DNA of 64,000 nt, taken from Gammaproteobacteria bacterium. GTDB taxonomy: Bacteria; Pseudomonadota; Gammaproteobacteria; HK1. Shown here one piece after another: positions 1-64,000 of this stretch. The stretch spans positions 1 to 64,000 of the forward strand of contig JAJFJV010000025.1 in the NCBI GenBank assembly GCA_021773635.1, in the 5' to 3' direction. The translations under genes were made by a program, and so were the position numbers. Numbering within the stretch: the stretch's first letter is position 1; every line of letters begins with the position of its first letter. The notes under the pieces were generated by a model. The model had not been told where the DNA came from. It saw nothing but the letters and a program-made list of their open reading frames with translations, and made no database searches.

Positions 1-70
1 TACGGGTGGACTCGAACCACCGACCTCAGCATTATGAGTGCCGCGCTCTAACCAGCTGAGCTACGTAGCC
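1..70 (-). tRNA. tRNA-Met (CAT), elongator, 3' end cut by window edge
   Basis: Read on the minus strand the molecule starts GGCTACGTAGCTC at 70. It has a D arm (GCTCAGCTGGTTAGAGC), a 5-bp anticodon stem around the loop CTCATAA with anticodon CAT at 34-36, and a T arm containing GGTTCGAGTCC. The 5' acceptor strand and overall layout match gammaproteobacterial elongator tRNA-Met rather than initiator tRNA. The last few acceptor bases lie outside the window. It sits downstream of ychF on the same strand. Confidence 0.95.
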
Positions 71-124
71 TGAACCGCCTAAGATACCGGATTTCGGAGG
101 CTTGGCGCAAGTTCCGGATGCGCC

Positions 125-1216
125 CTAAACATTGAAGCGAAAGTGCATGACATCGCCTTCTTGGGTGATGTACTCCTTGCCCTCAAGGCGCCATTTACCC
201 GCCTCTTTTGCCCCCTGCTCTCCACCTCCGGCAATGAAGTCGTCGTAGCCGATGACTTCGGCGCGGATAAAGCCCTTTTCAAAGTCGGTGTGAATCCGTC
301 CGGCGGCCTGTGGGGCCGTGGCACCACAGTGGACGGTCCAGGCGCGGACTTCCTTGGGGCCGGCGGTAAAGAAGGTCTGCAGACTCAGTAGTCGGTAACC
401 TGCATAGACCAGGCGGTTCAAGCCCGGTTCTTCCTGGCCCAGATCATTGAGAAACTCGATTTTTTCATCGGCATCCAATTCGGCGATCTCGGCCTCTATA
501 TTGGCGCAAATAGGTACGACGATGGCACCTTCTTCCTGTGCCAGCGCTTCTACTGCCGCAAGATGAGGATTATTGCTAAATCCGTTCTCGCCCACATTGG
601 CAACGTAGAGAGTGGGTTTGGCAGTCAGGAAGGCGTATTCCCGTAGCAGCTCCACTTCGTCTTCATCGAGCCCCATGGCGCGCAGGGCAATACCCTGGTC
701 CAGGCTTTTGAGCAGCCTTTCAATTAACCTTTGCTTGAGAACGGCCTCTTTGTCGCCGGATTTGGCGATGCGCTGGATGCTGTTGGCGGCGCGTTCCGCG
801 GTGGCGAGATCGGCGAGCAGAAGTTCGGTGTTGATGACCTCGATATCGGCAATCGGATCGATGGTGCCGGCAACATGGACCACGTCGGTTTCTTCAAAGC
901 AGCGGACCACATGAGCGATGGCATCGGTCTCGCGGATATGTGCGAGAAACTGGTTGCCGAGCCCCTCACCCTTGGAGGCGCCAGCGACTAGGCCGGCGAT
1001 ATCCACGAATTCCATGGTGGTCGGGAGAATTCTGGCGGGCTGGACGATTTTTGCCAGTGCATCGAGGCGCGGATCCGGTATCGGCACCACCCCGACGTTG
1101 GGATCAATGGTGCAGAATGGATAGTTCTCGGCGGCGATGGTGGCGCCAGTGAGGGCATTGAAAATGGTGGACTTGCCGACGTTGGGAAGTCCTACGATCC
1201 CGCATGTGAAACCCAA
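125..1216 (-). CDS. ychF: Redox-responsive ATPase/GTPase YchF (Obg family)
   Basis: 363 residues, full family length. P-loop GLPNVGKST near residues 9-17, the [15 protein letters not shown] switch region near 72-90, and NVGEN in place of the GTPase NKxD motif, which is the family's hallmark of ATP preference. The C-terminal TGS domain starts around residue 280 ([13 protein letters not shown]). YchF binds ribosomes and 26S-type complexes and affects oxidative-stress responses and leaderless translation. The start is TTG at 1216, supported by a Shine-Dalgarno-like CGGAG about 8-9 bases upstream; no ATG or GTG fits the conserved MGFxCGIVG start. It lies 17 bp downstream of pth, the usual gammaproteobacterial pairing, so co-transcription is likely. 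Confidence 0.97.
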
Positions 1217-1233
1217 GGCTGTTTACTCCGTAT

Positions 1234-1812
1234 CTACCTGCTGTGCAGGATATTCATGGCCGCGGCGGACTCGCCGGCGAGGAAGCGGGGCGCGCAGCTT
1301 AAAGCCTCTGCCAGTGCTTCGTCGATGAGTGCCTGCTCGTCTGCCGGGGTGGCCCGCAGTACGTAGGAAACCACTTCGTCGCGATGACCCGGGTGGCCGA
1401 CACCGATGCGCAGGCGCTGAAAGTCCCGGCTGCCCAAGCGGTCGATGATGTCCCGCAGGCCGTTGTGGCCGCCATGCCCGCCGCCTTGTTTCAGGCGCAG
1501 GGCACCTGGCGGCAGGTCGATGTCATCGTGGACCACAAGGATCTGCTCCGGGGGATAGCGGTAAAAGTGCGCAACTGCGGCAACAGCTTGCCCACTGTTG
1601 TTCATGAAGCTGTCGGGTTTGAGCAGGCGCAGACGTTGATCTGCAAGCCGGAACTCACACAGGGCGCCATGCAGGCGACCCTGTGCCTTAAAGCTGGTGC
1701 CTTCTTGCTGAGCTAATGCATCAACGAACCAGTAGCCCGCGTTGTGGCGGGTATTGCGATAGCGGGAGCCAGGATTTCCCAGCCCCACGATCAGTGCCAG
1801 CGGTGTTCCCAA
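1234..1812 (-). CDS. pth: Peptidyl-tRNA hydrolase
   Basis: 192 residues. It cleaves the ester bond of peptidyl-tRNAs released by drop-off and recycles tRNA in the cytoplasm. Visible motifs: GLGNPGSRYRNTRHNAG with catalytic His23, the KPDSFMNNSG segment with the conserved Asn pair, and HDDIDLPPG with the Asp that polarises the histidine. The reading frame starts at a TTG (1812); there is no ATG or GTG between it and the rplY stop at 1834-1836. The start is therefore unusual but forced by position. It lies 21 bp after rplY and before ychF in one minus-strand cluster. Confidence 0.97.
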   Translation of the reverse strand: MGTPLALIVGLGNPGSRYRNTRHNAGYWFVDALAQQEGTSFKAQGRLHGALCEFRLADQRLRLLKPDSFMNNSGQAVAAVAHFYRYPPEQILVVHDDIDLPPGALRLKQGGGHGGHNGLRDIIDRLGSRDFQRLRIGVGHPGHRDEVVSYVLRATPADEQALIDEALAEALSCAPRFLAGESAAAMNILHSR

Positions 1813-1833
1813 GGTCGTAGTCTCAGCCGGGGA

Positions 1834-2508
1834 TTATTCCTCGCCCTCGCCCTCGTCCTCGGCTTCATCAGCATCCTCGGCAGATGCCTCTTCATCCTCG
1901 GCGACAACTTCCTCTTCCTCTTCGATTTCACGCGGCTCGGCGATGTTGACCACTGGTTGATCCTGGTCGTGAGCATCGCCATGGCTGAGTACCGTCAGCT
2001 CGATACCTTCAGGCAGGGAGATATCCGTCAGGTGGAGGGTGTCGTTAATCTCCATTGCCTCCATATCGACCTCGATGAACTCCGGCAGATCCTTGGGCAA
2101 ACAGATGATTTCTACGTCCACGATAAGGTGATTAATGACACCACCAGCCTTCTTGCCGGGGCAGTCTTCTTCATTGATAAAGTGCAGCGGCACACTCATG
2201 TGCAGTTTTTGCTTGGCACTGGCGCGCAGCAGATCAAGATGGGTCACCTGGGAAGTAACGGGGTGGCGCTGTACGGCTTTGAGTACCACCTGTTGCTTTT
2301 TGGAACCTACCTTCAGGCTCAGTAGATGAGAGTGGAAGGCCTCGTTTTGCAGATGCTTGTTAAGCTCATTCTGGTCAATGGTGAGTGGCTGCGGACCCTT
2401 GCCGGCACCATAGACCACCGCCGGGCATTTGCCGGTACGGCGCAGTCGCCGGATGGCCGCTTTCCCGTTGTCGGTCCGGGGCTCGGCATTAATTTCAAAT
2501 TCGTTCAT
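1834..2508 (-). CDS. rplY: 50S ribosomal protein L25, long (Ctc/TL5) form with acidic tail
   Basis: 224 residues from the ATG at 2508 (MNEFEINAEPRTDNGKAA); an in-frame upstream extension of ten codons lacks the conserved start and is left out. The N-terminal domain (about 1-95) is the 5S rRNA-binding L25 fold. The middle (about 96-185, VSVPLHF-like strands, LPKDLPEFIEVDM) is the CTC beta-barrel domain. The last ~35 residues are almost wholly Glu/Asp/Ala. The long form is common in gammaproteobacteria other than enterics. It is followed closely by pth and ychF. Confidence 0.96.
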   Translation of the reverse strand: MNEFEINAEPRTDNGKAAIRRLRRTGKCPAVVYGAGKGPQPLTIDQNELNKHLQNEAFHSHLLSLKVGSKKQQVVLKAVQRHPVTSQVTHLDLLRASAKQKLHMSVPLHFINEEDCPGKKAGGVINHLIVDVEIICLPKDLPEFIEVDMEAMEINDTLHLTDISLPEGIELTVLSHGDAHDQDQPVVNIAEPREIEEEEEVVAEDEEASAEDADEAEDEGEGEE

Positions 2509-2571
2509 CTTTCCATACTCCAGTGTGTGCCCGGCCACAGTGGATACCGGGAAGAAATAGTTATACAGACG

Positions 2572-3510
2572 TCAGTCCATAAAGAGACTGCCGATGGATT
2601 CCTCTGTGCTGATGCGGCGGATGCTCTCGGCCAGCAGCTCAGCAATGCTCAGTTGGCGTATACGGTCACTGGCAGCAGCCTCGGCCGTTAGCGGGATGGT
2701 GTCGGTGACCACCAGTTCGTCCAGCTCCGAACTTCCCAGGCGCTCCAACGCCGGCCCGGAAAGCACCGGGTGGGTACAATAGGCGGTGACGCGTGCTGCA
2801 CCCTCGGCCTTGAGGGCGCTTGCAGCCTGGCAAAGGGTGCCGGCGGTATCCACAATATCATCCACGATGACGCAACTGCGCCCTTCCACATCGCCGATGA
2901 TATTCATCACCTCCGAGTGGTTCGGTTCCGGTCGGCGTTTATCGATGATCGCCAGATCCGCATCATCCAGTTGTTTGGCGATAGCGCGTGCCCTGACCAC
3001 ACCGCCTACATCAGGAGATACAACCATCAGGTTGTCATCCCGGTGCCGCCAGATATCGCTTAGCAGGACGGGTGAGGCATAAATATTGTCTACCGGGATA
3101 TTAAAAAATCCCTGAATCTGATCGGCATGCAGATCCACCGTGAGGGCGCGATGGGCGCCGACACTGGAGATCAGATTGGCAACCACCTTGGCGGCGATAG
3201 AGACCCGGGCCGAACGCGGTCTGCGATCCTGGCGAGCATAGCCAAAATAGGGAAAGACGGCCGTGACCCGACCCGCTGATGCCCGACACATGGCATCCAG
3301 CATGACCAGCAATTCCATCAGGTTTTCATTGGCGGGCTGACAGGTGGACTGAATAACAAAAACATCCTTGCCACGTACCGAGTCATCCAGCTCGAACATC
3401 ACCTCGCCATCACTGAAGCGGCCAAGGCTGGCACGTCCCAGCGGCAGCTTGAGATAGCTGGCAATCTGTCCTGCCAGTACCTTGTTAGAGCCACCACTGA
3501 ACACCATCAT
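2572..3510 (-). CDS. prs: Ribose-phosphate pyrophosphokinase (PRPP synthase)
   Basis: 312 residues when started at the MM pair at 3510 (MMVFSGGSN), the usual family length; a longer in-frame start at 3585 would add 25 non-conserved residues. It makes phosphoribosyl pyrophosphate from ribose-5-phosphate and ATP for purine, pyrimidine, His, Trp and NAD synthesis. Visible: LGRFSDGEV, the flexible-loop region [12 protein letters not shown] (ATP binding), the divalent-metal/His site [12 protein letters not shown], and the PRPP loop [13 protein letters not shown]. No strong Shine-Dalgarno is visible before either start. It sits between tRNA-Gln and rplY, the conserved gammaproteobacterial order. 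Confidence 0.96.
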
Positions 3511-3610
3511 ATGGCTTTCGTGGGAGTCGTTCAGGGGGTAATCCCGAGCGGTACTCTTCTGGCGTTTGTGTCGATGCTTGATCATGATTGCCGCAGTTTG
3601 CGAGTTTATA

Positions 3611-3685
3611 TGGCTGGGGTGCCAGGATTCGAACCTGGGCGTGCGGGGATCAAAACCCCGTGCCTTACCGCTTGGCTACACCCCA
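3611..3685 (-). tRNA. tRNA-Gln (TTG)
   Basis: The minus-strand product begins TGGGGTGTAGCCAAGC at 3685, with acceptor stem TGGGGT pairing ACCCCA, anticodon loop TTTTGAT (anticodon TTG at 3651-3653), a T arm with GGTTCGAATCC, and genomically encoded CCA at 3611-3613. It lies between ispE and prs, the usual place of a Gln tRNA in gammaproteobacteria. Confidence 0.98.
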
Positions 3686-3711
3686 AAAAAAGCTCAGTAA
3701 TATCGGCCTCT

Positions 3712-4590
3712 CTATACGTTTTCACCAACAAGTGGTGAGTGATTAAGTCCCCGTGCCACAAAACCTGTCCACCGGGATGGCAGGTGTGCAAGCAACTCGC
3801 GGGCCCTTGTTTCATCCGGCACGGCCAGAAATACCGCTGATCCGGTGCCGGTCAGGCGTGGTGCCCCGTATGCGGACAGCCAGCGTAGCGCCTGATCTAC
3901 CCGGGGGTATGCGGCGCGAACGACGGCTTCACAATCATTGCCCGCGAGCCCAAAGAAAGATCTTTCTTCAGCCGCATAAGCAGGGTCCGCGACGCGAAGG
4001 AAACGGGGTATTTTCAGCGGCTTGGAATTTCGTGTCAATCCCGGGTGCGCAAATACCCGCTGAGTGGGTATGTGGCAATCGGGGTGAATGACCAGATACC
4101 AGGGTTCTGCGGGGGTCACCGCACTAAAGCGTTCCCCGACGCCCTCGGCCCAGGCAGCCCGGCCATGCACAAATATGGGTACATCGGCACCCAGGCTGAG
4201 CCCCATTCGGGCCAAGTCGGCCACGGCTACTTTGCTGCCCCATAGCTGATTCAGGGCCACCAGGGTGGTGGCCGCATCGGAGCTGCCGCCCCCGAGGCCC
4301 GCACCCATGGGAATGCGTTTCTCCAGTTCGATATCTGCACCATGCGTCACCCCGGCGTTCTGCTGCAGCAGGCGCGCGGCACGAACCACAAGATTATCTT
4401 CGGTTGCTACCTCGCTCATCCCGGGCTGTAGGCGGATGGCGCTATCGCTGCGCAAACGGAAGTGGAGGGTGTCGCCAAAATCCAGGAACTGGAATAGGGT
4501 CTGGAGTTCGTGATAGCCGTTGCTACGCCGACCAGTGATGCGCAGGAACAGATTCAGTTTGGCGGGTGCCGGATGGCTGATACGCGCCAT
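3712..4590 (-). CDS. ispE: 4-diphosphocytidyl-2-C-methyl-D-erythritol kinase
   Basis: 292 residues, GHMP kinase family. It phosphorylates CDP-methylerythritol in the non-mevalonate isoprenoid pathway. Visible: PAPAKLNLFLRITGRRSNGYHELQ, with the substrate-binding Lys and His at the N-terminus (residues ~8-28); the glycine-rich ATP loop PMGAGLGGGSSDAA (about 92-105); LGADVPIF with the catalytic Asp (about 133-139); and the C-terminal GHMP motif LTGTGSAVF. It follows lolB with a one-base gap and is likely translated from the same message. Confidence 0.97.
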   Translation of the reverse strand: MARISHPAPAKLNLFLRITGRRSNGYHELQTLFQFLDFGDTLHFRLRSDSAIRLQPGMSEVATEDNLVVRAARLLQQNAGVTHGADIELEKRIPMGAGLGGGSSDAATTLVALNQLWGSKVAVADLARMGLSLGADVPIFVHGRAAWAEGVGERFSAVTPAEPWYLVIHPDCHIPTQRVFAHPGLTRNSKPLKIPRFLRVADPAYAAEERSFFGLAGNDCEAVVRAAYPRVDQALRWLSAYGAPRLTGTGSAVFLAVPDETRARELLAHLPSRWTGFVARGLNHSPLVGENV

Positions 4591-4591
4591 T

Positions 4592-5227
4592 TCAGGGTTC
4601 CAATTCCCACTGGCGAATAACTATGCGAGCGGAAAGGGGGCCATTGTGCAGGAAAAGCTTGCGCGGCAAGTAGAGCCGCCCGGACACCTGAGTGTAACCC
4701 CGATAATCGATATGCCAGCCGTGCTGGATGAGACTACTCGGTTGCCCCGCGGCATTGAGTTTCAGCTCGCTCACGTCGCCATCGGGCGCTGTGCTGCCCA
4801 ATAGCCAGTAGCGCAGGCCCGAGAGGGGCAGACGCCAGCCGGTCTGCTGGTGTAGCAGGGCCTCGGCATTTTTTGCCTGCACCGGGGGTTGCCCGGTATT
4901 TCTCAATATTACCCGGGCAGGGCTACCCAGCAGTTCCAGCGATCCCTGACCCATGGGTGCGCTCAGACGGATGCGGTAATTCCCGTCCTGCTGTTGCCAT
5001 ACCAGATGAGCATTCCAGGCTTCATCTTCGGTGACCAGGGACAGGCGACCGGTGGCGGTCCAGTGCGACTGTGCCGGTATTTCCGGGCGGTGTATTTCCC
5101 TGACGTTGGTATTCGTCGGTTCCTGTTGCGGTAGCGCCGCACAGCCGGACAACAGGCCGCTGATGAGCAGGCCGTACAGGAGGCCAAAGCGCAGGTTGCC
5201 CGGCCTACCCCGGGGGCAGGGGCTCAT
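4592..5227 (-). CDS. lolB: Outer-membrane lipoprotein receptor LolB
   Basis: 211 residues. Signal peptide with lipobox LLSG|C near residues 26-29, so the mature protein is lipid-anchored. LolB receives lipoproteins from LolA and inserts them in the outer membrane. The body has the expected WTATGRLSLVTEDEAWNAHLVW-type strands and a short GSLELLG segment of the unclosed beta-barrel. Length is normal. The ATG at 5227 overlaps the stop of the upstream TPR gene by four bases (ATGA), indicating coupling, and ispE follows directly. Confidence 0.94.
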   Translation of the reverse strand: MSPCPRGRPGNLRFGLLYGLLISGLLSGCAALPQQEPTNTNVREIHRPEIPAQSHWTATGRLSLVTEDEAWNAHLVWQQQDGNYRIRLSAPMGQGSLELLGSPARVILRNTGQPPVQAKNAEALLHQQTGWRLPLSGLRYWLLGSTAPDGDVSELKLNAAGQPSSLIQHGWHIDYRGYTQVSGRLYLPRKLFLHNGPLSARIVIRQWELEP

Positions 5228-6918
5228 TGGGTAAAACGCTTGATCAGATCAATCAGACGCTGGTCTGCTGGTGCCTTGTCGAGCGCACTTTTCCATACCG
5301 CCTTGGCATCGTCCTTATTCCCCATGGCCCAGAGTACTTCACCCAGATGTGCGGCAATTTCCGGGTCGTTTTTTACCGCAAAGGCGCGCCGCAGATATTG
5401 CACAGCCTCGGGGTAGCGCCCAAGGCGATAGAGTAACCAGCCCATACTGTCGATGACGTAGTGATCATCCGGTTTGAGGGCCAGAGCCTGCTGTATCAGT
5501 TCCATGGCCTCCTGGTAACGCTGGGTTTGATCCGCAAGCGAGAATCCCAGGGCATTAAGGGCATCCGCGTTGTCAGGATTGCGGGAAAGAATATCGCGCA
5601 GGTCGCGCTCCACGATATCGATGCGATCGAGGCGTACCGCGAGCATGGCTCGGGCATAGAGCAGTTCATCATTGCCCGGACGTTCAAGCAGGGCGGCGTC
5701 ATAGACCGTGAGTGCGGTTTCCAGTTGTCCTGCCCGGGTCAGGATTTCCGCTTCAACACGCTGGATGCGTACGGCCTGAGGCGGGGTTTTGCGTTCCAGT
5801 CCGTGGAGATGTTGGCGCGCCTCGTCGATTTTTCCCCGGTTGGCCAGCAGGACCCCGATACGTATCTGGGCATTGAGAAAATGCTCACCCCCGCTGACCT
5901 TGCGATAGGTCTTGATCGCAGCTTCTACGTGCTTGCCGGATTCCTCAATTTGTCCGAGGTAATAGTGGGCAATATGCAGCCGCTGGCCCATCTCGATCAG
6001 CCGCCCAAAGGGGACGCGTGCTGCTTCAAGGCGACCGGTTTGGAGCAGTAGCAGGCCGAGGGCAAAGTGTGCATCGGCATTATCCGGCATCTCCTTCACC
6101 AACCACTCAAACTCTTTGCGGGCCGCCTCGTAGCGCTTGGCGTCCACCAGCATGCGTGCATAGGTGAAGCGGGTCGTTTTGCTCGGGTTTTTCTTCAGGG
6201 CATCGGAGAGCAGCACCAGTGCGGTACCGGTATCGCCCTCGCTTTGCAGGATGCGGGCGAGGAACAAGGGGGCCTGGGGATGCCCGGGCTCCAGCTCCAG
6301 CACCCGCTGTAACAGTGTTTTTGCCTGAGCAAGGTTGCCTACCTGTACCGCCAGCTGGGCGAGAATATAGATGGCGCGTACGTCATCAGGACGCTTCTTG
6401 ACCAGCTCTTCCATAATCTTGAAGGCACGCTTTTTGTCCTTCTGTCGACTGAGGATGGTGGTTACCAGCTTGAAGCCGTTTCGCGGGCTGTCGTTGGCTT
6501 CGTCGATGAGGGCGCTGAGTGCGTGGGCGGCTTCGGTGGTTCGGTTGGCGCGAATCAGGAGTGCCGCGTGGACCTGCCTGGCCGCCAGGTTGTGTGGCGC
6601 GAGCCGGATCCACAGAATTGCTGCCGCCAGACTGCTTTGCTGATCACGGGCAAAGACCGCGATTCGGGCTGCGCGTTCGGCTACCGAAGGATCCTGACTT
6701 TCCTTTGCCGCTTCCAGATAAAGGCTGACTGCCAGATCAAGACGATTCCGCTTGCGTGCGATCTCCGCGGTTAGCAATTTGTAGAGCACGGCGGTGGAAA
6801 AATTCCGGGTGGCAGCTGTCTCATCCCCGGCTGGCGCAGTATCTGTGCCGGGACGTGTTTCCATACCACTGCAGCCGCCGAGCAGCAGCAGAATAAGGGC
6901 AAAGCCAGCTACCCGCAT
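5224..6918 (-). CDS. TPR-repeat lipoprotein, divergent from hemA
   Basis: 564 residues from the ATG at 6918 (MRVAGFALILLLLGGCSG), which gives a compact lipoprotein signal with lipobox LLGG|C; an in-frame ATG at 6966 is possible but gives an atypically long n-region. After the lipobox the protein is built of many degenerate tetratricopeptide repeats (for example ALELEPGHPQAPLFLARILQ and AADALNALGFSLADQTQRY-like units through to the C-terminus). Homologues sit in this exact place, divergent from hemA and upstream of lolB, in many gammaproteobacteria. The precise role is unknown; an envelope scaffolding function is only an inference. Confidence 0.85.
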   Translation of the reverse strand: MRVAGFALILLLLGGCSGMETRPGTDTAPAGDETAATRNFSTAVLYKLLTAEIARKRNRLDLAVSLYLEAAKESQDPSVAERAARIAVFARDQQSSLAAAILWIRLAPHNLAARQVHAALLIRANRTTEAAHALSALIDEANDSPRNGFKLVTTILSRQKDKKRAFKIMEELVKKRPDDVRAIYILAQLAVQVGNLAQAKTLLQRVLELEPGHPQAPLFLARILQSEGDTGTALVLLSDALKKNPSKTTRFTYARMLVDAKRYEAARKEFEWLVKEMPDNADAHFALGLLLLQTGRLEAARVPFGRLIEMGQRLHIAHYYLGQIEESGKHVEAAIKTYRKVSGGEHFLNAQIRIGVLLANRGKIDEARQHLHGLERKTPPQAVRIQRVEAEILTRAGQLETALTVYDAALLERPGNDELLYARAMLAVRLDRIDIVERDLRDILSRNPDNADALNALGFSLADQTQRYQEAMELIQQALALKPDDHYVIDSMGWLLYRLGRYPEAVQYLRRAFAVKNDPEIAAHLGEVLWAMGNKDDAKAVWKSALDKAPADQRLIDLIKRFTQ

Positions 6919-6985
6919 ACGGAAAACTACGGGCGGAAGGCGATCTGTTAACAAAAAGTGAAGCATATTCTCAATAAAATCTTGC

Positions 6986-7014
6986 GCAGTTTTAATATAC
7001 TGCGGTGCTATAAC
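6986..7014 (+). promoter_or_regulatory. Candidate hemA promoter (extended -10)
   Basis: TGCTATAAC at 7006-7014 is an extended -10 (TGnTATAAC). The -35 region at the right distance is poor, as is usual for extended -10 promoters. It lies about 155 bp upstream of hemA in the AT-rich divergent region shared with the TPR gene. Assignment is by eye. Confidence 0.35.
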
Positions 7015-7168
7015 ATTAGCCTTGGACCTTGCGCAAGGAGCCGAGTTGCGCAGCAAATGGCATTATGGCGTCCGTATGCGGACACCCCGATATTTTACTC
7101 CTGAGAAAACTGCAAGGGGATTTCCCGCTACCGGGACTCACAGCCCTCCCGGACCACGCTAAGTTTAT

Positions 7169-8425
7169 ATGTCGCTTTTCGCCTTTGGAATCAATCACCA
7201 CACCGCACCTCTCGAGATGCGCGAAAGGGTGAGTTTTGCGCCCGAGAATACCGCCGATGCACTGCGGCAGTTGGTGGCGCGTGAGGGGATCGGAGAGGCG
7301 GTAGTTGTTTCAACCTGCAACCGGACCGATCTCGTCTGCAGTCTTGCAGACGGCGATGGTGAATCAGCTCTGGAGTGGTTTCGCGACTACCACGGACTCA
7401 GCTCCAGCGAGTTGGCGCCGTATTTGTACCGTCACAGCGCGCGGCAAGCTGTAGAACACCTTATTCGTGTGGCCAGCGGCCTTGATTCCATGATTCTCGG
7501 CGAACCCCAAATCCTTGGACAGGTGAAAGAGGCTTACCGGCTTGCCCACGCGGCCGGCACGGTCGGCCGCGAGCTGGGTAAGTTGTTTCAGCACAGCTTC
7601 TCCATCGCCAAGCAGATTCGCACGGACACCGCCATCGGCAATAGCCCGGTGTCTGTGGCCTTTGCAGCCGTGACCCTGGCACGGCAGATTTTCGGGGATC
7701 TGGATGCCCATAGTGCGCTATTGATTGGAGCCGGGGATACCGTTGAACTGGCGGCGCGACATTTGCGCAAAGTGGGGCTGGGGCGTTTGATTATCGCCAA
7801 CCGCACGTTGGAACACGCGCATGAGTTGGCGACGGAATTCGATGGCTATGCTATTGGGCTGGAGGAGATTCCGGGACATTTGGCCGAGGCGGACATCGTT
7901 ATCGCGTCGACCCACAGCCAGGAACCCCTGTTGCATTATGAGGATGCGCAGAATGCGGTACAGGCGCGCAAGCACCGGCCGGTTTTTATGGTGGATATTG
8001 CGGTCCCGCGCAACATCGACCCCCGCATAGATAGCCTGGAGGATGTGTACCTCTACACCGTCGACGACCTCAAGGAAGTTATCGACGAGAATCTGCGTTC
8101 GCGCCAGCAGGCGGCGCGCCAGGCCGAGGATATTATTGAGGTTCAGACCGGGCATCTCATGGGGTTGCTGGAGAGTCTGGACTCGGGTGAGAGCATTCGC
8201 ACCTATCGCGAGGCCGCCGTGCAGGCGCGGGATGAGGTGCTGGCGCGGGCACAGCGCCGGCTGGTGCGGGGCGAGCCAGCGGAAGCGGTGCTCGATTATC
8301 TCGCCGAGACGTTGACCAATCGCCTGATTCATACTCCGACCACATGGTTGCGTGAAGGTGTGACGGCAGAGTCCCGGACGTTGAATTCGGACCCATCGGA
8401 CAAGAATGGAGAAGAACAGGAATGA
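7169..8425 (+). CDS. hemA: Glutamyl-tRNA reductase
   Basis: 418 residues. It reduces Glu-tRNA(Glu) to glutamate-1-semialdehyde with NADPH, the first committed step of C5 tetrapyrrole synthesis. Visible: [14 protein letters not shown] at the start, the catalytic nucleophile Cys50 in [10 protein letters not shown], the substrate-binding block [18 protein letters not shown] (about residues 105-122), the NADPH Rossmann motif LLIGAGDT (about 187-194), and a C-terminal helical dimerisation domain. Its last four bases overlap prfA (ATGA), the common hemA-prfA-prmC arrangement that couples haem synthesis and release-factor expression. Confidence 0.98.
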
Positions 8426-9507
8426 AGGCATCGGTACTCACCAAGCTGGCCAATCTGGACGAGCGTCTGGAGGAGCTGAGTGCCTTGCTGGGTAGCCCCG
8501 AGGTGCTCGGTGATCAGAATTACTTTCGCGAGCTGTCGAAGGAATACGCCGAGATCACCCCGGTGGTAGCCGCCTACCGCGAGTATCGGGGTGTGCTGGA
8601 AACCATCGAGTCATCCACGGAACTGGCCGGGGACAGCGATGCGGAAATCGCCGAACTGGCCCGGATGGATCTGGATGAGGCCAAAGAGCGGCGGGAGTCT
8701 CTGGAACTTCGTCTACAGCAACTTCTGATCCCCAAAGACCCTGCCGATGAAGGCAACGTCTTTCTGGAGGTGCGGGCCGGTACCGGTGGTGACGAGGCCG
8801 CTTTATTTGCCGGTGATCTTGCTCGTATGTACATGCGTTATGCGGAATCGCGGCGCTGGAAGGTGGAGGTGATGAGCCAGAGTGAGGGCGAGCATGGTGG
8901 TTACAAGGAAATCATCATGCGGGTGGCGGGCAAGGGTGCCTACTCACGGCTAAAATTTGAGTCCGGTGGTCACCGTGTCCAGCGGGTGCCGGAAACCGAG
9001 TCCCAGGGACGGATTCATACCTCCGCCTGTACGGTGGCGGTGATGCCGGAGCTGGAAGAAATCGCCGATGTGGATATCAATCCGGCGGATTTACGCGTTG
9101 ATACCTTCCGTGCCTCCGGGGCCGGCGGGCAGCACGTCAACAAGACCGATTCCGCCATCCGTATCACCCATTTGCCCACCAACACCGTGGTGGAATGCCA
9201 GGACGAACGCTCCCAACACAAGAACCGTGCCCGCGCCATGTCACTGTTGCGAGCGCGTATCCTGTCCGCGCAGCAGGAGCAGCAAGCATCGGAACGTGCC
9301 GATACCCGTCGCGAATTGGTGGGTAGTGGCGACCGCTCCGGGCGTATCCGCACCTACAACTTTCCCCAGGGGCGGGTGACCGAACACCGCATCAACCTCA
9401 CTCTTTACAAACTAGATGCGGTTCTCACCGGCGAGCTGGACCACATCATCGACCCCATGGTTAGCGAGTATCAGGCGGACCAGCTGGCTGCCTTGGGGGA
9501 GGCCTGA
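8422..9507 (+). CDS. prfA: Peptide chain release factor 1
   Basis: 361 residues, class I release factor for UAA/UAG. Visible: the GGQ motif in [15 protein letters not shown] (about residues 233-247), whose Gln is the PrmC methylation target, and the domain 2 core [20 protein letters not shown] (about 182-201) that precedes it. The PxT-type anticodon-like tripeptide belongs to this region but I did not single it out with certainty. ATG overlaps the hemA stop. prmC, which methylates this protein, follows after 64 bp. Confidence 0.98.
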
Positions 9508-9571
9508 ATTTTTCTGTGGTCATTTGGCCCGTTATTGGCTGCCCCGTATTTAATATCGGGGGTCGGGCGGA

Positions 9572-10432
9572 ATGACAGAGAAGCTAAAAACGGGGGCCAG
9601 GCTGAGCCAGCAGTTACGAGCCGCCGTCATCTGTCTTCAGGCGGCCTCACCCAGTCCCCGGGTAGACGCCGAACTTCTATTGGCCCATGTACTTGCCAGG
9701 CCGCGGAGCTATCTCTACGCCTGGCCTGAGCGGGCACTCACCAAAATGGAACTGGGGGCCTATGCTGACTGCATCGACCGCCGTGTCCGTGGTGAGCCGG
9801 TGGCCCATCTCACCGGTCGGCGGGAATTCTGGTCGCTGGATCTGGAGGTGACGGCGGATACCTTGGTGCCGCGCCCGGAGACTGAGGGGCTGGTGGAATT
9901 CGCTTTGGAGCGAATCCCGACCGGAGCACACTGGCAGCTTGCGGATCTCGGTACGGGTACCGGTACGGTGGCGTTGGCGGTGGCGAAGGAGCGCCCGACC
10001 TGCCGGATGCTGGCAGCTGATATTTCTACAGGAGCACTTGCCGTTGCCCGCCGCAACGCCCGCCGCCTCCAGATCCCCAATATAGATTTTGTCCGCAGCA
10101 ACTGGCTGGCCGGATTCCGTGATTCGAGCTTCGATATGGTGCTCTGTAACCCGCCCTACGTGGCGGATATCGACCCCTGTCTCGTGGACGGGGACCTGCG
10201 GTTTGAGCCCAGCGGGGCACTGGCCTCCGGTCCCGAAGGCCTGGATGATCTGCGCCGTGTGATTACCGGGGCTAGCACCGTATTGCGCTCCGGCGGCTGG
10301 CTGGTGCTGGAGCACGGCACTGATCAGGGCAAGACGGTACGGACATTGCTGGAGACCAATGGCTATACGGAAGCGACTACCCGCCGGGATCTGGCCGGGC
10401 ATGAGCGTATCAGCGCGGCACGCCAGGGCTGA
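9572..10432 (+). CDS. prmC: Release factor glutamine methyltransferase
   Basis: 286 residues. SAM-dependent N5-methyltransferase of the GGQ glutamine of RF1 and RF2. The N-terminal helical substrate domain (about 1-85) is followed by a Rossmann methyltransferase fold with [14 protein letters not shown] (motif I, about 125-138) and the catalytic NPPY motif in [10 protein letters not shown] (about 188-197). GGGCGGA just before the ATG gives a workable ribosome binding site. Operon position after prfA supports the call. Confidence 0.97.
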
Positions 10433-10527
10433 CATCAGGTGGTAGATGTGCGAGAAAGCAACATTGGGTAGACTCGAAGCGCTCGCGCCAGACCGGTATC
10501 CACGGAAAACACAGAAAGGAATGGAAT

Positions 10528-11496
10528 ATGTCTCATACGTTTGATGACAACAGTCAATCCATAGGCGGTACGCCGCTGGTTAGAATCAACAACATCACCA
10601 ACGGCAAGGTCTACGCTAAGCTGGAGAGCCGAAACCCGGCGAATTCGGTGAAGTGTCGTATCGGCGCCAACATGATCTGGGCAGCAGAAAAGGACGGCAC
10701 GCTCAAGGCGGGGATGGAGATCATCGAGCCCACCAGCGGCAACACCGGTATCGCCCTGTGCTTCGTGGCCGCCTCTCGCGGTTATGCCATCACCCTCACC
10801 ATGCCGGACACCATGAGCCTGGAGCGCCGCCAATTGATGAAGGCGCTGGGTGCCAATGTGGTGCTAACCGAAGGTGCCAAGGGCATGCCCGGCGCCATCG
10901 CGAAAGCGAACGAGATCGTGGCAGAAGACCCGGGAAAATACTTTTTGCCGGGGCAGTTTGATAATCCCGCGAATCCTGGAATTCACGAACAGACCACCGG
11001 TCCGGAAATCTGGGGCGATACCGATGGTGGCATCGATGTACTGGTAAGCGGCGTCGGTACCGGTGGCACCATCACCGGGGTGTCACGCTACATCAAGAAC
11101 ACCCGGGGCAAAGCCATTACCTCGGTTGCCATCGAGCCCACATCCTCCACCGTGATTGCCGCGGCCCTGAAAGGTGAAGAACCCACCCACGGGCCGCACA
11201 AGATCCAGGGTATTGGCGCCGGCTTTTTGCCCAAAAACCTCGATCTGGATGTGGTGGACCGGGTTGAGCAGGTGAGCAACGAAGATGCCATTGAATGGGC
11301 ACACAAGCTGATGCAAAAAGAGGGCATTCTCGCGGGCATCTCCAGCGGTGCAGCCATGTGCGTGGCGGATCGTTTGGCCAGCAGTGACGAGTTTAAGGAT
11401 AAGAGCATCGTCGTCATTCTGCCGGACTCCGGCGAGCGTTATCTGTCATCAGCACTGTTTGCAGGCAGGTTCTCGGATAGCGAGACAAATCAGTAA
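10528..11496 (+). CDS. cysK: Cysteine synthase A (O-acetylserine sulfhydrylase)
   Basis: 322 residues, fold-type II PLP enzyme. Visible: PLP Lys42 in [13 protein letters not shown], the substrate loop PTSGNTG (about residues 68-74), the phosphate-binding GVGTGGT (about 178-184), and the conserved C-terminus [15 protein letters not shown]. Similarity to Escherichia coli CysK (start xDNSxxIGxTPLVR, [19 protein letters not shown]) is much closer than to CysM. A good AAAGGA ribosome binding site lies ahead of the ATG. It makes cysteine from O-acetylserine and sulfide. It is followed by a cyclodeaminase-family gene and, beyond that, a relic of a second cysK tail. A diaminopropionate-type (SbnA-like) role cannot be excluded from context but sequence favours CysK. 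Confidence 0.93.
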
Positions 11497-11645
11497 ATTA
11501 TTCGGGCTTCTGTTTTAAGCGCCACAACAGTCAATCGAGTCTGGTCCTATCGATTCTCCAGGGTATGGCACCGTACTCGACGGCTCAGTCACTCGGCGCC
11601 CTCAGCGTAGACGAACTCGATCACTCGACCAAGAAAGGACACACC

Positions 11646-12707
11646 ATGGCCGCCAAAAACCGCATCGAATGCCTTCATCTTTCACAGGAAGACCTGCTTG
11701 AAGCCGGGTGTCTGGATATGCGGATGGCAATGGAAGCGGCGGAAGCCGCCATGCTTGCCTTCCGGGAAAATAAAATTCTTTTCCCGGACAAAATTGTTCA
11801 GATTTTCAATGATGATACCCAAGAGCGTATCAACTGCCTGCCCGGGACGCTTCTGCCCGAAAAGATATGCGGTGTTAAGTGGGTATCCGTATTTCCTCAC
11901 AACCCTGCCAAATACGGTGCCCAGAATCTCTCTGCTGTCATCATACTGTCCGAGATAGAGAGAGGTTTTCCTATCGCTTTCATGGACGGAACACTTTGCT
12001 CAAATATGCGTGTGGGCGCGATGGGAGCTGTTGCAGCAAAGCATTTTGCGAGGCCGGATTCGAAGAGCATCGGTTTTATCGGGGCGGGAGAGCAGGCCAA
12101 GATGCACCTCATTGCGATGAAAACGGCGATTCCGACGATTGAGGAGTGCCGGGTCTGCGCAAAATATGACCACGAGGAAAAGCAGTTCGTGGATGAAATG
12201 GCGCGTCTGTTCCCCGACATCCGTTTTTCTGCCGCCAATACGAATATGCAGAAGGCCATAGAGGGCGCGGATATCATTGTGACGGCCACCAGTGTACAAG
12301 CACCTCTGCTGAAAGCGGCATGGGTAAAGCCTGGCTCTTTCTACAGCCATATCGGAGGCTGGGAGGATGAGTATGCCGTTGCAAAACAATGCCAGAAGAT
12401 AGTGTGTGATGATTGGGAAACCGTGAAGCATCGAACCCAAACGCTTAGCCGGATGTATCAAGACGGTGAGCTTGAAGATGGAGATCTTTACGCGGACCTG
12501 GTTGAAGTCGTTGCGGGTGAGAAAGGTGGCAGGGAGACGGCGGAGGAACGGATCTACTTCAATGCGGTTGGTCTGGCCTATGTCGATGTGGCTATTGCGC
12601 ACGCGATGTATTCACGGGCCAAAGAAGCAGGAAGAGGACAGAATATAAGCATCCAGGACGCCATGATATTTCAACACGAGAAAATTGCGGAGTGGATTCG
12701 GATTTAA
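11646..12707 (+). CDS. Ornithine cyclodeaminase / mu-crystallin family dehydrogenase
   Basis: 353 residues from the ATG at 11646, which has AAAGGA 7 bases upstream; an in-frame start at 11565 would add a non-conserved leader. The family uses NAD(P)H or NAD with amino or imino acids (ornithine cyclodeaminase, SbnB, alanine dehydrogenase, ketimine reductase). Visible: MRVGAMGAVAAKHFARPDS, the Rossmann turn GFIGAGEQAKMHLIA (about residues 140-154), and ADIIVTATSVQAPLL. Substrate is not predictable. The N-terminus (LSQEDLLEAGCLDM) resembles a subfamily that public annotation has called tyramine oxidase subunit B, from memory and unverified. The gene is flanked by cysK and a duplicated cysK tail, which suggests acquisition or rearrangement. 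Confidence 0.88.
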   Translation: MAAKNRIECLHLSQEDLLEAGCLDMRMAMEAAEAAMLAFRENKILFPDKIVQIFNDDTQERINCLPGTLLPEKICGVKWVSVFPHNPAKYGAQNLSAVIILSEIERGFPIAFMDGTLCSNMRVGAMGAVAAKHFARPDSKSIGFIGAGEQAKMHLIAMKTAIPTIEECRVCAKYDHEEKQFVDEMARLFPDIRFSAANTNMQKAIEGADIIVTATSVQAPLLKAAWVKPGSFYSHIGGWEDEYAVAKQCQKIVCDDWETVKHRTQTLSRMYQDGELEDGDLYADLVEVVAGEKGGRETAEERIYFNAVGLAYVDVAIAHAMYSRAKEAGRGQNISIQDAMIFQHEKIAEWIRI

Positions 12708-12709
12708 GG

Positions 12710-12766
12710 CAGTGGTTCTTCGTCAGGAGAAACCACTGGGCTTCTGAAGTGAATTCACCTGACGAA
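12710..12766 (+). repeat. Interlocking inverted repeats (possible pseudoknot or terminator) after the cyclodeaminase gene
   Basis: CAGTGGTT at 12710-12717 pairs with AACCACTG at 12731-12738. TTCGTCAGG, inside that loop at 12719-12727, pairs with CCTGACGAA at 12758-12766. The two stems interleave as in an H-type pseudoknot. There is no U-tract, so simple intrinsic termination is not shown. It begins three bases after the stop codon. Confidence 0.5.
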
Positions 12767-12803
12767 AAGCCCGGGACAAGACGTGGCCCCGGTGGCCTGT
12801 GCG

Positions 12804-12908
12804 ATGAAGGACAAAACCATTGTCGTTATCCTGCCTGATTCGGGCGAGCGTTATCTGTCGTCAGCGCTATTCGCCGGGAGATTCTCGGAGCAGGAAAAAA
12901 CACAGTAG
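12804..12908 (+). pseudogene. cysK 3' fragment (C-terminal ~34 codons of a second copy)
   Basis: The reading frame from ATG 12804 gives [20 protein letters not shown] followed by [14 protein letters not shown] and a TAG stop. The intact cysK ends [20 protein letters not shown] followed by [13 protein letters not shown]. Amino-acid identity is very high while many third codon positions differ, so this is an old, diverged paralogous end rather than a recent copy. Similarity starts around the ATG, and the upstream codons do not match CysK. No Shine-Dalgarno is obvious and no catalytic residues remain, so a functional product is unlikely. Confidence 0.85.
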
Positions 12909-13079
12909 GCGACAGGGATAACCGTATGGTGGTTATACGGGTTCGGGATTGAACAAAAAATAGTCTCTGCCCCCTTCTCTATCCCCCCGGTCCTGGCTTT
13001 AGCCTTAGGTGTCGCAACAATTAATCGTTTCTTCCAATTTAAGATCTACGTGCACCGTACACTGAAGTAAGGAGGCTTC

Positions 13080-13574
13080 ATGAGACTACCCGCTGCAAGT
13101 ATATTCATGGTTGTTGCATATCTTTCCGGTTGCGCAATCTCAAACACGTCTCCGGTGGAAATTTCCAGCTATAAGCCGAATTTGCTTAGCTCCGAAAAGG
13201 AAGCCTGGAATTATATGGTCGGGAAATGGTATGGCAGTCAGCCAACAAAGAATGGTGGCAGGAAAATGGAAATCATGGAGCGAGCTGCTAACGGCACGTT
13301 CGTGCTTCGCTTCAAGATATGGGGTAAAGAAGGAAATGTTTACGAGAGCGTAGAAGTTGGGCAGTGGGGTATTTCCGGGGATATATATTTTTCCATCTAT
13401 CGCGGCTGGTTGGATGGCAAAAAAATTGTGCGGTCAGATTCCCATGACCCAATGAACTACAACGCCTATCGCATTATTGAGTTAACGGAAAAGAAGTTCC
13501 ACTACAGACATGTAATTGTTGGTGATGAGTTCGTATTAAAAAAGGTGGCTTCGGATTTCGAGTTTCCGAAGTGA
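13080..13574 (+). CDS. Small lipoprotein of unknown function
   Basis: 164 residues with a perfect AAGGAGG ribosome binding site 6 bases before the ATG. Signal peptide with lipobox YLSG|C at residue 18, then a beta-rich body. WNYMVGKWYGSQ near residues 43-54 and the following short hydrophobic strands (FVLRFKIWG, VEVGQWGI, IYFSIYRGW) recall small lipocalin-like periplasmic domains, but I cannot assign a family. The gene is visibly more AT-rich than its neighbours and lies next to the cyclodeaminase/cysK-relic segment, consistent with an acquired block. It converges on gshA with a 17-bp gap. Confidence 0.8.
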   Translation: MRLPAASIFMVVAYLSGCAISNTSPVEISSYKPNLLSSEKEAWNYMVGKWYGSQPTKNGGRKMEIMERAANGTFVLRFKIWGKEGNVYESVEVGQWGISGDIYFSIYRGWLDGKKIVRSDSHDPMNYNAYRIIELTEKKFHYRHVIVGDEFVLKKVASDFEFPK

Positions 13575-13591
13575 TATTCAGGTAGGTGTCT

Positions 13592-15169
13592 TCAGGACTG
13601 GCCGAAATAGTTGGCGAGATATTCCTTAAAGTCCGGTGCCGGGCGGGCTTCCATTTCTTCCTGTTGCAGCAGGGATTCGCTGGCGAGCTTTTCCAGTTCC
13701 GCCTCTCGTTCCGTGGATAGCGAGTGGTTATGGAAGTAGTCGCGGAAGGCCTCAGAGCGGTGGCGGGCGAAGTGGAAAAATGAGCCTTCGCCCTGGTCCA
13801 TGGCGGCGAGGATGCGGGCGGAGGGGGTGCGGTTCGGATCGCGAAAGGCCTCTTGTTGTTCGGTCAGGGCAGCGGTGTATCGCGGTGTTTCGCCATGCTG
13901 GTCCAGCAGGGAGGAGATGCCGGCCATTTGCTGGCAGATCTCTTTTCCCCAGTCGCCGGGGCTTTGTTCCCTGCCATCGCGATTGAGGCGAAGAGACGGA
14001 TCGCGGCCGCGGATGGCAGTTTGGGAGAGATTGAAGCGGATGGCGCTTTGTTCTTCGCCTGCCAGGGGTGGGCTGTCCTGCAGCAGGCAGTAGGCCATGA
14101 AGGCGGAGAGGAAGCGGGCTTGAGCCTCGCCGACGCCCACCGGCTCGAAGGGATTAACGTCCAGCGAGCGCAATTCCACGTAGGCGACCCCGCGCCGTTG
14201 CAGGGCGTGGATGGGTTTCTCGCTGTTGCGGGGTAATTGCTTGGCGCGCATAGCGCTGTAGTATTCGTTTTCGATCTGCAGGACGTTGGCATTGAGCTGG
14301 CGGTATTCCCCATCCACACAGACGCCGATACGCTGGTACCCCGGATGTGGGGTTTCGATGGCGCGGGTGAGGGTATTGATGTAGGCCTCGAGGCTGTCGT
14401 AGGAGATTTCCATGCCCGGGATGTTGCGGTTGGTATAGCCCACGTCACTCATTCGGAGGGTGGTGGCAAAGGGTTCGTACCAGGTGGTTTCGTTGTATTC
14501 CGAGAGCCGTGGGCGGTAGTCGCCAAAAAAGGATTTACAGGCCGCTGGCGAGGCGCCAAAGAGGTAATAGAGCATCCAGCCGTAACGGTGCAGGTTGCGC
14601 AGCAGGCGAAAATAGCCGGCGCTAATGAAGCTTTGCGGATCGGAGCGGTCCTGCCACAGATCCTGGAGTTGCGGCCAGAAGTCGTCGGCGAAGGAATAGT
14701 TGAAATGGACCCCGGCGATAACCTGCATGGCATGGCCATAACGGTGACCCAGGCCGCGCCGATAGATGTGTTTCATCAGGCCTTCGGGGGAGGTTCCGTA
14801 ACGGGCGATGGGTATCTTGTGCTCGCCTTCCACGATACAGGGCATGCTGGTGGCCCAGATGAGTTCGTCGTCGAGGCGGGAATAGGTGAAGCAGTGCAAA
14901 TCGTCGAGAAATTCGAGGCTCTTGCGCACACCTTGTAACGGCGGGGTAATAAACTCCAGCAGGGCCTCGGAATAGTCGGTGGTGATGTAGGGGTGGGTCA
15001 GTGCTGAACCCAGTGCCTGCGGGTGCGCGGTCTGGGCAATGTAGCCGTCCGGCTGTTGGCGCAGGCTCTCCTTTTCCAGGCCGATTTTTCCCCCCGCCAA
15101 CAGCGAGCCGGCGCTGCTGTTGGCGAGCCGGGACAGCCGTTTTTCAAAGGAGGAGGCCAAGGTTCCCAA
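13592..15169 (-). CDS. gshA: Glutamate-cysteine ligase (proteobacterial type 1)
   Basis: 525 residues, normal for the gammaproteobacterial GshA family. It forms gamma-glutamylcysteine, the first and rate-limiting step of glutathione synthesis. Visible: GKIGLEKESLR near the N-terminus (ATP/metal-binding Glu residues), TDYSEALLEFITPP (about residues 64-77), HFNYSF (about 153-158), and YVELRSLDVNPFEPVG (about 330-345). The frame begins with TTG at 15169 or TTG at 15160. No ATG or GTG is available before the conserved region, and GGGAG lies just upstream, so a TTG start is inferred. It is followed upstream by gatB with a 21-bp gap. Confidence 0.96.
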   Translation of the reverse strand: MGTLASSFEKRLSRLANSSAGSLLAGGKIGLEKESLRQQPDGYIAQTAHPQALGSALTHPYITTDYSEALLEFITPPLQGVRKSLEFLDDLHCFTYSRLDDELIWATSMPCIVEGEHKIPIARYGTSPEGLMKHIYRRGLGHRYGHAMQVIAGVHFNYSFADDFWPQLQDLWQDRSDPQSFISAGYFRLLRNLHRYGWMLYYLFGASPAACKSFFGDYRPRLSEYNETTWYEPFATTLRMSDVGYTNRNIPGMEISYDSLEAYINTLTRAIETPHPGYQRIGVCVDGEYRQLNANVLQIENEYYSAMRAKQLPRNSEKPIHALQRRGVAYVELRSLDVNPFEPVGVGEAQARFLSAFMAYCLLQDSPPLAGEEQSAIRFNLSQTAIRGRDPSLRLNRDGREQSPGDWGKEICQQMAGISSLLDQHGETPRYTAALTEQQEAFRDPNRTPSARILAAMDQGEGSFFHFARHRSEAFRDYFHNHSLSTEREAELEKLASESLLQQEEMEARPAPDFKEYLANYFGQS

Positions 15170-15190
15170 ACTCCCGGGGCAATCCGCGGG

Positions 15191-16630
15191 CTAGCTGCCG
15201 CCCAGCTTCTCGCGCAGCACCTTGTTGACCATGCCCGGATTGGCCTTGCCCTGTGAGCGCTTCATTACCTGACCGACGAAAAAGCCCAGCAGCTTACCTG
15301 CACCACCGCGGTATTGTTCCGCCTGCTTGGGATGGGCCTCGATGACTTCATCGATAAGACTCTCGATGGCCCCGGTATCAGTGATCTGGCGTAGCCCCCG
15401 GGCTTCAATGATCGCATCCGCATCCTGTTGTTCCGACCACATCGCCTCGAAGACTTCTTTGGCGATTTTGCCGGAGATGGTGTTGTCCTCAATACGCAGC
15501 ACCAGTCCACCAAGCTGCTCCGGGTTGACCTGGCTGGCGCCAATATCCATGCCCTGTTTGTTGAGCACACCCGCGAGTTCACCCATCACCCAGTTGGCGG
15601 CGGGTTTTGCGGCGCCCTTCGCCGCGGTGACGGTGGCCTCATAGAAATCTGCCAGTTCCCGGCTCGCGGTGAGCACCCCGGCGTCGTAGGCGCTCAGCCC
15701 ATATTCCTGCTGAAAGCGCGTGCTCTTGGCATCGGGAAGCTCGGGCAGGGTATCCGCAATGGCAGCGATGTAATCCTCATCCAGTTCCACCGGCAACAGG
15801 TCCGGGTCCGGGAAATAGCGGTAGTCGTTGGCCTCTTCCTTGCTCCGCATGGGGCGGGTTTCATTCTTGTTGGTGTCGTAGAGGCGCGTTTCCTGGGTTA
15901 CGGTGCCACCAGATTCCAGCACGTCGATCTGGCGTTCCACCTCGTAGTTGATGGCACGTTCCACGAAGCGGAAGGAATTGATGTTTTTCAGCTCGGTGCG
16001 GGTGCCGAATTCGCTGGCTCCCATGGGGCGGATGGAGACATTGGCATCACACCGGAAGGAGCCTTCCTGCATGTTGCCGTCGCAGATCTCCAGATAGCGC
16101 ACCAGAGTGTGAATTTTTTTCATGTAGGCGATGGCTTCCGCTGCCGAGCGCATGTCGGGTTCCGAGACGATCTCGATGAGTGGCGTGCCGGCACGGTTCA
16201 AATCAATACCGCTCATGCCGTGAAAATCCTCGTGCAGGGATTTTCCCGCGTCTTCTTCCAGATGTGCACGGGTGACGCCAACATGCTTGCGGGTGCCGTC
16301 TTTGAGTTCTATCTCAATGCTGCCCTCACCGACGATGGGGAGTTCGAACTGGCTGATTTGGTAGCCCTTGGGGAGGTCCGGATAGAAATAGTTCTTGCGC
16401 GCGAACACCGAGCGCCGGGTGATGGCCGAATTAGTGGCGAGCCCGAACTTTACTGCCATGCGGACCGCTTCGGCGTTGAGCACCGGCAGCATCCCGGGCA
16501 TGCCGAGATCGATGGCACAGGCCTGGGTATTAGGTTCCGCACCGTAGGCGGTGGACGCGGCGGAGAATATCTTGCTACGGGTGGCGAGCTGGGCGTGTAT
16601 CTCCAGGCCGATAACTGTTTCCCATTCCAT
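15191..16630 (-). CDS. gatB: Asp-tRNA(Asn)/Glu-tRNA(Gln) amidotransferase subunit B
   Basis: 479 residues from the ATG at 16630, which overlaps the gatA stop as TGATG; a GTG one codon earlier is also in frame. Visible: [13 protein letters not shown] at the N-terminus, the cradle-domain metal and kinase motifs ([21 protein letters not shown]), [20 protein letters not shown] (about residues 203-222), [19 protein letters not shown], and a C-terminal GatB/YqeY tRNA-binding domain. Together with GatA and GatC it transamidates mischarged tRNA. Its presence suggests indirect Asn or Gln charging in this organism. Confidence 0.98.
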
Positions 16631-18093
16631 CACGCCTGGCTCCCGGCATCCGGTGGCGCCTGGGTATGCCAGTCCGTCACCTGCTGATAACGATGGGCGA
16701 CGGACAGAATCCGCGCCTCCTCAAAATAATTGCCGATGATCTGCAATCCCACCGGCAGCCCACCGGCAAAACCGGCGGGAATCGACATGCCGGTGAGCCC
16801 GGCAAGGTTTACCCCGATGGTGTAGATATCCGAGAGGTACATGGTGATCGGATCGTCGGTGCGCTCGCCCAGCGGGAAGGCGGTGGTGGGCGAGGTGGGT
16901 CCCATGATCACATCGACCTCGCTGAAGGCCTGGCGGAAATCATTGCTGATCAGACGACGGATTTTTTGGGCCTTCAGGTAATAGGCATCATAGTAGCCCG
17001 TGGACAGGGCATAGGTACCAATCATGATGCGGCGCTGGACCTCTTCCCCAAAGGCTTCACCGCGGGAACGGGTGTAGAGATCCTGCAGGTTTTTGGTGTG
17101 TTTGGCGCGATAGCCGTAACGTACGCCGTCAAAGCGGGAGAGATTGGAGGAACACTCGGCCGGGGCGACCACGTAGTAGGCGGGTACGGAGAGCGGCGAG
17201 TTGGGCAGGTCGATCTCCTTCACCTTGGCGCCCAGTTTTTCATATTGGCGAATGGCCGCCTCCACGACGGCGCCCACCTCGGGGTCGAGTCCTTCACCGA
17301 AGTGCTCCCGGGGCAGGCCGATGGTGAGGCCCTCAATGCTCTGATTAAGGCCACCGACATAATCGTCCACCGGGCGGTCTACGCTGGTGGAGTCCTTGGG
17401 GTCAAAGCCTGCCATGGCGGAAAGTAACCAGGCCGTATCCTCCGCTGAGCGGCCCATGATGCCGCCCTGATCCAGGCTGGAGGCGAAGGCCACCATGCCG
17501 TAGCGTGAGACCCGGCCATAGGTGGGTTTGAGGCCGGTAATACCACACAGTGATGCTGGTTGACGGATGGAGCCACCGGTGTCGGTGCAGGTGGCGAGCG
17601 GGGTCATGCGCGCGGCCACCGCCGCCGCCGAACCGCCCGACGAGCCACCGGGCACCCTGCTGGTATCCCAGGGGTTGCGTGCTGCTCCGTAGTAGCTGTT
17701 TTCATTGGAGGAGCCCATGGCGAACTCGTCCATATTGGTCTTGCCGAGCACCACCATGCCGGCGTTTGCGATCTTTTCCACCACAGTGGCGTCGTAGGGC
17801 GGAACGAAATTATCCAGCATTTTTGAACCACAGGAGGTGCGTACCCCGCGGGTGCAGAAGATATCCTTGTGGGCCAGGGGGATGCCGGTTAGCGGGCCCG
17901 CTTCACCCGCGGCAATGAGGCGATCGGCCTGACTGGCTGCGGCCAGTGCCTCGGTTTCGGTGATCGTAATAAAGCTGTTGAGCTCCGAATCCTGGGCGTG
18001 AATCCGTGCCAGATGGGCGCGGACCAGTTCCTCACTGGAAAATTTTCGCGCCTTGAGGGCGGCGGACAGTTCTGCGACGGAAGCCTTGTGCAT
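16630..18093 (-). CDS. gatA: Asp-tRNA(Asn)/Glu-tRNA(Gln) amidotransferase subunit A
   Basis: 487 residues, amidase-signature family. It hydrolyses glutamine to deliver ammonia to GatB. Visible: [13 protein letters not shown] with the catalytic Lys, the amidase signature [16 protein letters not shown] with the cis-Ser, and [20 protein letters not shown] with the nucleophile Ser. The order gatC-gatA-gatB is the standard operon; the gap to gatC is 72 bp and gatB overlaps. Confidence 0.98.
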
Positions 18094-18165
18094 AGCGAAA
18101 GCCCGGTCGGTTTGACCGGATTCCTGAGAATGAGGGTTATAAGGTGCTCCGGGATGCCCCGGAGG

Positions 18166-18453
18166 TTATTCGATAACCTTGGGCACTAGATACAGCCCGT
18201 TTTCCACCTGTGGAGCAAGGGGCTGAAATTCGGCACGCTGGTCGGTTTCTCTGACCTCATCCGGACGCAGTCGCTGGATGGCGTCAAGGGGATGAGCCAT
18301 GGGCTGAATTTCTGCGGTATCCACCGCCTCCATCTGGTTCACCAGATCGAGAATGCTGGACAGTGATTGGGCATAGCGCGGGATGTTTTCATCGCGTATG
18401 GCCAGGCCCCCGAGATGGGCGATCTTGCGGACTTCTTCCTCACTCAACGACAT
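18166..18453 (-). CDS. gatC: Asp-tRNA(Asn)/Glu-tRNA(Gln) amidotransferase subunit C
   Basis: 95 residues from the ATG at 18453 (MSLSEEEVRKIAHLGGLAI), the typical size; the longer in-frame start at 18630 is not conserved. GGAAG about 8 bases upstream acts as ribosome binding site. The ending RAEFQPLAPQVENGLYLVPK is the GatC belt that wraps the GatA-GatB interface (consensus FLxNAPxxxxGxFxVPKV). First gene of gatCAB, divergent from mreB. Confidence 0.96.
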   Translation of the reverse strand: MSLSEEEVRKIAHLGGLAIRDENIPRYAQSLSSILDLVNQMEAVDTAEIQPMAHPLDAIQRLRPDEVRETDQRAEFQPLAPQVENGLYLVPKVIE

Positions 18454-18583
18454 GGGATAGTCTTCCAGAGATGTTTGTTGATCCAATAACTTGGCGGAGT
18501 TAGCTTGCCCGCAATCTAAGGGGCTGCTACATTGCGCGGGTTCATCAATTTGTGGCTGATTCAGGTGCCTGCGGCAGTGGCCT

Positions 18584-18613
18584 TTGCAAGCCCTCATCGC
18601 GGTCGGATTATAC
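18584..18613 (+). promoter_or_regulatory. Candidate mreB promoter
   Basis: TTGCAA at 18584-18589 and TTATAC at 18608-18613, separated by 18 bases, resemble a sigma-70 promoter about 50 bp upstream of the mreB ATG in the 210-bp divergent gatC/mreB region. Nothing else is obvious in that gap apart from a weak inverted repeat around CCCGCAAT/ATTGCGCGGG near 18510-18541. Confidence 0.45.
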
Positions 18614-18636
18614 CCATCCAAATCTTCCATTGGTAA

Positions 18637-19713
<1,077 letters not shown>

Positions 19714-19819
19714 GCAAGCCGTGAAACGGTTGTCAGCAGCCAGTGCAATGATGCTCGCCGGGGTGTGCGGCGGCATTCTCGTCGGTGCGACCGGCCTGTC
19801 TTGCGTCGAGGTGCCCTAA

Positions 19820-20695
19820 ATCTACCGCGCAAAATCCCTGTTCAATGAAGGTCGTGCGGCCAGTCTGCGCCTGGTCGCCTTCGTCCTGTTATCCCTGTGC
19901 TTCATGTTTGCCGATCACCGTGGACACTACTTGAGTGGTGTACGCGACGCCCTGTCATTGGTGATTTACCCGCTGCAGTACGCGGTGAACCTGCCAACCC
20001 GTGCCAGCCACTGGATCAGTGACAACCTGCGCAGCCGGGTGGAACTCAGTGCACGTCTTGAGGCGGCGCGGCAGCGTGAGTTGCTGGTGGAGGCGCAGCT
20101 GGAAAAATTTGAGCAGCTGAAGGCCGAGAATGAACGTTTGCGGGCGCTGCTGCACTCATCCATCAAGGTGGCAGACCGGGTGCTGGTGGCTGAGTTGATG
20201 GCGGTGGATATGGACCCCTATAGCCGTCGTATTGTGCTCAACAAAGGACGCCATCACGGGGTGGTTTCCGGCCAGTCACTGATCGATGCTCGCGGGGTGA
20301 TGGGGCAGGTTATTCATGCCGGGCCTATCTCCAGCACGGCCTTGCTGATTACTGATCCGAATCACGCCATGCCGGTGCAAATCAATCGTAGTGGCTATCG
20401 TACCGTGGCGGTGGGCAGTGGTGTGGCCAACCGGCTCACCCTTTCACATGTTCCCAACAATGCGGATATCCAGGTTGGGGATCTGGTCACCACTTCCGGT
20501 CTGGGGCAACGCTTTCCGGCGGGTTATCCGGTGGGTCGGGTACGGGGTATCGAGCGTGACAGCAGCCGTCCCTTTGCGCGCATCGTGGTAACTCCCAGTG
20601 CCCGCCTGGGGCGCAATCGTGAAGTTTTGTTGCTAATTCCGACGGAGTCGGAGCCCGCGTCCAAAGCAGTTCCTGCGGCGGAGAGTGCCTCATGA
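19820..20695 (+). CDS. mreC: Rod shape-determining protein MreC (start codon unresolved)
   Basis: From the first canonical ATG (19904) there are 263 residues (MFADHRGHYL...), lacking the transmembrane anchor. The same frame stays open upstream to a TAA at 19817-19819 and encodes IYRAKSLFNEGRAASLRLVA then FVLLSLCF. That has the shape of a normal MreC N-terminus (basic patch, xxLFxxGxS, single helix, then DHR). No ATG, GTG or TTG exists there. GAGGTG at 19808-19813 is correctly spaced for an ATC at 19820, so I place the start there tentatively. The rest shows a coiled coil (about 50-95) and paired beta-barrel domains (NKGRHHGVVSGQSLIDARGV). mreD overlaps by four bases. Confidence 0.85.
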   Translation: MYRAKSLFNEGRAASLRLVAFVLLSLCFMFADHRGHYLSGVRDALSLVIYPLQYAVNLPTRASHWISDNLRSRVELSARLEAARQRELLVEAQLEKFEQLKAENERLRALLHSSIKVADRVLVAELMAVDMDPYSRRIVLNKGRHHGVVSGQSLIDARGVMGQVIHAGPISSTALLITDPNHAMPVQINRSGYRTVAVGSGVANRLTLSHVPNNADIQVGDLVTTSGLGQRFPAGYPVGRVRGIERDSSRPFARIVVTPSARLGRNREVLLLIPTESEPASKAVPAAESAS

Positions 20696-21180
20696 TCCGG
20701 TTATTCCGGTCCGGCTGGTGGCCTATTGTGCTCAGTTTTGCTATCGCCTTTTTCCTCACCGCCCTGCCACTACCGGATTGGGCCCAGGGATGGCGACCGG
20801 CCTGGGTTAGCCTGGTGCTGGTGTACTGGTGTATGGCGGTGCCGGGGCGGATTGGGGTGGGCACGGGCTGGAGCGTTGGCCTGTTGCTTGATGTCCTGGG
20901 TGGCACGCTATTGGGGCAGCACGCCCTGGGACTTGCGCTGATAGCGTATATCACCCGCAGGCTCCATCTGCGGCTGCGGGTGTTGCCACTGTGGCAGCAG
21001 GGCGTGGCTGTCTTTGGCCTGGTCGTTGGCTATCAGTTGCTCGTGCTGTGGATTAATGGCGCCCTGGGGACGCCCGTGAATGCCTGGGCCTGCTGGAGTG
21101 TGGCACTGGCCAGTATGCTGCTATGGCCGTGGACCTTTGTGATTCTGCGCGATGTCAGGCGCCGTTATGGCGTGTGCTGA
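20692..21180 (+). CDS. mreD: Rod shape-determining membrane protein MreD
   Basis: 162 residues, almost entirely hydrophobic, with five to six membrane segments (for example WWPIVLSFAIAFFLTALPL, GWSVGLLLDVLGG, ALGLALIAYI, GVAVFGLVVGYQLLVLWI). It works with MreC in the elongation complex. The ATG overlaps the mreC stop (ATGA). The length is family-typical. Conserved GxxxGLLLDVLxGxxLGxxAL pattern is visible. Confidence 0.94.
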   Translation: MIRLFRSGWWPIVLSFAIAFFLTALPLPDWAQGWRPAWVSLVLVYWCMAVPGRIGVGTGWSVGLLLDVLGGTLLGQHALGLALIAYITRRLHLRLRVLPLWQQGVAVFGLVVGYQLLVLWINGALGTPVNAWACWSVALASMLLWPWTFVILRDVRRRYGVC

Positions 21181-21214
21181 AGGCTTGCTGACGCGTACCC
21201 CGGCGGGTTAGGCG

Positions 21215-23101
21215 GTGTCGCTCAGTCTGCCGCTCAAGGACTCTGCCGGAGAGTCCACGCTATTTCGCAGCCGGGTACTGGTCGCCGGGCTGGGCATCGC
21301 CTTGTTGACCCTGGCCCTGTGTGTGCGGTTAGTGTATCTGCAGTTTGTCAGCCATGAGCACTATCAGAATCTCTCGCACAATAACCGGGTGAACATCCTG
21401 CCATTGGCCCCTACCCGGGGGTTGATCTTCGACCGAAATGGCGTGGTGCTGGCGCAAAATGCTCCGGCCTATAGCCTTGAGGTGGTCCCCGAGGCGGTCG
21501 CGGACATGGATAGCCTGCTGAAGGAATTGCGCGAGATCGTGGCAGTCAGTGAGCTTGATGAGCGGCGTTTCCGCAAGGCCCTCAGACGAAAAAAGGCTTT
21601 CCAGGGGGTGCCGTTACGCTTTCTGCTCAACGAGTGGGAAGTGGCAAGTTTTGCGGTAAATCGCCATCGCTTCCCCGGGGTTGATATTCAGGCGCGCCTT
21701 AGCCGTGATTATCCCCTGGGCACCCTGGCCGCACATCTGGTGGGTTATGTAGGTCGCATCAATGAAGCTGATGTCGCCAAGCTGGATGCGGTGGCATATC
21801 GAGGTACACGCCATATCGGCAAGGTGGGTATTGAGCGCAGCTATGAGGGCTTGCTGCATGGCGATCCCGGCTACCAACAGGTGGAGAGCAACGCCGCCGG
21901 GCGGACCCTGCAGGTATTGGAGCGGACCCCGCCGCGGCCTGGCAATGATCTGTATCTGCATCTCGATGCCCCGCTCCAGGCCTTGGCCGAGCAGGCACTG
22001 GCCGGACTGCGGGGAGCCGTGGTTGCAATCGACCCGAATAGCGGGGGGATACTCGCCCTGGTGAGCGCCCCGTCCTATGATCCAAATCTCTTCGTCAATG
22101 GTATCGAGGCGTCGCGCTATCGTGCCTTGCGCGATTCCCCGGCCCGCCCGCTATTTAACCGCGCGCTGGATGGACAATATCCCCCGGGTTCCACACTCAA
22201 GCCGTTTGTCGCTCTGGCGGCGCTGGAAAGTCGTCTGGAACAGGCTGGAAAAAAGATCTTCTGTCCAGGCTGGTATCAGCTTTCCGAGGAGGGACGAAAA
22301 TATCGCGATTGGAAGAAGAGGGGACATGGCCATGTGAGCATGACGGATGCGCTGGCCCAGTCCTGTGATGTGTATTTCTATGACATTGCACGGGCCCTCG
22401 GGATCCAGCGTATGCACGATTTTCTGGTGCGTTTCGGCTTTGGTGAGAAAACGGGGATTGACCTCCGCGGAGAGGCCGCAGGCCTTATGCCCTCTCCTCG
22501 CTGGAAACGTAAGGCCCGGGGCAAGCCCTGGTATCCGGGTGAAACCCTGATTGCGGGCATAGGCCAGGGTTTTGTGCTGACGACACCGGTTCAGCTGGCC
22601 CTGGCAACGGCAGCTCTGGCTAATCTGGGCGAGCGTGTGGTGCCTCGTGTCGTAGCCCGGACTCATCATCTCGGGGGCGATGAGGAGACGATCATTCCTG
22701 CGGTTCGCCACTCGCCCATTGTGATGCAGCGCAAGAAAAACTGGCAGCGGGTAATCAACGGGATGGTTCAGGTGGTTCATGGCCGACGGGGCACTGCACG
22801 GAGTTCCGGCTTCGGTGCCCGCTATCGTTTTGCCGGCAAGACGGGTACTGCGCAGGTGTTTGGATTGCGCCAGGAGGAGGAATACAAGGAAAAAGAAGTT
22901 GCCAAGCATTTGCGCGATCATGGTTTGTTTATCGCCTTTGCGCCGGCTAAAAAACCACGCATTGCCATCGCCGTGGTGGTAGAGAACGGGGGCAGCGGCA
23001 GTCATTCCGCGGCACCTATTGCCCGCCGTCTGCTGGATCAGTATCTCGGGCAGGGGGTGGGGCAGAAGAAAGTTGCCGGTGTGGAAATGGGGGCGGGGTG
23101 A
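21215..23101 (+). CDS. mrdA: Penicillin-binding protein 2 (peptidoglycan transpeptidase of elongation)
   Basis: 628 residues with a GTG start at 21215. N-terminal membrane anchor (about 25-48), a pedestal/dimerisation domain starting PTRGLIFDRNGVVLAQN, then the transpeptidase domain with catalytic SxxK in YPPGSTLKPFVAL (about residue 328), SxN equivalent QSCDVYFYD, and KTG in AGKTGTAQVF. Partner of RodA, which follows with a 4-base overlap (GTGA). It cross-links nascent lateral wall and is the mecillinam target class. Confidence 0.98.
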   Translation: MSLSLPLKDSAGESTLFRSRVLVAGLGIALLTLALCVRLVYLQFVSHEHYQNLSHNNRVNILPLAPTRGLIFDRNGVVLAQNAPAYSLEVVPEAVADMDSLLKELREIVAVSELDERRFRKALRRKKAFQGVPLRFLLNEWEVASFAVNRHRFPGVDIQARLSRDYPLGTLAAHLVGYVGRINEADVAKLDAVAYRGTRHIGKVGIERSYEGLLHGDPGYQQVESNAAGRTLQVLERTPPRPGNDLYLHLDAPLQALAEQALAGLRGAVVAIDPNSGGILALVSAPSYDPNLFVNGIEASRYRALRDSPARPLFNRALDGQYPPGSTLKPFVALAALESRLEQAGKKIFCPGWYQLSEEGRKYRDWKKRGHGHVSMTDALAQSCDVYFYDIARALGIQRMHDFLVRFGFGEKTGIDLRGEAAGLMPSPRWKRKARGKPWYPGETLIAGIGQGFVLTTPVQLALATAALANLGERVVPRVVARTHHLGGDEETIIPAVRHSPIVMQRKKNWQRVINGMVQVVHGRRGTARSSGFGARYRFAGKTGTAQVFGLRQEEEYKEKEVAKHLRDHGLFIAFAPAKKPRIAIAVVVENGGSGSHSAAPIARRLLDQYLGQGVGQKKVAGVEMGAG

Positions 23102-24264
23102 GTCTGGAAGGTAACGAGGGGCTGTTAATTCACGGTGGACCGACGCGTCTGCAGGGGCCCGTGCAGCAGCGTAACCTGGCCGAACGGCTGCATATCGATC
23201 CGCCGCTGCTACTGGGCCTGTTGCTGCTATCCGCCATCGGCTTGATGGTACTCCACAGTGCCAGCGGACAGAATTCCCAGTTACTGATTCGTCAGGGTAT
23301 ACGCCTGCTCATTGCCTTTGGGGTAATGCTTGTGGTGGCACAGATCTCGCCACGCCAGTGGTGCCGCTGGACACCCTGGCTCTATGGATTGAGTGTTGTG
23401 TTGTTGCTCGCAGTGCTGGCGGGCGGGGTCATGGGCAAGGGAGCGCAGCGCTGGCTGGATCTGGGACCAATTCGTTTTCAGCCTTCTGAATTATTGAAAC
23501 TCACAGTGCCAATGATGCTTGCCGCCTATCTGGCCGAGCGTCGGCTGCCTCCGCCTACGAGCCGGGTATTTATCGCGGGTGGCTTTATCGTGATTCCCGC
23601 TGCGCTGATCGCCATGCAGCCTGATCTCGGGACCGCCTTGCTGGTAGCTGCCTCAGGTGTCTTTGTACTCTTTCTTGCGGGTATGAACTGGCGTCTGATT
23701 ACGGTATTGGCTTGTTGTGCCGCGGTACTGGCTCCCGTGTCGTGGTTTTTACTGCACGACTACCAGCGCCAGCGGATTATCAGTTTTCTTAACCCGGAGC
23801 AGGATCCCCTGGGAGCGGGTTACCATATCATCCAGTCGAAAATTGCCATTGGTTCCGGGGGCCTCTACGGCAAGGGCTGGCTCAACGGCACCCAGTCCCA
23901 TCTGGAATTTCTGCCGGAACGCTCGACGGACTTTATCTTCGCGGTATTGAGCGAGGAATTCGGGCTTTTCGGGGCCTTTGTAATGTTTGCGATTTATCTG
24001 CTGATTACCGCGCGTGGCCTGCAACTCGCCCTTGAGAGCCAGGAGCCCTACGGTCGTCTGTTGGGCGGTGCGCTGGTATTGACCTTTTTCGTCTATGTGG
24101 TGGTCAATATCGGCATGGTAACGGGGGTGTTGCCGGTGGTCGGGGTGCCCTTGCCACTGGTAAGTTATGGCGGTACCTCGATGGTTTCTTTGATGGCGGC
24201 TTTCGGCATACTGATGTCGGCGCACACGCACCGCAGACTGCTCTCGGAGGGCAGACGAAGATGA
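23098..24264 (+). CDS. rodA: SEDS-family peptidoglycan glycosyltransferase RodA
   Basis: 388 residues with a GTG start overlapping the mrdA stop. About ten membrane helices. SEDS landmarks: GAQRWLDLGPIRFQPSELLKL (about 117-137), the catalytic Asp in MQPDLGTALLV, STDFIFAVLSEEFGLFGA (large loop), and the C-terminal GVPLPLVSYGGTSMVSLMAA. It polymerises lipid II with PBP2. The N-terminal cytoplasmic stretch of about 35 residues before the first helix is a little longer than in Escherichia coli. Confidence 0.97.
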   Translation: MSLEGNEGLLIHGGPTRLQGPVQQRNLAERLHIDPPLLLGLLLLSAIGLMVLHSASGQNSQLLIRQGIRLLIAFGVMLVVAQISPRQWCRWTPWLYGLSVVLLLAVLAGGVMGKGAQRWLDLGPIRFQPSELLKLTVPMMLAAYLAERRLPPPTSRVFIAGGFIVIPAALIAMQPDLGTALLVAASGVFVLFLAGMNWRLITVLACCAAVLAPVSWFLLHDYQRQRIISFLNPEQDPLGAGYHIIQSKIAIGSGGLYGKGWLNGTQSHLEFLPERSTDFIFAVLSEEFGLFGAFVMFAIYLLITARGLQLALESQEPYGRLLGGALVLTFFVYVVVNIGMVTGVLPVVGVPLPLVSYGGTSMVSLMAAFGILMSAHTHRRLLSEGRRR

Positions 24265-25250
24265 AATTACTTCGATCGATTACATGGATAGCGGGTTTGG
24301 CGATGGCGTCGGCCATGTTTCCTGCTCAGGCTCTCGAGCTCGGCCCCAAGGCGCAACGCTTTATCCAGCGCATGGTGGATCAACACGGATATAGCGAGGC
24401 AGAAGTAAGTCGCCTGTTACGTAATTCGCAGCATCAGCAGTCCATCCTCGATGCCATGTCCCGCCGGGCGGAGGCACGACCCTGGCATGCCTATCGACCG
24501 ATCTTTCTCACCCAGACGCGTATCGATGATGGCGCGGAGTTCTGGTCGGAACATCGCGACACCCTGGCCCGGGCCGAGGAAATCTACGGCGTGAATGCCG
24601 AGATCATCGTCGCTATCATTGGCGTGGAGACTTTCTTCGGTCGGCGCGCCGGCAGGCATCGGGTAATCGACGCGCTCGTTACCCTCGGCTTCAACCACCC
24701 CCGACGCGGCAAGTTTTTCACTTCCGAACTGGAACACTTTCTGCTGTTGGCTCAGGAGGAATCCCTGGCACCACTCAAGATACTCGGTTCCTATGCGGGA
24801 GCCATGGGGGTTCCCCAGTTTATTGCCAGCAGCTACCGGCGTTACGCCGTAGATTTTGATCAGGATGGTCGCCGCGACCTCATTCACGGGATCAGCGATT
24901 CTATCGGCAGTGTCGCCAACTATCTCGCCCGTCATGGCTGGCAGCGGGGGCAGCTGGTGACCGTGCCGGCGCAGGTCGACGGGGAGAAATATCCCAAGCT
25001 GCTGGCACGGGGCCTGAAGCCGAAGACCCCGTGGGCAGAAATGCGTCATTATGGGGTTTCCAGCAAGGTTCAGGTTCCGCCGGACAGCCTCGGTGCGCTG
25101 GTGGCGCTGGAGAACGGCAAGGGCATGGAATACTGGCTCGGGCTGAAAAATTTTTATGTCATCACCCGCTATAACCATAGCGCCCTCTACGCCATGGCGG
25201 TGTATCAGCTGGCTGAAGAAATTCGGCAAAAGTATTCAGGTAATGGATGA
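24261..25250 (+). CDS. mltB: Lytic murein transglycosylase B
   Basis: 329 residues; family 3 lytic transglycosylase. N-terminal signal MKLLRSITWIAGLAMASAMF followed by PAQA, without a clear lipobox Cys, so probably periplasmic and soluble rather than lipid-anchored. Catalytic Glu in IIGVETFFGRRAG (about residues 118-126), then SYAGAMGVPQFIASSYRRYA and the calcium-loop-like DFDQDGRRDL. It cleaves glycan strands to 1,6-anhydro products. ATG overlaps the rodA stop. Confidence 0.95.
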   Translation: MKLLRSITWIAGLAMASAMFPAQALELGPKAQRFIQRMVDQHGYSEAEVSRLLRNSQHQQSILDAMSRRAEARPWHAYRPIFLTQTRIDDGAEFWSEHRDTLARAEEIYGVNAEIIVAIIGVETFFGRRAGRHRVIDALVTLGFNHPRRGKFFTSELEHFLLLAQEESLAPLKILGSYAGAMGVPQFIASSYRRYAVDFDQDGRRDLIHGISDSIGSVANYLARHGWQRGQLVTVPAQVDGEKYPKLLARGLKPKTPWAEMRHYGVSSKVQVPPDSLGALVALENGKGMEYWLGLKNFYVITRYNHSALYAMAVYQLAEEIRQKYSGNG

Positions 25251-26047
25251 GCATTAGCGACTATTTTCGGCAGCTGCCAATTCTGGTTTTCCTGACGCTC
25301 GGTGGCTGTGGCGGCCTTTCGCAACAGGACGGGGCCCCTCCCTTGCCCCGGGGTGCCACGGATGTTGCGGATGCGATACCACGGGCAGAGCCTAAAAGCC
25401 GCTATGGTAATCCGCGCTCTTACAAGGTTATGGGCAAGCGCTATTACACCTTGGACAGCAGTGATGGTTACGTTGAGCGCGGCATCGCTTCCTGGTACGG
25501 CAGCAAGTTTCATGGGCGACGCACCTCCAGCGGCGAAACTTACGATATGTATGCCATGACCGCGGCCCACAAGACGCTGCCACTGCCAACCTACGTGCAG
25601 GTGACCAATCTGAAAAACGGGCGGCGCGTGGTGCTGAAGGTCAACGATCGAGGGCCTTTTCACGCCAACCGGATTATCGACCTCTCCTACGTGGCGGCGG
25701 CCAAGTTGGGTATGCTCAAGCGCGGGACGGCGATGGTAGAGGTGCGTGCCATAAGGCCTGGTGGGGCACAGCCGGTTGTGTCCGCAGCCACGACGCCAGC
25801 GGTGCCCACTGGCACTGGACTGTTTGTCCAGGCCGGTGCCTTCGTCGAAGCGGGTAACGCCAAACGCCTGCGGGATCGTTTACGCAGCCTGACCGCATAT
25901 ACGGTGTGGATCGATCAGGTGGAGCAGGGTGAAAATGCCCTGTACCGTGTGCGCCTCGGCCCGGTGGAGGGGGTGGTACAGGCGGATCGCCTGATAGCAA
26001 ATCTCACCGGCCTCGGTATTTCCGGAATACGCCTGTTGCTTGAATAA
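25247..26047 (+). CDS. rlpA: Septal-ring lytic transglycosylase RlpA (SPOR-domain lipoprotein)
   Basis: 266 residues. Lipobox TLGG|C near residue 20. Double-psi beta-barrel with GIASWYGSKFHGRRTSSGE, the catalytic Asp in VLKVNDRGPF and DLSYVAAAKLG (about 78-160). A C-terminal SPOR domain (about 190-266, LFVQAGAFVEAGNAKRLRDR...) binds denuded glycan at the division site. Overlaps mltB by 4 bases. mltB-rlpA-dacC is a conserved order. Confidence 0.96.
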   Translation: MSISDYFRQLPILVFLTLGGCGGLSQQDGAPPLPRGATDVADAIPRAEPKSRYGNPRSYKVMGKRYYTLDSSDGYVERGIASWYGSKFHGRRTSSGETYDMYAMTAAHKTLPLPTYVQVTNLKNGRRVVLKVNDRGPFHANRIIDLSYVAAAKLGMLKRGTAMVEVRAIRPGGAQPVVSAATTPAVPTGTGLFVQAGAFVEAGNAKRLRDRLRSLTAYTVWIDQVEQGENALYRVRLGPVEGVVQADRLIANLTGLGISGIRLLLE

Positions 26048-26111
26048 GCGGGTGTCCTTGTTACGAGCGCCTGGGTCAGACAGGCTTCTAAAACCTCAAC
26101 GTGTGAATTAC

Positions 26112-27257
26112 ATGCAAAAACAATTATTCAATCTCCTGCTTGCGCTGTTTTGTAGCAGTTTCGTACACCTTGGAATGGCGGCAGCATTGCCTATGCCCGC
26201 AGCGCCAAAAATTGGCGCAACCGCCCATTATTTGATGGATTTTCACAGCGGTCGGGTGCTTGCCGCCGCGGCGGAGAAGGCCCGGGTAGCGCCCGCCAGC
26301 CTGACCAAGATGATGACCGCTTACGTGGTTTTTTCCGAGTTGGGTCAGGGCAACATCAGCCTCAGTGATTCCGTGCCGATCAGTGAGAAGGCCTGGCGCA
26401 TGGGGGGCTCGCGGATGTTTATCGAGGTGGGCAAACGGGTGCCTGTGGAGGAACTGTTGAAGGGAGTGATCATCCAGTCCGGCAATGATGCCAGTGTAGC
26501 CTTGGCCGAGTTTGTCGCCGGTTCCGAGGATGCCTTTGCCCAGTTGATGAATCAGTACCTGAAAAAGCTGGGGATGACGGATACCAATTTTGTAAATGCT
26601 ACGGGTTTACCCCATCCGGAGCACTACAGTTCGGCGCTGGATATGGCCACGCTTGCCCGTGCCTTGATCCGGGATTTTCCGGACCACTATGCCTGGCATC
26701 GGCAACGTTCATTTGTTTTCAACGGCATTACCCAGTACAACCGCAACAAGCTGCTGTGGCGGGATGAGTCGGTGGATGGCGTGAAGACCGGGCATACGGA
26801 CTCCGCAGGCTATTGTCTGGTGGCCTCGGCCGAGCGCAAGGGCATGCGCCTGATATCGGTGGTGCTCGGGAGTCAAAGCGAAAAGGCGCGGGCCCGGCAT
26901 AGTCAGACCCTGCTCAATTATGGCTTCCGCTTTTTTGAGACCCACAAGCTTTACGGCGCGGCCGAGGGGCTGGCCAACCCAAGGATCTGGCAGGGGGATG
27001 TCGAGCATGTTGAACTCGGTCTGCAGGCGCCGCTCTATGTCACTATCCCGCGCGGGCAGTATAAGAGTCTGAAGGCGAACATGGAGATTGATGCGCGCAT
27101 CGTGGCCCCGGTAACCAAGGGGCAGTCACGCGGTTTAGTGCGAGTCAATCTGGGTGACACCCTGGTTGCAGAGCGGGAACTGGTAGCCTTGCGGGCGGTA
27201 GCGGAGGGTGGCTGGTGGCAGCAGCTCTCGGACCGTGTTCAGCAGCTGTTTGAGTGA
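26112..27257 (+). CDS. dacC: D-alanyl-D-alanine carboxypeptidase (PBP5/PBP6 type)
   Basis: 381 residues from the ATG at 26112, which gives a clean Sec signal (MQKQLFNLLLALFCSSF then VHLGMAAALP); an in-frame TTG at 26040 overlapping rlpA is less likely. Catalytic motifs: SxxK in PASLTKMMTAYV, SGN in IQSGNDASVAL, KTG in GVKTGHTDSAGYC. The C-terminal beta domain ends with an amphipathic anchor (WWQQLSDRVQQLFE). It trims pentapeptide stems and releases D-Ala. Whether it is dacA or dacC in name is not decidable. The D-amino-acid transaminase gene follows after seven bases. Confidence 0.95.
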   Translation: MQKQLFNLLLALFCSSFVHLGMAAALPMPAAPKIGATAHYLMDFHSGRVLAAAAEKARVAPASLTKMMTAYVVFSELGQGNISLSDSVPISEKAWRMGGSRMFIEVGKRVPVEELLKGVIIQSGNDASVALAEFVAGSEDAFAQLMNQYLKKLGMTDTNFVNATGLPHPEHYSSALDMATLARALIRDFPDHYAWHRQRSFVFNGITQYNRNKLLWRDESVDGVKTGHTDSAGYCLVASAERKGMRLISVVLGSQSEKARARHSQTLLNYGFRFFETHKLYGAAEGLANPRIWQGDVEHVELGLQAPLYVTIPRGQYKSLKANMEIDARIVAPVTKGQSRGLVRVNLGDTLVAERELVALRAVAEGGWWQQLSDRVQQLFE

Positions 27258-27264
27258 GGCGTTT

Positions 27265-28113
27265 ATGTCGACGGTTTATCTGAACGGGGACTTTCTGCCG
27301 CTGGATGAGGCCCGGGTACCGGTGCTTGATCGTGGCTTTATGTTTGGTGACGGGATTTATGAGGTGATCCCCGTGTATGACGGCATGCCGTTTCACGCTG
27401 ACCGCCATATGGGCCGACTGGAAAACAGCCTCGCCGCGATTCGTATCCATAATCCCCTGGCCCGCGAGCAGTGGCTGGAATTGCTGACGGAATTGGTGAA
27501 CCGCAATGGCGGTGGCGAATGCAGCCTGTATTTGCAGGTTACCCGTGGAGTTGCAAAACGGGAGCACGCCTTTCCAGCGCAGGTGACCCCGACGGTATTC
27601 GCAATGTGCAATTCGAGGCACGCCGCTCGTCCGGAGGGAGTGAGTGCGGTGCTGCGCGAGGACTATCGCTGGGGGCGCTGTGATATTAAAGCCATTTCCT
27701 TGCTGGCCAACGTATTGCTGCGTCAGGAGGCCGTGGAGGCGGGGGCCGACGAGACCATTCTGGTTCGTGACGGCATGGTAACTGAGGCGGCTGCGAGTAG
27801 TGTCTTCGTGGTACGCGATGACTTCATTGTGACCCCGCCGAAAAGTCCCATGTCCCTTCCCGGAGTAACCCGCGACGTACTGCTGGAGATTCTCGATGCC
27901 GCCGGCCTGCCGTGCATCGAGGGGCAGATCAAGGTCGAGGATTTGCGGGAGGCGGACGAGATTTGGCTGACTGGCTCCTCCCTGGAGGTGGCGCCGGTGA
28001 TTCAGCTGGAGGGGCAGGCGGTGGGCAACGGCAAGCCCGGAATGGTCTGGAAAAGGGCCTGGAAGGAGTTCCAGCAGCACAAGGCCCGGTTCAGGGAAGC
28101 TTCGACGCAGTGA
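27265..28113 (+). CDS. dat: D-amino-acid transaminase (PLP fold type IV)
   Basis: 282 residues from the ATG at 27265 (MSTVYLNGDFLPLDEARVPV), GAGG upstream. Visible: DRGFMFGDGIYEVIPVYDG (about residues 22-40), the PLP lysine in CDIKAISLLANVL (about 145), ETILVRDGMVTEAAASSVFV, and the C-terminal ADEIWLTGSSLEVAPV. The family interconverts D-Ala/2-oxoglutarate and pyruvate/D-Glu; branched-chain or aminodeoxychorismate relatives look similar, but YE near residue 31 and the D-Ala-releasing neighbour favour DAAT. Confidence 0.88.
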   Translation: MSTVYLNGDFLPLDEARVPVLDRGFMFGDGIYEVIPVYDGMPFHADRHMGRLENSLAAIRIHNPLAREQWLELLTELVNRNGGGECSLYLQVTRGVAKREHAFPAQVTPTVFAMCNSRHAARPEGVSAVLREDYRWGRCDIKAISLLANVLLRQEAVEAGADETILVRDGMVTEAAASSVFVVRDDFIVTPPKSPMSLPGVTRDVLLEILDAAGLPCIEGQIKVEDLREADEIWLTGSSLEVAPVIQLEGQAVGNGKPGMVWKRAWKEFQQHKARFREASTQ

Positions 28114-28117
28114 ATTC

Positions 28118-28777
28118 GTGAGTGCACCCCGTGAATTGAGCGTGCGCCGCCTTGGCCTGTGTGATTATGAGCCGGTACGCCAGGCTATGCGCGATTATAC
28201 GGAGGCGCGTAACAGTACCGGTGGCGACGAGATCTGGCTGCTGGAACATCCCCCCATCTTTACCCTTGGGCGTGCCGCTGCCACGGAGCATCTGCTGGCG
28301 CCGGGAGATATCCCGGTACTGCGGGTGGAACGGGGTGGGCAGGTGACCTATCACGGGCCCGGGCAGCTGGTGATGTACGTGCTGGTGGATCTCCATGCAG
28401 CGGGGTTCTCGGTGCGTCAGCTGGTCCAGGGCCTGGAGCAGGCGGTGATCGATATGCTCGCCGCTGAGGGCATCAAGGGTGAGCGCCGTTCCGGCGCCCC
28501 CGGCATCTATGTGGCCGGGCGAAAACTGGCGGCGCTCGGGCTGCGCATACGGCGGGGCTGCAGTTACCATGGCCTGGCACTTAATGTGGATATGGATCTC
28601 GAGCCCTATCAACGCATTCATCCCTGTGGCTATACGGATTTGGAGGTGACTCAACTGCGGGATCTGGGTCTTTCCTGGAGCGTGGCCCGGGCGGGGGAGG
28701 CGCTGGTACAAAGTCTTGCGGTAACTTTGGGTTACGAACTGCGTGACGGTAGTCCGGCATTGGCGGCCAGGGCGTGA
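28118..28777 (+). CDS. lipB: Octanoyltransferase (lipoate biosynthesis)
   Basis: 219 residues with a GTG start at 28118. It transfers octanoyl from ACP to lipoyl domains. Visible: EIWLLEHPPIFTLGRAA, RGGQVTYHGPGQLVMYVL (about 72-89) with the conserved substrate-pocket residues, and the catalytic Cys/Lys pair in HPCGYTDLEVTQL and AGRKLAALGLRIRRGCSYHG. lipA and ybeD, frequent partners, are not adjacent. The next gene overlaps by four bases. Confidence 0.96.
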   Translation: MSAPRELSVRRLGLCDYEPVRQAMRDYTEARNSTGGDEIWLLEHPPIFTLGRAAATEHLLAPGDIPVLRVERGGQVTYHGPGQLVMYVLVDLHAAGFSVRQLVQGLEQAVIDMLAAEGIKGERRSGAPGIYVAGRKLAALGLRIRRGCSYHGLALNVDMDLEPYQRIHPCGYTDLEVTQLRDLGLSWSVARAGEALVQSLAVTLGYELRDGSPALAARA

Positions 28778-29703
28778 TCCATTTTTTCCTGTCTCGCCTG
28801 CTGAGTGCCGCGATCGCGATTGCGGGGGTCAGTTGTCTGGTATTCCTGCTCATCCACATCGTCCCCGGGGACCCGGTGGAGGTGATGCTCGGTGAGAGTG
28901 CACCGGCCGCGGATCGGGCCGCTTTGCGGCAATCCATGGGGCTGGACCGTCCCCTGCAACAGCAGCTTGGGCACTATTTAACGGGATTGTTGCGCCTCGA
29001 TCTGGGCCAGTCCCTGCACTCGCGGCGACCGATTCTCGAGCTGCTGAGAGAGCGTATTCCGGCCACTGTGGTTCTGGGGCTTGCGGCTCTGGCGGTGGCG
29101 CTGTCGATTGCGTTGCCATTGGGGATTCTGGCGGCCCTCAAGCAAGGGAGTCGCTGGGACATGGGGGCCATGGCATTTTCCATGCTGGGGGTTTCGGTGC
29201 CCAATTTTGTGCTCGGGCCGGTACTCATCATGGTGTTCGCGGTGTGGCTTGGATGGTTTCCCGTCAGTGGTACCGGCGGCTCCGGGGCGCTGGTATTACC
29301 GGCGCTGACCCTGGGTACCGCGCTGGCCGCGATCCTGTCACGCATGGTGCGCTCTACCCTGCTGGAAGTGTTGGGAGAGGACTACATCCGGACCGCACGG
29401 GCCAAGGGACTGGGAGAGGCCGCCGTGGTGCTGCGGCATGCTCTGCAAAACGCTGCCCTGCCGGTGGTGACCATTGTCGGTTTGCAGCTGGGGACCCTGC
29501 TCGGGGGGGCGGTTATCACGGAGATCGTATTTGCCTGGCCGGGAATTGGCCAGCTGACGGTGGAGGCTATACAGCGCCGGGATTATCCTGTACTGCAGGG
29601 CTGTATTCTGGTGATTAGCGTGGCCTATGTACTGGTTAATACCGCAACCGATCTCGCGTATGCACTACTGGATCCGCGCATTCGTCTCGGGGATGGACAG
29701 TGA
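28774..29703 (+). CDS. ABC transporter permease, DppB/OppB type
   Basis: 309 residues with a GTG start overlapping lipB. Six predicted membrane helices. Typical peptide/nickel permease features: N-terminal LLSAAIAIAGVSCLVFLLIHIVPGDPVEVML-type opening, GLDRPLQQQLGHYL, the ATPase-coupling EAA loop IRTARAKGLGEAAVVLRHAL, and a C-terminal PVLQGCILVISVAYVLVN. Paired with the next permease. No solute-binding protein or ATPase is encoded nearby, so the substrate cannot be inferred. Confidence 0.92.
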   Translation: MIHFFLSRLLSAAIAIAGVSCLVFLLIHIVPGDPVEVMLGESAPAADRAALRQSMGLDRPLQQQLGHYLTGLLRLDLGQSLHSRRPILELLRERIPATVVLGLAALAVALSIALPLGILAALKQGSRWDMGAMAFSMLGVSVPNFVLGPVLIMVFAVWLGWFPVSGTGGSGALVLPALTLGTALAAILSRMVRSTLLEVLGEDYIRTARAKGLGEAAVVLRHALQNAALPVVTIVGLQLGTLLGGAVITEIVFAWPGIGQLTVEAIQRRDYPVLQGCILVISVAYVLVNTATDLAYALLDPRIRLGDGQ

Positions 29704-30491
29704 GGTATATCCCGGCGCTCGTGCTGTTGATCTGGGCCTTATGTGCCCTGGGGGGACCTTTCCTGCCGCTGGAGCCCAATGCGGTGGATTTGCCGCGAAT
29801 ATTGGCGGCCCCCGGAGTCGAAAGCTGGCTTGGCCATGATGAACTGGGGCGTCCGGTTTGGGAGCGTGTGGTGGTCGGCGCGCGCACCTCTTTTGTCGTC
29901 TCGGTCCTGGTGGTCGCGATTGCCCTGGCCTTCGGTACCGTGGTGGGCACGCTGAGTGCCTGGAGTGGTGGCCTGTGGGACCACCTGACGGTGCGCGTTA
30001 TCGATATCTTTCTCGCCTTCCCTGGCATTCTGCTCGCCATCGCCCTTTCCGGGGTGCTGGGACCGGGAGAGAAGAACGTCATTATCGCCCTGTCGGTGGT
30101 GGGCTGGGTAGGCTTCGCCCGCTTGGCCCGCGCCCAGACCCTTACGCTCAAGCACCGTGAACATGTACGGGCCGCCATGGCTCTGGGCAGCGGCACCTGG
30201 CGGATTCTTGCCCGCCATCTCATTCCATTGCTGGCCGCACCCTTGATCGTGGAGGCGACCTTTGCGGTCGCCGGTGCGGTGATTGCCGAGGCCGGGCTTT
30301 CCTTTCTCGGGCTGGGGGTACAGCCACCCGCGGCGTCGTGGGGCAGCATGCTGCGGGATGGCACGCGCTATCTGCTGGTTGCGCCCCATCTGGTGCTGGC
30401 GCCGGGGGCGGCAATATTGGCAGTCGTATTGGCGGTAAATCTTCTGGGAGATCGCCTGCGTGATCGACTTGACGTAAAGACCCGGAAATAA
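29700..30491 (+). CDS. ABC transporter permease, DppC/OppC type
   Basis: 263 residues with a GTG start overlapping the previous permease (GTGA). Shorter N-terminus than most DppC proteins. Shows LGHDELGRPVWERVVVGARTS, the EAA-like loop VRAAMALGSGTWRILARHLIP, and EAGLSFLGLGVQPPAASWG (about 199-217), all characteristic of the peptide/opine/nickel subfamily. It forms the heterodimeric channel with the upstream gene. Converges on a FliL-like gene 15 bp away. Confidence 0.92.
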   Translation: MRYIPALVLLIWALCALGGPFLPLEPNAVDLPRILAAPGVESWLGHDELGRPVWERVVVGARTSFVVSVLVVAIALAFGTVVGTLSAWSGGLWDHLTVRVIDIFLAFPGILLAIALSGVLGPGEKNVIIALSVVGWVGFARLARAQTLTLKHREHVRAAMALGSGTWRILARHLIPLLAAPLIVEATFAVAGAVIAEAGLSFLGLGVQPPAASWGSMLRDGTRYLLVAPHLVLAPGAAILAVVLAVNLLGDRLRDRLDVKTRK

Positions 30492-30506
30492 ATCGGTCGG
30501 TGGTGG

Positions 30507-30938
30507 CTATTCAATGACGAAATTAGTGAAATATGCACCCTCTATTTGCGCTTCCCCGGTTTCTTCCGTCAGTACCTTCTGAATAGCTGCCAGCACGTCA
30601 GCCTGAAGTTTTTTCTTGCCTTCCAGGGTCGTCAGGGCGCTATGGGACTGATCTCCCATGAGCAGCAGTACCTGGTGGCGCAGTGCCGGTGCGTGATATT
30701 TGGCGTATTTAATGCCATCGGGGCCGCGGCTCATCAGCTGTACAGTGAGCATGAGAAAATGGGCTCGGCCTCCGCCCTGCAGATTGGCAATCAGATCCGG
30801 GTGTAATTTGTAGTATTCCGCCCCGGCCTGGGGGGCTTCTTCCGCGGCTTGCAAGCCGGTGCTGGGCAGGAGTATCAGCATCAGCATCAGCATAGCGAAG
30901 CCTGTCCCTGCAAGCCGCATGATGGTTGAATTAATCAT
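30507..30938 (-). CDS. FliL-like protein, orphan
   Basis: 143 residues. An N-terminal hydrophobic segment (residues ~10-27, ending GLQAAEE) reads as signal peptide or single anchor. The C-terminal half matches the periplasmic FliL pattern: YYKLHPDLIANL, RAHFLMLTVQLM, HAPALRHQVLLLMGDQ, LEGKKKLQADVLAAIQKVL and the closing FTNFVIE. FliL associates with flagellar stators, but no flagellar gene lies in the window. It stands alone, divergent from nagZ. Confidence 0.82.
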   Translation of the reverse strand: MINSTIMRLAGTGFAMLMLMLILLPSTGLQAAEEAPQAGAEYYKLHPDLIANLQGGGRAHFLMLTVQLMSRGPDGIKYAKYHAPALRHQVLLLMGDQSHSALTTLEGKKKLQADVLAAIQKVLTEETGEAQIEGAYFTNFVIE

Positions 30939-31070
30939 TTTCTGTTTTCCCTGCTTCTGGGGCGCTTGATAGAACGATGGCTGAGCCAGTATTGGTTTTT
31001 GCGCGATAATACCAGCTTGTTGGATTGACTAGCGGCCCCGAATTTTGAATCTTGAATTGGAAATAAAACC

Positions 31071-32129
31071 ATGACCCTCGGACCCGTCATGCTCGATCTG
31101 GAGTCCACGGAGCTCAGTGCCGGGGAGCGGGAGTTGTTGTGTCATCCGCTGGTGGGCGGGGTGATTCTGTTCAGCCGGAATTATCACAATCCGATGCAGT
31201 TGCAGGCCCTGGTGGAACAGATTCACGCCTTGCGCACCCCACAGCTTCTGGTGGCTGTCGATCAGGAGGGTGGCCGGGTCCAGCGTTTTCGCAAGTCCTT
31301 CAATCCCTTGCCGGCGCCGGCCTATCTGGGCGCGCTGTACGATGAGGCACCTGAGCAGGCTCTGGCCATGGCCCGACAATTTGGCTGGCTGATGGCGGTG
31401 GAGTTACGTGCCCTGGGAGTGGATATCAGTTTTGCGCCGGTACTGGATGTGCGCAAGGCCAAAAGCAGGGTGATCGGCGACCGTGCGCTGCATCATGATC
31501 CGGAGATCATTGCCCGCCTCGGGCGCATGCTCATGCGCGGGATGGGGGAGGGTGGTATGGCGGCGGTTGGCAAGCACTTTCCCGGCCACGGTTCGGTAAA
31601 AGAGGACTCCCATACCAGTTTGCCGGTGGATAATCGCAGCCTGGAAACCATCCGCCTGGAAGACATGCTGGCCTTCGAACGGATGTTCCACTACGGCTTG
31701 CCCGCGGTGATGCCTGCTCACGTGCTGTATCCTGAGGTGGATCGCTATCCGGCGGGTTTTTCACGCATCTGGCTGGAGGAAATTCTGCGGCGACAACTCA
31801 ATTTTCAAGGCGCAATTTTCAGTGATGATTTGACCATGGCGGGTGCGGCCATGGGTGGTAATCCGGCGGAGCGTGCCCAACTTGCGCTGGAGGCCGGTTG
31901 CGATATGGCCCTCGTTTGCAATGATCGCGCCGGCGCAATCCGAATCCTTGAAGAATTAAGGCCAGCCCATCTCTCCGTGACCTCTACACGCCTGGCCCGG
32001 TTGCATGGACGGCATCCGGTTGAACGCGAGGCTCTGCAAGCGAGTGAGGCCTACAAGAAGGCGGTGCAGATGCTTTCCAGCCTGCATCAGGAGCTCGAAC
32101 TGGACTTTGGGGAGGATACGCCCGCATGA
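31071..32129 (+). CDS. nagZ: Beta-N-acetylhexosaminidase NagZ
   Basis: 352 residues, glycoside hydrolase family 3, cytoplasmic. It removes GlcNAc from 1,6-anhydro-muropeptides in wall recycling, which matches the lytic transglycosylases nearby. Visible: VAVDQEGGRVQRF (about 60-72), the family signature KHFPGHGSVKEDSHTSLP with the catalytic Asp/His dyad (about 168-185), and the nucleophile in FSDDLTMAGA (about 249-258). In many species its products control AmpC induction; no ampC or ampR is present here. Confidence 0.96.
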   Translation: MTLGPVMLDLESTELSAGERELLCHPLVGGVILFSRNYHNPMQLQALVEQIHALRTPQLLVAVDQEGGRVQRFRKSFNPLPAPAYLGALYDEAPEQALAMARQFGWLMAVELRALGVDISFAPVLDVRKAKSRVIGDRALHHDPEIIARLGRMLMRGMGEGGMAAVGKHFPGHGSVKEDSHTSLPVDNRSLETIRLEDMLAFERMFHYGLPAVMPAHVLYPEVDRYPAGFSRIWLEEILRRQLNFQGAIFSDDLTMAGAAMGGNPAERAQLALEAGCDMALVCNDRAGAIRILEELRPAHLSVTSTRLARLHGRHPVEREALQASEAYKKAVQMLSSLHQELELDFGEDTPA

Positions 32130-32163
32130 AGATGTGTTGTCTTTACGGGCCGGGTTATCGCTG

Positions 32164-33048
32164 ATGGAAATTTCCGGCGAAAAGATAGCGGAGATCATCA
32201 GCACGGCAACCGCCCTCCCATTTTCCATCAATTCCATACGCACTGTCGGAGGTGGCTGCATCAACTCGGCCTATCTGCTGGAGGGGCGGGATACCCGCTA
32301 CTTCCTCAAGCTGAACCATGCCGAAGGCCTGGAGATGTTCAGTGCGGAGGCGGAGGGGCTTGGAGAGATGGAGGCCAGTGGCGCAATACGGGTTCCTCAT
32401 CCCGTTTGCCACGGTGTCGTGGATGGAAAGGCCTATCTGATAATGGAGCATGTCACTTTTGGCTCGGCCCGGGGCGATAGTTCACGCTGCCTCGGACGGC
32501 AGTTGGCTGCCATGCATCGCTGCAGTCGCAAACAATTCGGCTGGCATCGGGATAACACGATTGGCTCAACACCCCAACCCAACGCGTACACGGAAAACTG
32601 GATCGATTTTTATCGTGATCGGCGGTTGCTTTTCCAGGTGGAACTGGCTGTCAGGCGTGGCGCGGGTAATGCCCTGGAGCGCAAGGCTGATCAGCTCGCA
32701 GCCTCGTTGGAGCAATTTTTTGGTGATTACCGGCCAATGGCAAGCTTGCTCCACGGCGATCTATGGTCAGGAAATTATGCCCTTGATACGAGCGGTGCCC
32801 CGGTGTTGTTTGACCCCGCGGTATATTTTGGTGACCGTGAGGCCGACCTCGCGATGACCGAGCTTTTTGGAGGCTTCTCTTCCGACTTCTATGCCGCTTA
32901 CCGCGAGGCTTGGCCACTGGATGCGGGTTATGAGCGCCGCAAGGGGCTCTACAACCTCTATCACATTCTTAATCACTACAATCTGTTTGGCGGGGGATAT
33001 TTGTCCCAGGCAGAGGGAGTGATGGAGCGCTTACTCGCCGAGATTTAG
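32164..33048 (+). CDS. Fructosamine/ketosamine-3-kinase family protein
   Basis: 294 residues from the ATG at 32164. APH-like kinase fold: SIRTVGGGCINSAYLLEGRDTRYFLKLN with the ATP-binding Lys (about residues 20-45), LIMEHV hinge, catalytic LLHGDLWSGNY (Asp, about 200), and metal-binding FDPAVYFGDREADLAMTELFGGF. Family members phosphorylate sugar-amine adducts on proteins for deglycation, or act as metabolite kinases (YniA). Length and motifs are complete. Confidence 0.93.
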   Translation: MEISGEKIAEIISTATALPFSINSIRTVGGGCINSAYLLEGRDTRYFLKLNHAEGLEMFSAEAEGLGEMEASGAIRVPHPVCHGVVDGKAYLIMEHVTFGSARGDSSRCLGRQLAAMHRCSRKQFGWHRDNTIGSTPQPNAYTENWIDFYRDRRLLFQVELAVRRGAGNALERKADQLAASLEQFFGDYRPMASLLHGDLWSGNYALDTSGAPVLFDPAVYFGDREADLAMTELFGGFSSDFYAAYREAWPLDAGYERRKGLYNLYHILNHYNLFGGGYLSQAEGVMERLLAEI

Positions 33049-33098
33049 GGCAAGGCCGGTTGTTCGGGAATTATTGGGGGTTTGCCGGCTACTGGCAC

Positions 33099-33299
33099 TC
33101 AGATAAGGACAGACTGCCCTGTTTCCGGGGGTGCCTCGTCACTATTTGGCAACCCGTCATCGTCATTCATACTGCGGCTTTCATTGAGCCATTCCCCAAG
33201 GTCGATGCTTCGGCAACGCTCACTACAGAAGGGTCGCCAGGGATTTTGGATAGACCACTCGTGAGAATGGCCACAGATTGGGCATTTAACCTGGCTCAT
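33099..33299 (-). CDS. yacG: Zinc-binding DNA gyrase inhibitor YacG
   Basis: 66 residues from the ATG at 33299 (MSQVKCPICGHSHEW); a longer in-frame start at 33383 overlaps zapD and is not conserved. Zinc ligands CPIC...FCSERC (Cys-x2-Cys and Cys-x3-Cys) and RCRSIDLGEWL are the YacG signature. It binds GyrB and blocks DNA binding. Stands after zapD and coaE, the conserved pil-coaE-zapD-yacG order. Confidence 0.93.
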   Translation of the reverse strand: MSQVKCPICGHSHEWSIQNPWRPFCSERCRSIDLGEWLNESRSMNDDDGLPNSDEAPPETGQSVLI

Positions 33300-33315
33300 G
33301 ATGACGCGACAAACC

Positions 33316-34092
33316 TCACAACGTGCAGCAGTGCAGCCCGAAATCCACATTCTCGGATATCTGGGTTGGCCGCTCATTGGCACTGTCCTGGCTTAGCATG
33401 CGAATACTGAGGCGATGCCGACCCGCGCTGATTTCGGGAAACCAGGGGGCTCCCGTGGGTAGCTGCACGCGGATCAACTGACACGGCGTGGTGTGGTCAA
33501 GATTGCGCTGAAAAAACCCCTCGCGGGCACTTTCCTGGCTTGGCTCTGCGCTTTCCCGGGTCAGCTTCAGACACAGCTTTACTACCTGGTCTATCTCGTT
33601 AAAGGCAGCCGCCCAGTCGTGCAGGTCCGCGAGGCGCTGTGCTGCGGGTGTTTGCAGCCAGAAGTGGTAGGTAGGCAGATCAAAATCGCAAGTGCCGGCG
33701 GGAATACTGATGCGCTGGCATACGGTATTGAGCAACTCGCTGTTCTTTAAGGGTTGAGCCAGCCCGTTTTCCCGGCCACGTAGCGATTGCAGCAAGTCCT
33801 GCACCTGAGTCTGGATGGCGTTCAGACGCGCCGGATCGACCCCCGGATTTTGGTACAGAGCCGCGAGGGTGCTGGCGTGGCGTTCCAGCTCCTTGATGAA
33901 TTCGGTCTTCATATCACTGCGTGAGAGCAGGGCCTGGGTTTCCAGTATGCTTTCCAGGGTGGCACGGTTCGACCATTGATCCGGAACATCGATGCGAGCA
34001 TGTATGCGGTCGAGAAGATACTCAATACGCAGCAGCGAACGCATCCGCTCATTGAGTGGCTGCTCGTAGATGATGGTATCGCTGGACGTCAT
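33316..34092 (-). CDS. zapD: FtsZ-associated cell division protein ZapD
   Basis: 258 residues, usual length. Starts TIIYEQPLNERMRSLLRIEYLLDRI, the conserved helical N-terminus of the family (about 5-30), then helical and beta domains with PAGTCDFDLPTYHFWL (about 136-151) and the C-terminal HRLSIRMLS strand. ZapD cross-links FtsZ filaments at midcell. It lies between coaE and yacG. Confidence 0.95.
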   Translation of the reverse strand: MTSSDTIIYEQPLNERMRSLLRIEYLLDRIHARIDVPDQWSNRATLESILETQALLSRSDMKTEFIKELERHASTLAALYQNPGVDPARLNAIQTQVQDLLQSLRGRENGLAQPLKNSELLNTVCQRISIPAGTCDFDLPTYHFWLQTPAAQRLADLHDWAAAFNEIDQVVKLCLKLTRESAEPSQESAREGFFQRNLDHTTPCQLIRVQLPTGAPWFPEISAGRHRLSIRMLSQDSANERPTQISENVDFGLHCCTL

Positions 34093-34188
34093 TACCGTGC
34101 CGGTTTTCCTGCCTTATTGAGATTCAGCCTTCAGATACTGACACAGAGCGCGGGGAAATACTAAGGCGTGGTTGGCGCTCTGTGCGCG

Positions 34189-34815
34189 CTATGGCGCATT
34201 CACTCTGCCGGGCCGTTTGCTGAGCCCAAGATAGTCTTGGTGGAGCGTCTGGACAGCACATTTCAGGGTCAGCAGATTCTGGCTGTTATCCAGCACATCA
34301 TCGGCGGCCGCAAGTCGTTTTTCACGGCTCACCTGGGTAGCCATAATGCGCGCTACGTCATCCCGCGAGGCGCCATCGCGTTGCATAACCCGGGCGATCT
34401 GGGTCTCGGTTTCGACATCGACCACCAGGATACGGTCCAGCATTTCCGTGTATCCGGTTTCCAGCAGCAGCGGGATGACCAGCATACAATAGGGGGCGTG
34501 CAGTAAGGCGATATCAGCCGCTATCCGCGCTCGAATTTTCGGGTGCAGGATGGCTTCCAGACGCGTCCTGCCGGCGGCATCGGCAAAGATCAGGGCGCGC
34601 ATCCTGGTGCGATCCAGCTCACCGTCAGGGGTCAGTATGTCGGGGCCAAAGCTGGAAGCTATTTCCGCGAGCGCCGGTTGTCCGGGTTGAACCAGCTCCA
34701 GCGCGAGCTGATCGGCGTCGATGATTGGTACCCCCAGCTTCGAAAAACAATCCGCAGCCAGACTCTTGCCGCTGCCGATACCACCGGTGAGACCGATGAC
34801 CAGCGGTGGTTTCAT
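34189..34815 (-). CDS. coaE: Dephospho-CoA kinase
   Basis: 208 residues. Last step of coenzyme A synthesis. P-loop GLTGGIGSGKS (residues 8-18), the DADQLALELV acceptor region (about 34-43), LIPLLLETGY (about 113-122), and the VVDVETETQIARVMQRD lid (about 129-146). Follows pilD on the same strand with a 49-bp gap. Confidence 0.97.
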   Translation of the reverse strand: MKPPLVIGLTGGIGSGKSLAADCFSKLGVPIIDADQLALELVQPGQPALAEIASSFGPDILTPDGELDRTRMRALIFADAAGRTRLEAILHPKIRARIAADIALLHAPYCMLVIPLLLETGYTEMLDRILVVDVETETQIARVMQRDGASRDDVARIMATQVSREKRLAAADDVLDNSQNLLTLKCAVQTLHQDYLGLSKRPGRVNAP

Positions 34816-34864
34816 CGAGGTGCCGAATGACGCCGGCGTAGGGGACGGCTAGCCGCCGGGGAGC

Positions 34865-35743
34865 TCATACCAGCCCACTCCATTGCAGGTAGGCACGGTT
34901 CAGCTCATCTCCCCAGAACAAGGCGATCCAGCCTGCCAGCGCCAGATAGGGGCCAAAAGGTATGGGAAGACTGCGTTCCCTCCCACCCAGGGCAATCAGG
35001 ACGATGCCAATAACCGCCCCGGCCAGTGACGAGAGCAGGATGATGGCGGGTAATGCGTGCCAGCCGAGCCAGGCGCCAAACATGGCCAGCAATTTGAAGT
35101 CTCCATAACCCATGCCTTCCTTGCCGGTGAGCAGGCGAAAGGCGTGGAATACCAGCCAGAGAATCCCGTAGCCAGCGATGGCGCCGATGACCGCGGCTTC
35201 AAGCGTGGTGAAAGTGCCAAAGAGATTGAGCCCCAGCCCAAGCCAGAGGAGTGGCAGAGTAATGGAATCCGGTAGCAGTTGGTGGTCAAAGTCGATGAAG
35301 CTGGCGGCAATAAGTGCCCATCCCAGGAGCATCGCCGCCGCAGCTGCGGGAACAAAGCCAAAATGCCAGGCTACACCCGCAGCCATGAGGCCGCCGAGAA
35401 GTTCGACTATCGGATAGCGTAAGGGAATATGGGTACCACAGGCCGAACAGCGGCCACGCAGGCAGAGATAGCTGATCACCGGAACGTTTTCCAGCGCGGT
35501 GATTCCGTGACCACACTCCGGGCAGCGCGAGCGGGGACGAATCAGATTCAATTCGTCCGCTGGTGTGGGCCCTTCTTCCTCACCGGCAAGCAGCTGGGTG
35601 CACTGATCGCGCCATTCCGCCTGGAGCATCAGCGGCAGGCGGTGGATGACCACATTCAGGAAGCTGCCAATCAGCAAGCCGAGGATGCCGGCACACAGTA
35701 TGAAGACCCCGGGATGGGCTTGCAGGTAGACGGTGAGAGTCAT
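34865..35743 (-). CDS. pilD: Type IV prepilin peptidase/N-methyltransferase PilD
   Basis: 292 residues. Inner-membrane aspartyl protease that cleaves the leader of prepilins such as the PilA encoded at 50120 and methylates the new N-terminal Phe. N-terminal domain with a tetracysteine zinc motif (CPECG...CSACG, about residues 73-103), catalytic aspartates in SFIDFDHQLLPD and the GxGD motif GMGYGDFKLL (about 212-221), and about seven to eight membrane helices. In one cluster with pilC and pilB. Confidence 0.97.
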   Translation of the reverse strand: MTLTVYLQAHPGVFILCAGILGLLIGSFLNVVIHRLPLMLQAEWRDQCTQLLAGEEEGPTPADELNLIRPRSRCPECGHGITALENVPVISYLCLRGRCSACGTHIPLRYPIVELLGGLMAAGVAWHFGFVPAAAAAMLLGWALIAASFIDFDHQLLPDSITLPLLWLGLGLNLFGTFTTLEAAVIGAIAGYGILWLVFHAFRLLTGKEGMGYGDFKLLAMFGAWLGWHALPAIILLSSLAGAVIGIVLIALGGRERSLPIPFGPYLALAGWIALFWGDELNRAYLQWSGLV

Positions 35744-35798
35744 CCCGGAAAAGACAGGCGCGGTAACAAGGTGCGGAGCAGGGGTGGGTTGGGTATGG

Positions 35799-37022
35799 CT
35801 ATACCACCTGGCCCATCTTGAAGATTGGCAGGTACATGGCTATGACCAGCCCGCCGATCAATACCCCGAGTATCGCCATGATGAGTGGCTCCATCAGGCT
35901 ACTCATGGCATCCACCGCGTTATCCACCTCTTCCTCATAGAAGTCGGCGATCTTGTTAAGCATGCTATCAATTGATCCCGATTCCTCACCGATGGCGACC
36001 ATCTGGATCACCATATTGGGAAACAGCTCGACCTCACGCATGCAGACTTGCAGCTGGGTGCCGGTGGCGATGCCATCACGCATCTTGTAGATAGCATCGG
36101 AGTACACGATGTTGCCCGCAGCGCCGGCCACCGAGTCCATCGCTTCAACCAGCGGCACACCGGCGGCGAACATGGTACCCAGCGTGCGGGCAAAGCGGGC
36201 GATGGTCGCCTTGACCAGAATCGCTCCAAAGATCGGCATTTTCAGCGAGAGGCGTTCCAGCATGTGGCGGAACGCGGGGCTGCGTCTTTTTGCCTGAGTA
36301 AAGGCCCAGATGGCCAGTCCAAGGCCACCAAAAATGGCATACCAGTAAGCGACGAAAAAGTTCGACATGTTGACCACCATTACGGTCATGGCGGGCAGGT
36401 CGGCACCAAAGTCGGCGAACAGTGCGGCAAACTGCGGAATCACGAAGATCATCAGCACCGCGGTAACCACGAAGGCCATCACCAGGACGGCGATAGGGTA
36501 GAACAGGGCCTTCTTGATCTTGGCCTTGATCGCCTCGGTCTTTTCCTTGTACGTGGCAATCTTGTTCATCAGGTCTTCAAGAATACCGGCGGCCTCGCCG
36601 GCCTGAATCAGATTGACATAGAGATCGTCGAAATAGAGCGGGTGCTTGGCCAGTGCCTCCGCGAGGCGGTTACCGGCCTCTACGTCCGCCTTGATAGCCA
36701 GGATAAGCTCCTGCATGTTGGGGTTATCGTGTCCGCGCCCGACGATCTCGAAGGACTGCACCAGGGGAACGCCGGAAGACATCATGGTGGACATCTGGCG
36801 GCTGAAAATGGCGATATCCTTGGGGGTGATCGGTTTGCCACCGCCGCCGCCAAACAGGGGCTTGGGTTTTTTCTTGACCTTCAGGGGATTGATCCCCTGG
36901 CGCCGCAGGACTGCCTTGACCAAGGCGTCGCTAGTGCCGGACATTTCACCCTTGACCCGTTTTCCGGAACGGTCCATTCCCTCCCAAAGGAACATGACAC
37001 TTTTGATTGCGGCTTCCGCCAT
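35799..37022 (-). CDS. pilC: Type IV pilus inner-membrane platform protein PilC
   Basis: 407 residues, GspF/PilC family with two repeated cytoplasmic helical domains (about 70-190 and 275-395), each followed by membrane segments (AVLVMAFVVTAVLMIFVIPQ, VVNMSNFFVAYWYAIFGGLG, LMEPLIMAILGVLIGGLVIAM). The second repeat includes FARTLGTMFAAGVPLVEAMD. A short glycine run follows the N-terminal basic region. Three-base gap from pilB, so translation is likely coupled. Confidence 0.97.
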   Translation of the reverse strand: MAEAAIKSVMFLWEGMDRSGKRVKGEMSGTSDALVKAVLRRQGINPLKVKKKPKPLFGGGGGKPITPKDIAIFSRQMSTMMSSGVPLVQSFEIVGRGHDNPNMQELILAIKADVEAGNRLAEALAKHPLYFDDLYVNLIQAGEAAGILEDLMNKIATYKEKTEAIKAKIKKALFYPIAVLVMAFVVTAVLMIFVIPQFAALFADFGADLPAMTVMVVNMSNFFVAYWYAIFGGLGLAIWAFTQAKRRSPAFRHMLERLSLKMPIFGAILVKATIARFARTLGTMFAAGVPLVEAMDSVAGAAGNIVYSDAIYKMRDGIATGTQLQVCMREVELFPNMVIQMVAIGEESGSIDSMLNKIADFYEEEVDNAVDAMSSLMEPLIMAILGVLIGGLVIAMYLPIFKMGQVV

Positions 37023-37025
37023 GGC

Positions 37026-38756
37026 TTACTCCTGGGTTACCCGGTTGATCTCTTTAAGATCCGTCATGCCGTCCTTGACCTTTTTCAAGGCAGACTGGCG
37101 GATATCGGGGATGCCTTCTTTCTGGGCCTGGTCTGCGAGATCGATGGCGTTGCGGCCTTCCATAATCAGGCGTTTCATCTCATCGGAGATGGGCATCACC
37201 TGATAGATTCCCACCCGCCCCTTGTAGCCACCATTACACTGGTCACAGCCCACTGCCTCGTGGATCGTCAACCCGCTTTCCACCTCTTCCTCGCTGAAGC
37301 CCTCGGCGAGCAAGGCCTCCTTGGGGATATCGATGGGGCGCTTGCAGTTGCTACACAGGCGTCGCGCAAGGCGCTGGGCGGTAATGATGTTGACTGCGGT
37401 GGCAATGGCGAAGGGCGCGATACCCATGTCGATCATGCGGGTCAGGGTCTGGGGGGCATCATTGGTATGCAGGGTGGACATCACCATGTGCCCGGTCTGG
37501 GCGGCCTTGATGGCGATGCCACCGGTGGTCAGATCCCGGATCTCGCCCACCAGAATAATATCCGGATCCTGGCGCAGGAAGGCCTTGAGTGCCTTCTCAA
37601 AGGTCATTCCGGTTTTCTCATCAACCTGCACCTGATTGACTCCGGCGAGGTTAATTTCCACCGGGTCCTCGGCGGTGGAAATGTTCACGTCTTCGGTATT
37701 GAGAATGTTAATACCCGTATACAGCGAGACGGTCTTACCACTACCGGTGGGGCCGGTGACCAGAAACATGCCGTAAGGTTTGTTCAGGTTTTCCAGAAAG
37801 ATTTCTTTCTGAAAGTCCTCGTAGCCCAGCGCATCAAGGGGGATGCTCATGCTGGAATCGAGGATACGCATCACGGTCTTTTCACCAAACAGGGTTGGGC
37901 AGGTACTGACGCGAAAATCTATCGCTTTGGTTTTCGAGAGCTTGAGTTTGATGCGACCATCCTGGGGTACACGACGCTCCGATACGTCCAGTCGTGCCAT
38001 GACCTTGATACGCGCGGCAATTTTTCCCGAGAGTGCCAGCGGTGGCCTTGCTGTTTCGGTCAGCATGCCATCCAGGCGCAGACGCACGCGGGCATATTTT
38101 TCATAGGGCTCGATATGGATATCCGAGGCGCCCTTTTTGATCGCATCCAGCAGGATCTTGTTGACGAAGCGCACCACCGGGGCATCGTCTACCTCCAGCG
38201 CATCATCTTCGTCCGGGGTCTGTTCGTCGCCGACCTCAAGATCATCAAAGTCTTCCAGATCATCACCGCCACCAAAGTCCGACATTGAAGTGTCGGCGGC
38301 CTCCAGAGCGGAGTCGATGGCGTGGGAGAGTTTGTCCTCTTCCACCAGGATGGCTTCGATATTGGAGCCGGTATGAAATTTTATTTCATCCAGCGCCTGA
38401 AGATTGGTGGGGTCGGATACGCCGACGAAGAGGCGGTTGCCGCGTTTGTACAGAGGCAGGGCGTGGTGCTGGCGGATAAGCTTTTCTTCTACCAGCTTGG
38501 TGATGTCCCGGTCGAGATCCAGAGCATCAATATCGATGAGTGGCTGGCCAAATTCTTCAGCCGCGGCCTGTGCGATGGCCTTGGGGTTTGCCAGGCCCTT
38601 GCTGACCACGTGAGAAACAAAGGGAATGTGTTTTTTCAGGGCTTCCTGGAAAGCCGTCGTGGCATCCTCTTCGCCCAGCAGACCGTCCTGCACCAGTTTA
38701 CGGCCCAGGCCGCCCAGGTGAATTTTGTTGTTTGAGATTGCCATGGAGGGCTGCAC
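37026..38756 (-). CDS. pilB: Type IV pilus extension ATPase PilB
   Basis: 576 residues from a GTG at 38756, preceded by GGGAG; ATG at 38744 (MAISNNKIHLGG) is an equally plausible start. N-terminal MshEN domain (about 60-160) with RHHALPLYKRGNRLFVGVSDP, a motif type known to bind cyclic di-GMP. The ATPase domain has Walker A GPTGSGKT (about 332), Asp box, Walker B ILVGEIRD, His box MSTLHTNDAP, and a tetracysteine zinc site (CSNC...CDQC). It powers pilus polymerisation with PilC. Confidence 0.97.
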   Translation of the reverse strand: MQPSMAISNNKIHLGGLGRKLVQDGLLGEEDATTAFQEALKKHIPFVSHVVSKGLANPKAIAQAAAEEFGQPLIDIDALDLDRDITKLVEEKLIRQHHALPLYKRGNRLFVGVSDPTNLQALDEIKFHTGSNIEAILVEEDKLSHAIDSALEAADTSMSDFGGGDDLEDFDDLEVGDEQTPDEDDALEVDDAPVVRFVNKILLDAIKKGASDIHIEPYEKYARVRLRLDGMLTETARPPLALSGKIAARIKVMARLDVSERRVPQDGRIKLKLSKTKAIDFRVSTCPTLFGEKTVMRILDSSMSIPLDALGYEDFQKEIFLENLNKPYGMFLVTGPTGSGKTVSLYTGINILNTEDVNISTAEDPVEINLAGVNQVQVDEKTGMTFEKALKAFLRQDPDIILVGEIRDLTTGGIAIKAAQTGHMVMSTLHTNDAPQTLTRMIDMGIAPFAIATAVNIITAQRLARRLCSNCKRPIDIPKEALLAEGFSEEEVESGLTIHEAVGCDQCNGGYKGRVGIYQVMPISDEMKRLIMEGRNAIDLADQAQKEGIPDIRQSALKKVKDGMTDLKEINRVTQE

Positions 38757-38876
38757 ATCTCCCGTAGTCGCTGCTCCACAATCGGCTCAATAGTAGTGGA
38801 TAAGTCCTTATTTGGCCACAGGAAAGCCTCCGTCTTTTCTTCTGGGGGCGGGGACGCCTCTGTTTTGTGAGCTGGT

Positions 38877-41468
38877 TCAGGCGGTGCTGGGTGCCTGCTT
38901 GCGGAATATCGGTTTGTCTCCTTCCCAGTCCACGCTGATCAGATCCCCCGCCACATAGTCGCCCTTGAGTAGCGCCTGGGCCAGCGGATTCTCCAGGCGG
39001 TTCTGAATCACGCGCTTCAGGGGACGGGCACCGAAGGCCGGGTCATATCCCGCCGCCCCAAGCTGCCCCAGAGCCTTTGCAGATACCGAGAGATCGATAT
39101 TTTGTGACCCCAGTCGCTCCCGCAGCCGCTCTATCTGGAGAGCTGCAATGGCGCCGATCTGCTTGCGGTCCAGGGGATGGAAAACCACCAGGTCATCAAT
39201 CCGGTTGATGAATTCCGGACGAAGCCGGGATTTCACCACCTCCAGGACTGCGGCCTTCATGGTCGCGTAATTTTCCTCTCCGGCCATTTCCTGAATGGAT
39301 TCGGAGCCGAGGTTAGAGGTCATCACCACGATGGTATTACGAAAATCCACGGTGCGGCCGTGACCATCCGTGAGGCGCCCGTCCTCCAGTACCTGCAGGA
39401 GGATGTTGAAAACCTCGGGGTGGGCCTTCTCCAGCTCATCCAGCAGGATCACCGAGTAAGGTTTACGTCGCACGGCCTCGGTGAGGTAGCCGCCCTCCTC
39501 GTAGCCGACATAGCCAGGCGGTGCGCCGATGAGGCGGGCGACGGCATGTTTCTCCATGAACTCTGACATATCGAGGCGGATGATGGCCTCCTCGCTATCG
39601 AAGAGAAAGCGGGCCAGTGCCTTGGTCAGCTCCGTCTTGCCTACGCCCGTCGGGCCAAGAAACAGGAATGAACCGTTGGGGCGCTTCGGATCAGCAAGCC
39701 CTGCGCGCGAGCGGCGAATGGCATCGGCAATGGCGCTCACCGCTTCGTCCTGGCCCACCACGCGCTGGTGGAGTGCCTTTTCCATGCGTAGCAGCTTGTC
39801 TCGTTCGCCTTCGAGCATTGCGGTCACCGGAATGCCGGTCCATTTGGACAGCACTTCGGCAATTTCCTCCTCGGTGACCGCGTTGCGCAGCAACTGCATC
39901 TTCATGGGTTCCGCCGCGGCCGCCGTCTCCAGCTGTTTTTCCAGCGCGGGAATACGCCCGTATTGCAATTCGGACATGCGACTGAGATCCCCGCTCCGAT
40001 GCGCACTTTCCAGTTCCATACGCGCCTGTTCGAGCTTTTCCTTGATGCTTTGACTGCCACTGAGTGTGGCCTTCTCCGCCTTCCAGATCTCCTCCAGGTC
40101 GGCGTATTCTTTTTCCTGCGTGCTAATCCGCTCGGCAAGCTCGTGGCGCCGTTCCAGGGAAGCGGGATCGGTCTCCTTCTTCAGGGCCTCGTGTTCGATC
40201 TTCAGCTGGATAAGGCGCCGTTCCAGGCGGTCCATGGCCTCGGGTTTGGAATCGATTTCCATGCGGATGCTGCTTGCGGCTTCGTCGACGAGGTCGATGG
40301 CCTTGTCCGGCAACTGGCGGTCACTGATGTAGCGCTGCGACAGGGTGGCGGCGGCAATGATGGCTGGGTCGGTGATATCGACCCCGTGGTGGATCTCGTA
40401 ACGCTCCTTGAGCCCGCGCAGGATGGCGATGGTGTCCTCCACCGTGGGCTCAATCACCAGTACTTTCTGAAAGCGCCGTTCCAGCGCCGCATCCTTTTCG
40501 ATATGCAGGCGATATTCGTCCAGGGTGGTGGCACCCACGCAGTGGAGCTCGCCGCGCGCCAGGGCGGGCTTGAGCATATTGCCTGCATCCATGGCACCTT
40601 CGGCCTTGCCGGCCCCGACGACGGTGTGCAGTTCGTCGATAAACAGGATGATCTGACCTTCCTCCTTTGCCAGCTCCTTCAGCACTGCCTTGAGGCGTTC
40701 CTCGAATTCGCCACGGTACTTGGCGCCGGCAATGAGGGCGCCAAGGTCCAGTGATAGCAGGCGTTTGCGCTTTAGCCCTTCCGGTACCTCACCATTAATG
40801 ATGCGCTGGGCCAGCCCCTCTGCAATTGCGGTTTTGCCTACACCGGGCTCGCCAATGAGTACCGGATTGTTCTTGGTACGCCGCTGCAGCACCTGGATGG
40901 TGCGGCGTATCTCGCTGTCGCGGCCGACCACCGGGTCGAGTTTCCCCTGTTCGGCCCGTTCCGTGAGGTCGATGGTGTAGCGCTCCAGTGCCTGGCGATT
41001 TTCCTCTGCGCCGGGCTCTGCCACCGTCTCTCCCCCGCGCATGGACTCTATCGCTGCGCCCAGTAGCTCTTTATTGGCCCCGTTGTTGCGCAGCAGCGTT
41101 CCAAGCGGGCCCTTGTCATTGATGGCCGCCAGGGCAAACAACTCGCTGGAGATGTATTGATCCTTGCGATCCTGGGCGAGCTTGTCGCAGACGTTGAGCA
41201 GGCGCAGGAGCTCATTGGAGGGCTGCACGTCCCCGTCGGCGCCCTTAACCCGAGGCAGGCGATCGAGGGTTTCACGGAGCTGGGCGCGCAGCCCGTTGAG
41301 ATTGACTCCCGCTTGCAGTAGCAGTGCACGTACGCTGCCGCCCTCCTGATTGAGTAATGCCTCCATCAGGTGGACAGGTTCGATGAACTGCTGGTCACGG
41401 CCGACGGCGATACTCTGGGCATCGGCGAGGGCTACCTGGAATTTGCTGGTCAGTTTGTCTGTACGCAT
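38877..41468 (-). CDS. clpB: ATP-dependent disaggregase ClpB
   Basis: 863 residues. Hexameric Hsp100 that works with DnaK to dissolve aggregates. N-terminal domain (1-145), AAA-1 with Walker [10 protein letters not shown] (about 205), a coiled-coil middle domain (about 405-525, rich in Glu/Lys/Arg), AAA-2 with GPTGVGKTE (about 605), the pore loop [13 protein letters not shown], and a C-terminal D2-small domain. No ClpP-binding loop is evident, as expected. A sigma-32-like promoter lies just upstream. Confidence 0.98.
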
Positions 41469-41501
41469 GAAGCCGGGTCCGTAGGTCTTGGTCTATCTGA
41501 A

Positions 41502-41529
41502 AGATGCGGACGTTCTGGGAAGAATCAAG
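41502..41529 (-). promoter_or_regulatory. Probable heat-shock (sigma-32) promoter of clpB
   Basis: On the minus strand CTTGAT (41529-41524), 14 bases, CCGCATCT (41509-41502) resembles the sigma-32 pattern CTTGAA-N13-15-CCCCATnT. It ends about 34 bases upstream of the clpB ATG, and clpB is a classical heat-shock gene. Call made by eye. Confidence 0.5.
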
Positions 41530-41544
41530 CGCTGGACGGGCGCA

Positions 41545-42225
41545 TCAGGTTATCGAGCCATTGAATATCCCGGCCAGCAGATGGCGACATTCCTTTTCGG
41601 TACAGGCCATGGGATCGATGAGTTGAGAGGCGGTGATCCGTGCCTTGCTACGGTGCAGCAGTGCGGGCAGGACCTTGCCCTCGCCAGCGATGCCGTGAAG
41701 ATGAAGTGGATAAATCGGGCAGTTTGCCTGGCGTGCCAGCCAGAGCACCCCGGCTTTCAGACGGGTTGGATGATGTTCATCCAGATGGATGCGGCCACTC
41801 GGGAACAGGGCGATAGCCTCGCCGTTTTGCAGGGTACGCAGAGCGGTGCGCAGGGCACGGTCCGGCGCGCTGGCGCGATCGACGGGAATGCAGCCTACCG
41901 CCTTTAGTAACCAGGAAAATTCAGCCCGTTCAAACTCCTCCCGGGCCACCAGAAAGCGTAACGGGCGGGCTGTGGCGGCCAGCATCAGCAGCGGGTCGAG
42001 ACCGGAAACATGATTGGCCGCCACCAGTACGGGGCCAGTGATCGGCAGGGAAATGCCGTGTGCCTTGAGGCGGTGGTAGTGATTGCAGTACAGGCGGTTG
42101 ATGCCGTCCAGGCAGTTTAGCCAGATCGACCCCCACTCACATTCATGTCGGCACCAGCCGGCAATCAGCAGGGCGAATACCGCGGCCAGCGGTAGCAGTA
42201 TGAGGATGACGGGGAGGCTGGGCAT
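41545..42225 (-). CDS. PlsC-family 1-acylglycerol-3-phosphate acyltransferase
   Basis: 226 residues from the ATG at 42225 with GAGG 7 bases upstream. N-terminal hydrophobic anchor (PVILILLPLAAVFALLIAGW). Acyltransferase block I NHVSGLD (HX4D), block II REEFERAEFSWLLKAVGCIPVDR, block III LFPSGRIHLDEHHPTRLKAG (the usual FPEGT is FPSGR here), block IV CPIYPLHLHG. It likely acylates lysophosphatidate or a related lysolipid at the inner membrane. It lies downstream of pgeF with a 10-bp gap. Confidence 0.88.
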   Translation of the reverse strand: MPSLPVILILLPLAAVFALLIAGWCRHECEWGSIWLNCLDGINRLYCNHYHRLKAHGISLPITGPVLVAANHVSGLDPLLMLAATARPLRFLVAREEFERAEFSWLLKAVGCIPVDRASAPDRALRTALRTLQNGEAIALFPSGRIHLDEHHPTRLKAGVLWLARQANCPIYPLHLHGIAGEGKVLPALLHRSKARITASQLIDPMACTEKECRHLLAGIFNGSIT

Positions 42226-42235
42226 CAAGGTCGCC

Positions 42236-42994
42236 TCAATCGACCGGAGAGGTTATCCATATAAGGCTGGCCATGCGCCCGCTGACGCCATCGCGGCGGA
42301 AGGAGTAGAAGCGGTTTGAGTCACGGTAGGTGCAGTGCTCGCCACCATGGATGCTGGTCACTCCCGACGCCCACAGGCGCTGACGCGCCAGTTGGTAGAG
42401 ATCCGCGTGCCAGCCACTACCCTTTGCGGAACGGAAGGCCGTTACGGCGGCATCGTCCTGAGCCATGAAGGCCGCCCTTACCTCCTCTCCCACGATGTAG
42501 GCCTGGTCGCCGATGGCGGGTCCAAGCCAGGCGAGCAGTTCGTCCGGTTTGATGTCAAGGCGGCTTACCGTGGCCTCGAGGATACCCGCCGCCAGTCCAC
42601 GCCAACCAGCGTGTGCCGCGGCCACCCGCGTGCCCGCACGATCACACAGCAGCACCGGGAGACAGTCTGCGCCCAACACCACGCAGACCTGGTCGGGGCA
42701 TTGGCTGACGCAGCCGTCGGCGCCGATTCCCGGCTGGTGTGCGGAGGCCGAAACCACCCGGTTACCATGCTGCTGGGAGAGCCACAGGGGAGGCTGTTTG
42801 AGTGCCAGCGTGGTGATGAGGAGTTGGCGGTTTTTGGCTACGGCCAGTGCCTCATCACCAACTGCATCGCCAAGATTAAGGCCCTCGTAGGGGCCTGTGC
42901 TAACGCCTTTTGCGCGGGTGGTGCTGCAGGCACGGATATGCGCCGGAGCGGGCCACGAAGGGGTAATCCAGGGGTTGGCTTTAGCGTGGTTCAC
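42236..42994 (-). CDS. pgeF: PgeF/YfiH multicopper-type family protein (purine/oxidase fold)
   Basis: 252 residues with a GTG start at 42994 that overlaps the rluD stop (GTGA); the longer in-frame reading at 43108 overlaps rluD fully. Visible: STRAKGVSTGPYEGLNLG, WLSQQHGNRVV with the metal-binding His, ADCLPVLLCD with the conserved Cys, and AAHAGWRGLAAGI with His/Trp/Arg. The family has been described as peptidoglycan editing factor (prevents Ser incorporation in stem peptides) and as a purine nucleoside enzyme. rluD-yfiH adjacency is conserved and this is the Escherichia coli order. Confidence 0.94.
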   Translation of the reverse strand: MNHAKANPWITPSWPAPAHIRACSTTRAKGVSTGPYEGLNLGDAVGDEALAVAKNRQLLITTLALKQPPLWLSQQHGNRVVSASAHQPGIGADGCVSQCPDQVCVVLGADCLPVLLCDRAGTRVAAAHAGWRGLAAGILEATVSRLDIKPDELLAWLGPAIGDQAYIVGEEVRAAFMAQDDAAVTAFRSAKGSGWHADLYQLARQRLWASGVTSIHGGEHCTYRDSNRFYSFRRDGVSGRMASLIWITSPVD

Positions 42995-43953
42995 ACTTTC
43001 TGGTCTGCCTCTCCGAGTACGGCCAGAAGGGCGCGCATATCCTCCGGCAGGGGGGCCTCGATGCGCAGTGTTTCTCCAGTGCCCGGGTGCTCGAATTCCA
43101 GCGCGCAAGCATGCAGGGCCTGGCGATGAAAAGTGCGCAAGGTCTGTTCCAGCGCGGCGCTGGCACCGGTGGGTATATGCAGCCTGCGGCCGTAGGCCGG
43201 ATCGCCGAGCAGGGGATGCCCGATATGGCTCATGTGTACCCGGATCTGATGGGTGCGGCCGCTTTCCAGAGCCAGCGATAGCAGGGTGTGGGCCGGGAAG
43301 TGCTGCTGTACGCGATAATGGGTGACTGCCGGCCGCCCCCTCTGCACTACCGCCATATGGGTGCGTTTCTTCGGGTGCCTGCCGATGGGTGCGTCCACGG
43401 AGCCACCGGCAATGATTCGCCCGACCACGATGGCGGCGTAATGGCGATGAATCTGGCGCTCGGCCAGTTGGGCGACCAATGCCTTGTGTGCACTCAACGT
43501 GCGCGCTACCAGCAGCAGGCCGGTGGTGTCCTTGTCCAGTCGATGCACCAGCCCGGCGCGGGGAATGCCGGAGAGCTCGGGAAAGCGGTGGAGCAGGGCA
43601 TTGACCAGGGTGCGATCACGGTTACCAGCCCCCGGGTGTACCACCAGCCCTGCAGGCTTGTTGATCACCAGCAGTTCCGAATCCTCATGGGCTATGGTGA
43701 GGGGAATTTCCTGTGCCTCGGGCTGGCCTGCAATCTCGTAGACTGGATGCAGGTGTATACATTCGCCGCCCTGGACCGGATCCCGGGGGCGTTTGCGGGC
43801 GCCATCTACCAGCGCCAGTCCAGAGCGAATCCACTCCTGCAGGCGGCTGCGGGAAAATTCCGGAAATAGCTGGGCCAAGGCCTGGTCAAGGCGCCGCCCG
43901 GCCGATTCCGGGGGCACGGTGCGTTCCAGTTTTCTGGTTTCGGGGGAGGTCAT
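42991..43953 (-). CDS. rluD: 23S rRNA pseudouridine(1911/1915/1917) synthase RluD
   Basis: 320 residues from the ATG at 43953; a TTG two codons upstream is also in frame. S4 domain at about 18-80 (AGRRLDQALAQLFPEFSRSRLQEWI), then the pseudouridine synthase domain with the catalytic Asp in GLVHRLDKDTTGLLLVA (about 138), LESGRTHQIRVHMSHIGHPLLGDPAYG (about 235-260). Divergent from bamD, as in Escherichia coli. Confidence 0.96.
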   Translation of the reverse strand: MTSPETRKLERTVPPESAGRRLDQALAQLFPEFSRSRLQEWIRSGLALVDGARKRPRDPVQGGECIHLHPVYEIAGQPEAQEIPLTIAHEDSELLVINKPAGLVVHPGAGNRDRTLVNALLHRFPELSGIPRAGLVHRLDKDTTGLLLVARTLSAHKALVAQLAERQIHRHYAAIVVGRIIAGGSVDAPIGRHPKKRTHMAVVQRGRPAVTHYRVQQHFPAHTLLSLALESGRTHQIRVHMSHIGHPLLGDPAYGRRLHIPTGASAALEQTLRTFHRQALHACALEFEHPGTGETLRIEAPLPEDMRALLAVLGEADQKV

Positions 43954-44007
43954 TTGCAATTGGGGTGAGGCTTTACCCTGTTATTGGCCATGGGCTACGC
44001 TACGCGG

Positions 44008-44781
44008 ATGTTACGACAACTCAGTGTATTGCTCATGGTGGTCTTGCTTGCCGCCTGTTCATCCTTTGGAAAAGAGGCGGATCCGACCCGTGACTGGTCG
44101 CCGCGGCGTCTTTATAACGGTGCGAAAACAGCTCTCGATGGCGGTGAGTATGAAACTGCTATCGACTACTACAAGAAGCTGGAGTCACGTTTTCCCTTTG
44201 GGCAGTATGCCCAGCAGGCACAGATGGAAATTGTCTACGCCTATTATAGGTTTGGCGAGCCGGCCTCCGCCATTGCTTCGGCGGATCGCTTCATCAAACT
44301 GCACCCAACCCATCCCAATGTGGATTATGTCTACTACATCAAGGGGCTCACCAGCTTTAACGAGGGCAAGGGCATCATCGATCGCTTCATCCCCCGGGAC
44401 GACTCGTCCCGTGACCCGGGTGCGGCCCGGGCATCCTTCAAGGTGTTTTCCCGACTGGTAGAGCGATTTCCCGATAGCCGTTACGCGGAGGATGCCAACA
44501 AGCGCCTGCTTTACCTGCGTAACAATTTATCGCGCCATGAAATCAATGTCGCCGAGTACTACTTGAGGCGGGGTGCCTACGTGGCGGTGGTCAACCGGGC
44601 GCGCTACGTGGTGGAGAACTATCAGCGGACGCCGGCGGTGCCCGATGCACTGGTGCTCATGGCCAAGGCCTACAAGCTGTTGAAGCTCGACGAGCTGTCA
44701 GCCGACGCCTTGCGTGTGCTCAAGCTCAACTACCCGGAGCACGAGGGCATTGCCGCAGTAGAAGATCTGGTGGTGAAGTAA
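44008..44781 (+). CDS. bamD: Outer-membrane assembly lipoprotein BamD
   Basis: 257 residues from the ATG at 44008, which gives the signal MLRQLSVLLMVVLLAACSS with lipobox LAA|C; ATG 43990 or TTG 43984 are in-frame alternatives. The body has about five TPR units (YNGAKTALDGGEYETAIDYY, FGQYAQQAQMEIVYAYYRFG and so on), typical of BamD, the essential BAM-complex partner of BamA. Divergent from rluD and convergent on glnB. Confidence 0.96.
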   Translation: MLRQLSVLLMVVLLAACSSFGKEADPTRDWSPRRLYNGAKTALDGGEYETAIDYYKKLESRFPFGQYAQQAQMEIVYAYYRFGEPASAIASADRFIKLHPTHPNVDYVYYIKGLTSFNEGKGIIDRFIPRDDSSRDPGAARASFKVFSRLVERFPDSRYAEDANKRLLYLRNNLSRHEINVAEYYLRRGAYVAVVNRARYVVENYQRTPAVPDALVLMAKAYKLLKLDELSADALRVLKLNYPEHEGIAAVEDLVVK

Positions 44782-44799
44782 GATGCGATGGACCGCCTG

Positions 44800-46813
<2,014 letters not shown>

Positions 46814-46847
46814 GCGGGGGTCCTTGTCGGGGTGGTGGTTCTTTATC

Positions 46848-46866
46848 GATAGCCTGTTAGGCTATC
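46848..46866. repeat. Perfect short dyad between nadE and pilS
   Basis: GATAGCCT, GTT, AGGCTATC: a perfect 8-bp inverted repeat with a three-base loop in the 96-bp divergent region between nadE and pilS. No U-tract on either strand. It could be an operator or the leader hairpin of pilS. Seen directly; function unknown. Confidence 0.6.
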
Positions 46867-46909
46867 CAGGAGTCTGTCGTTTGCTATATCGAGTCAGTCA
46901 GGGGACGCC

Positions 46910-48529
46910 GTGAAGGCAACGAATCTACCGCACGGGAACTCGTGGCCACTCGCCAGCCATGAAGATTGGCGGCCACTTTACTTCTTTAATCTCTACCGTA
47001 CCACGCTGGCCGGTCTGTTTTTGGTGCTGGTATTCTGGGGTGTTGCGCCGCGTCCGCTGGGGCAGGTTGACCTCGTGTTGTTTCGCAATACGGCATTGTT
47101 CTATTTCGTCTTTAGTCTTTTCAGCAGCGTCACAATTCACTGGCGGCGGCCGGGATTTGATACCCAGATTATGCTGCAAGTCATGGTGGACGTGGTTGCC
47201 ATCAGCCTGCTGATGCATGCCAGCGGCGGTATCAACAGTGGGTTTGGCATGCTGCTGCTGGTGGCGGTTGCGGGTGGGAGCATACTCGCTACCAGCCGTA
47301 TTACCCTGCTCTTCGCCGCCATGGCCTCTCTTACGCTCCTCAGCCAACAGCTCTATGTCGGGCTCGTGGAGCAGCTCCCGGTGGGTAATTACACTCAGGC
47401 AGGAATTCTAGGCGCCTTGTGTTTTGCCGTCGCGCATGGCGCCCGGCGTCTGGCTATCCGGGTGCGGGCGAGTGAGGCTCTGGCCGCCCGGCGGGAACAG
47501 GATCTGGCCAAGCTGGCGCAACTGAATGAGCATATTATCCAGCGCATGCAGGCAGGCATTCTTGCCGTAGGTCCCGGGGGAACAGTCCGGTTGTTGAATG
47601 AATCCGCGCGCAGCCTGCTGGCTTTGCCCCGGGACGTCGAGGGGAGCGCTTTGCAGACACTATGCCCGGACCTGGCAGGCCTGCGGCAGAAGTGGCGTCG
47701 CGGGAACGGGTGGAACAGCCATCTGTTCCATACCGGCAGAATGTCAGTTCAGGTGATGGCCTCCTTCGCCAGTCTCGGGCATAAGGGCGAAGCCGGAGTG
47801 TTGATCTTTCTGGAGGACGCTACCGCGATCAGCCGGCGGGCTCAGCAGCTGAAACTCGCCTCCCTGGGTCGATTGACCGCCAGCATCGCGCACGAGATTC
47901 GCAATCCGTTGGGTGCTATTTCGCATGCCGGACAATTGTTGCAGGAGGCGCCGGGACTGGTCGGGGGTGAACGGCGTCTTACGGAGATTATCCGGGATAA
48001 CTGTCAGCGCATGAACGCGATTATCGAGAATGTGCTGGGCTTGAGTCGGCAGCGGCCAGCGGTGTTGGAGACTTTGGCGGTAGATGTCTGGCTACGGGAA
48101 TTTTGCGACGAGGTGGTGGCAGATCACCGCGTAGATGAGGGCATAATTGCCGTGGATATACAGGATGTCAGCGGGATTCGATTTGACCCCTCACAGTTGC
48201 GGCAGGTGGTGTGGAACCTGGTGGAGAATGGCCTTCGCTACGGCGGTGCCGGTGCCAAAATCGATATTTCTGTTTTCCCCATCGGCGAGACGGGGCGAGC
48301 CTGCCTGGAGGTGAGTGATAACGGGGCAGGCATTTCCGAGGCGGATCGGGAGCGGATTTTTGAGCCCTTTTTTACCACCGAGGGGAGTGGAACGGGGCTG
48401 GGGCTCTTCATCGCACGCGAGCTTTGTATCGCTAATCAAGCCTCCCTAGAGCATATTCCGGAAGCGCATGGTGCCTGTTTTCGCATCAGCTTTTCCGACC
48501 CGAGACGTCAGGAGGTTCCTCTGGTATGA
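46910..48529 (+). CDS. pilS: Sensor histidine kinase PilS
   Basis: 539 residues with a GTG start at 46910. Six N-terminal membrane helices (about 35-190), a PAS-like region (about 200-310), H box with the phospho-acceptor His328 in SIAHEIRNPLGAISHAGQLL, N box VWNLVENGLRYGG, G boxes DNGAGISEADRERIFEPFFT and GTGLGLFIA. Partner of PilR, which overlaps by four bases. In other species PilS senses pilin level in the inner membrane and controls pilA. Confidence 0.95.
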   Translation: MKATNLPHGNSWPLASHEDWRPLYFFNLYRTTLAGLFLVLVFWGVAPRPLGQVDLVLFRNTALFYFVFSLFSSVTIHWRRPGFDTQIMLQVMVDVVAISLLMHASGGINSGFGMLLLVAVAGGSILATSRITLLFAAMASLTLLSQQLYVGLVEQLPVGNYTQAGILGALCFAVAHGARRLAIRVRASEALAARREQDLAKLAQLNEHIIQRMQAGILAVGPGGTVRLLNESARSLLALPRDVEGSALQTLCPDLAGLRQKWRRGNGWNSHLFHTGRMSVQVMASFASLGHKGEAGVLIFLEDATAISRRAQQLKLASLGRLTASIAHEIRNPLGAISHAGQLLQEAPGLVGGERRLTEIIRDNCQRMNAIIENVLGLSRQRPAVLETLAVDVWLREFCDEVVADHRVDEGIIAVDIQDVSGIRFDPSQLRQVVWNLVENGLRYGGAGAKIDISVFPIGETGRACLEVSDNGAGISEADRERIFEPFFTTEGSGTGLGLFIARELCIANQASLEHIPEAHGACFRISFSDPRRQEVPLV

Positions 48530-49842
48530 GTGAACGTCAGGTGCTGGTGGTCGACGACGAGCCCGATATCCGCGAACTGCTGGAGATCACCCTGGCCCGC
48601 ATGGATATCCCGTCCATCGCGGTGGAGAATCTCGAACAGGCCCGACGCGTGCTGGAGCAGCGCCCCTTTGCGCTTTGCCTTACCGATATGCGTTTGCCCG
48701 ACGGGAATGGCATCGATCTCGTGCGCTTTATCCAGAAACACTGCCCCGGCTTGCCGGTGGCGATGATTACCGCGCACGGGAATGTGGAACTGGCGGTAGA
48801 GGCACTCAAGGCCGGGGCTTTCGATTTTGTTTCCAAGCCGGTGGACCTTGCCGTTTTGCGCCGGCTGGTGCAGAGCGCCCTGAAACTGGGCGCCATGAGC
48901 GAGGAGACCTCAGATACCGTAGATACCGTGGTGGGTGAATCGCCGTTAATGGTGAGCCTGGGCGCCAAGGTGTCCAAACTGGCCCGCAGTCAGGCGCCGG
49001 TCTACATCAGTGGTGAGTCGGGCACCGGCAAGGAATTGGCTGCGCGCATGATTCACCAGCATGGTCCACGTGCCGAGGCTGCCTTTGTTCCTGTCAACTG
49101 TGGTGCGATTCCCGAAGAGCTCATGGAGAGCGAGTTTTTTGGCCACCGGAAGGGTAGTTTTACCGGTGCGGTCGATGATAAGCCGGGACTCTTCCAGGCG
49201 GCCGAGGGTGGCACCCTGTTTCTGGACGAGGTGGCGGATTTGCCGCTACACATGCAGGTAAAATTGCTGCGTGCGATCCAGGAAAAGTCAGTTCGCCCGG
49301 TGGGCGCCCAACAGGAGGTTGAGGTGGATGTGCGCCTGTTGAGCGCCACCCACAAGGATCTGGCAGCGCTGGTTCAGGCGGGGCGATTCCGCCAGGATCT
49401 CTACTATCGGGTCAATGTCATCGAACTGCACGTTCCGGCGTTGCGCGAACGAGTCGAGGATATCTCGGCGCTGGCCGGCTATATCCTTGAGCGACTCGGG
49501 CGGCGAGCTGGCGTTGAGCCACCGGAAATCAATACCGAGGCCATGCGACAACTTGAGGGATATGCCTTTCCGGGCAATGTGCGGGAACTGGAAAACATTC
49601 TTGAACGGGCGATGACCCTGTGCGAGGGCAGTTGTATTGAAGCTGGCGATCTTGATCTGCCGATGGTCTCCGGGGAAGTGGAATCGGCCGAGCCCCTCGA
49701 CAGCCTGTTGGTCAGCACTGAAAGAGAAACTATTCTGCGAGCGCTGGAGGAGACGCGCTGGAACAAGACGGCGGCCGCGCGGAAACTCGGGATCAGTTTC
49801 GGGGCCTTGCGTTATCGGCTGCAGAAGCTGGGGCTGGAATAA
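48526..49842 (+). CDS. pilR: Sigma-54 response regulator PilR
   Basis: 438 residues. Receiver domain ([17 protein letters not shown], phosphoryl Asp54 in [11 protein letters not shown]), AAA+ domain with Walker [13 protein letters not shown] (about 163-174), the sigma-54 contact loop [12 protein letters not shown] (GAFTGA variant with Ser), Walker [11 protein letters not shown], and a C-terminal Fis-type helix-turn-helix ([19 protein letters not shown]). NtrC family. The next gene, pilA, has a matching sigma-54 promoter. Confidence 0.96.
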
Positions 49843-49904
49843 AGCTTGTCAGCCGGCCAGAAGTTCCTCTGCAGCAGGGGATGCTGCGGAAAATGCGCAC
49901 ATTC

Positions 49905-49919
49905 TGCTGAAACTCAGCA
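49905..49919. promoter_or_regulatory. Dyad upstream of the pilA sigma-54 promoter, possible enhancer site
   Basis: TGCTGA-AAC-TCAGCA is a perfect 6-bp inverted repeat with a 3-bp centre, about 110 bp upstream of the -24 element of the pilA promoter, the usual distance for an NtrC-type activator. A second imperfect hairpin (GCAGCA/TGCTGC, 49871-49887) lies just before it. PilR binding is an inference from position only. Confidence 0.35.
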
Positions 49920-50016
49920 CCTATCAGACTCAAGAAATTTGCCGACAGGTCGATTACGCTACCGGGCCGAACAGAAAAGTGAGACGGGCCTCACGATTTT
50001 CACCCAGTAGGAACAT

Positions 50017-50032
50017 TGGCACGGAACATGCC
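50017..50032 (+). promoter_or_regulatory. Sigma-54 promoter of pilA
   Basis: TGGCACG at 50017-50023 followed by GAAC and ATGCC at 50028-50032. The invariant GG (50018-50019) and GC (50030-50031) are 12 bp apart, fitting the -24/-12 consensus TGGCACG-N4-TTGCW with one mismatch in the -12 box. It lies about 90 bp upstream of the pilA ATG and directly after pilSR, which encode the cognate activator pair. Confidence 0.88.
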
Positions 50033-50119
50033 TTTATGTTTCCCGGCAGCATACGATATCTCACGCGAATGCTCAGGAAAGTATTGAACACAACTACAAT
50101 GTCTCCAAGGAGAATATCC

Positions 50120-50572
50120 ATGAAACAGCTACAAAGCATGAAAAAGGTTCAGCAGGGCTTCACCCTCATCGAGTTGATGATCGTGGTGGCCATTATCGGC
50201 ATTCTCGCCGCCGTCGCTATCCCGGCGTACCAGGATTACACCGTCAAGGCCAAGGTCTCTGAGGGTACCGGTGTCTCCGCGCCGGCGCGTACCGCTCTGG
50301 GCATTGCCTGTAGCGATGCGACGCTTTCCGCTGCCACCAACAACTCCAGCCTGGATCTGGCACTCTCCACCGCGTATATCGGCACCTATGTGAAATCAGT
50401 GGCAGCAGCCGGTACCAGTGCCACGGCGGGTACCGTTACCATCACCTATAACGCCATTGGCGCGGCGGTCGCTGATAATGCCACGGTAATCTACACCGGC
50501 ACCTGCGGTGCTGGCGGCATGAGCTGGGCCATTAGCGGTACCGTTACTTCCAAGTACCGTCCGAAACAGTAA
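50120..50572 (+). CDS. pilA: Type IVa major pilin PilA
   Basis: 150 residues from the ATG at 50120 with AAGGAG ribosome binding site (a second in-frame ATG at 50138 would give a 7-residue leader but has no ribosome binding site). Class III leader cut at [21 protein letters not shown], with Glu5 of the mature N-terminal helix. The globular part (about 45-150) has a Cys near position 67 (IACSDAT) and another near 133 (TGTCGAGG) that can form the D-region disulfide. Substrate of PilD. Strong terminator downstream. Confidence 0.95.
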
Positions 50573-50594
50573 GTCAGTTTATATCTGACGCTGG

Positions 50595-50624
50595 AAAGGG
50601 AGGCCTTCGGGCCTCCCTTTTTTT
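50595..50624 (+). terminator. Rho-independent terminator of pilA
   Basis: AAAGGGAGGCC (50595-50605), tetraloop TTCG (50606-50609), GGCCTCCCTTT (50610-50620) followed by TTTT. An 11-bp stem with the very stable cTTCGg-type loop and a T run, 23 bp after the pilA stop. It separates pilA from the downstream ligase gene. Confidence 0.95.
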
Positions 50625-50631
50625 GTTTGGC

Positions 50632-50659
50632 TTTACGACCCTGACTTCTCGCATATACC
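50632..50659 (+). promoter_or_regulatory. Weak candidate promoter for the gene after pilA
   Basis: TTTACG (50632-50637), 16 bases, TATACC (50654-50659), just downstream of the pilA terminator and 38 bp before the next start codon. It resembles a sigma-70 promoter only loosely. Some promoter is expected here because the terminator is strong. Confidence 0.3.
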
Positions 50660-50696
50660 GAATCCCGGTGTCGAAAAGGGTTCAGGCAAGCGGAAA

Positions 50697-52652
50697 ATGA
50701 CCTCTATTTCAGAAACCACCGAACCACATCAAAGCCCTGTAACCGGCCTGTTGGTTGCCCTGCTGCCTGCCTCTGCCATCGGCGTTGCGCTTGGCTACAG
50801 AGGCGAGCATCCGGAATATTTTGCGGCTTCCCTGATGCTGTTGACGATCTGGCTGGCAGTTACCCTGCTGCGTGGTTATGCCACCGGGTTCGTTTTCCCC
50901 GTGAGCCCCGTAGTAACTACGTTGCTGCTGTTCTGCGGCTGGCTGGGTTTCAGCATGGTCTGGAGTCTGGCCCCCTACGCCAGTTTGTTCAGATTGTGGG
51001 AAGTGGCCAGTGTGCTGTTGGTATTCCTCATATGGAAACTGGCCCCCACGCAGCGGGGCTGGCGGACACTTTTTTTTCTTGTGCAGTGCCTTGGGGTTGC
51101 CCTCGCCCTTTATGCCCTGTACCAAAAATTTGGTCTCCAGCAGGATCCACGCTCATTTTTTTCCACCCGCAATTCGCATGCGGCCTTTCTTAATCTTGTC
51201 GCGTTGGCGGGGATGGGTGGATGTCTCCATAGCCTGGCCAGGGGACGCCTGGCCTGGTCGGCCAGCTGCTGGCATGGATTGGCCCTGTTTCTGCTGGCTT
51301 TTGCAGTTTTTTTGACCGGGAGTCGTGGCGCGACCCTCGCGCTCCTGATTGGCAGTGCGCTTGTACTTTGGACGAACCGCAAGGCGATACCGACCTACGC
51401 GTCGCTCGCGGTGTTGCTGTTGCTTGCGCTCGCCTATGGGGCGACTGAACTTAGCGGGGCGGGGGTGGTCGCGGACCGGCTACTCTCCCTGTCCGAGCCC
51501 GGCAGCGCCGGGATGAGCCGCTTTATTATCTGGGAGCCCGCATGGCGTATGTTCCTTGAGGCGCCATGGTTGGGTGTGGGGGCCGGAATCTTCTTTCTCG
51601 CCTATCCACCCTATCGCGAGGTTGCTGATACGAGTTCCGGTGCCCATGTCCATAATGATTATCTGGAACTGGCGATAGAGACTGGAATTCCGGGCGTGAC
51701 ACTTTTCTTGCTGTTCCTGCTGGCTGTGGGGCTGCTTTACCGCCGGGCCATGCGCCATGTTGAGCCTGGGCATGACTCACGGCTGGAGATGTCGGGCCTG
51801 TTCGCAGGGCTGGTGGCGACCGCCTTACACAGCTTTTTTACCTTCAATTTTTATATTCTGCCGGTCGTCATACTGGTCGGGCTGGTATTGGCCCGTCTGC
51901 ACCAGCTTGCCACCGGGGTGCTGCCCGTCACTAATTTCAAACTACAGCCGGCACGCCGGTTTACTCCTTTGGGTTACCGGCTGATCATCTTTTTTGGCAT
52001 GTTGTTGCCGTTTCTCTATCTATTGGGCACGGGCCTTAGCCAGCACCAGTGGGATCAGGCGCAGCTACGCTTGCAGAAAGGCGAAATTCAGGAAGCGCTT
52101 CAGGCCCTCAAGGGAATCCCGTTTTATGCCCCGGGTTCCGTTGTGGCCCGTAACGAAGAGGCGCGGATTTACACGGCCCTCCTGCATCGGGATCCGGACA
52201 TGCCCGCCGCCAGGCGTGCCGGGTTTTATCAGGAGGCGACGCGTTTGCTGGCCAGGGCGCAACGTGATAACCCGCTCTCCCCACAAACTTATTTTTATCA
52301 GGGACAGCTGGCACAAACGGTGCCTGAGCTTGCCGGGGATCGTTGGCGGGAGCAGGCAGGTGATGCCTACGCCGCGGCCCTGCGTACAGATCCCCGTTTT
52401 TATCTTGCGCGCATGGCCTATGCCCACCTGTTACTGGAGCAGAAAGAAGAGATCAGGGCGCTGGAGCTGCTTAAAGGGGGAAGCGAACATCCTTATAAGC
52501 CAAGGGTCCCGTTGTTGGGATACTACCAACTTCTGGTTGAACGGCTCAGAGCGGGTGGGGATATCAAGGGTGCCGAGAGGATCGAAGCCCGCCGCCAGGA
52601 AGTCATCGCTAAATTTGTGGCCGCAGGGCAGCCGAAGACGCTTGCAGACTAG
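50697..52652 (+). CDS. Wzy/O-antigen ligase-like membrane protein, candidate pilin O-glycosyltransferase
   Basis: 651 residues. About 11-12 membrane helices to residue ~440, including a periplasmic loop with PYREVADTSSGAHVHNDYLE and LAIETGIPGV (about 301-330), where the HxDY(x)E-type motif is shared by O-antigen ligases, Wzy polymerases and PglL/PilO oligosaccharyltransferases. The C-terminal ~200 residues are soluble helical, TPR-like (AQLRLQKGEIQEALQALKGI, YQEATRLLARAQRDNPLSP), as in PglL-type enzymes. Position straight after pilA suggests glycan transfer to pilin, but this is inference; no other glycan genes are in the window. Its stop overlaps suhB tail-to-tail. Confidence 0.85.
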   Translation: MTSISETTEPHQSPVTGLLVALLPASAIGVALGYRGEHPEYFAASLMLLTIWLAVTLLRGYATGFVFPVSPVVTTLLLFCGWLGFSMVWSLAPYASLFRLWEVASVLLVFLIWKLAPTQRGWRTLFFLVQCLGVALALYALYQKFGLQQDPRSFFSTRNSHAAFLNLVALAGMGGCLHSLARGRLAWSASCWHGLALFLLAFAVFLTGSRGATLALLIGSALVLWTNRKAIPTYASLAVLLLLALAYGATELSGAGVVADRLLSLSEPGSAGMSRFIIWEPAWRMFLEAPWLGVGAGIFFLAYPPYREVADTSSGAHVHNDYLELAIETGIPGVTLFLLFLLAVGLLYRRAMRHVEPGHDSRLEMSGLFAGLVATALHSFFTFNFYILPVVILVGLVLARLHQLATGVLPVTNFKLQPARRFTPLGYRLIIFFGMLLPFLYLLGTGLSQHQWDQAQLRLQKGEIQEALQALKGIPFYAPGSVVARNEEARIYTALLHRDPDMPAARRAGFYQEATRLLARAQRDNPLSPQTYFYQGQLAQTVPELAGDRWREQAGDAYAAALRTDPRFYLARMAYAHLLLEQKEEIRALELLKGGSEHPYKPRVPLLGYYQLLVERLRAGGDIKGAERIEARRQEVIAKFVAAGQPKTLAD

Positions 52653-53647
52653 GCGTCTGTCTTACTACTTTTCCAGACCGACGGAGCCGCCTCTTCGGGA
52701 GCAGGTTGAGTGCTTTTGCTTTTGGTATAGAGCTTGCTGCCCTGGGATGCTGCTGCAGGCACCTTTTTTTTGCGCGCTGTCCGAGCATTTTTTGCGGGCC
52801 GCTTTTTTGTGGCGGTTTTCCTGGGTGCGGGGCCGTTATCGGCGGTATTGTCTGCCACCGCGGTGTTGGCTAAATGCGGGTGGATGATACGTAGCAAGGC
52901 CTTTAGTACCTTCGGATTGCCGGCAACGATATCACCGGATTTCAGGTAATCGGTTCCACCATCGGGTTCCGTGACGATGCCGCCCGCCTCCTGAATGAGC
53001 AGTGCTCCTGCAGCCATGTCCCAGCTTTGCAGATCAAACTCCCAGAAGCCGTCAAGCCGTCCTGCGGCCACGTAGGCGAGATCCAGCGCCGCGGAGCCGG
53101 CCCGCCGTACGCCCTCGGTCTGCCCGAAGAGCTCCCGCAGGATGGCGAGGTAGGGTTCAATCCGTCCTAGTCGCCGGTAGGGAAAGCCGGTGCCCAGCAA
53201 GGCGTGTTCGAGGCGATTGCAGCGGGAGACCCGAATACGTTTGTCGTTGAGCAAGGCGCCACGTCCCCGGCTGGCGCTAAATATCTCCGCACGCAGCGGA
53301 TCGTAGATTACGCCGTGTTCAAGCCGACCATGGCGGGTGATGCCGATGGAAACCGAGAACTGCGGGAAGCCGTGGAGAAAATTGGTGGTGCCATCCAGGG
53401 GGTCAATAATCCAGGTGTATTCATCGTCGCCCTGCTGACCTCCTTCCTCTCCGAGGATGCCGTGTCCCGGGTAGATGCGCCGAATTGCCTGCACGATACT
53501 TTGCTCGGCCTGCCGATCGACCTCGCTGACCAGTTCGTTGAAGCTTTTGCGGGTTACGCTGAGAGCATCCAGACGATCCAGATGGGAGACGATGAGTTTG
53601 CCGGCGGCACGGGCGGCGGGAATGGCGATATTAAGCAGGGGTTCCAT
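52649..53647 (-). CDS. suhB: Inositol-1-monophosphatase SuhB with basic C-terminal extension
   Basis: 332 residues, longer than the usual ~265. Residues 1-260 are a complete IMPase: metal-binding Glu in ILGEEGG, DPLDGTTNFLHGFPQF (about 83-98), and WDMAAGALLIQEAGG (about 211-225). After residue ~262 comes a tail rich in Lys, Arg, Ala and Pro (RKTATKKRPAKNARTARKKK) resembling histone H1-like bacterial tails. SuhB also acts in rRNA antitermination with NusA/NusB factors, so a nucleic-acid-binding tail is plausible, but this is inference. Divergent from trmJ. Confidence 0.95.
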   Translation of the reverse strand: MEPLLNIAIPAARAAGKLIVSHLDRLDALSVTRKSFNELVSEVDRQAEQSIVQAIRRIYPGHGILGEEGGQQGDDEYTWIIDPLDGTTNFLHGFPQFSVSIGITRHGRLEHGVIYDPLRAEIFSASRGRGALLNDKRIRVSRCNRLEHALLGTGFPYRRLGRIEPYLAILRELFGQTEGVRRAGSAALDLAYVAAGRLDGFWEFDLQSWDMAAGALLIQEAGGIVTEPDGGTDYLKSGDIVAGNPKVLKALLRIIHPHLANTAVADNTADNGPAPRKTATKKRPAKNARTARKKKVPAAASQGSKLYTKSKSTQPAPEEAAPSVWKSSKTDA

Positions 53648-53721
53648 GGACGGCCCTTTTGGGGGAAGCGTGATGACGAGGTGCGCGATTGTAGTCGTTT
53701 CCCCGGTCCTGGTGAAAGGAT

Positions 53722-53885
53722 AAGCAGCCTGTCCGGCAATAGGAGAGCTACTGTGGAAAAGCCGATTCTGGCCAGATTTTTCCGTAATTTTCGTTGGATA
53801 GACTCATATTCTCCTCAAATGACCAAGAAATCTGACTCAAAACAGCATCTCCTCGCTACGGTTTCTATTGCCGGACAGGCTGCTT
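53722..53885. repeat. Perfect 21-bp inverted repeat pair in the suhB-trmJ intergenic region
   Basis: The arm at 53722-53742 (AAGCAGCC...GGCAATAG) recurs exactly as its reverse complement at 53865-53885. The 122-bp AT-richer centre holds a 19-codon minus-strand frame (53748-53807, with GAGGAG before its ATG). No target-site duplication is visible outside the arms. It could be a MITE-like element or a long-range RNA/DNA structure; neither is shown. Confidence 0.8.
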
Positions 53886-53944
53886 GCGATCTTTTCAGTG
53901 TGACGGCTTGCCGTTACGCTCTTACCCCGGACTACAGGTGAAGG

Positions 53945-54691
53945 ATGTTGGAAATGTCGACAGCGGATACACAGTGGCGCACCCGGCTACGGGTGGTGCT
54001 GGTGGGAACAACTCATCCGGGCAACATCGGTGCCGCGGCACGCGCCATGAAAACCATGGGCCTTGAGCGTCTCTATTTGGTTTCTCCCGAGCGCTTTCCC
54101 TGTGCCGAGGCTACTGCACGAGCGGCGGGTGCTGACGATCTGCTGGCGGCGGCGGTGTGTTGCGATAGCTTGGCCGAGGCAGTCTCTGATTGTGCCTGGG
54201 CGGTGGGTACCAGCGCACGCTCCCGCCACATTGCCTGGCCGACCCTCGACCCCGAAGGCTGCGCGCGGCAGGCAATTGCCGGTACCGCAGACGGGGAGGT
54301 GGCGCTGGTGTTTGGTCGCGAGCGTTCCGGGCTGAGTAATGCAGAGCTGGATCTGTGTCAGGCGGTGGTTCATATCCCCACTAACCCGGCCTTCAGCTCC
54401 CTGAACCTTGCGTCGGCGGTGCAGATTCTGGCCTATGAGCTATCCCGTGCCGGGGCCAGGGAGCCCGTGGCGCCCACTGTCGAGGAGCCCGCCGCCAGTG
54501 TGGAGGAGATGGAGCGTTTTTATGTCCACCTGGAGGAGGCCCTGCGGTCGATTGGTTATCTTGATCCCCGGGCTCCCAAGCTATTGATGCGCCGGATGCG
54601 TCGTTTATATGGCCGGGCCCGGCCACTGGAGAGCGAGGTGAGTATTTTGCGCGGGATACTGAGTGCCACCCTGGCGCAATCTTCCCGCTAG
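53945..54691 (+). CDS. trmJ: tRNA (cytidine/uridine-2'-O)-methyltransferase TrmJ
   Basis: 248 residues (ATG 53945, or ATG 53954 for MSTADTQWRTRL). SPOUT-fold SAM methyltransferase acting on position 32 of tRNA. Visible: VVLVGTTHPGNIGAAARAMKTMG (about 17-39), VFGRERSGLSNAEL (about 120-133), IPTNPAFSSLNLASAVQIL (about 141-159), the knot motifs. In many gammaproteobacteria trmJ is next to suhB, as here. Confidence 0.95.
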   Translation: MLEMSTADTQWRTRLRVVLVGTTHPGNIGAAARAMKTMGLERLYLVSPERFPCAEATARAAGADDLLAAAVCCDSLAEAVSDCAWAVGTSARSRHIAWPTLDPEGCARQAIAGTADGEVALVFGRERSGLSNAELDLCQAVVHIPTNPAFSSLNLASAVQILAYELSRAGAREPVAPTVEEPAASVEEMERFYVHLEEALRSIGYLDPRAPKLLMRRMRRLYGRARPLESEVSILRGILSATLAQSSR

Positions 54692-55338
54692 GTATCCGTC
54701 GAATTCAGGGCGGGCAGACCGTCCAGCAGGACCTGGTTACCGCTAATCTCAAGGCGCTTTTCAGCAAACCAGCGAATGGCCTGTGGAAAGATCCGGTGTT
54801 CTTGTCTGAGAACCCGGGCAGCCAAACTATCTGCGCTGTCATCTGCCAGCACGGGAACCCGTGCCTGGATGATGATCGGGCCGCCGTCCACCTCGTCAGA
54901 GACAAAATGGACGCTGGCACCGTGTTCACGGTGCCCGGCATCAATGGCGCGCTGGTGGGTATGGAGCCCTGGAAAGGCGGGCAGAAGTGAGGGATGAATA
55001 TTGATTAGTCGCCCGGCATAGCGGGCGACAAAGGCCGGGCTGAGGATACGCATGAAGCCGGCAAGAACCACCAGCCCCGGTTTATGGCGGTCAATCTCGT
55101 CGCACAGGGCCCCGTCGTAGGCGCTGCGATCGGGGTAGTTCTGGTGCCTCAGTACGGAGGTGGTGATACCGGCGTTACGCGCTCGCTCCAGCCCGAAGGC
55201 ATCTTCAACATTGCTGATTACCGCACGAATCACCACCGGCAAATCCAGCGCGGTGCTATCGATAATGGACTGCAGATTGGTTCCGCCGCCCGAGATGAGG
55301 ATGACGATGGAGAGCTTGCCCCCTTTGCCCGCATTCAT
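54688..55338 (-). CDS. purN: Phosphoribosylglycinamide formyltransferase
   Basis: 216 residues. Third step of de novo purine synthesis, using 10-formyltetrahydrofolate. Visible: [15 protein letters not shown] (about residues 12-26), [12 protein letters not shown] (about 95-106), [20 protein letters not shown] with the catalytic Asn/His (about 114-133), and [13 protein letters not shown] with catalytic Asp (about 145-157). Translation coupled with purM (4-base overlap). Confidence 0.97.
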
Positions 55339-56384
55339 TCGACGATAACGAGGGGTGCTGCGGAGTCTTCGCCCTTTTCAATGCTGCCGATAATCCAGGC
55401 CTTTTCACCGCTGGCGTGAAGTATCTCCAGGGCCTCTTGCTCGACCCCGGCGGGTACGCAGACGGTCATGCCGATGCCGCAATTGAAAGTACGGTGCATC
55501 TCTTCGGCGTCGACATTGCCGGCAGTCTGTAGCCAATCAAAAACCGGGGGCGCTTGCCAACTGTCGGAGTGCAAACGGGCCAGAGTTCCCGCAGGCATAA
55601 CCCGTGGCAGATTTTCCAACAGGCCACCGCCGGTAATATGGGCAACCCCATGTACCGGCACGCTGTCGATGAGTTTTAGCATCGAACGGACGTAGATGCG
55701 GGTAGGCTTTATCAGGGCCGTCGCCAGGGTATCTTCACCCATGGGCTGGTCCAGATCCGCGTCCACGTGTTCCAGAATACGGCGGATAAGGGAGTAGCCG
55801 TTGGAATGGGGCCCACTGGCACCGATACCGATGATGCTATCGCCCGGACCAACCCTGGAACCATCGATGATTTTGGATTTTTCCACGATGCCGACGCAAA
55901 AGCCGGCGAGGTCGTAGTCTCCGCCCTCGTAGAGCCCCGGCATCTCCGCGGTTTCCCCGCCGATAAGAGCCGCTCCGGCATAGCGGCAACCGCGGGCAAT
56001 ACCCGCAATCACCGCCTCGGCAACATCGATTTCCAGTTTTCCGGTGGCGTAATAATCGAGGAAAAAGAGTGGCTCCGCGCCAGTCACCAGCACGTCATTG
56101 GCGCACATCGCCACCAGATCGATGCCGATACCATCGTGCATACCGGTCTCGATGGCGAGGCGCAATTTGGTGCCCACGCCATCGGTGCCAGAGACCATGA
56201 TGGGTTGCCGATAGCGATCCAGTGGCAGCTCAAAGAGTCCGCCGAAGCCACCGATGCTGCTCAGTACCCCGGGTCGCCGGGTGGACTTGGCAATGGGACC
56301 GATGCGTGTGACCAGATCGTTAGCCAGGTCGATATCGACGCCGGCATCGCGGTAACTGAGAGATTGTTTGTCCGGGGAAGTCAC
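55335..56384 (-). CDS. purM: Phosphoribosylformylglycinamidine cyclo-ligase
   Basis: 349 residues with a GTG start at 56384. It forms aminoimidazole ribonucleotide. Visible: [15 protein letters not shown] (about 9-23), [16 protein letters not shown] (about 64-79), [23 protein letters not shown] (about 89-111), [11 protein letters not shown] (about 141-151), [13 protein letters not shown]. Upstream gene of purMN; divergent from the DUF2066 gene. Confidence 0.97.
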
Positions 56385-56489
56385 GCGCGCATGGTATAGA
56401 CGGTGTCCGTGGGGTGCAATCGCGATTTTGCCTTGGCTCTATGGGCCCCGGCCTTGACTTGCTCCCGATGCTTGCATAGCGTGCCGGCC

Positions 56490-57557
56490 ATGTCTGAATT
56501 GCTTCACTTTCGGCGCATGCCGTGGATATGCCTCGCCGTGCTGCTGGTACTGGCCTCCGGGATTGCCCGTGGCGCCGAGGTCGGGGGACTCTACGAGGCG
56601 GGTGTTCCGGTGCGGGACAAGAGTCGTGGAGAGAAGAGCCGGGCCTTTCGTTTGGCTCTGGAGCAGGTGTTGGTGAAGGTGAGCGGTAGTCGGGCACCAC
56701 TGCTTGGTCCACGACTTCGACCCGCGTTCCGAAGGCCCGAGGGCTATGTACAGCAGTTTCGCTATCAGCTGGTGGAGCCTGGTGCCCCTGACGTGAACGA
56801 GGGCCTGCCGCTTATGCTCCAGGTAAGCTTCGACCACGATAGCGTCAATCGCCTGTTACGCCAGACAGGTTTTCCGGTGTGGGGACGGACTCGCCCGGCG
56901 ATGCTGATGTGGCTGGCGCTGGAGCAGGCCAAGGGCAGAACCATACTGGCAGGCGATGATCCCGGCCCTCTGCCCAAGCTGCTGCAGGCCAGTGCCGGGG
57001 CTCGCGGGTTGCCCCTCAACTTGCCGATCCTCGATCTTGAGGACCAGACACGGGTGCGCATCACGGATATTTGGGGAGGGTTCCTGGAGCCGGTTTATGC
57101 CGCCTCCCGACGCTATGGCAGTGATGCCGTGCTTGTGGGCAAGGCCTACCCGGTATTGCCCACCTTGTGGGAGGTACGTTGGTCGCTCATGCTGGACGAC
57201 GGGATACAGCACTGGACCAACCGTGCGGATAGCGTAGAGGCCCTGTTGGAAGAAGGCATCCATGCCAGTGCTGATCGACTGGCTACGGCTTTTGGACGGA
57301 TAGAAGAAGGGGCTGCCGGGGCGGAGGTGCTGGTGGTCAAGGGACTTGGCCGACTGGAGGATTATGCCCGGGTGCATGCCTATCTGCGATCTCTGGAGCG
57401 GGTTCGCCAGGTTGAGGTCGTGCGTCTGGAGGGCGAGCGGGTCAGTTTCCGCATCGACGCGCGCGGCGGCCTGGAGGCCCTGCAACGCCTGTTGGAACTG
57501 GGTGAGGTGCTGATAAGAGAGGATGGCGCGAGCAGTGCCTTTCGCCTGCGCCCATGA
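56490..57557 (+). CDS. DUF2066 periplasmic protein
   Basis: 355 residues from the ATG at 56490 (an ATG at 56517 gives a tidier signal MPWICLAVLLVLASGIARGA). Sec signal peptide cleaved after ARGA. The domain starts EVGGLYEAGVPVRDKSRGEK and contains ALEQVLVKVSGSRAPL, standard for DUF2066. Function is unknown; its conserved place between purM and perM-hda across gammaproteobacteria is the main clue. Overlaps perM by four bases. Confidence 0.92.
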   Translation: MSELLHFRRMPWICLAVLLVLASGIARGAEVGGLYEAGVPVRDKSRGEKSRAFRLALEQVLVKVSGSRAPLLGPRLRPAFRRPEGYVQQFRYQLVEPGAPDVNEGLPLMLQVSFDHDSVNRLLRQTGFPVWGRTRPAMLMWLALEQAKGRTILAGDDPGPLPKLLQASAGARGLPLNLPILDLEDQTRVRITDIWGGFLEPVYAASRRYGSDAVLVGKAYPVLPTLWEVRWSLMLDDGIQHWTNRADSVEALLEEGIHASADRLATAFGRIEEGAAGAEVLVVKGLGRLEDYARVHAYLRSLERVRQVEVVRLEGERVSFRIDARGGLEALQRLLELGEVLIREDGASSAFRLRP

Positions 57558-58620
57558 GCGGTGTAAACCCTATGAGTGATTCACAACGATGGTTCGTTCT
57601 CGCCAGCATTGCCGGGGCAGGAGGACTGGTTTATCTGCTGGCCCCGGTACTCATTCCCTTTGCCGCTGCCGGCTTGCTGGCCTATTTCGGTGACCCGCTG
57701 GTAGACCGTCTCGAGAGCAAGCGGGTCCCTCGTACCCTTGCGGTAGTTTGTGTGTTCGTCATTTTCGGCATCCTGGCCTTGTTGCTGGTGCTACTCCTGG
57801 TGCCCTTGTTGCAGCAGCAGATTTTATCTTTTCTACGCTTGTTGCCGGCGGGCCTGGAGTGGACGCAGACTTACCTCCTGCCGCGTATTTCCAATGCGTT
57901 GGGGCTGGAGGGTGAACTGCCGGGCTTCGATACACTGCGACAGGCGCTGGCGCAAAATTGGCAAAAGGCAGGCGGATTTGCACTCAACCTGATGGCCGAG
58001 ATTTCCCAGTCCGGAATGATGATCCTGGCGTGGATTGGGAACCTGATACTGATTCCGGTGGTGACCTTCTACCTGCTGCGCGACTGGGACTTGCTGATGC
58101 GGCACCTGCGGCAGCTGCTGCCGCGCAATATCGAAACCCGGGTGGTGGCTCTGGTGGGGGAGGTGGATAAGGTGCTGGCAGAGTTTCTGCGTGGTCAACT
58201 GCTGGTGATGGCGGCGCTGGCGGTTATCTACACCGTTGGGCTTTCGCTGCTCGGCCTGGAACTGGCGTTGCTCATTGGGGTGACTGCTGGCCTGGTGAGC
58301 TTTGTGCCCTATCTGGGGCTGATGGTCGGCCTCACCTTCGCCGGCATCGCAGCCTTTTTTCAGTTCCATGCCCTGGAACCCGTGTTGTTAGCGGGCCTGG
58401 TCTTTGTGGTGGGGCAGCTGGCCGAGGGTATGTTTCTGACCCCGCGCCTGGTAGGGGAACGCATCGGGCTCCATCCGGTGGCAGTGCTCTTCGCGGTGCT
58501 TGCCGGTGGTCAGTTATTTGGCTTCATCGGCATCCTGCTGGCACTGCCCGTGGCCGCGGTGATCATGGTTGTGCTCGTCCATTTTCATAACGCCTACCGC
58601 GAAAGCGGTTATTACCAGCC

Positions 58621-58624
<4 letters not shown>
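57554..58624 (+). CDS. perM: AI-2E family transporter / PerM permease
   Basis: 356 residues, ATG overlapping the DUF2066 stop; a second in-frame Met follows at residue 7. About eight membrane segments, with FAAAGLLAYFGDPLVDRLES (about 35-54) and LRDWDLLMRHLRQLLPR (about 175-191) typical of the family. Some members export the AI-2 signal or act as Na+/H+ antiporters; the role here is not determinable. Overlaps hda. Confidence 0.94.
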
Positions 58625-60271
<1,647 letters not shown>

Positions 60272-60395
60272 TATCAGTCCTGTGTCTGTTGTGGGGTGGG
60301 TAGTCCGCCGCATCGTGTTGACAGTTCTTCGGAGGCGGTGCTAGCGTGCCGGCGGATTATAGGCTTTCCCATTTCCTTTTACCTAGAGCCACTCT

Positions 60396-60857
60396 ATGTC
60401 TGCCCTGTGGATCCGATTGATACGTTTTTTTGTGGTGCTTGCCAGTGCCGTCATGCTGGCGGCCTGTGCGGTGATGCCGACTCAGGAGATGAGTGACGCG
60501 CGTCAGGCGCTGAAGGCGGCAAGAACCGTTGGGGCGGCCAGTCACACCCCGGACAAACTGGCACAGGCAGAGTCTCTGCTTGCCCGGGCGCGCCAGGATT
60601 TACGCCAGCAGGCCTACGATGATGCGCGAGCCAAGGCGTTGGCGGCACGAAAGGCAGCGCTCGTCGCTCGTGCCATGAGTGAAATTCTGGTCGCGGCGAC
60701 CCGATCCGTGGCGGCAGGTCGGAAAAAGGGTCTGGATGTCAGTGCCGCGGAGCTGCGTTTGTCCGCGGTGCGCCGGGCGGCGCGACAGGGCGAGCTAAAA
60801 AAACTGCGGGTGTTGGCGGCTGAGGTGCAGGCATTGATGGAACGCGCATCCCGCTAA
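60396..60857 (+). CDS. DUF4398-type small lipoprotein
   Basis: 153 residues. Signal MSALWIRLIRFFVVLASAVM then LAA|C lipobox at residue 24. The mature part is a long alanine/arginine/lysine-rich helix (QEMSDARQALKAARTVGAAS, AQAESLLARARQDLRQQAYD, AARKAALVARAMS), probably a helical hairpin or coiled coil, as in DUF4398 proteins that accompany OmpA-like proteins. No OmpA-domain partner is adjacent. Stop overlaps tail-to-tail with the next gene. Confidence 0.88.
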   Translation: MSALWIRLIRFFVVLASAVMLAACAVMPTQEMSDARQALKAARTVGAASHTPDKLAQAESLLARARQDLRQQAYDDARAKALAARKAALVARAMSEILVAATRSVAAGRKKGLDVSAAELRLSAVRRAARQGELKKLRVLAAEVQALMERASR

Positions 60858-62458
60858 TCCCGGGTGGCGCGGTAGTCCACGCGCTCATAATTTCCACTAT
60901 TGTCCAGGCAGCGTTCAAGCACGATTCGATGGGTGGTGCCGTTGTCAGTTTCGACCATCATCGGACGTTCGGTGGCGTAGATGCCCGCGGGAATGAGGAG
61001 GGTGGGTTTCCCTGAATTATCTGCCGCCGCCAGTACCAGGGCTGGCAGTTGATTCGGCGCGGATCCTTTGGAATCTGCCGGGCGCAGCAGAACCGCCCGG
61101 GCTTTTTTCCCGAGGAACTGGATGCCGGCCTGGTGAACTCCATCCTCCCCGATGTTGAGCCATCGTACGACTCCGATATTCCACCGTGTTTCGGGCTTGG
61201 TACGGATACCCACAAGCTCTCCGACCCTCGGGGCGATGCCCGGTGAAACCTGCCGCAGCATTCCGACTCCCCCCGGCCCCTCGTTGGCAATTTCCCAGGA
61301 TTCCGTGGTGTAGCCATGGGCGGCCGGAGCGGGGGTAAATTCGTTGTCGGGCAGGCCGATTTCAATGTTGTTTCCATCCCCGGTTTCCAGACTGTCATCG
61401 TTGCTGGCGGCATCGTCGATGGGCGTTGTGTTTGCGGGCATTCCGCCCAGGTAATGATGCAGGGTGCTAATCCCGCTAGCGATTAAAACCTCTCCCGTTC
61501 CGGCAGCGCGGGGCAGGTGACGTTGTGGGGGCAGCCCAAAGGCGCGCACCATGTGTTGCAACAGGGGGCGGGTTCCCGGGGCATGACTGTCGGGTGGTAG
61601 CTCAAGCCGGGAGCGGAGTGCCGCCAGCAGGGGGTTGGTATCCAGCAGGTAGCCGGAATCGGTTGCCGTCACTGCTTCACGGCAAGGGCTGGGGGCATCG
61701 CCATTGGTTGGGATCAGAAACAGCCCGGTAAATTTGTTCGTCGGCTCGCTTACCCGGATGACGGCTTTGTCCGCGTCGGCCATCAGCAAGCGAAAGATCG
61801 TCCAGATCTTTCCATAGGCGAGGTGGCTGGGATCTACCAGGCTGCAGAGCAGAATTTGTTTGTAGAGGTGATCCGGGCTGAGGTGTGCCCCTGAATGGGC
61901 TGCGTCTGCTTTTCCTGCCTGCTGGTGGAGGACTGATTTTTCTGCAAAAGCCCATAACTCACCCAGTTCGCGCCAGAGCGTGGCGGACGCGGGGTGGTAT
62001 TGTTCAAAACAAAGCAGGATTTCGTTGACGAGGCAGTGGATGCTCCGCTGGATGGCGGTGGCGAGTGTTTTATTTTTTCCCCACAGACTGCGGGTTGCGG
62101 GGTTGTCGCTGAGTACGAGCTTGTAGCCACCCGCCAATTCAGATAGCAGTTGGCGTAACGCACTGGTCTCCGAGCGCGTTTTTTCCAGGGTGCCTGCATT
62201 GCTGCCGGAGGTTTGTTTTTCCCGAACTTGCAGCAGGTCGAGGCAGGGCCGCCGGTAGTACTCCAGTAGCTCGAAGCGCAGGCCCGGTTTTAGCGGTGAG
62301 CGGTTGAGCTTGTGGAGTGCTCCACGTAATTCGCGCATCAGTACCCCGGGGTTTGCGTAGGGCAGCGCATCGATCCAGTCCTCCACGTAGACAGATCGTA
62401 TTTCCACCTCGGGATCGGCTTGTGCGGCCACCTGCGGCAGGCGGATGTTTAGGTCCAT
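60854..62458 (-). CDS. Uncharacterised protein with degenerate PilZ-like C-terminus
   Basis: 534 residues, no signal or membrane segment, cytoplasmic. The N-terminal ~330 residues are largely helical with no motif I recognise. Around residues 400-470 the pattern WEIANEGPGGVGMLRQVSPG, GELVGIRTKPETRWNIGVVR, AGIQFLGKKARAVLL follows the PilZ plan (DxSxxG strand, then VGE, then VVRW...AGIQFL), but the Asp/Ser of DxSxxG are replaced (NEGPGG) and no RxxxR precedes it. Cyclic di-GMP binding is thus doubtful. Homologues are sometimes annotated as molecular chaperone. Not assigned a function. Confidence 0.8.
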   Translation of the reverse strand: MDLNIRLPQVAAQADPEVEIRSVYVEDWIDALPYANPGVLMRELRGALHKLNRSPLKPGLRFELLEYYRRPCLDLLQVREKQTSGSNAGTLEKTRSETSALRQLLSELAGGYKLVLSDNPATRSLWGKNKTLATAIQRSIHCLVNEILLCFEQYHPASATLWRELGELWAFAEKSVLHQQAGKADAAHSGAHLSPDHLYKQILLCSLVDPSHLAYGKIWTIFRLLMADADKAVIRVSEPTNKFTGLFLIPTNGDAPSPCREAVTATDSGYLLDTNPLLAALRSRLELPPDSHAPGTRPLLQHMVRAFGLPPQRHLPRAAGTGEVLIASGISTLHHYLGGMPANTTPIDDAASNDDSLETGDGNNIEIGLPDNEFTPAPAAHGYTTESWEIANEGPGGVGMLRQVSPGIAPRVGELVGIRTKPETRWNIGVVRWLNIGEDGVHQAGIQFLGKKARAVLLRPADSKGSAPNQLPALVLAAADNSGKPTLLIPAGIYATERPMMVETDNGTTHRIVLERCLDNSGNYERVDYRATRD

Positions 62459-62578
62459 TGAGCATCCTCAGGAAAGGGGAAGTGCCCGATTCTCGCAGAA
62501 TTGAGTCGATAGGTGAAAGCTATCCGGGTATTAGCGGCGCTATAATTTCCCTTCGAGCGGCAGTTGTGTGGTGGTTTT

Positions 62579-62857
62579 ATGAGCAAGCAGGTATGTCGGC
62601 GGTGTCTGGTGGATGGGCGGGTGCAGGGCGTGTATTTCCGGGCCTCGACTCGCCAGAAGGCACTGGAGCTCGGGCTTGGGGGACATGCCAATAATCTGCC
62701 CGATGGCCGGGTCGAGGTTCTGGTTTGTGGTGAGATTACCGCGGTCCATGCACTATGTGCCTGGCTGCGCCATGGGCCCAGGGCTGCCCGTGTTGACCAA
62801 CTGGACTGTCAGGACATTGCCGGTGCCCTGGCAACGCAGGATTTTTCCACAGGCTAA
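62579..62857 (+). CDS. acyP: Acylphosphatase
   Basis: 92 residues from the ATG at 62579. It hydrolyses acyl phosphates. Catalytic signature CLVDGRVQGVYFRAST with the phosphate-binding Arg, and the conserved Asn in HANNLPDGRVEVLVCGE (the common GWVRNxxDG is GHANNLPDG). Full family length; six more upstream codons in frame are not conserved. Followed after 10 bp by the acid sugar kinase-like gene. Confidence 0.93.
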   Translation: MSKQVCRRCLVDGRVQGVYFRASTRQKALELGLGGHANNLPDGRVEVLVCGEITAVHALCAWLRHGPRAARVDQLDCQDIAGALATQDFSTG

Positions 62858-62867
62858 GAGACTCGAA

Positions 62868-64000
62868 ATGGCAGATGAACCAACCCGCATGAGCCGGGAA
62901 CAGGTACTGGGGGCATTGCCCCCTCCCGTAGCAGACGATTTATTGCCGGCAATTCGCAAGGCAGTACGGGCCAGTGGACGCAAGCTGGTGGTGATTGATG
63001 ATGATCCTACGGGCTGCCAGACGGTACATGACTTGCCGGTGCTGTGTGACTGGTCGGTGGAGAGTCTGGCGGCAGAACTGGCGGGCGAATACCCCGCCTT
63101 TTACATCCTCACCAATTCCCGTGGATTACCCTTGGCCGAGGCGCAGGCGTTAACCCTTGATGTCGCTGAAAATCTTGCTCGGGCGGCGGCGCGGACAGGG
63201 CAGGATTTTGCCGTGGTGAGCCGCAGTGATTCCACCTTGCGTGGGCACTTTCCCGGAGAGGTGGAGGCCTTGGCGGAAGGGCTGACCGACCCCTTTCATG
63301 CGTGGATTCTGATTCCCTTCTTTCTGGAAGGTGGACGATACACCGTTGCCGATGTGCATTATGTAGATGAGGTGGGCTGCTTTGTCCCGGCGGGGGAAAC
63401 CGCCTTTGCCCGTGATCCGGCCTTCGCCTTTAAAGCCTCTAATTTGCGCACATGGGTGGAGGAAAAGACCGCGGGGCGAGTGACAGCTGACGATGTCGTC
63501 TCCATTTCCATAGAAGATCTGCGCCAGGGTGGCCCGGAGCGAGTCAGTGCCCTGCTCAATGCCCTGCCTTGCAAGGCCGTGTGCGTCGTAAACGCGGCTC
63601 ACATGCGTGATCTTGAGGTCTTTAGCCTGGGGCTGCTGGCGGCGGAGGCGGGCGGAAAGCGTTTTCTGTGTCGAACCGCCGCGTCTTTTGTGCCGGCACG
63701 CATCGGCCTCGAACCTCGCCCCCTGCTGGAGTCAACGGAGCTGGAGCTGGGGTCCGGTGGTGGCCTCATGATGGTGGGGTCTCACGTACCAAAAACCACT
63801 GCCCAACTGGAGACCTTGTTGGCTTCCTGGCCCTGTCGGACACTGGAAGTGGACGTGGAGCAGCTACTGCAGGAGGCGCATCGGGAGGCGGAAATCCAAC
63901 GCGTTGCCAGGGCTGCAGGCGAGGCCCTGAAGGCCGGTGAAGACGTGGTGATTTATACCGGGCGTATGTTGCACAAGGTGGCTGGAAAAGAGGCCAACCT
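62868..64000 (+). CDS. Four-carbon acid sugar kinase family protein (DUF1537/OtnK type), 3' truncated by window
   Basis: 377 complete codons visible, ATG at 62868 with no stop before the window end. N-terminal KLVVIDDDPTGCQTVHDLPV carries the family DDxTG motif, FYILTNSRGLPLAEA and AVVSRSDSTLRGHFPGE follow (about residues 80-130), and the second domain begins LMMVGSHVPKTTAQLETLL. The family phosphorylates tetronate or threonate-type acids; the usual aldolase, isomerase or dehydrogenase partners would lie beyond the window. The substrate cannot be fixed. Confidence 0.9.
   Translation, partial: MADEPTRMSREQVLGALPPPVADDLLPAIRKAVRASGRKLVVIDDDPTGCQTVHDLPVLCDWSVESLAAELAGEYPAFYILTNSRGLPLAEAQALTLDVAENLARAAARTGQDFAVVSRSDSTLRGHFPGEVEALAEGLTDPFHAWILIPFFLEGGRYTVADVHYVDEVGCFVPAGETAFARDPAFAFKASNLRTWVEEKTAGRVTADDVVSISIEDLRQGGPERVSALLNALPCKAVCVVNAAHMRDLEVFSLGLLAAEAGGKRFLCRTAASFVPARIGLEPRPLLESTELELGSGGGLMMVGSHVPKTTAQLETLLASWPCRTLEVDVEQLLQEAHREAEIQRVARAAGEALKAGEDVVIYTGRMLHKVAGKEAN

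Follow-up and report, generated by a model that had tools for sequence, protein, structure and literature searches.

The Correia/NEMIS elements of Neisseria are small non-coding repeats with terminal inverted repeats, TA ends, a stable stem-loop and many copies, according to the papers describing them (PMC2229807, PMC10969869), and they resemble in these traits the hairpin repeat family described here, one copy of which lies between suhB and trmJ in a gammaproteobacterial contig. However, they belong to another host class, and the same sources attribute to them an IHF site, cleavage by RNase III and promoters, whereas here the promoter scan covered the copy in the window (i.e. the whole 64,000-nucleotide stretch of DNA analysed) and found no promoter inside it; the two were compared by description, not by sequence. 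The ERIC/RU-1 (127 bp) and YPAL/RU-2 (168 bp) elements of enterobacteria are likewise small dispersed palindromic repeats, YPAL being near in size, but ERIC carries 7-bp terminal repeats, and YPAL has inverted repeats that are internal and is without TA ends (PMC2229807). MITEPsy1 of Pseudomonas syringae is 100 nt long, and its printed ends begin GGAAGGTC and GTATCCTC, which differ from GGAGYCTGTC in the present family; its authors suggest an origin from ISPsy2, whereas the transposase searches found no parent for the hairpin family. The REP/BIME sequences with their REP-associated (Y1) transposases are also dispersed extragenic palindromes and are reported to have gammaproteobacteria among their hosts (PMC2817692). 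Unlike these, none of 30 Y1 (PF01797) loci, taken from 106 matches in 18 genomes, holds a hairpin-family copy, and in these loci the repeats therefore do not flank the transposase gene as in REP/RAYT. The hairpin family is, furthermore, several times longer than a REP.

The inverted repeat between suhB and trmJ

The perfect inverted repeat of the window (Table 1) constitutes both ends of one copy of the hairpin repeat. On inspection of the sequence, its 21-base arms are exact reverse complements with 122 bp between them, and the pairing stops at 21. A chance origin is unlikely, as the sequence-only reading had held: no other exact inverted repeat that reaches 14 bp within a span of 400 bp or less is present in the 64-kb window, and among 20 first-order Markov sequences a 14-bp inverted repeat was found in two and none in 18. 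The same reading was right that the spacer is AT-richer than its surroundings (G+C 0.43, versus 0.60 in the suhB ORF, 0.64 in the trmJ ORF and 0.59 in the window) and that no direct target duplication is visible at this copy. When mismatches are allowed, the arms lengthen inward to 69 nt, with 71% complementarity and 26 nt between them, so that the entire 164 bp can fold as a single hairpin. The predicted RNA fold of positions 53715-53892 has -67.7 kcal/mol (z -6.6) on the + strand and -75.4 kcal/mol (z -8.2) on the - strand, relative to shuffled controls.

Table 1. Features of the suhB/trmJ intergenic region, in window coordinates
Feature	Position	Strand	Remark
suhB-like gene	52649..53647	-	reads away from element; NCBIfam
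sigma-70-like promoter match TTCACC-17-TACAAT	53688..53716	-	precedes suhB and lies immediately beyond the left arm; matches the consensus only
whole element, a full-length member of the 165-bp family of hairpin repeats	53722..53885	-	
left terminal arm AAGCAGCCTGTCCGGCAATAG	53722..53742	+	perfect inverted repeat of right arm
element interior, imperfectly paired stem and apical loop	53743..53864	- (family orientation)	
right terminal arm CTATTGCCGGACAGGCTGCTT	53865..53885	+	
trmJ-like gene	53945..54691	+	reads away from element; NCBIfam

The element fills 164 of the 297 bp separating the two divergent genes and leaves gaps of 74 and 59 bp. The suhB-like ORF is of the inositol-monophosphatase type, its best NCBIfam model giving 294.5 bits, under the cut-off of 332, and the trmJ-like ORF belongs to the TrmJ/YjtD family (TIGR00050, 222.5 bits, over the cut-off). 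The scan of the window copy gave no promoter or terminator match inside the element, and the only sigma-70-like promoter match that it found is that of suhB. The idea that a long stem places the promoters of both genes in a loop is unsupported, since a congener is without the element at this site and the promoter match lies outside it. A weak match to the family model (33.5 bits), restricted to the interior and without inverted-repeat arms, was observed directly upstream of a trmJ-like gene in the MAG of Methylophilaceae bacterium UBA7525 (L127:2823-2958), and is possibly a distant hairpin in the same trmJ-upstream intergenic region.

Members, structure and insertion sites of the family

The likeness to MITE termini recognised from the sequence was right in kind. 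Indeed, the 21-bp arms terminate a multi-copy element of about 165 bp, and a search of the own genome with the whole 164 bp gave matches over the interior at six other loci, with 77-79% identity. The arm was present in this genome, at up to three mismatches, only as its two copies in the window; the proposed search for the arm, in which a single copy would indicate a regulatory structure, would therefore have misled. A single-copy structure, as suggested by the unique arm, was rejected once the interior matched other loci. The arm is unique because the window copy does not share its arms with the rest of the family (the six copies first aligned have arms of type TAGGAGTCTGTCGGACTTAGG or near it); as the arms are divergent, the family is recognisable only by its interior and its structure. 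With another copy as the query, the own genome was found to contain, at E <= 0.1, nine further full-length copies as well as seven remnants (the weakest at E 0.016) and two copies interrupted by inserts (C32, C30). The window element is a full-length match to the family model R1, with 125.3 bits on the - strand and 64.2 bits on the + strand. Two traits of MITEs are present, namely (i) a short multi-copy element with terminal inverted repeats, in ten full-length copies in the own genome, and (ii) no transposase gene of its own, the element being too short for one.

The common arm types of the family are TAGGAGYCTGTCSGANTTAGG and TAGGAGCCTGTCCGAGAATAG, the latter being common in G093, a genome from another bacterial family, and the typical end is CTAG. 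In an alignment of 29 copies with 68 pairs, 92.4% of the cells are standard pairs (79.7% in shuffles), and changes on both sides are found in 45 of the 68 pairs (27.0 in shuffles). When the structure is slid by 1-3 columns the paired fraction drops to 36-48%, a comparison in which the unslid structure is favoured because it was derived from these same sequences. The score on the better strand is about double that on the opposite strand in most sources; for L053 the two scores are equal. The family interior is thus oriented and structurally conserved. Longer variants of about 213-216 bp recur in the genus (L022, L191, L200, L220-L224 and L261), and L019 has about 260 bp; the additional bases of L022 directly follow the apical stem on its 3' side, and a second insert is present in L019 as well.

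The ends were analysed in 122 copies, drawn mainly from full-length matches among those listed, so that degraded copies are under-represented, and without L362, which has no flanks. Perfect 21-bp arms are present in 32 of them, the outermost dinucleotide is TA on both sides in 74, and in 84 both sides have C (read inwards) as the next base outward; CTAG is therefore the commonest end. In at least six copies (L229, L239, L246, L251, L353 and L372, accepted by eye among 18 candidates given by a loose pattern) the flank runs straight into the arm of another copy and a single TA is shared, as expected if a copy had been inserted at the CTAG end of another. Furthermore, of the 100 elements in which the terminal TAG is usable, 41 have a reading frame, open for 80 codons or more, that ends exactly on this TAG. 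Counted by ends, the same test gives 45 of 163 on the terminal TAG, with 11 and 16 in the shifted frames; at comparison sites the exact stop occurs at 19 of 116 other CTAG and at 110 of 1213 other TAG. These counts leave out L035, L036, L055 and L056 (same places as other loci) as well as ends that are without a terminal TAG or have fewer than 80 codons of flank. They would be consistent with insertion into CTAG, stop codons being frequently used as the site. In P. syringae, a MITE is reported to insert at CTAG or YTAA and to give rise to a duplication (PMC3189936). In the present family C-TA is common at both ends and tandem copies share one TA; since TA is its own reverse complement, a target-site duplication would look the same as the symmetry of the arms.

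Distribution, transposase partners and the site in congeners

The family was found by blastn in 21 of 143 genomes, the own genome included, and a covariance model derived from 29 copies detected it at E <= 1e-4 in 87 of the 369 gammaproteobacterial genomes examined; up to seven candidates per genome were scored, so that copy numbers are lower bounds. Nearly all of the listed matches span model positions 1-165 and are 164-170 bp long. Among 72,556 plasmid records searched with four copies, one matched, with two of the four: a conjugative plasmid of Pseudomonas sp. MPC6, which carries a full-length copy (L290:3001-3165; NZ_CP034782.1, 140984-141148). No match was obtained in phages or in 20,395 E. 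coli records (one family copy searched in each), nor in viral contigs (one exact degenerate pattern). Rfam 15 gave no match at gathering score for the window element, the matches below that score being at chance level, and six other family loci were likewise without a gathering-score match. No description of the family was recognised in the literature, as far as titles and the beginnings of abstracts tell and with most subscription papers outside the scope; judged in the same way, none of the papers with arm-like strings concerns a bacterial repeat.

Three transposase families were searched for a partner. The IS630-type domain PF13358 had no match in six of eight genomes, and an IS630-type element of G137, tried as a partner, was rejected since its ends are unrelated to the family. 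For PF01609 (DDE_Tnp_1), six genomes were searched: there was none in the own genome and there were 16 matches in the five others, none of them between family ends. One of these 16 loci (L285, in G093) has a whole family copy beside a partial PF01609 match, and it is the only one of the 24 IS630-type and DDE_Tnp_1 loci to hold a family copy. Y1 genes were present in 18 of 18 genomes tested, a figure that says little because element-free genomes were not among them. In brief, no PF13358, PF01609 or Y1 gene lies between family ends in the loci examined (8, 6 and 18 genomes, respectively), and because no autonomous partner with shared ends was found among these three families the label used here is MITE-like only.

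A third trait of MITEs, insertion polymorphism between relatives, was observed at the suhB/trmJ site, which is filled in the own genome (G000) and in the congener G002, with the element at the same place and in the same orientation; in the congener G001 the element is absent and the intergenic region is short. The G002 copy has arms of type TAGGAGCCTGTCCGAGAATAG with AA/TT outer bases. The comparison with G001 gave no clean empty site or target duplication for the window copy; its flanks do not align cleanly base by base, so that neither a duplication nor a precise excision can be read from them. Two further shared insertions were found among the three congeners in a partial comparison, to which the own genome contributed 10 full and 8 partial copies, G001 22 copies and G002 20, with 300-bp flanks for the latter two. 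Shared sites may have been missed, as further copies exist in G001 (53 end matches) and G002 (89 end matches) and L257-L260 and L263-L265 did not enter the comparison.

Mirrored arm changes and their explanation

Between the window copy and the G002 copy, three of the 21 arm pairs differ, and all three are changed on both sides and are Watson-Crick in both copies. In the interior, 15 pairs are changed on one side and one on both, and three changes fall in unpaired columns. With the majority state among seven related copies taken as ancestral, 20 of the 26 changes are on the window lineage, five on that of G002 and one is unclear; all six arm changes are on the window lineage, where they form three mirrored pairs, with none unpaired, and include an adjacent double change at positions 15-16. 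The AA/TT outer bases, common to both species versus TA/TA in most of the family, make up a fourth mirrored difference. The arms of the window copy have thus kept matching each other by changing together. The probability that six independent changes in 42 arm sites form three complementary mirrored pairs is 9.4e-6, but this figure and the contrast between arms and interior are post hoc, because it was the perfection of its arms that drew attention to this copy. Other copies do not generally show mirroring. In 50 other copies of the genus (L001 and L219 excluded) there are 152 one-sided versus 36 mirrored cells, 26 of the 36 being at two polymorphic positions, and in G093 (28 of 31 copies, three being skipped in the arm analysis) there are 36 versus 11. 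The arms at the two further shared insertions carry no mirrored change; one position there is altered on both sides without matching.

The explanation that we favour, and consider reasonably probable, is that the window contains a copy, old and fixed, of a MITE-like hairpin repeat that is non-autonomous, and that the arms of this copy were matched by template-switch correction. The family would have been spread by transposition driven in trans by a separate enzyme, and the copy between suhB and trmJ would have been inserted before the window genome and G002 diverged, or else lost from G001. The hairpin would let replication switch template between the arms, and a mutation in one arm would be copied into the other; through such copying the ends would look freshly perfect even in an old copy. 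Template switching is reported to homogenise the arms of inverted repeats (PMC8604942) and to make multi-base compensatory changes (PMC8794818). It could give mirrored changes without any function, the adjacent double change included, and a role in the expression of suhB or trmJ would be unnecessary to explain the element.

The main rival is selection for the terminal stem: the copy would be domesticated, with a host function of the stem (in the processing or termination of transcripts, or as a DNA structure that acts on both genes) kept by compensatory selection. This is a serious candidate, although on balance an unlikely one. It would fit arms that are perfect in both species despite three mirrored differences, the imperfect arms and unmirrored changes of the two other shared copies, and the large share of the space between two divergent genes that the element takes, and it accounts better than template switching for other old copies that stay uncorrected. 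It would, however, call for a role that G001 does without, the interior stem has changed mostly on one side, partly with breakage of pairs, and the comparison extends to two filled species only. Two observations put template switching ahead of selection: the stem of the interior has not been preserved, and the scan gave no promoter or terminator match within the element. That the region contains a purely regulatory inverted repeat, unrelated to mobile DNA, is highly improbable: the uniqueness of the arm speaks for it, but the interior matches at other loci, the full-length score to the family model, the further full-length copies in the own genome and the absence from G001 all speak against.

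Template switching alone does not predict the excess of G-U over A-C on one strand. A reading that is compatible with the favoured one, but doubtful, is that a folded single strand (RNA or ssDNA) is what is maintained or moved, the hairpin being the substrate of an enzyme. This would account for the fixed length, seen in listed full-length matches that are almost all within 164-170 bp, for the conserved internal loops and for covariation across the class, and the pairs with changes on both sides agree with it, as does a G-U to A-C ratio of 119 to 31 in 36 dereplicated copies (sign test over pairs, p 0.0013). However, structure and alignment were fitted to the tested strand, which favours G-U; p is 0.038 for pairs that are at least 80% Watson-Crick and 0.09 for the arms alone, and the arm counts of G-U to A-C cells are inconsistent between sets (14 to 27 in the first 29 copies, 34 to 17 in 60). 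The strand test could mean that one strand is constrained, but it is suggestive and biased and is not relied on here. Neighbouring genes show no preference for reading into one end or the other (22 and 23), which also argues against a folded strand. The outer dinucleotides are altered alike on both sides in 7 of 122 copies, as this reading would have it, but on one side in 31 and differently on both in 10. A wider and quite improbable version is that a structured mobile hairpin, present in about a quarter of the sampled gammaproteobacterial species, is propagated as a folded single strand by a candidate enzyme and that pairing rather than sequence is inherited, even the terminal bases changing in mirrored pairs in resident copies.

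For the annotation of such elements, a unique arm sequence does not exclude a dispersed repeat, and a family of this spread with neither an Rfam match nor a description found represents an annotation gap. Its oriented hairpins are readily available for tests of palindrome evolution, and the two suhB/trmJ copies amount to a natural experiment, on a small scale, that sets selection against templated mutation as the process by which palindromes stay perfect.
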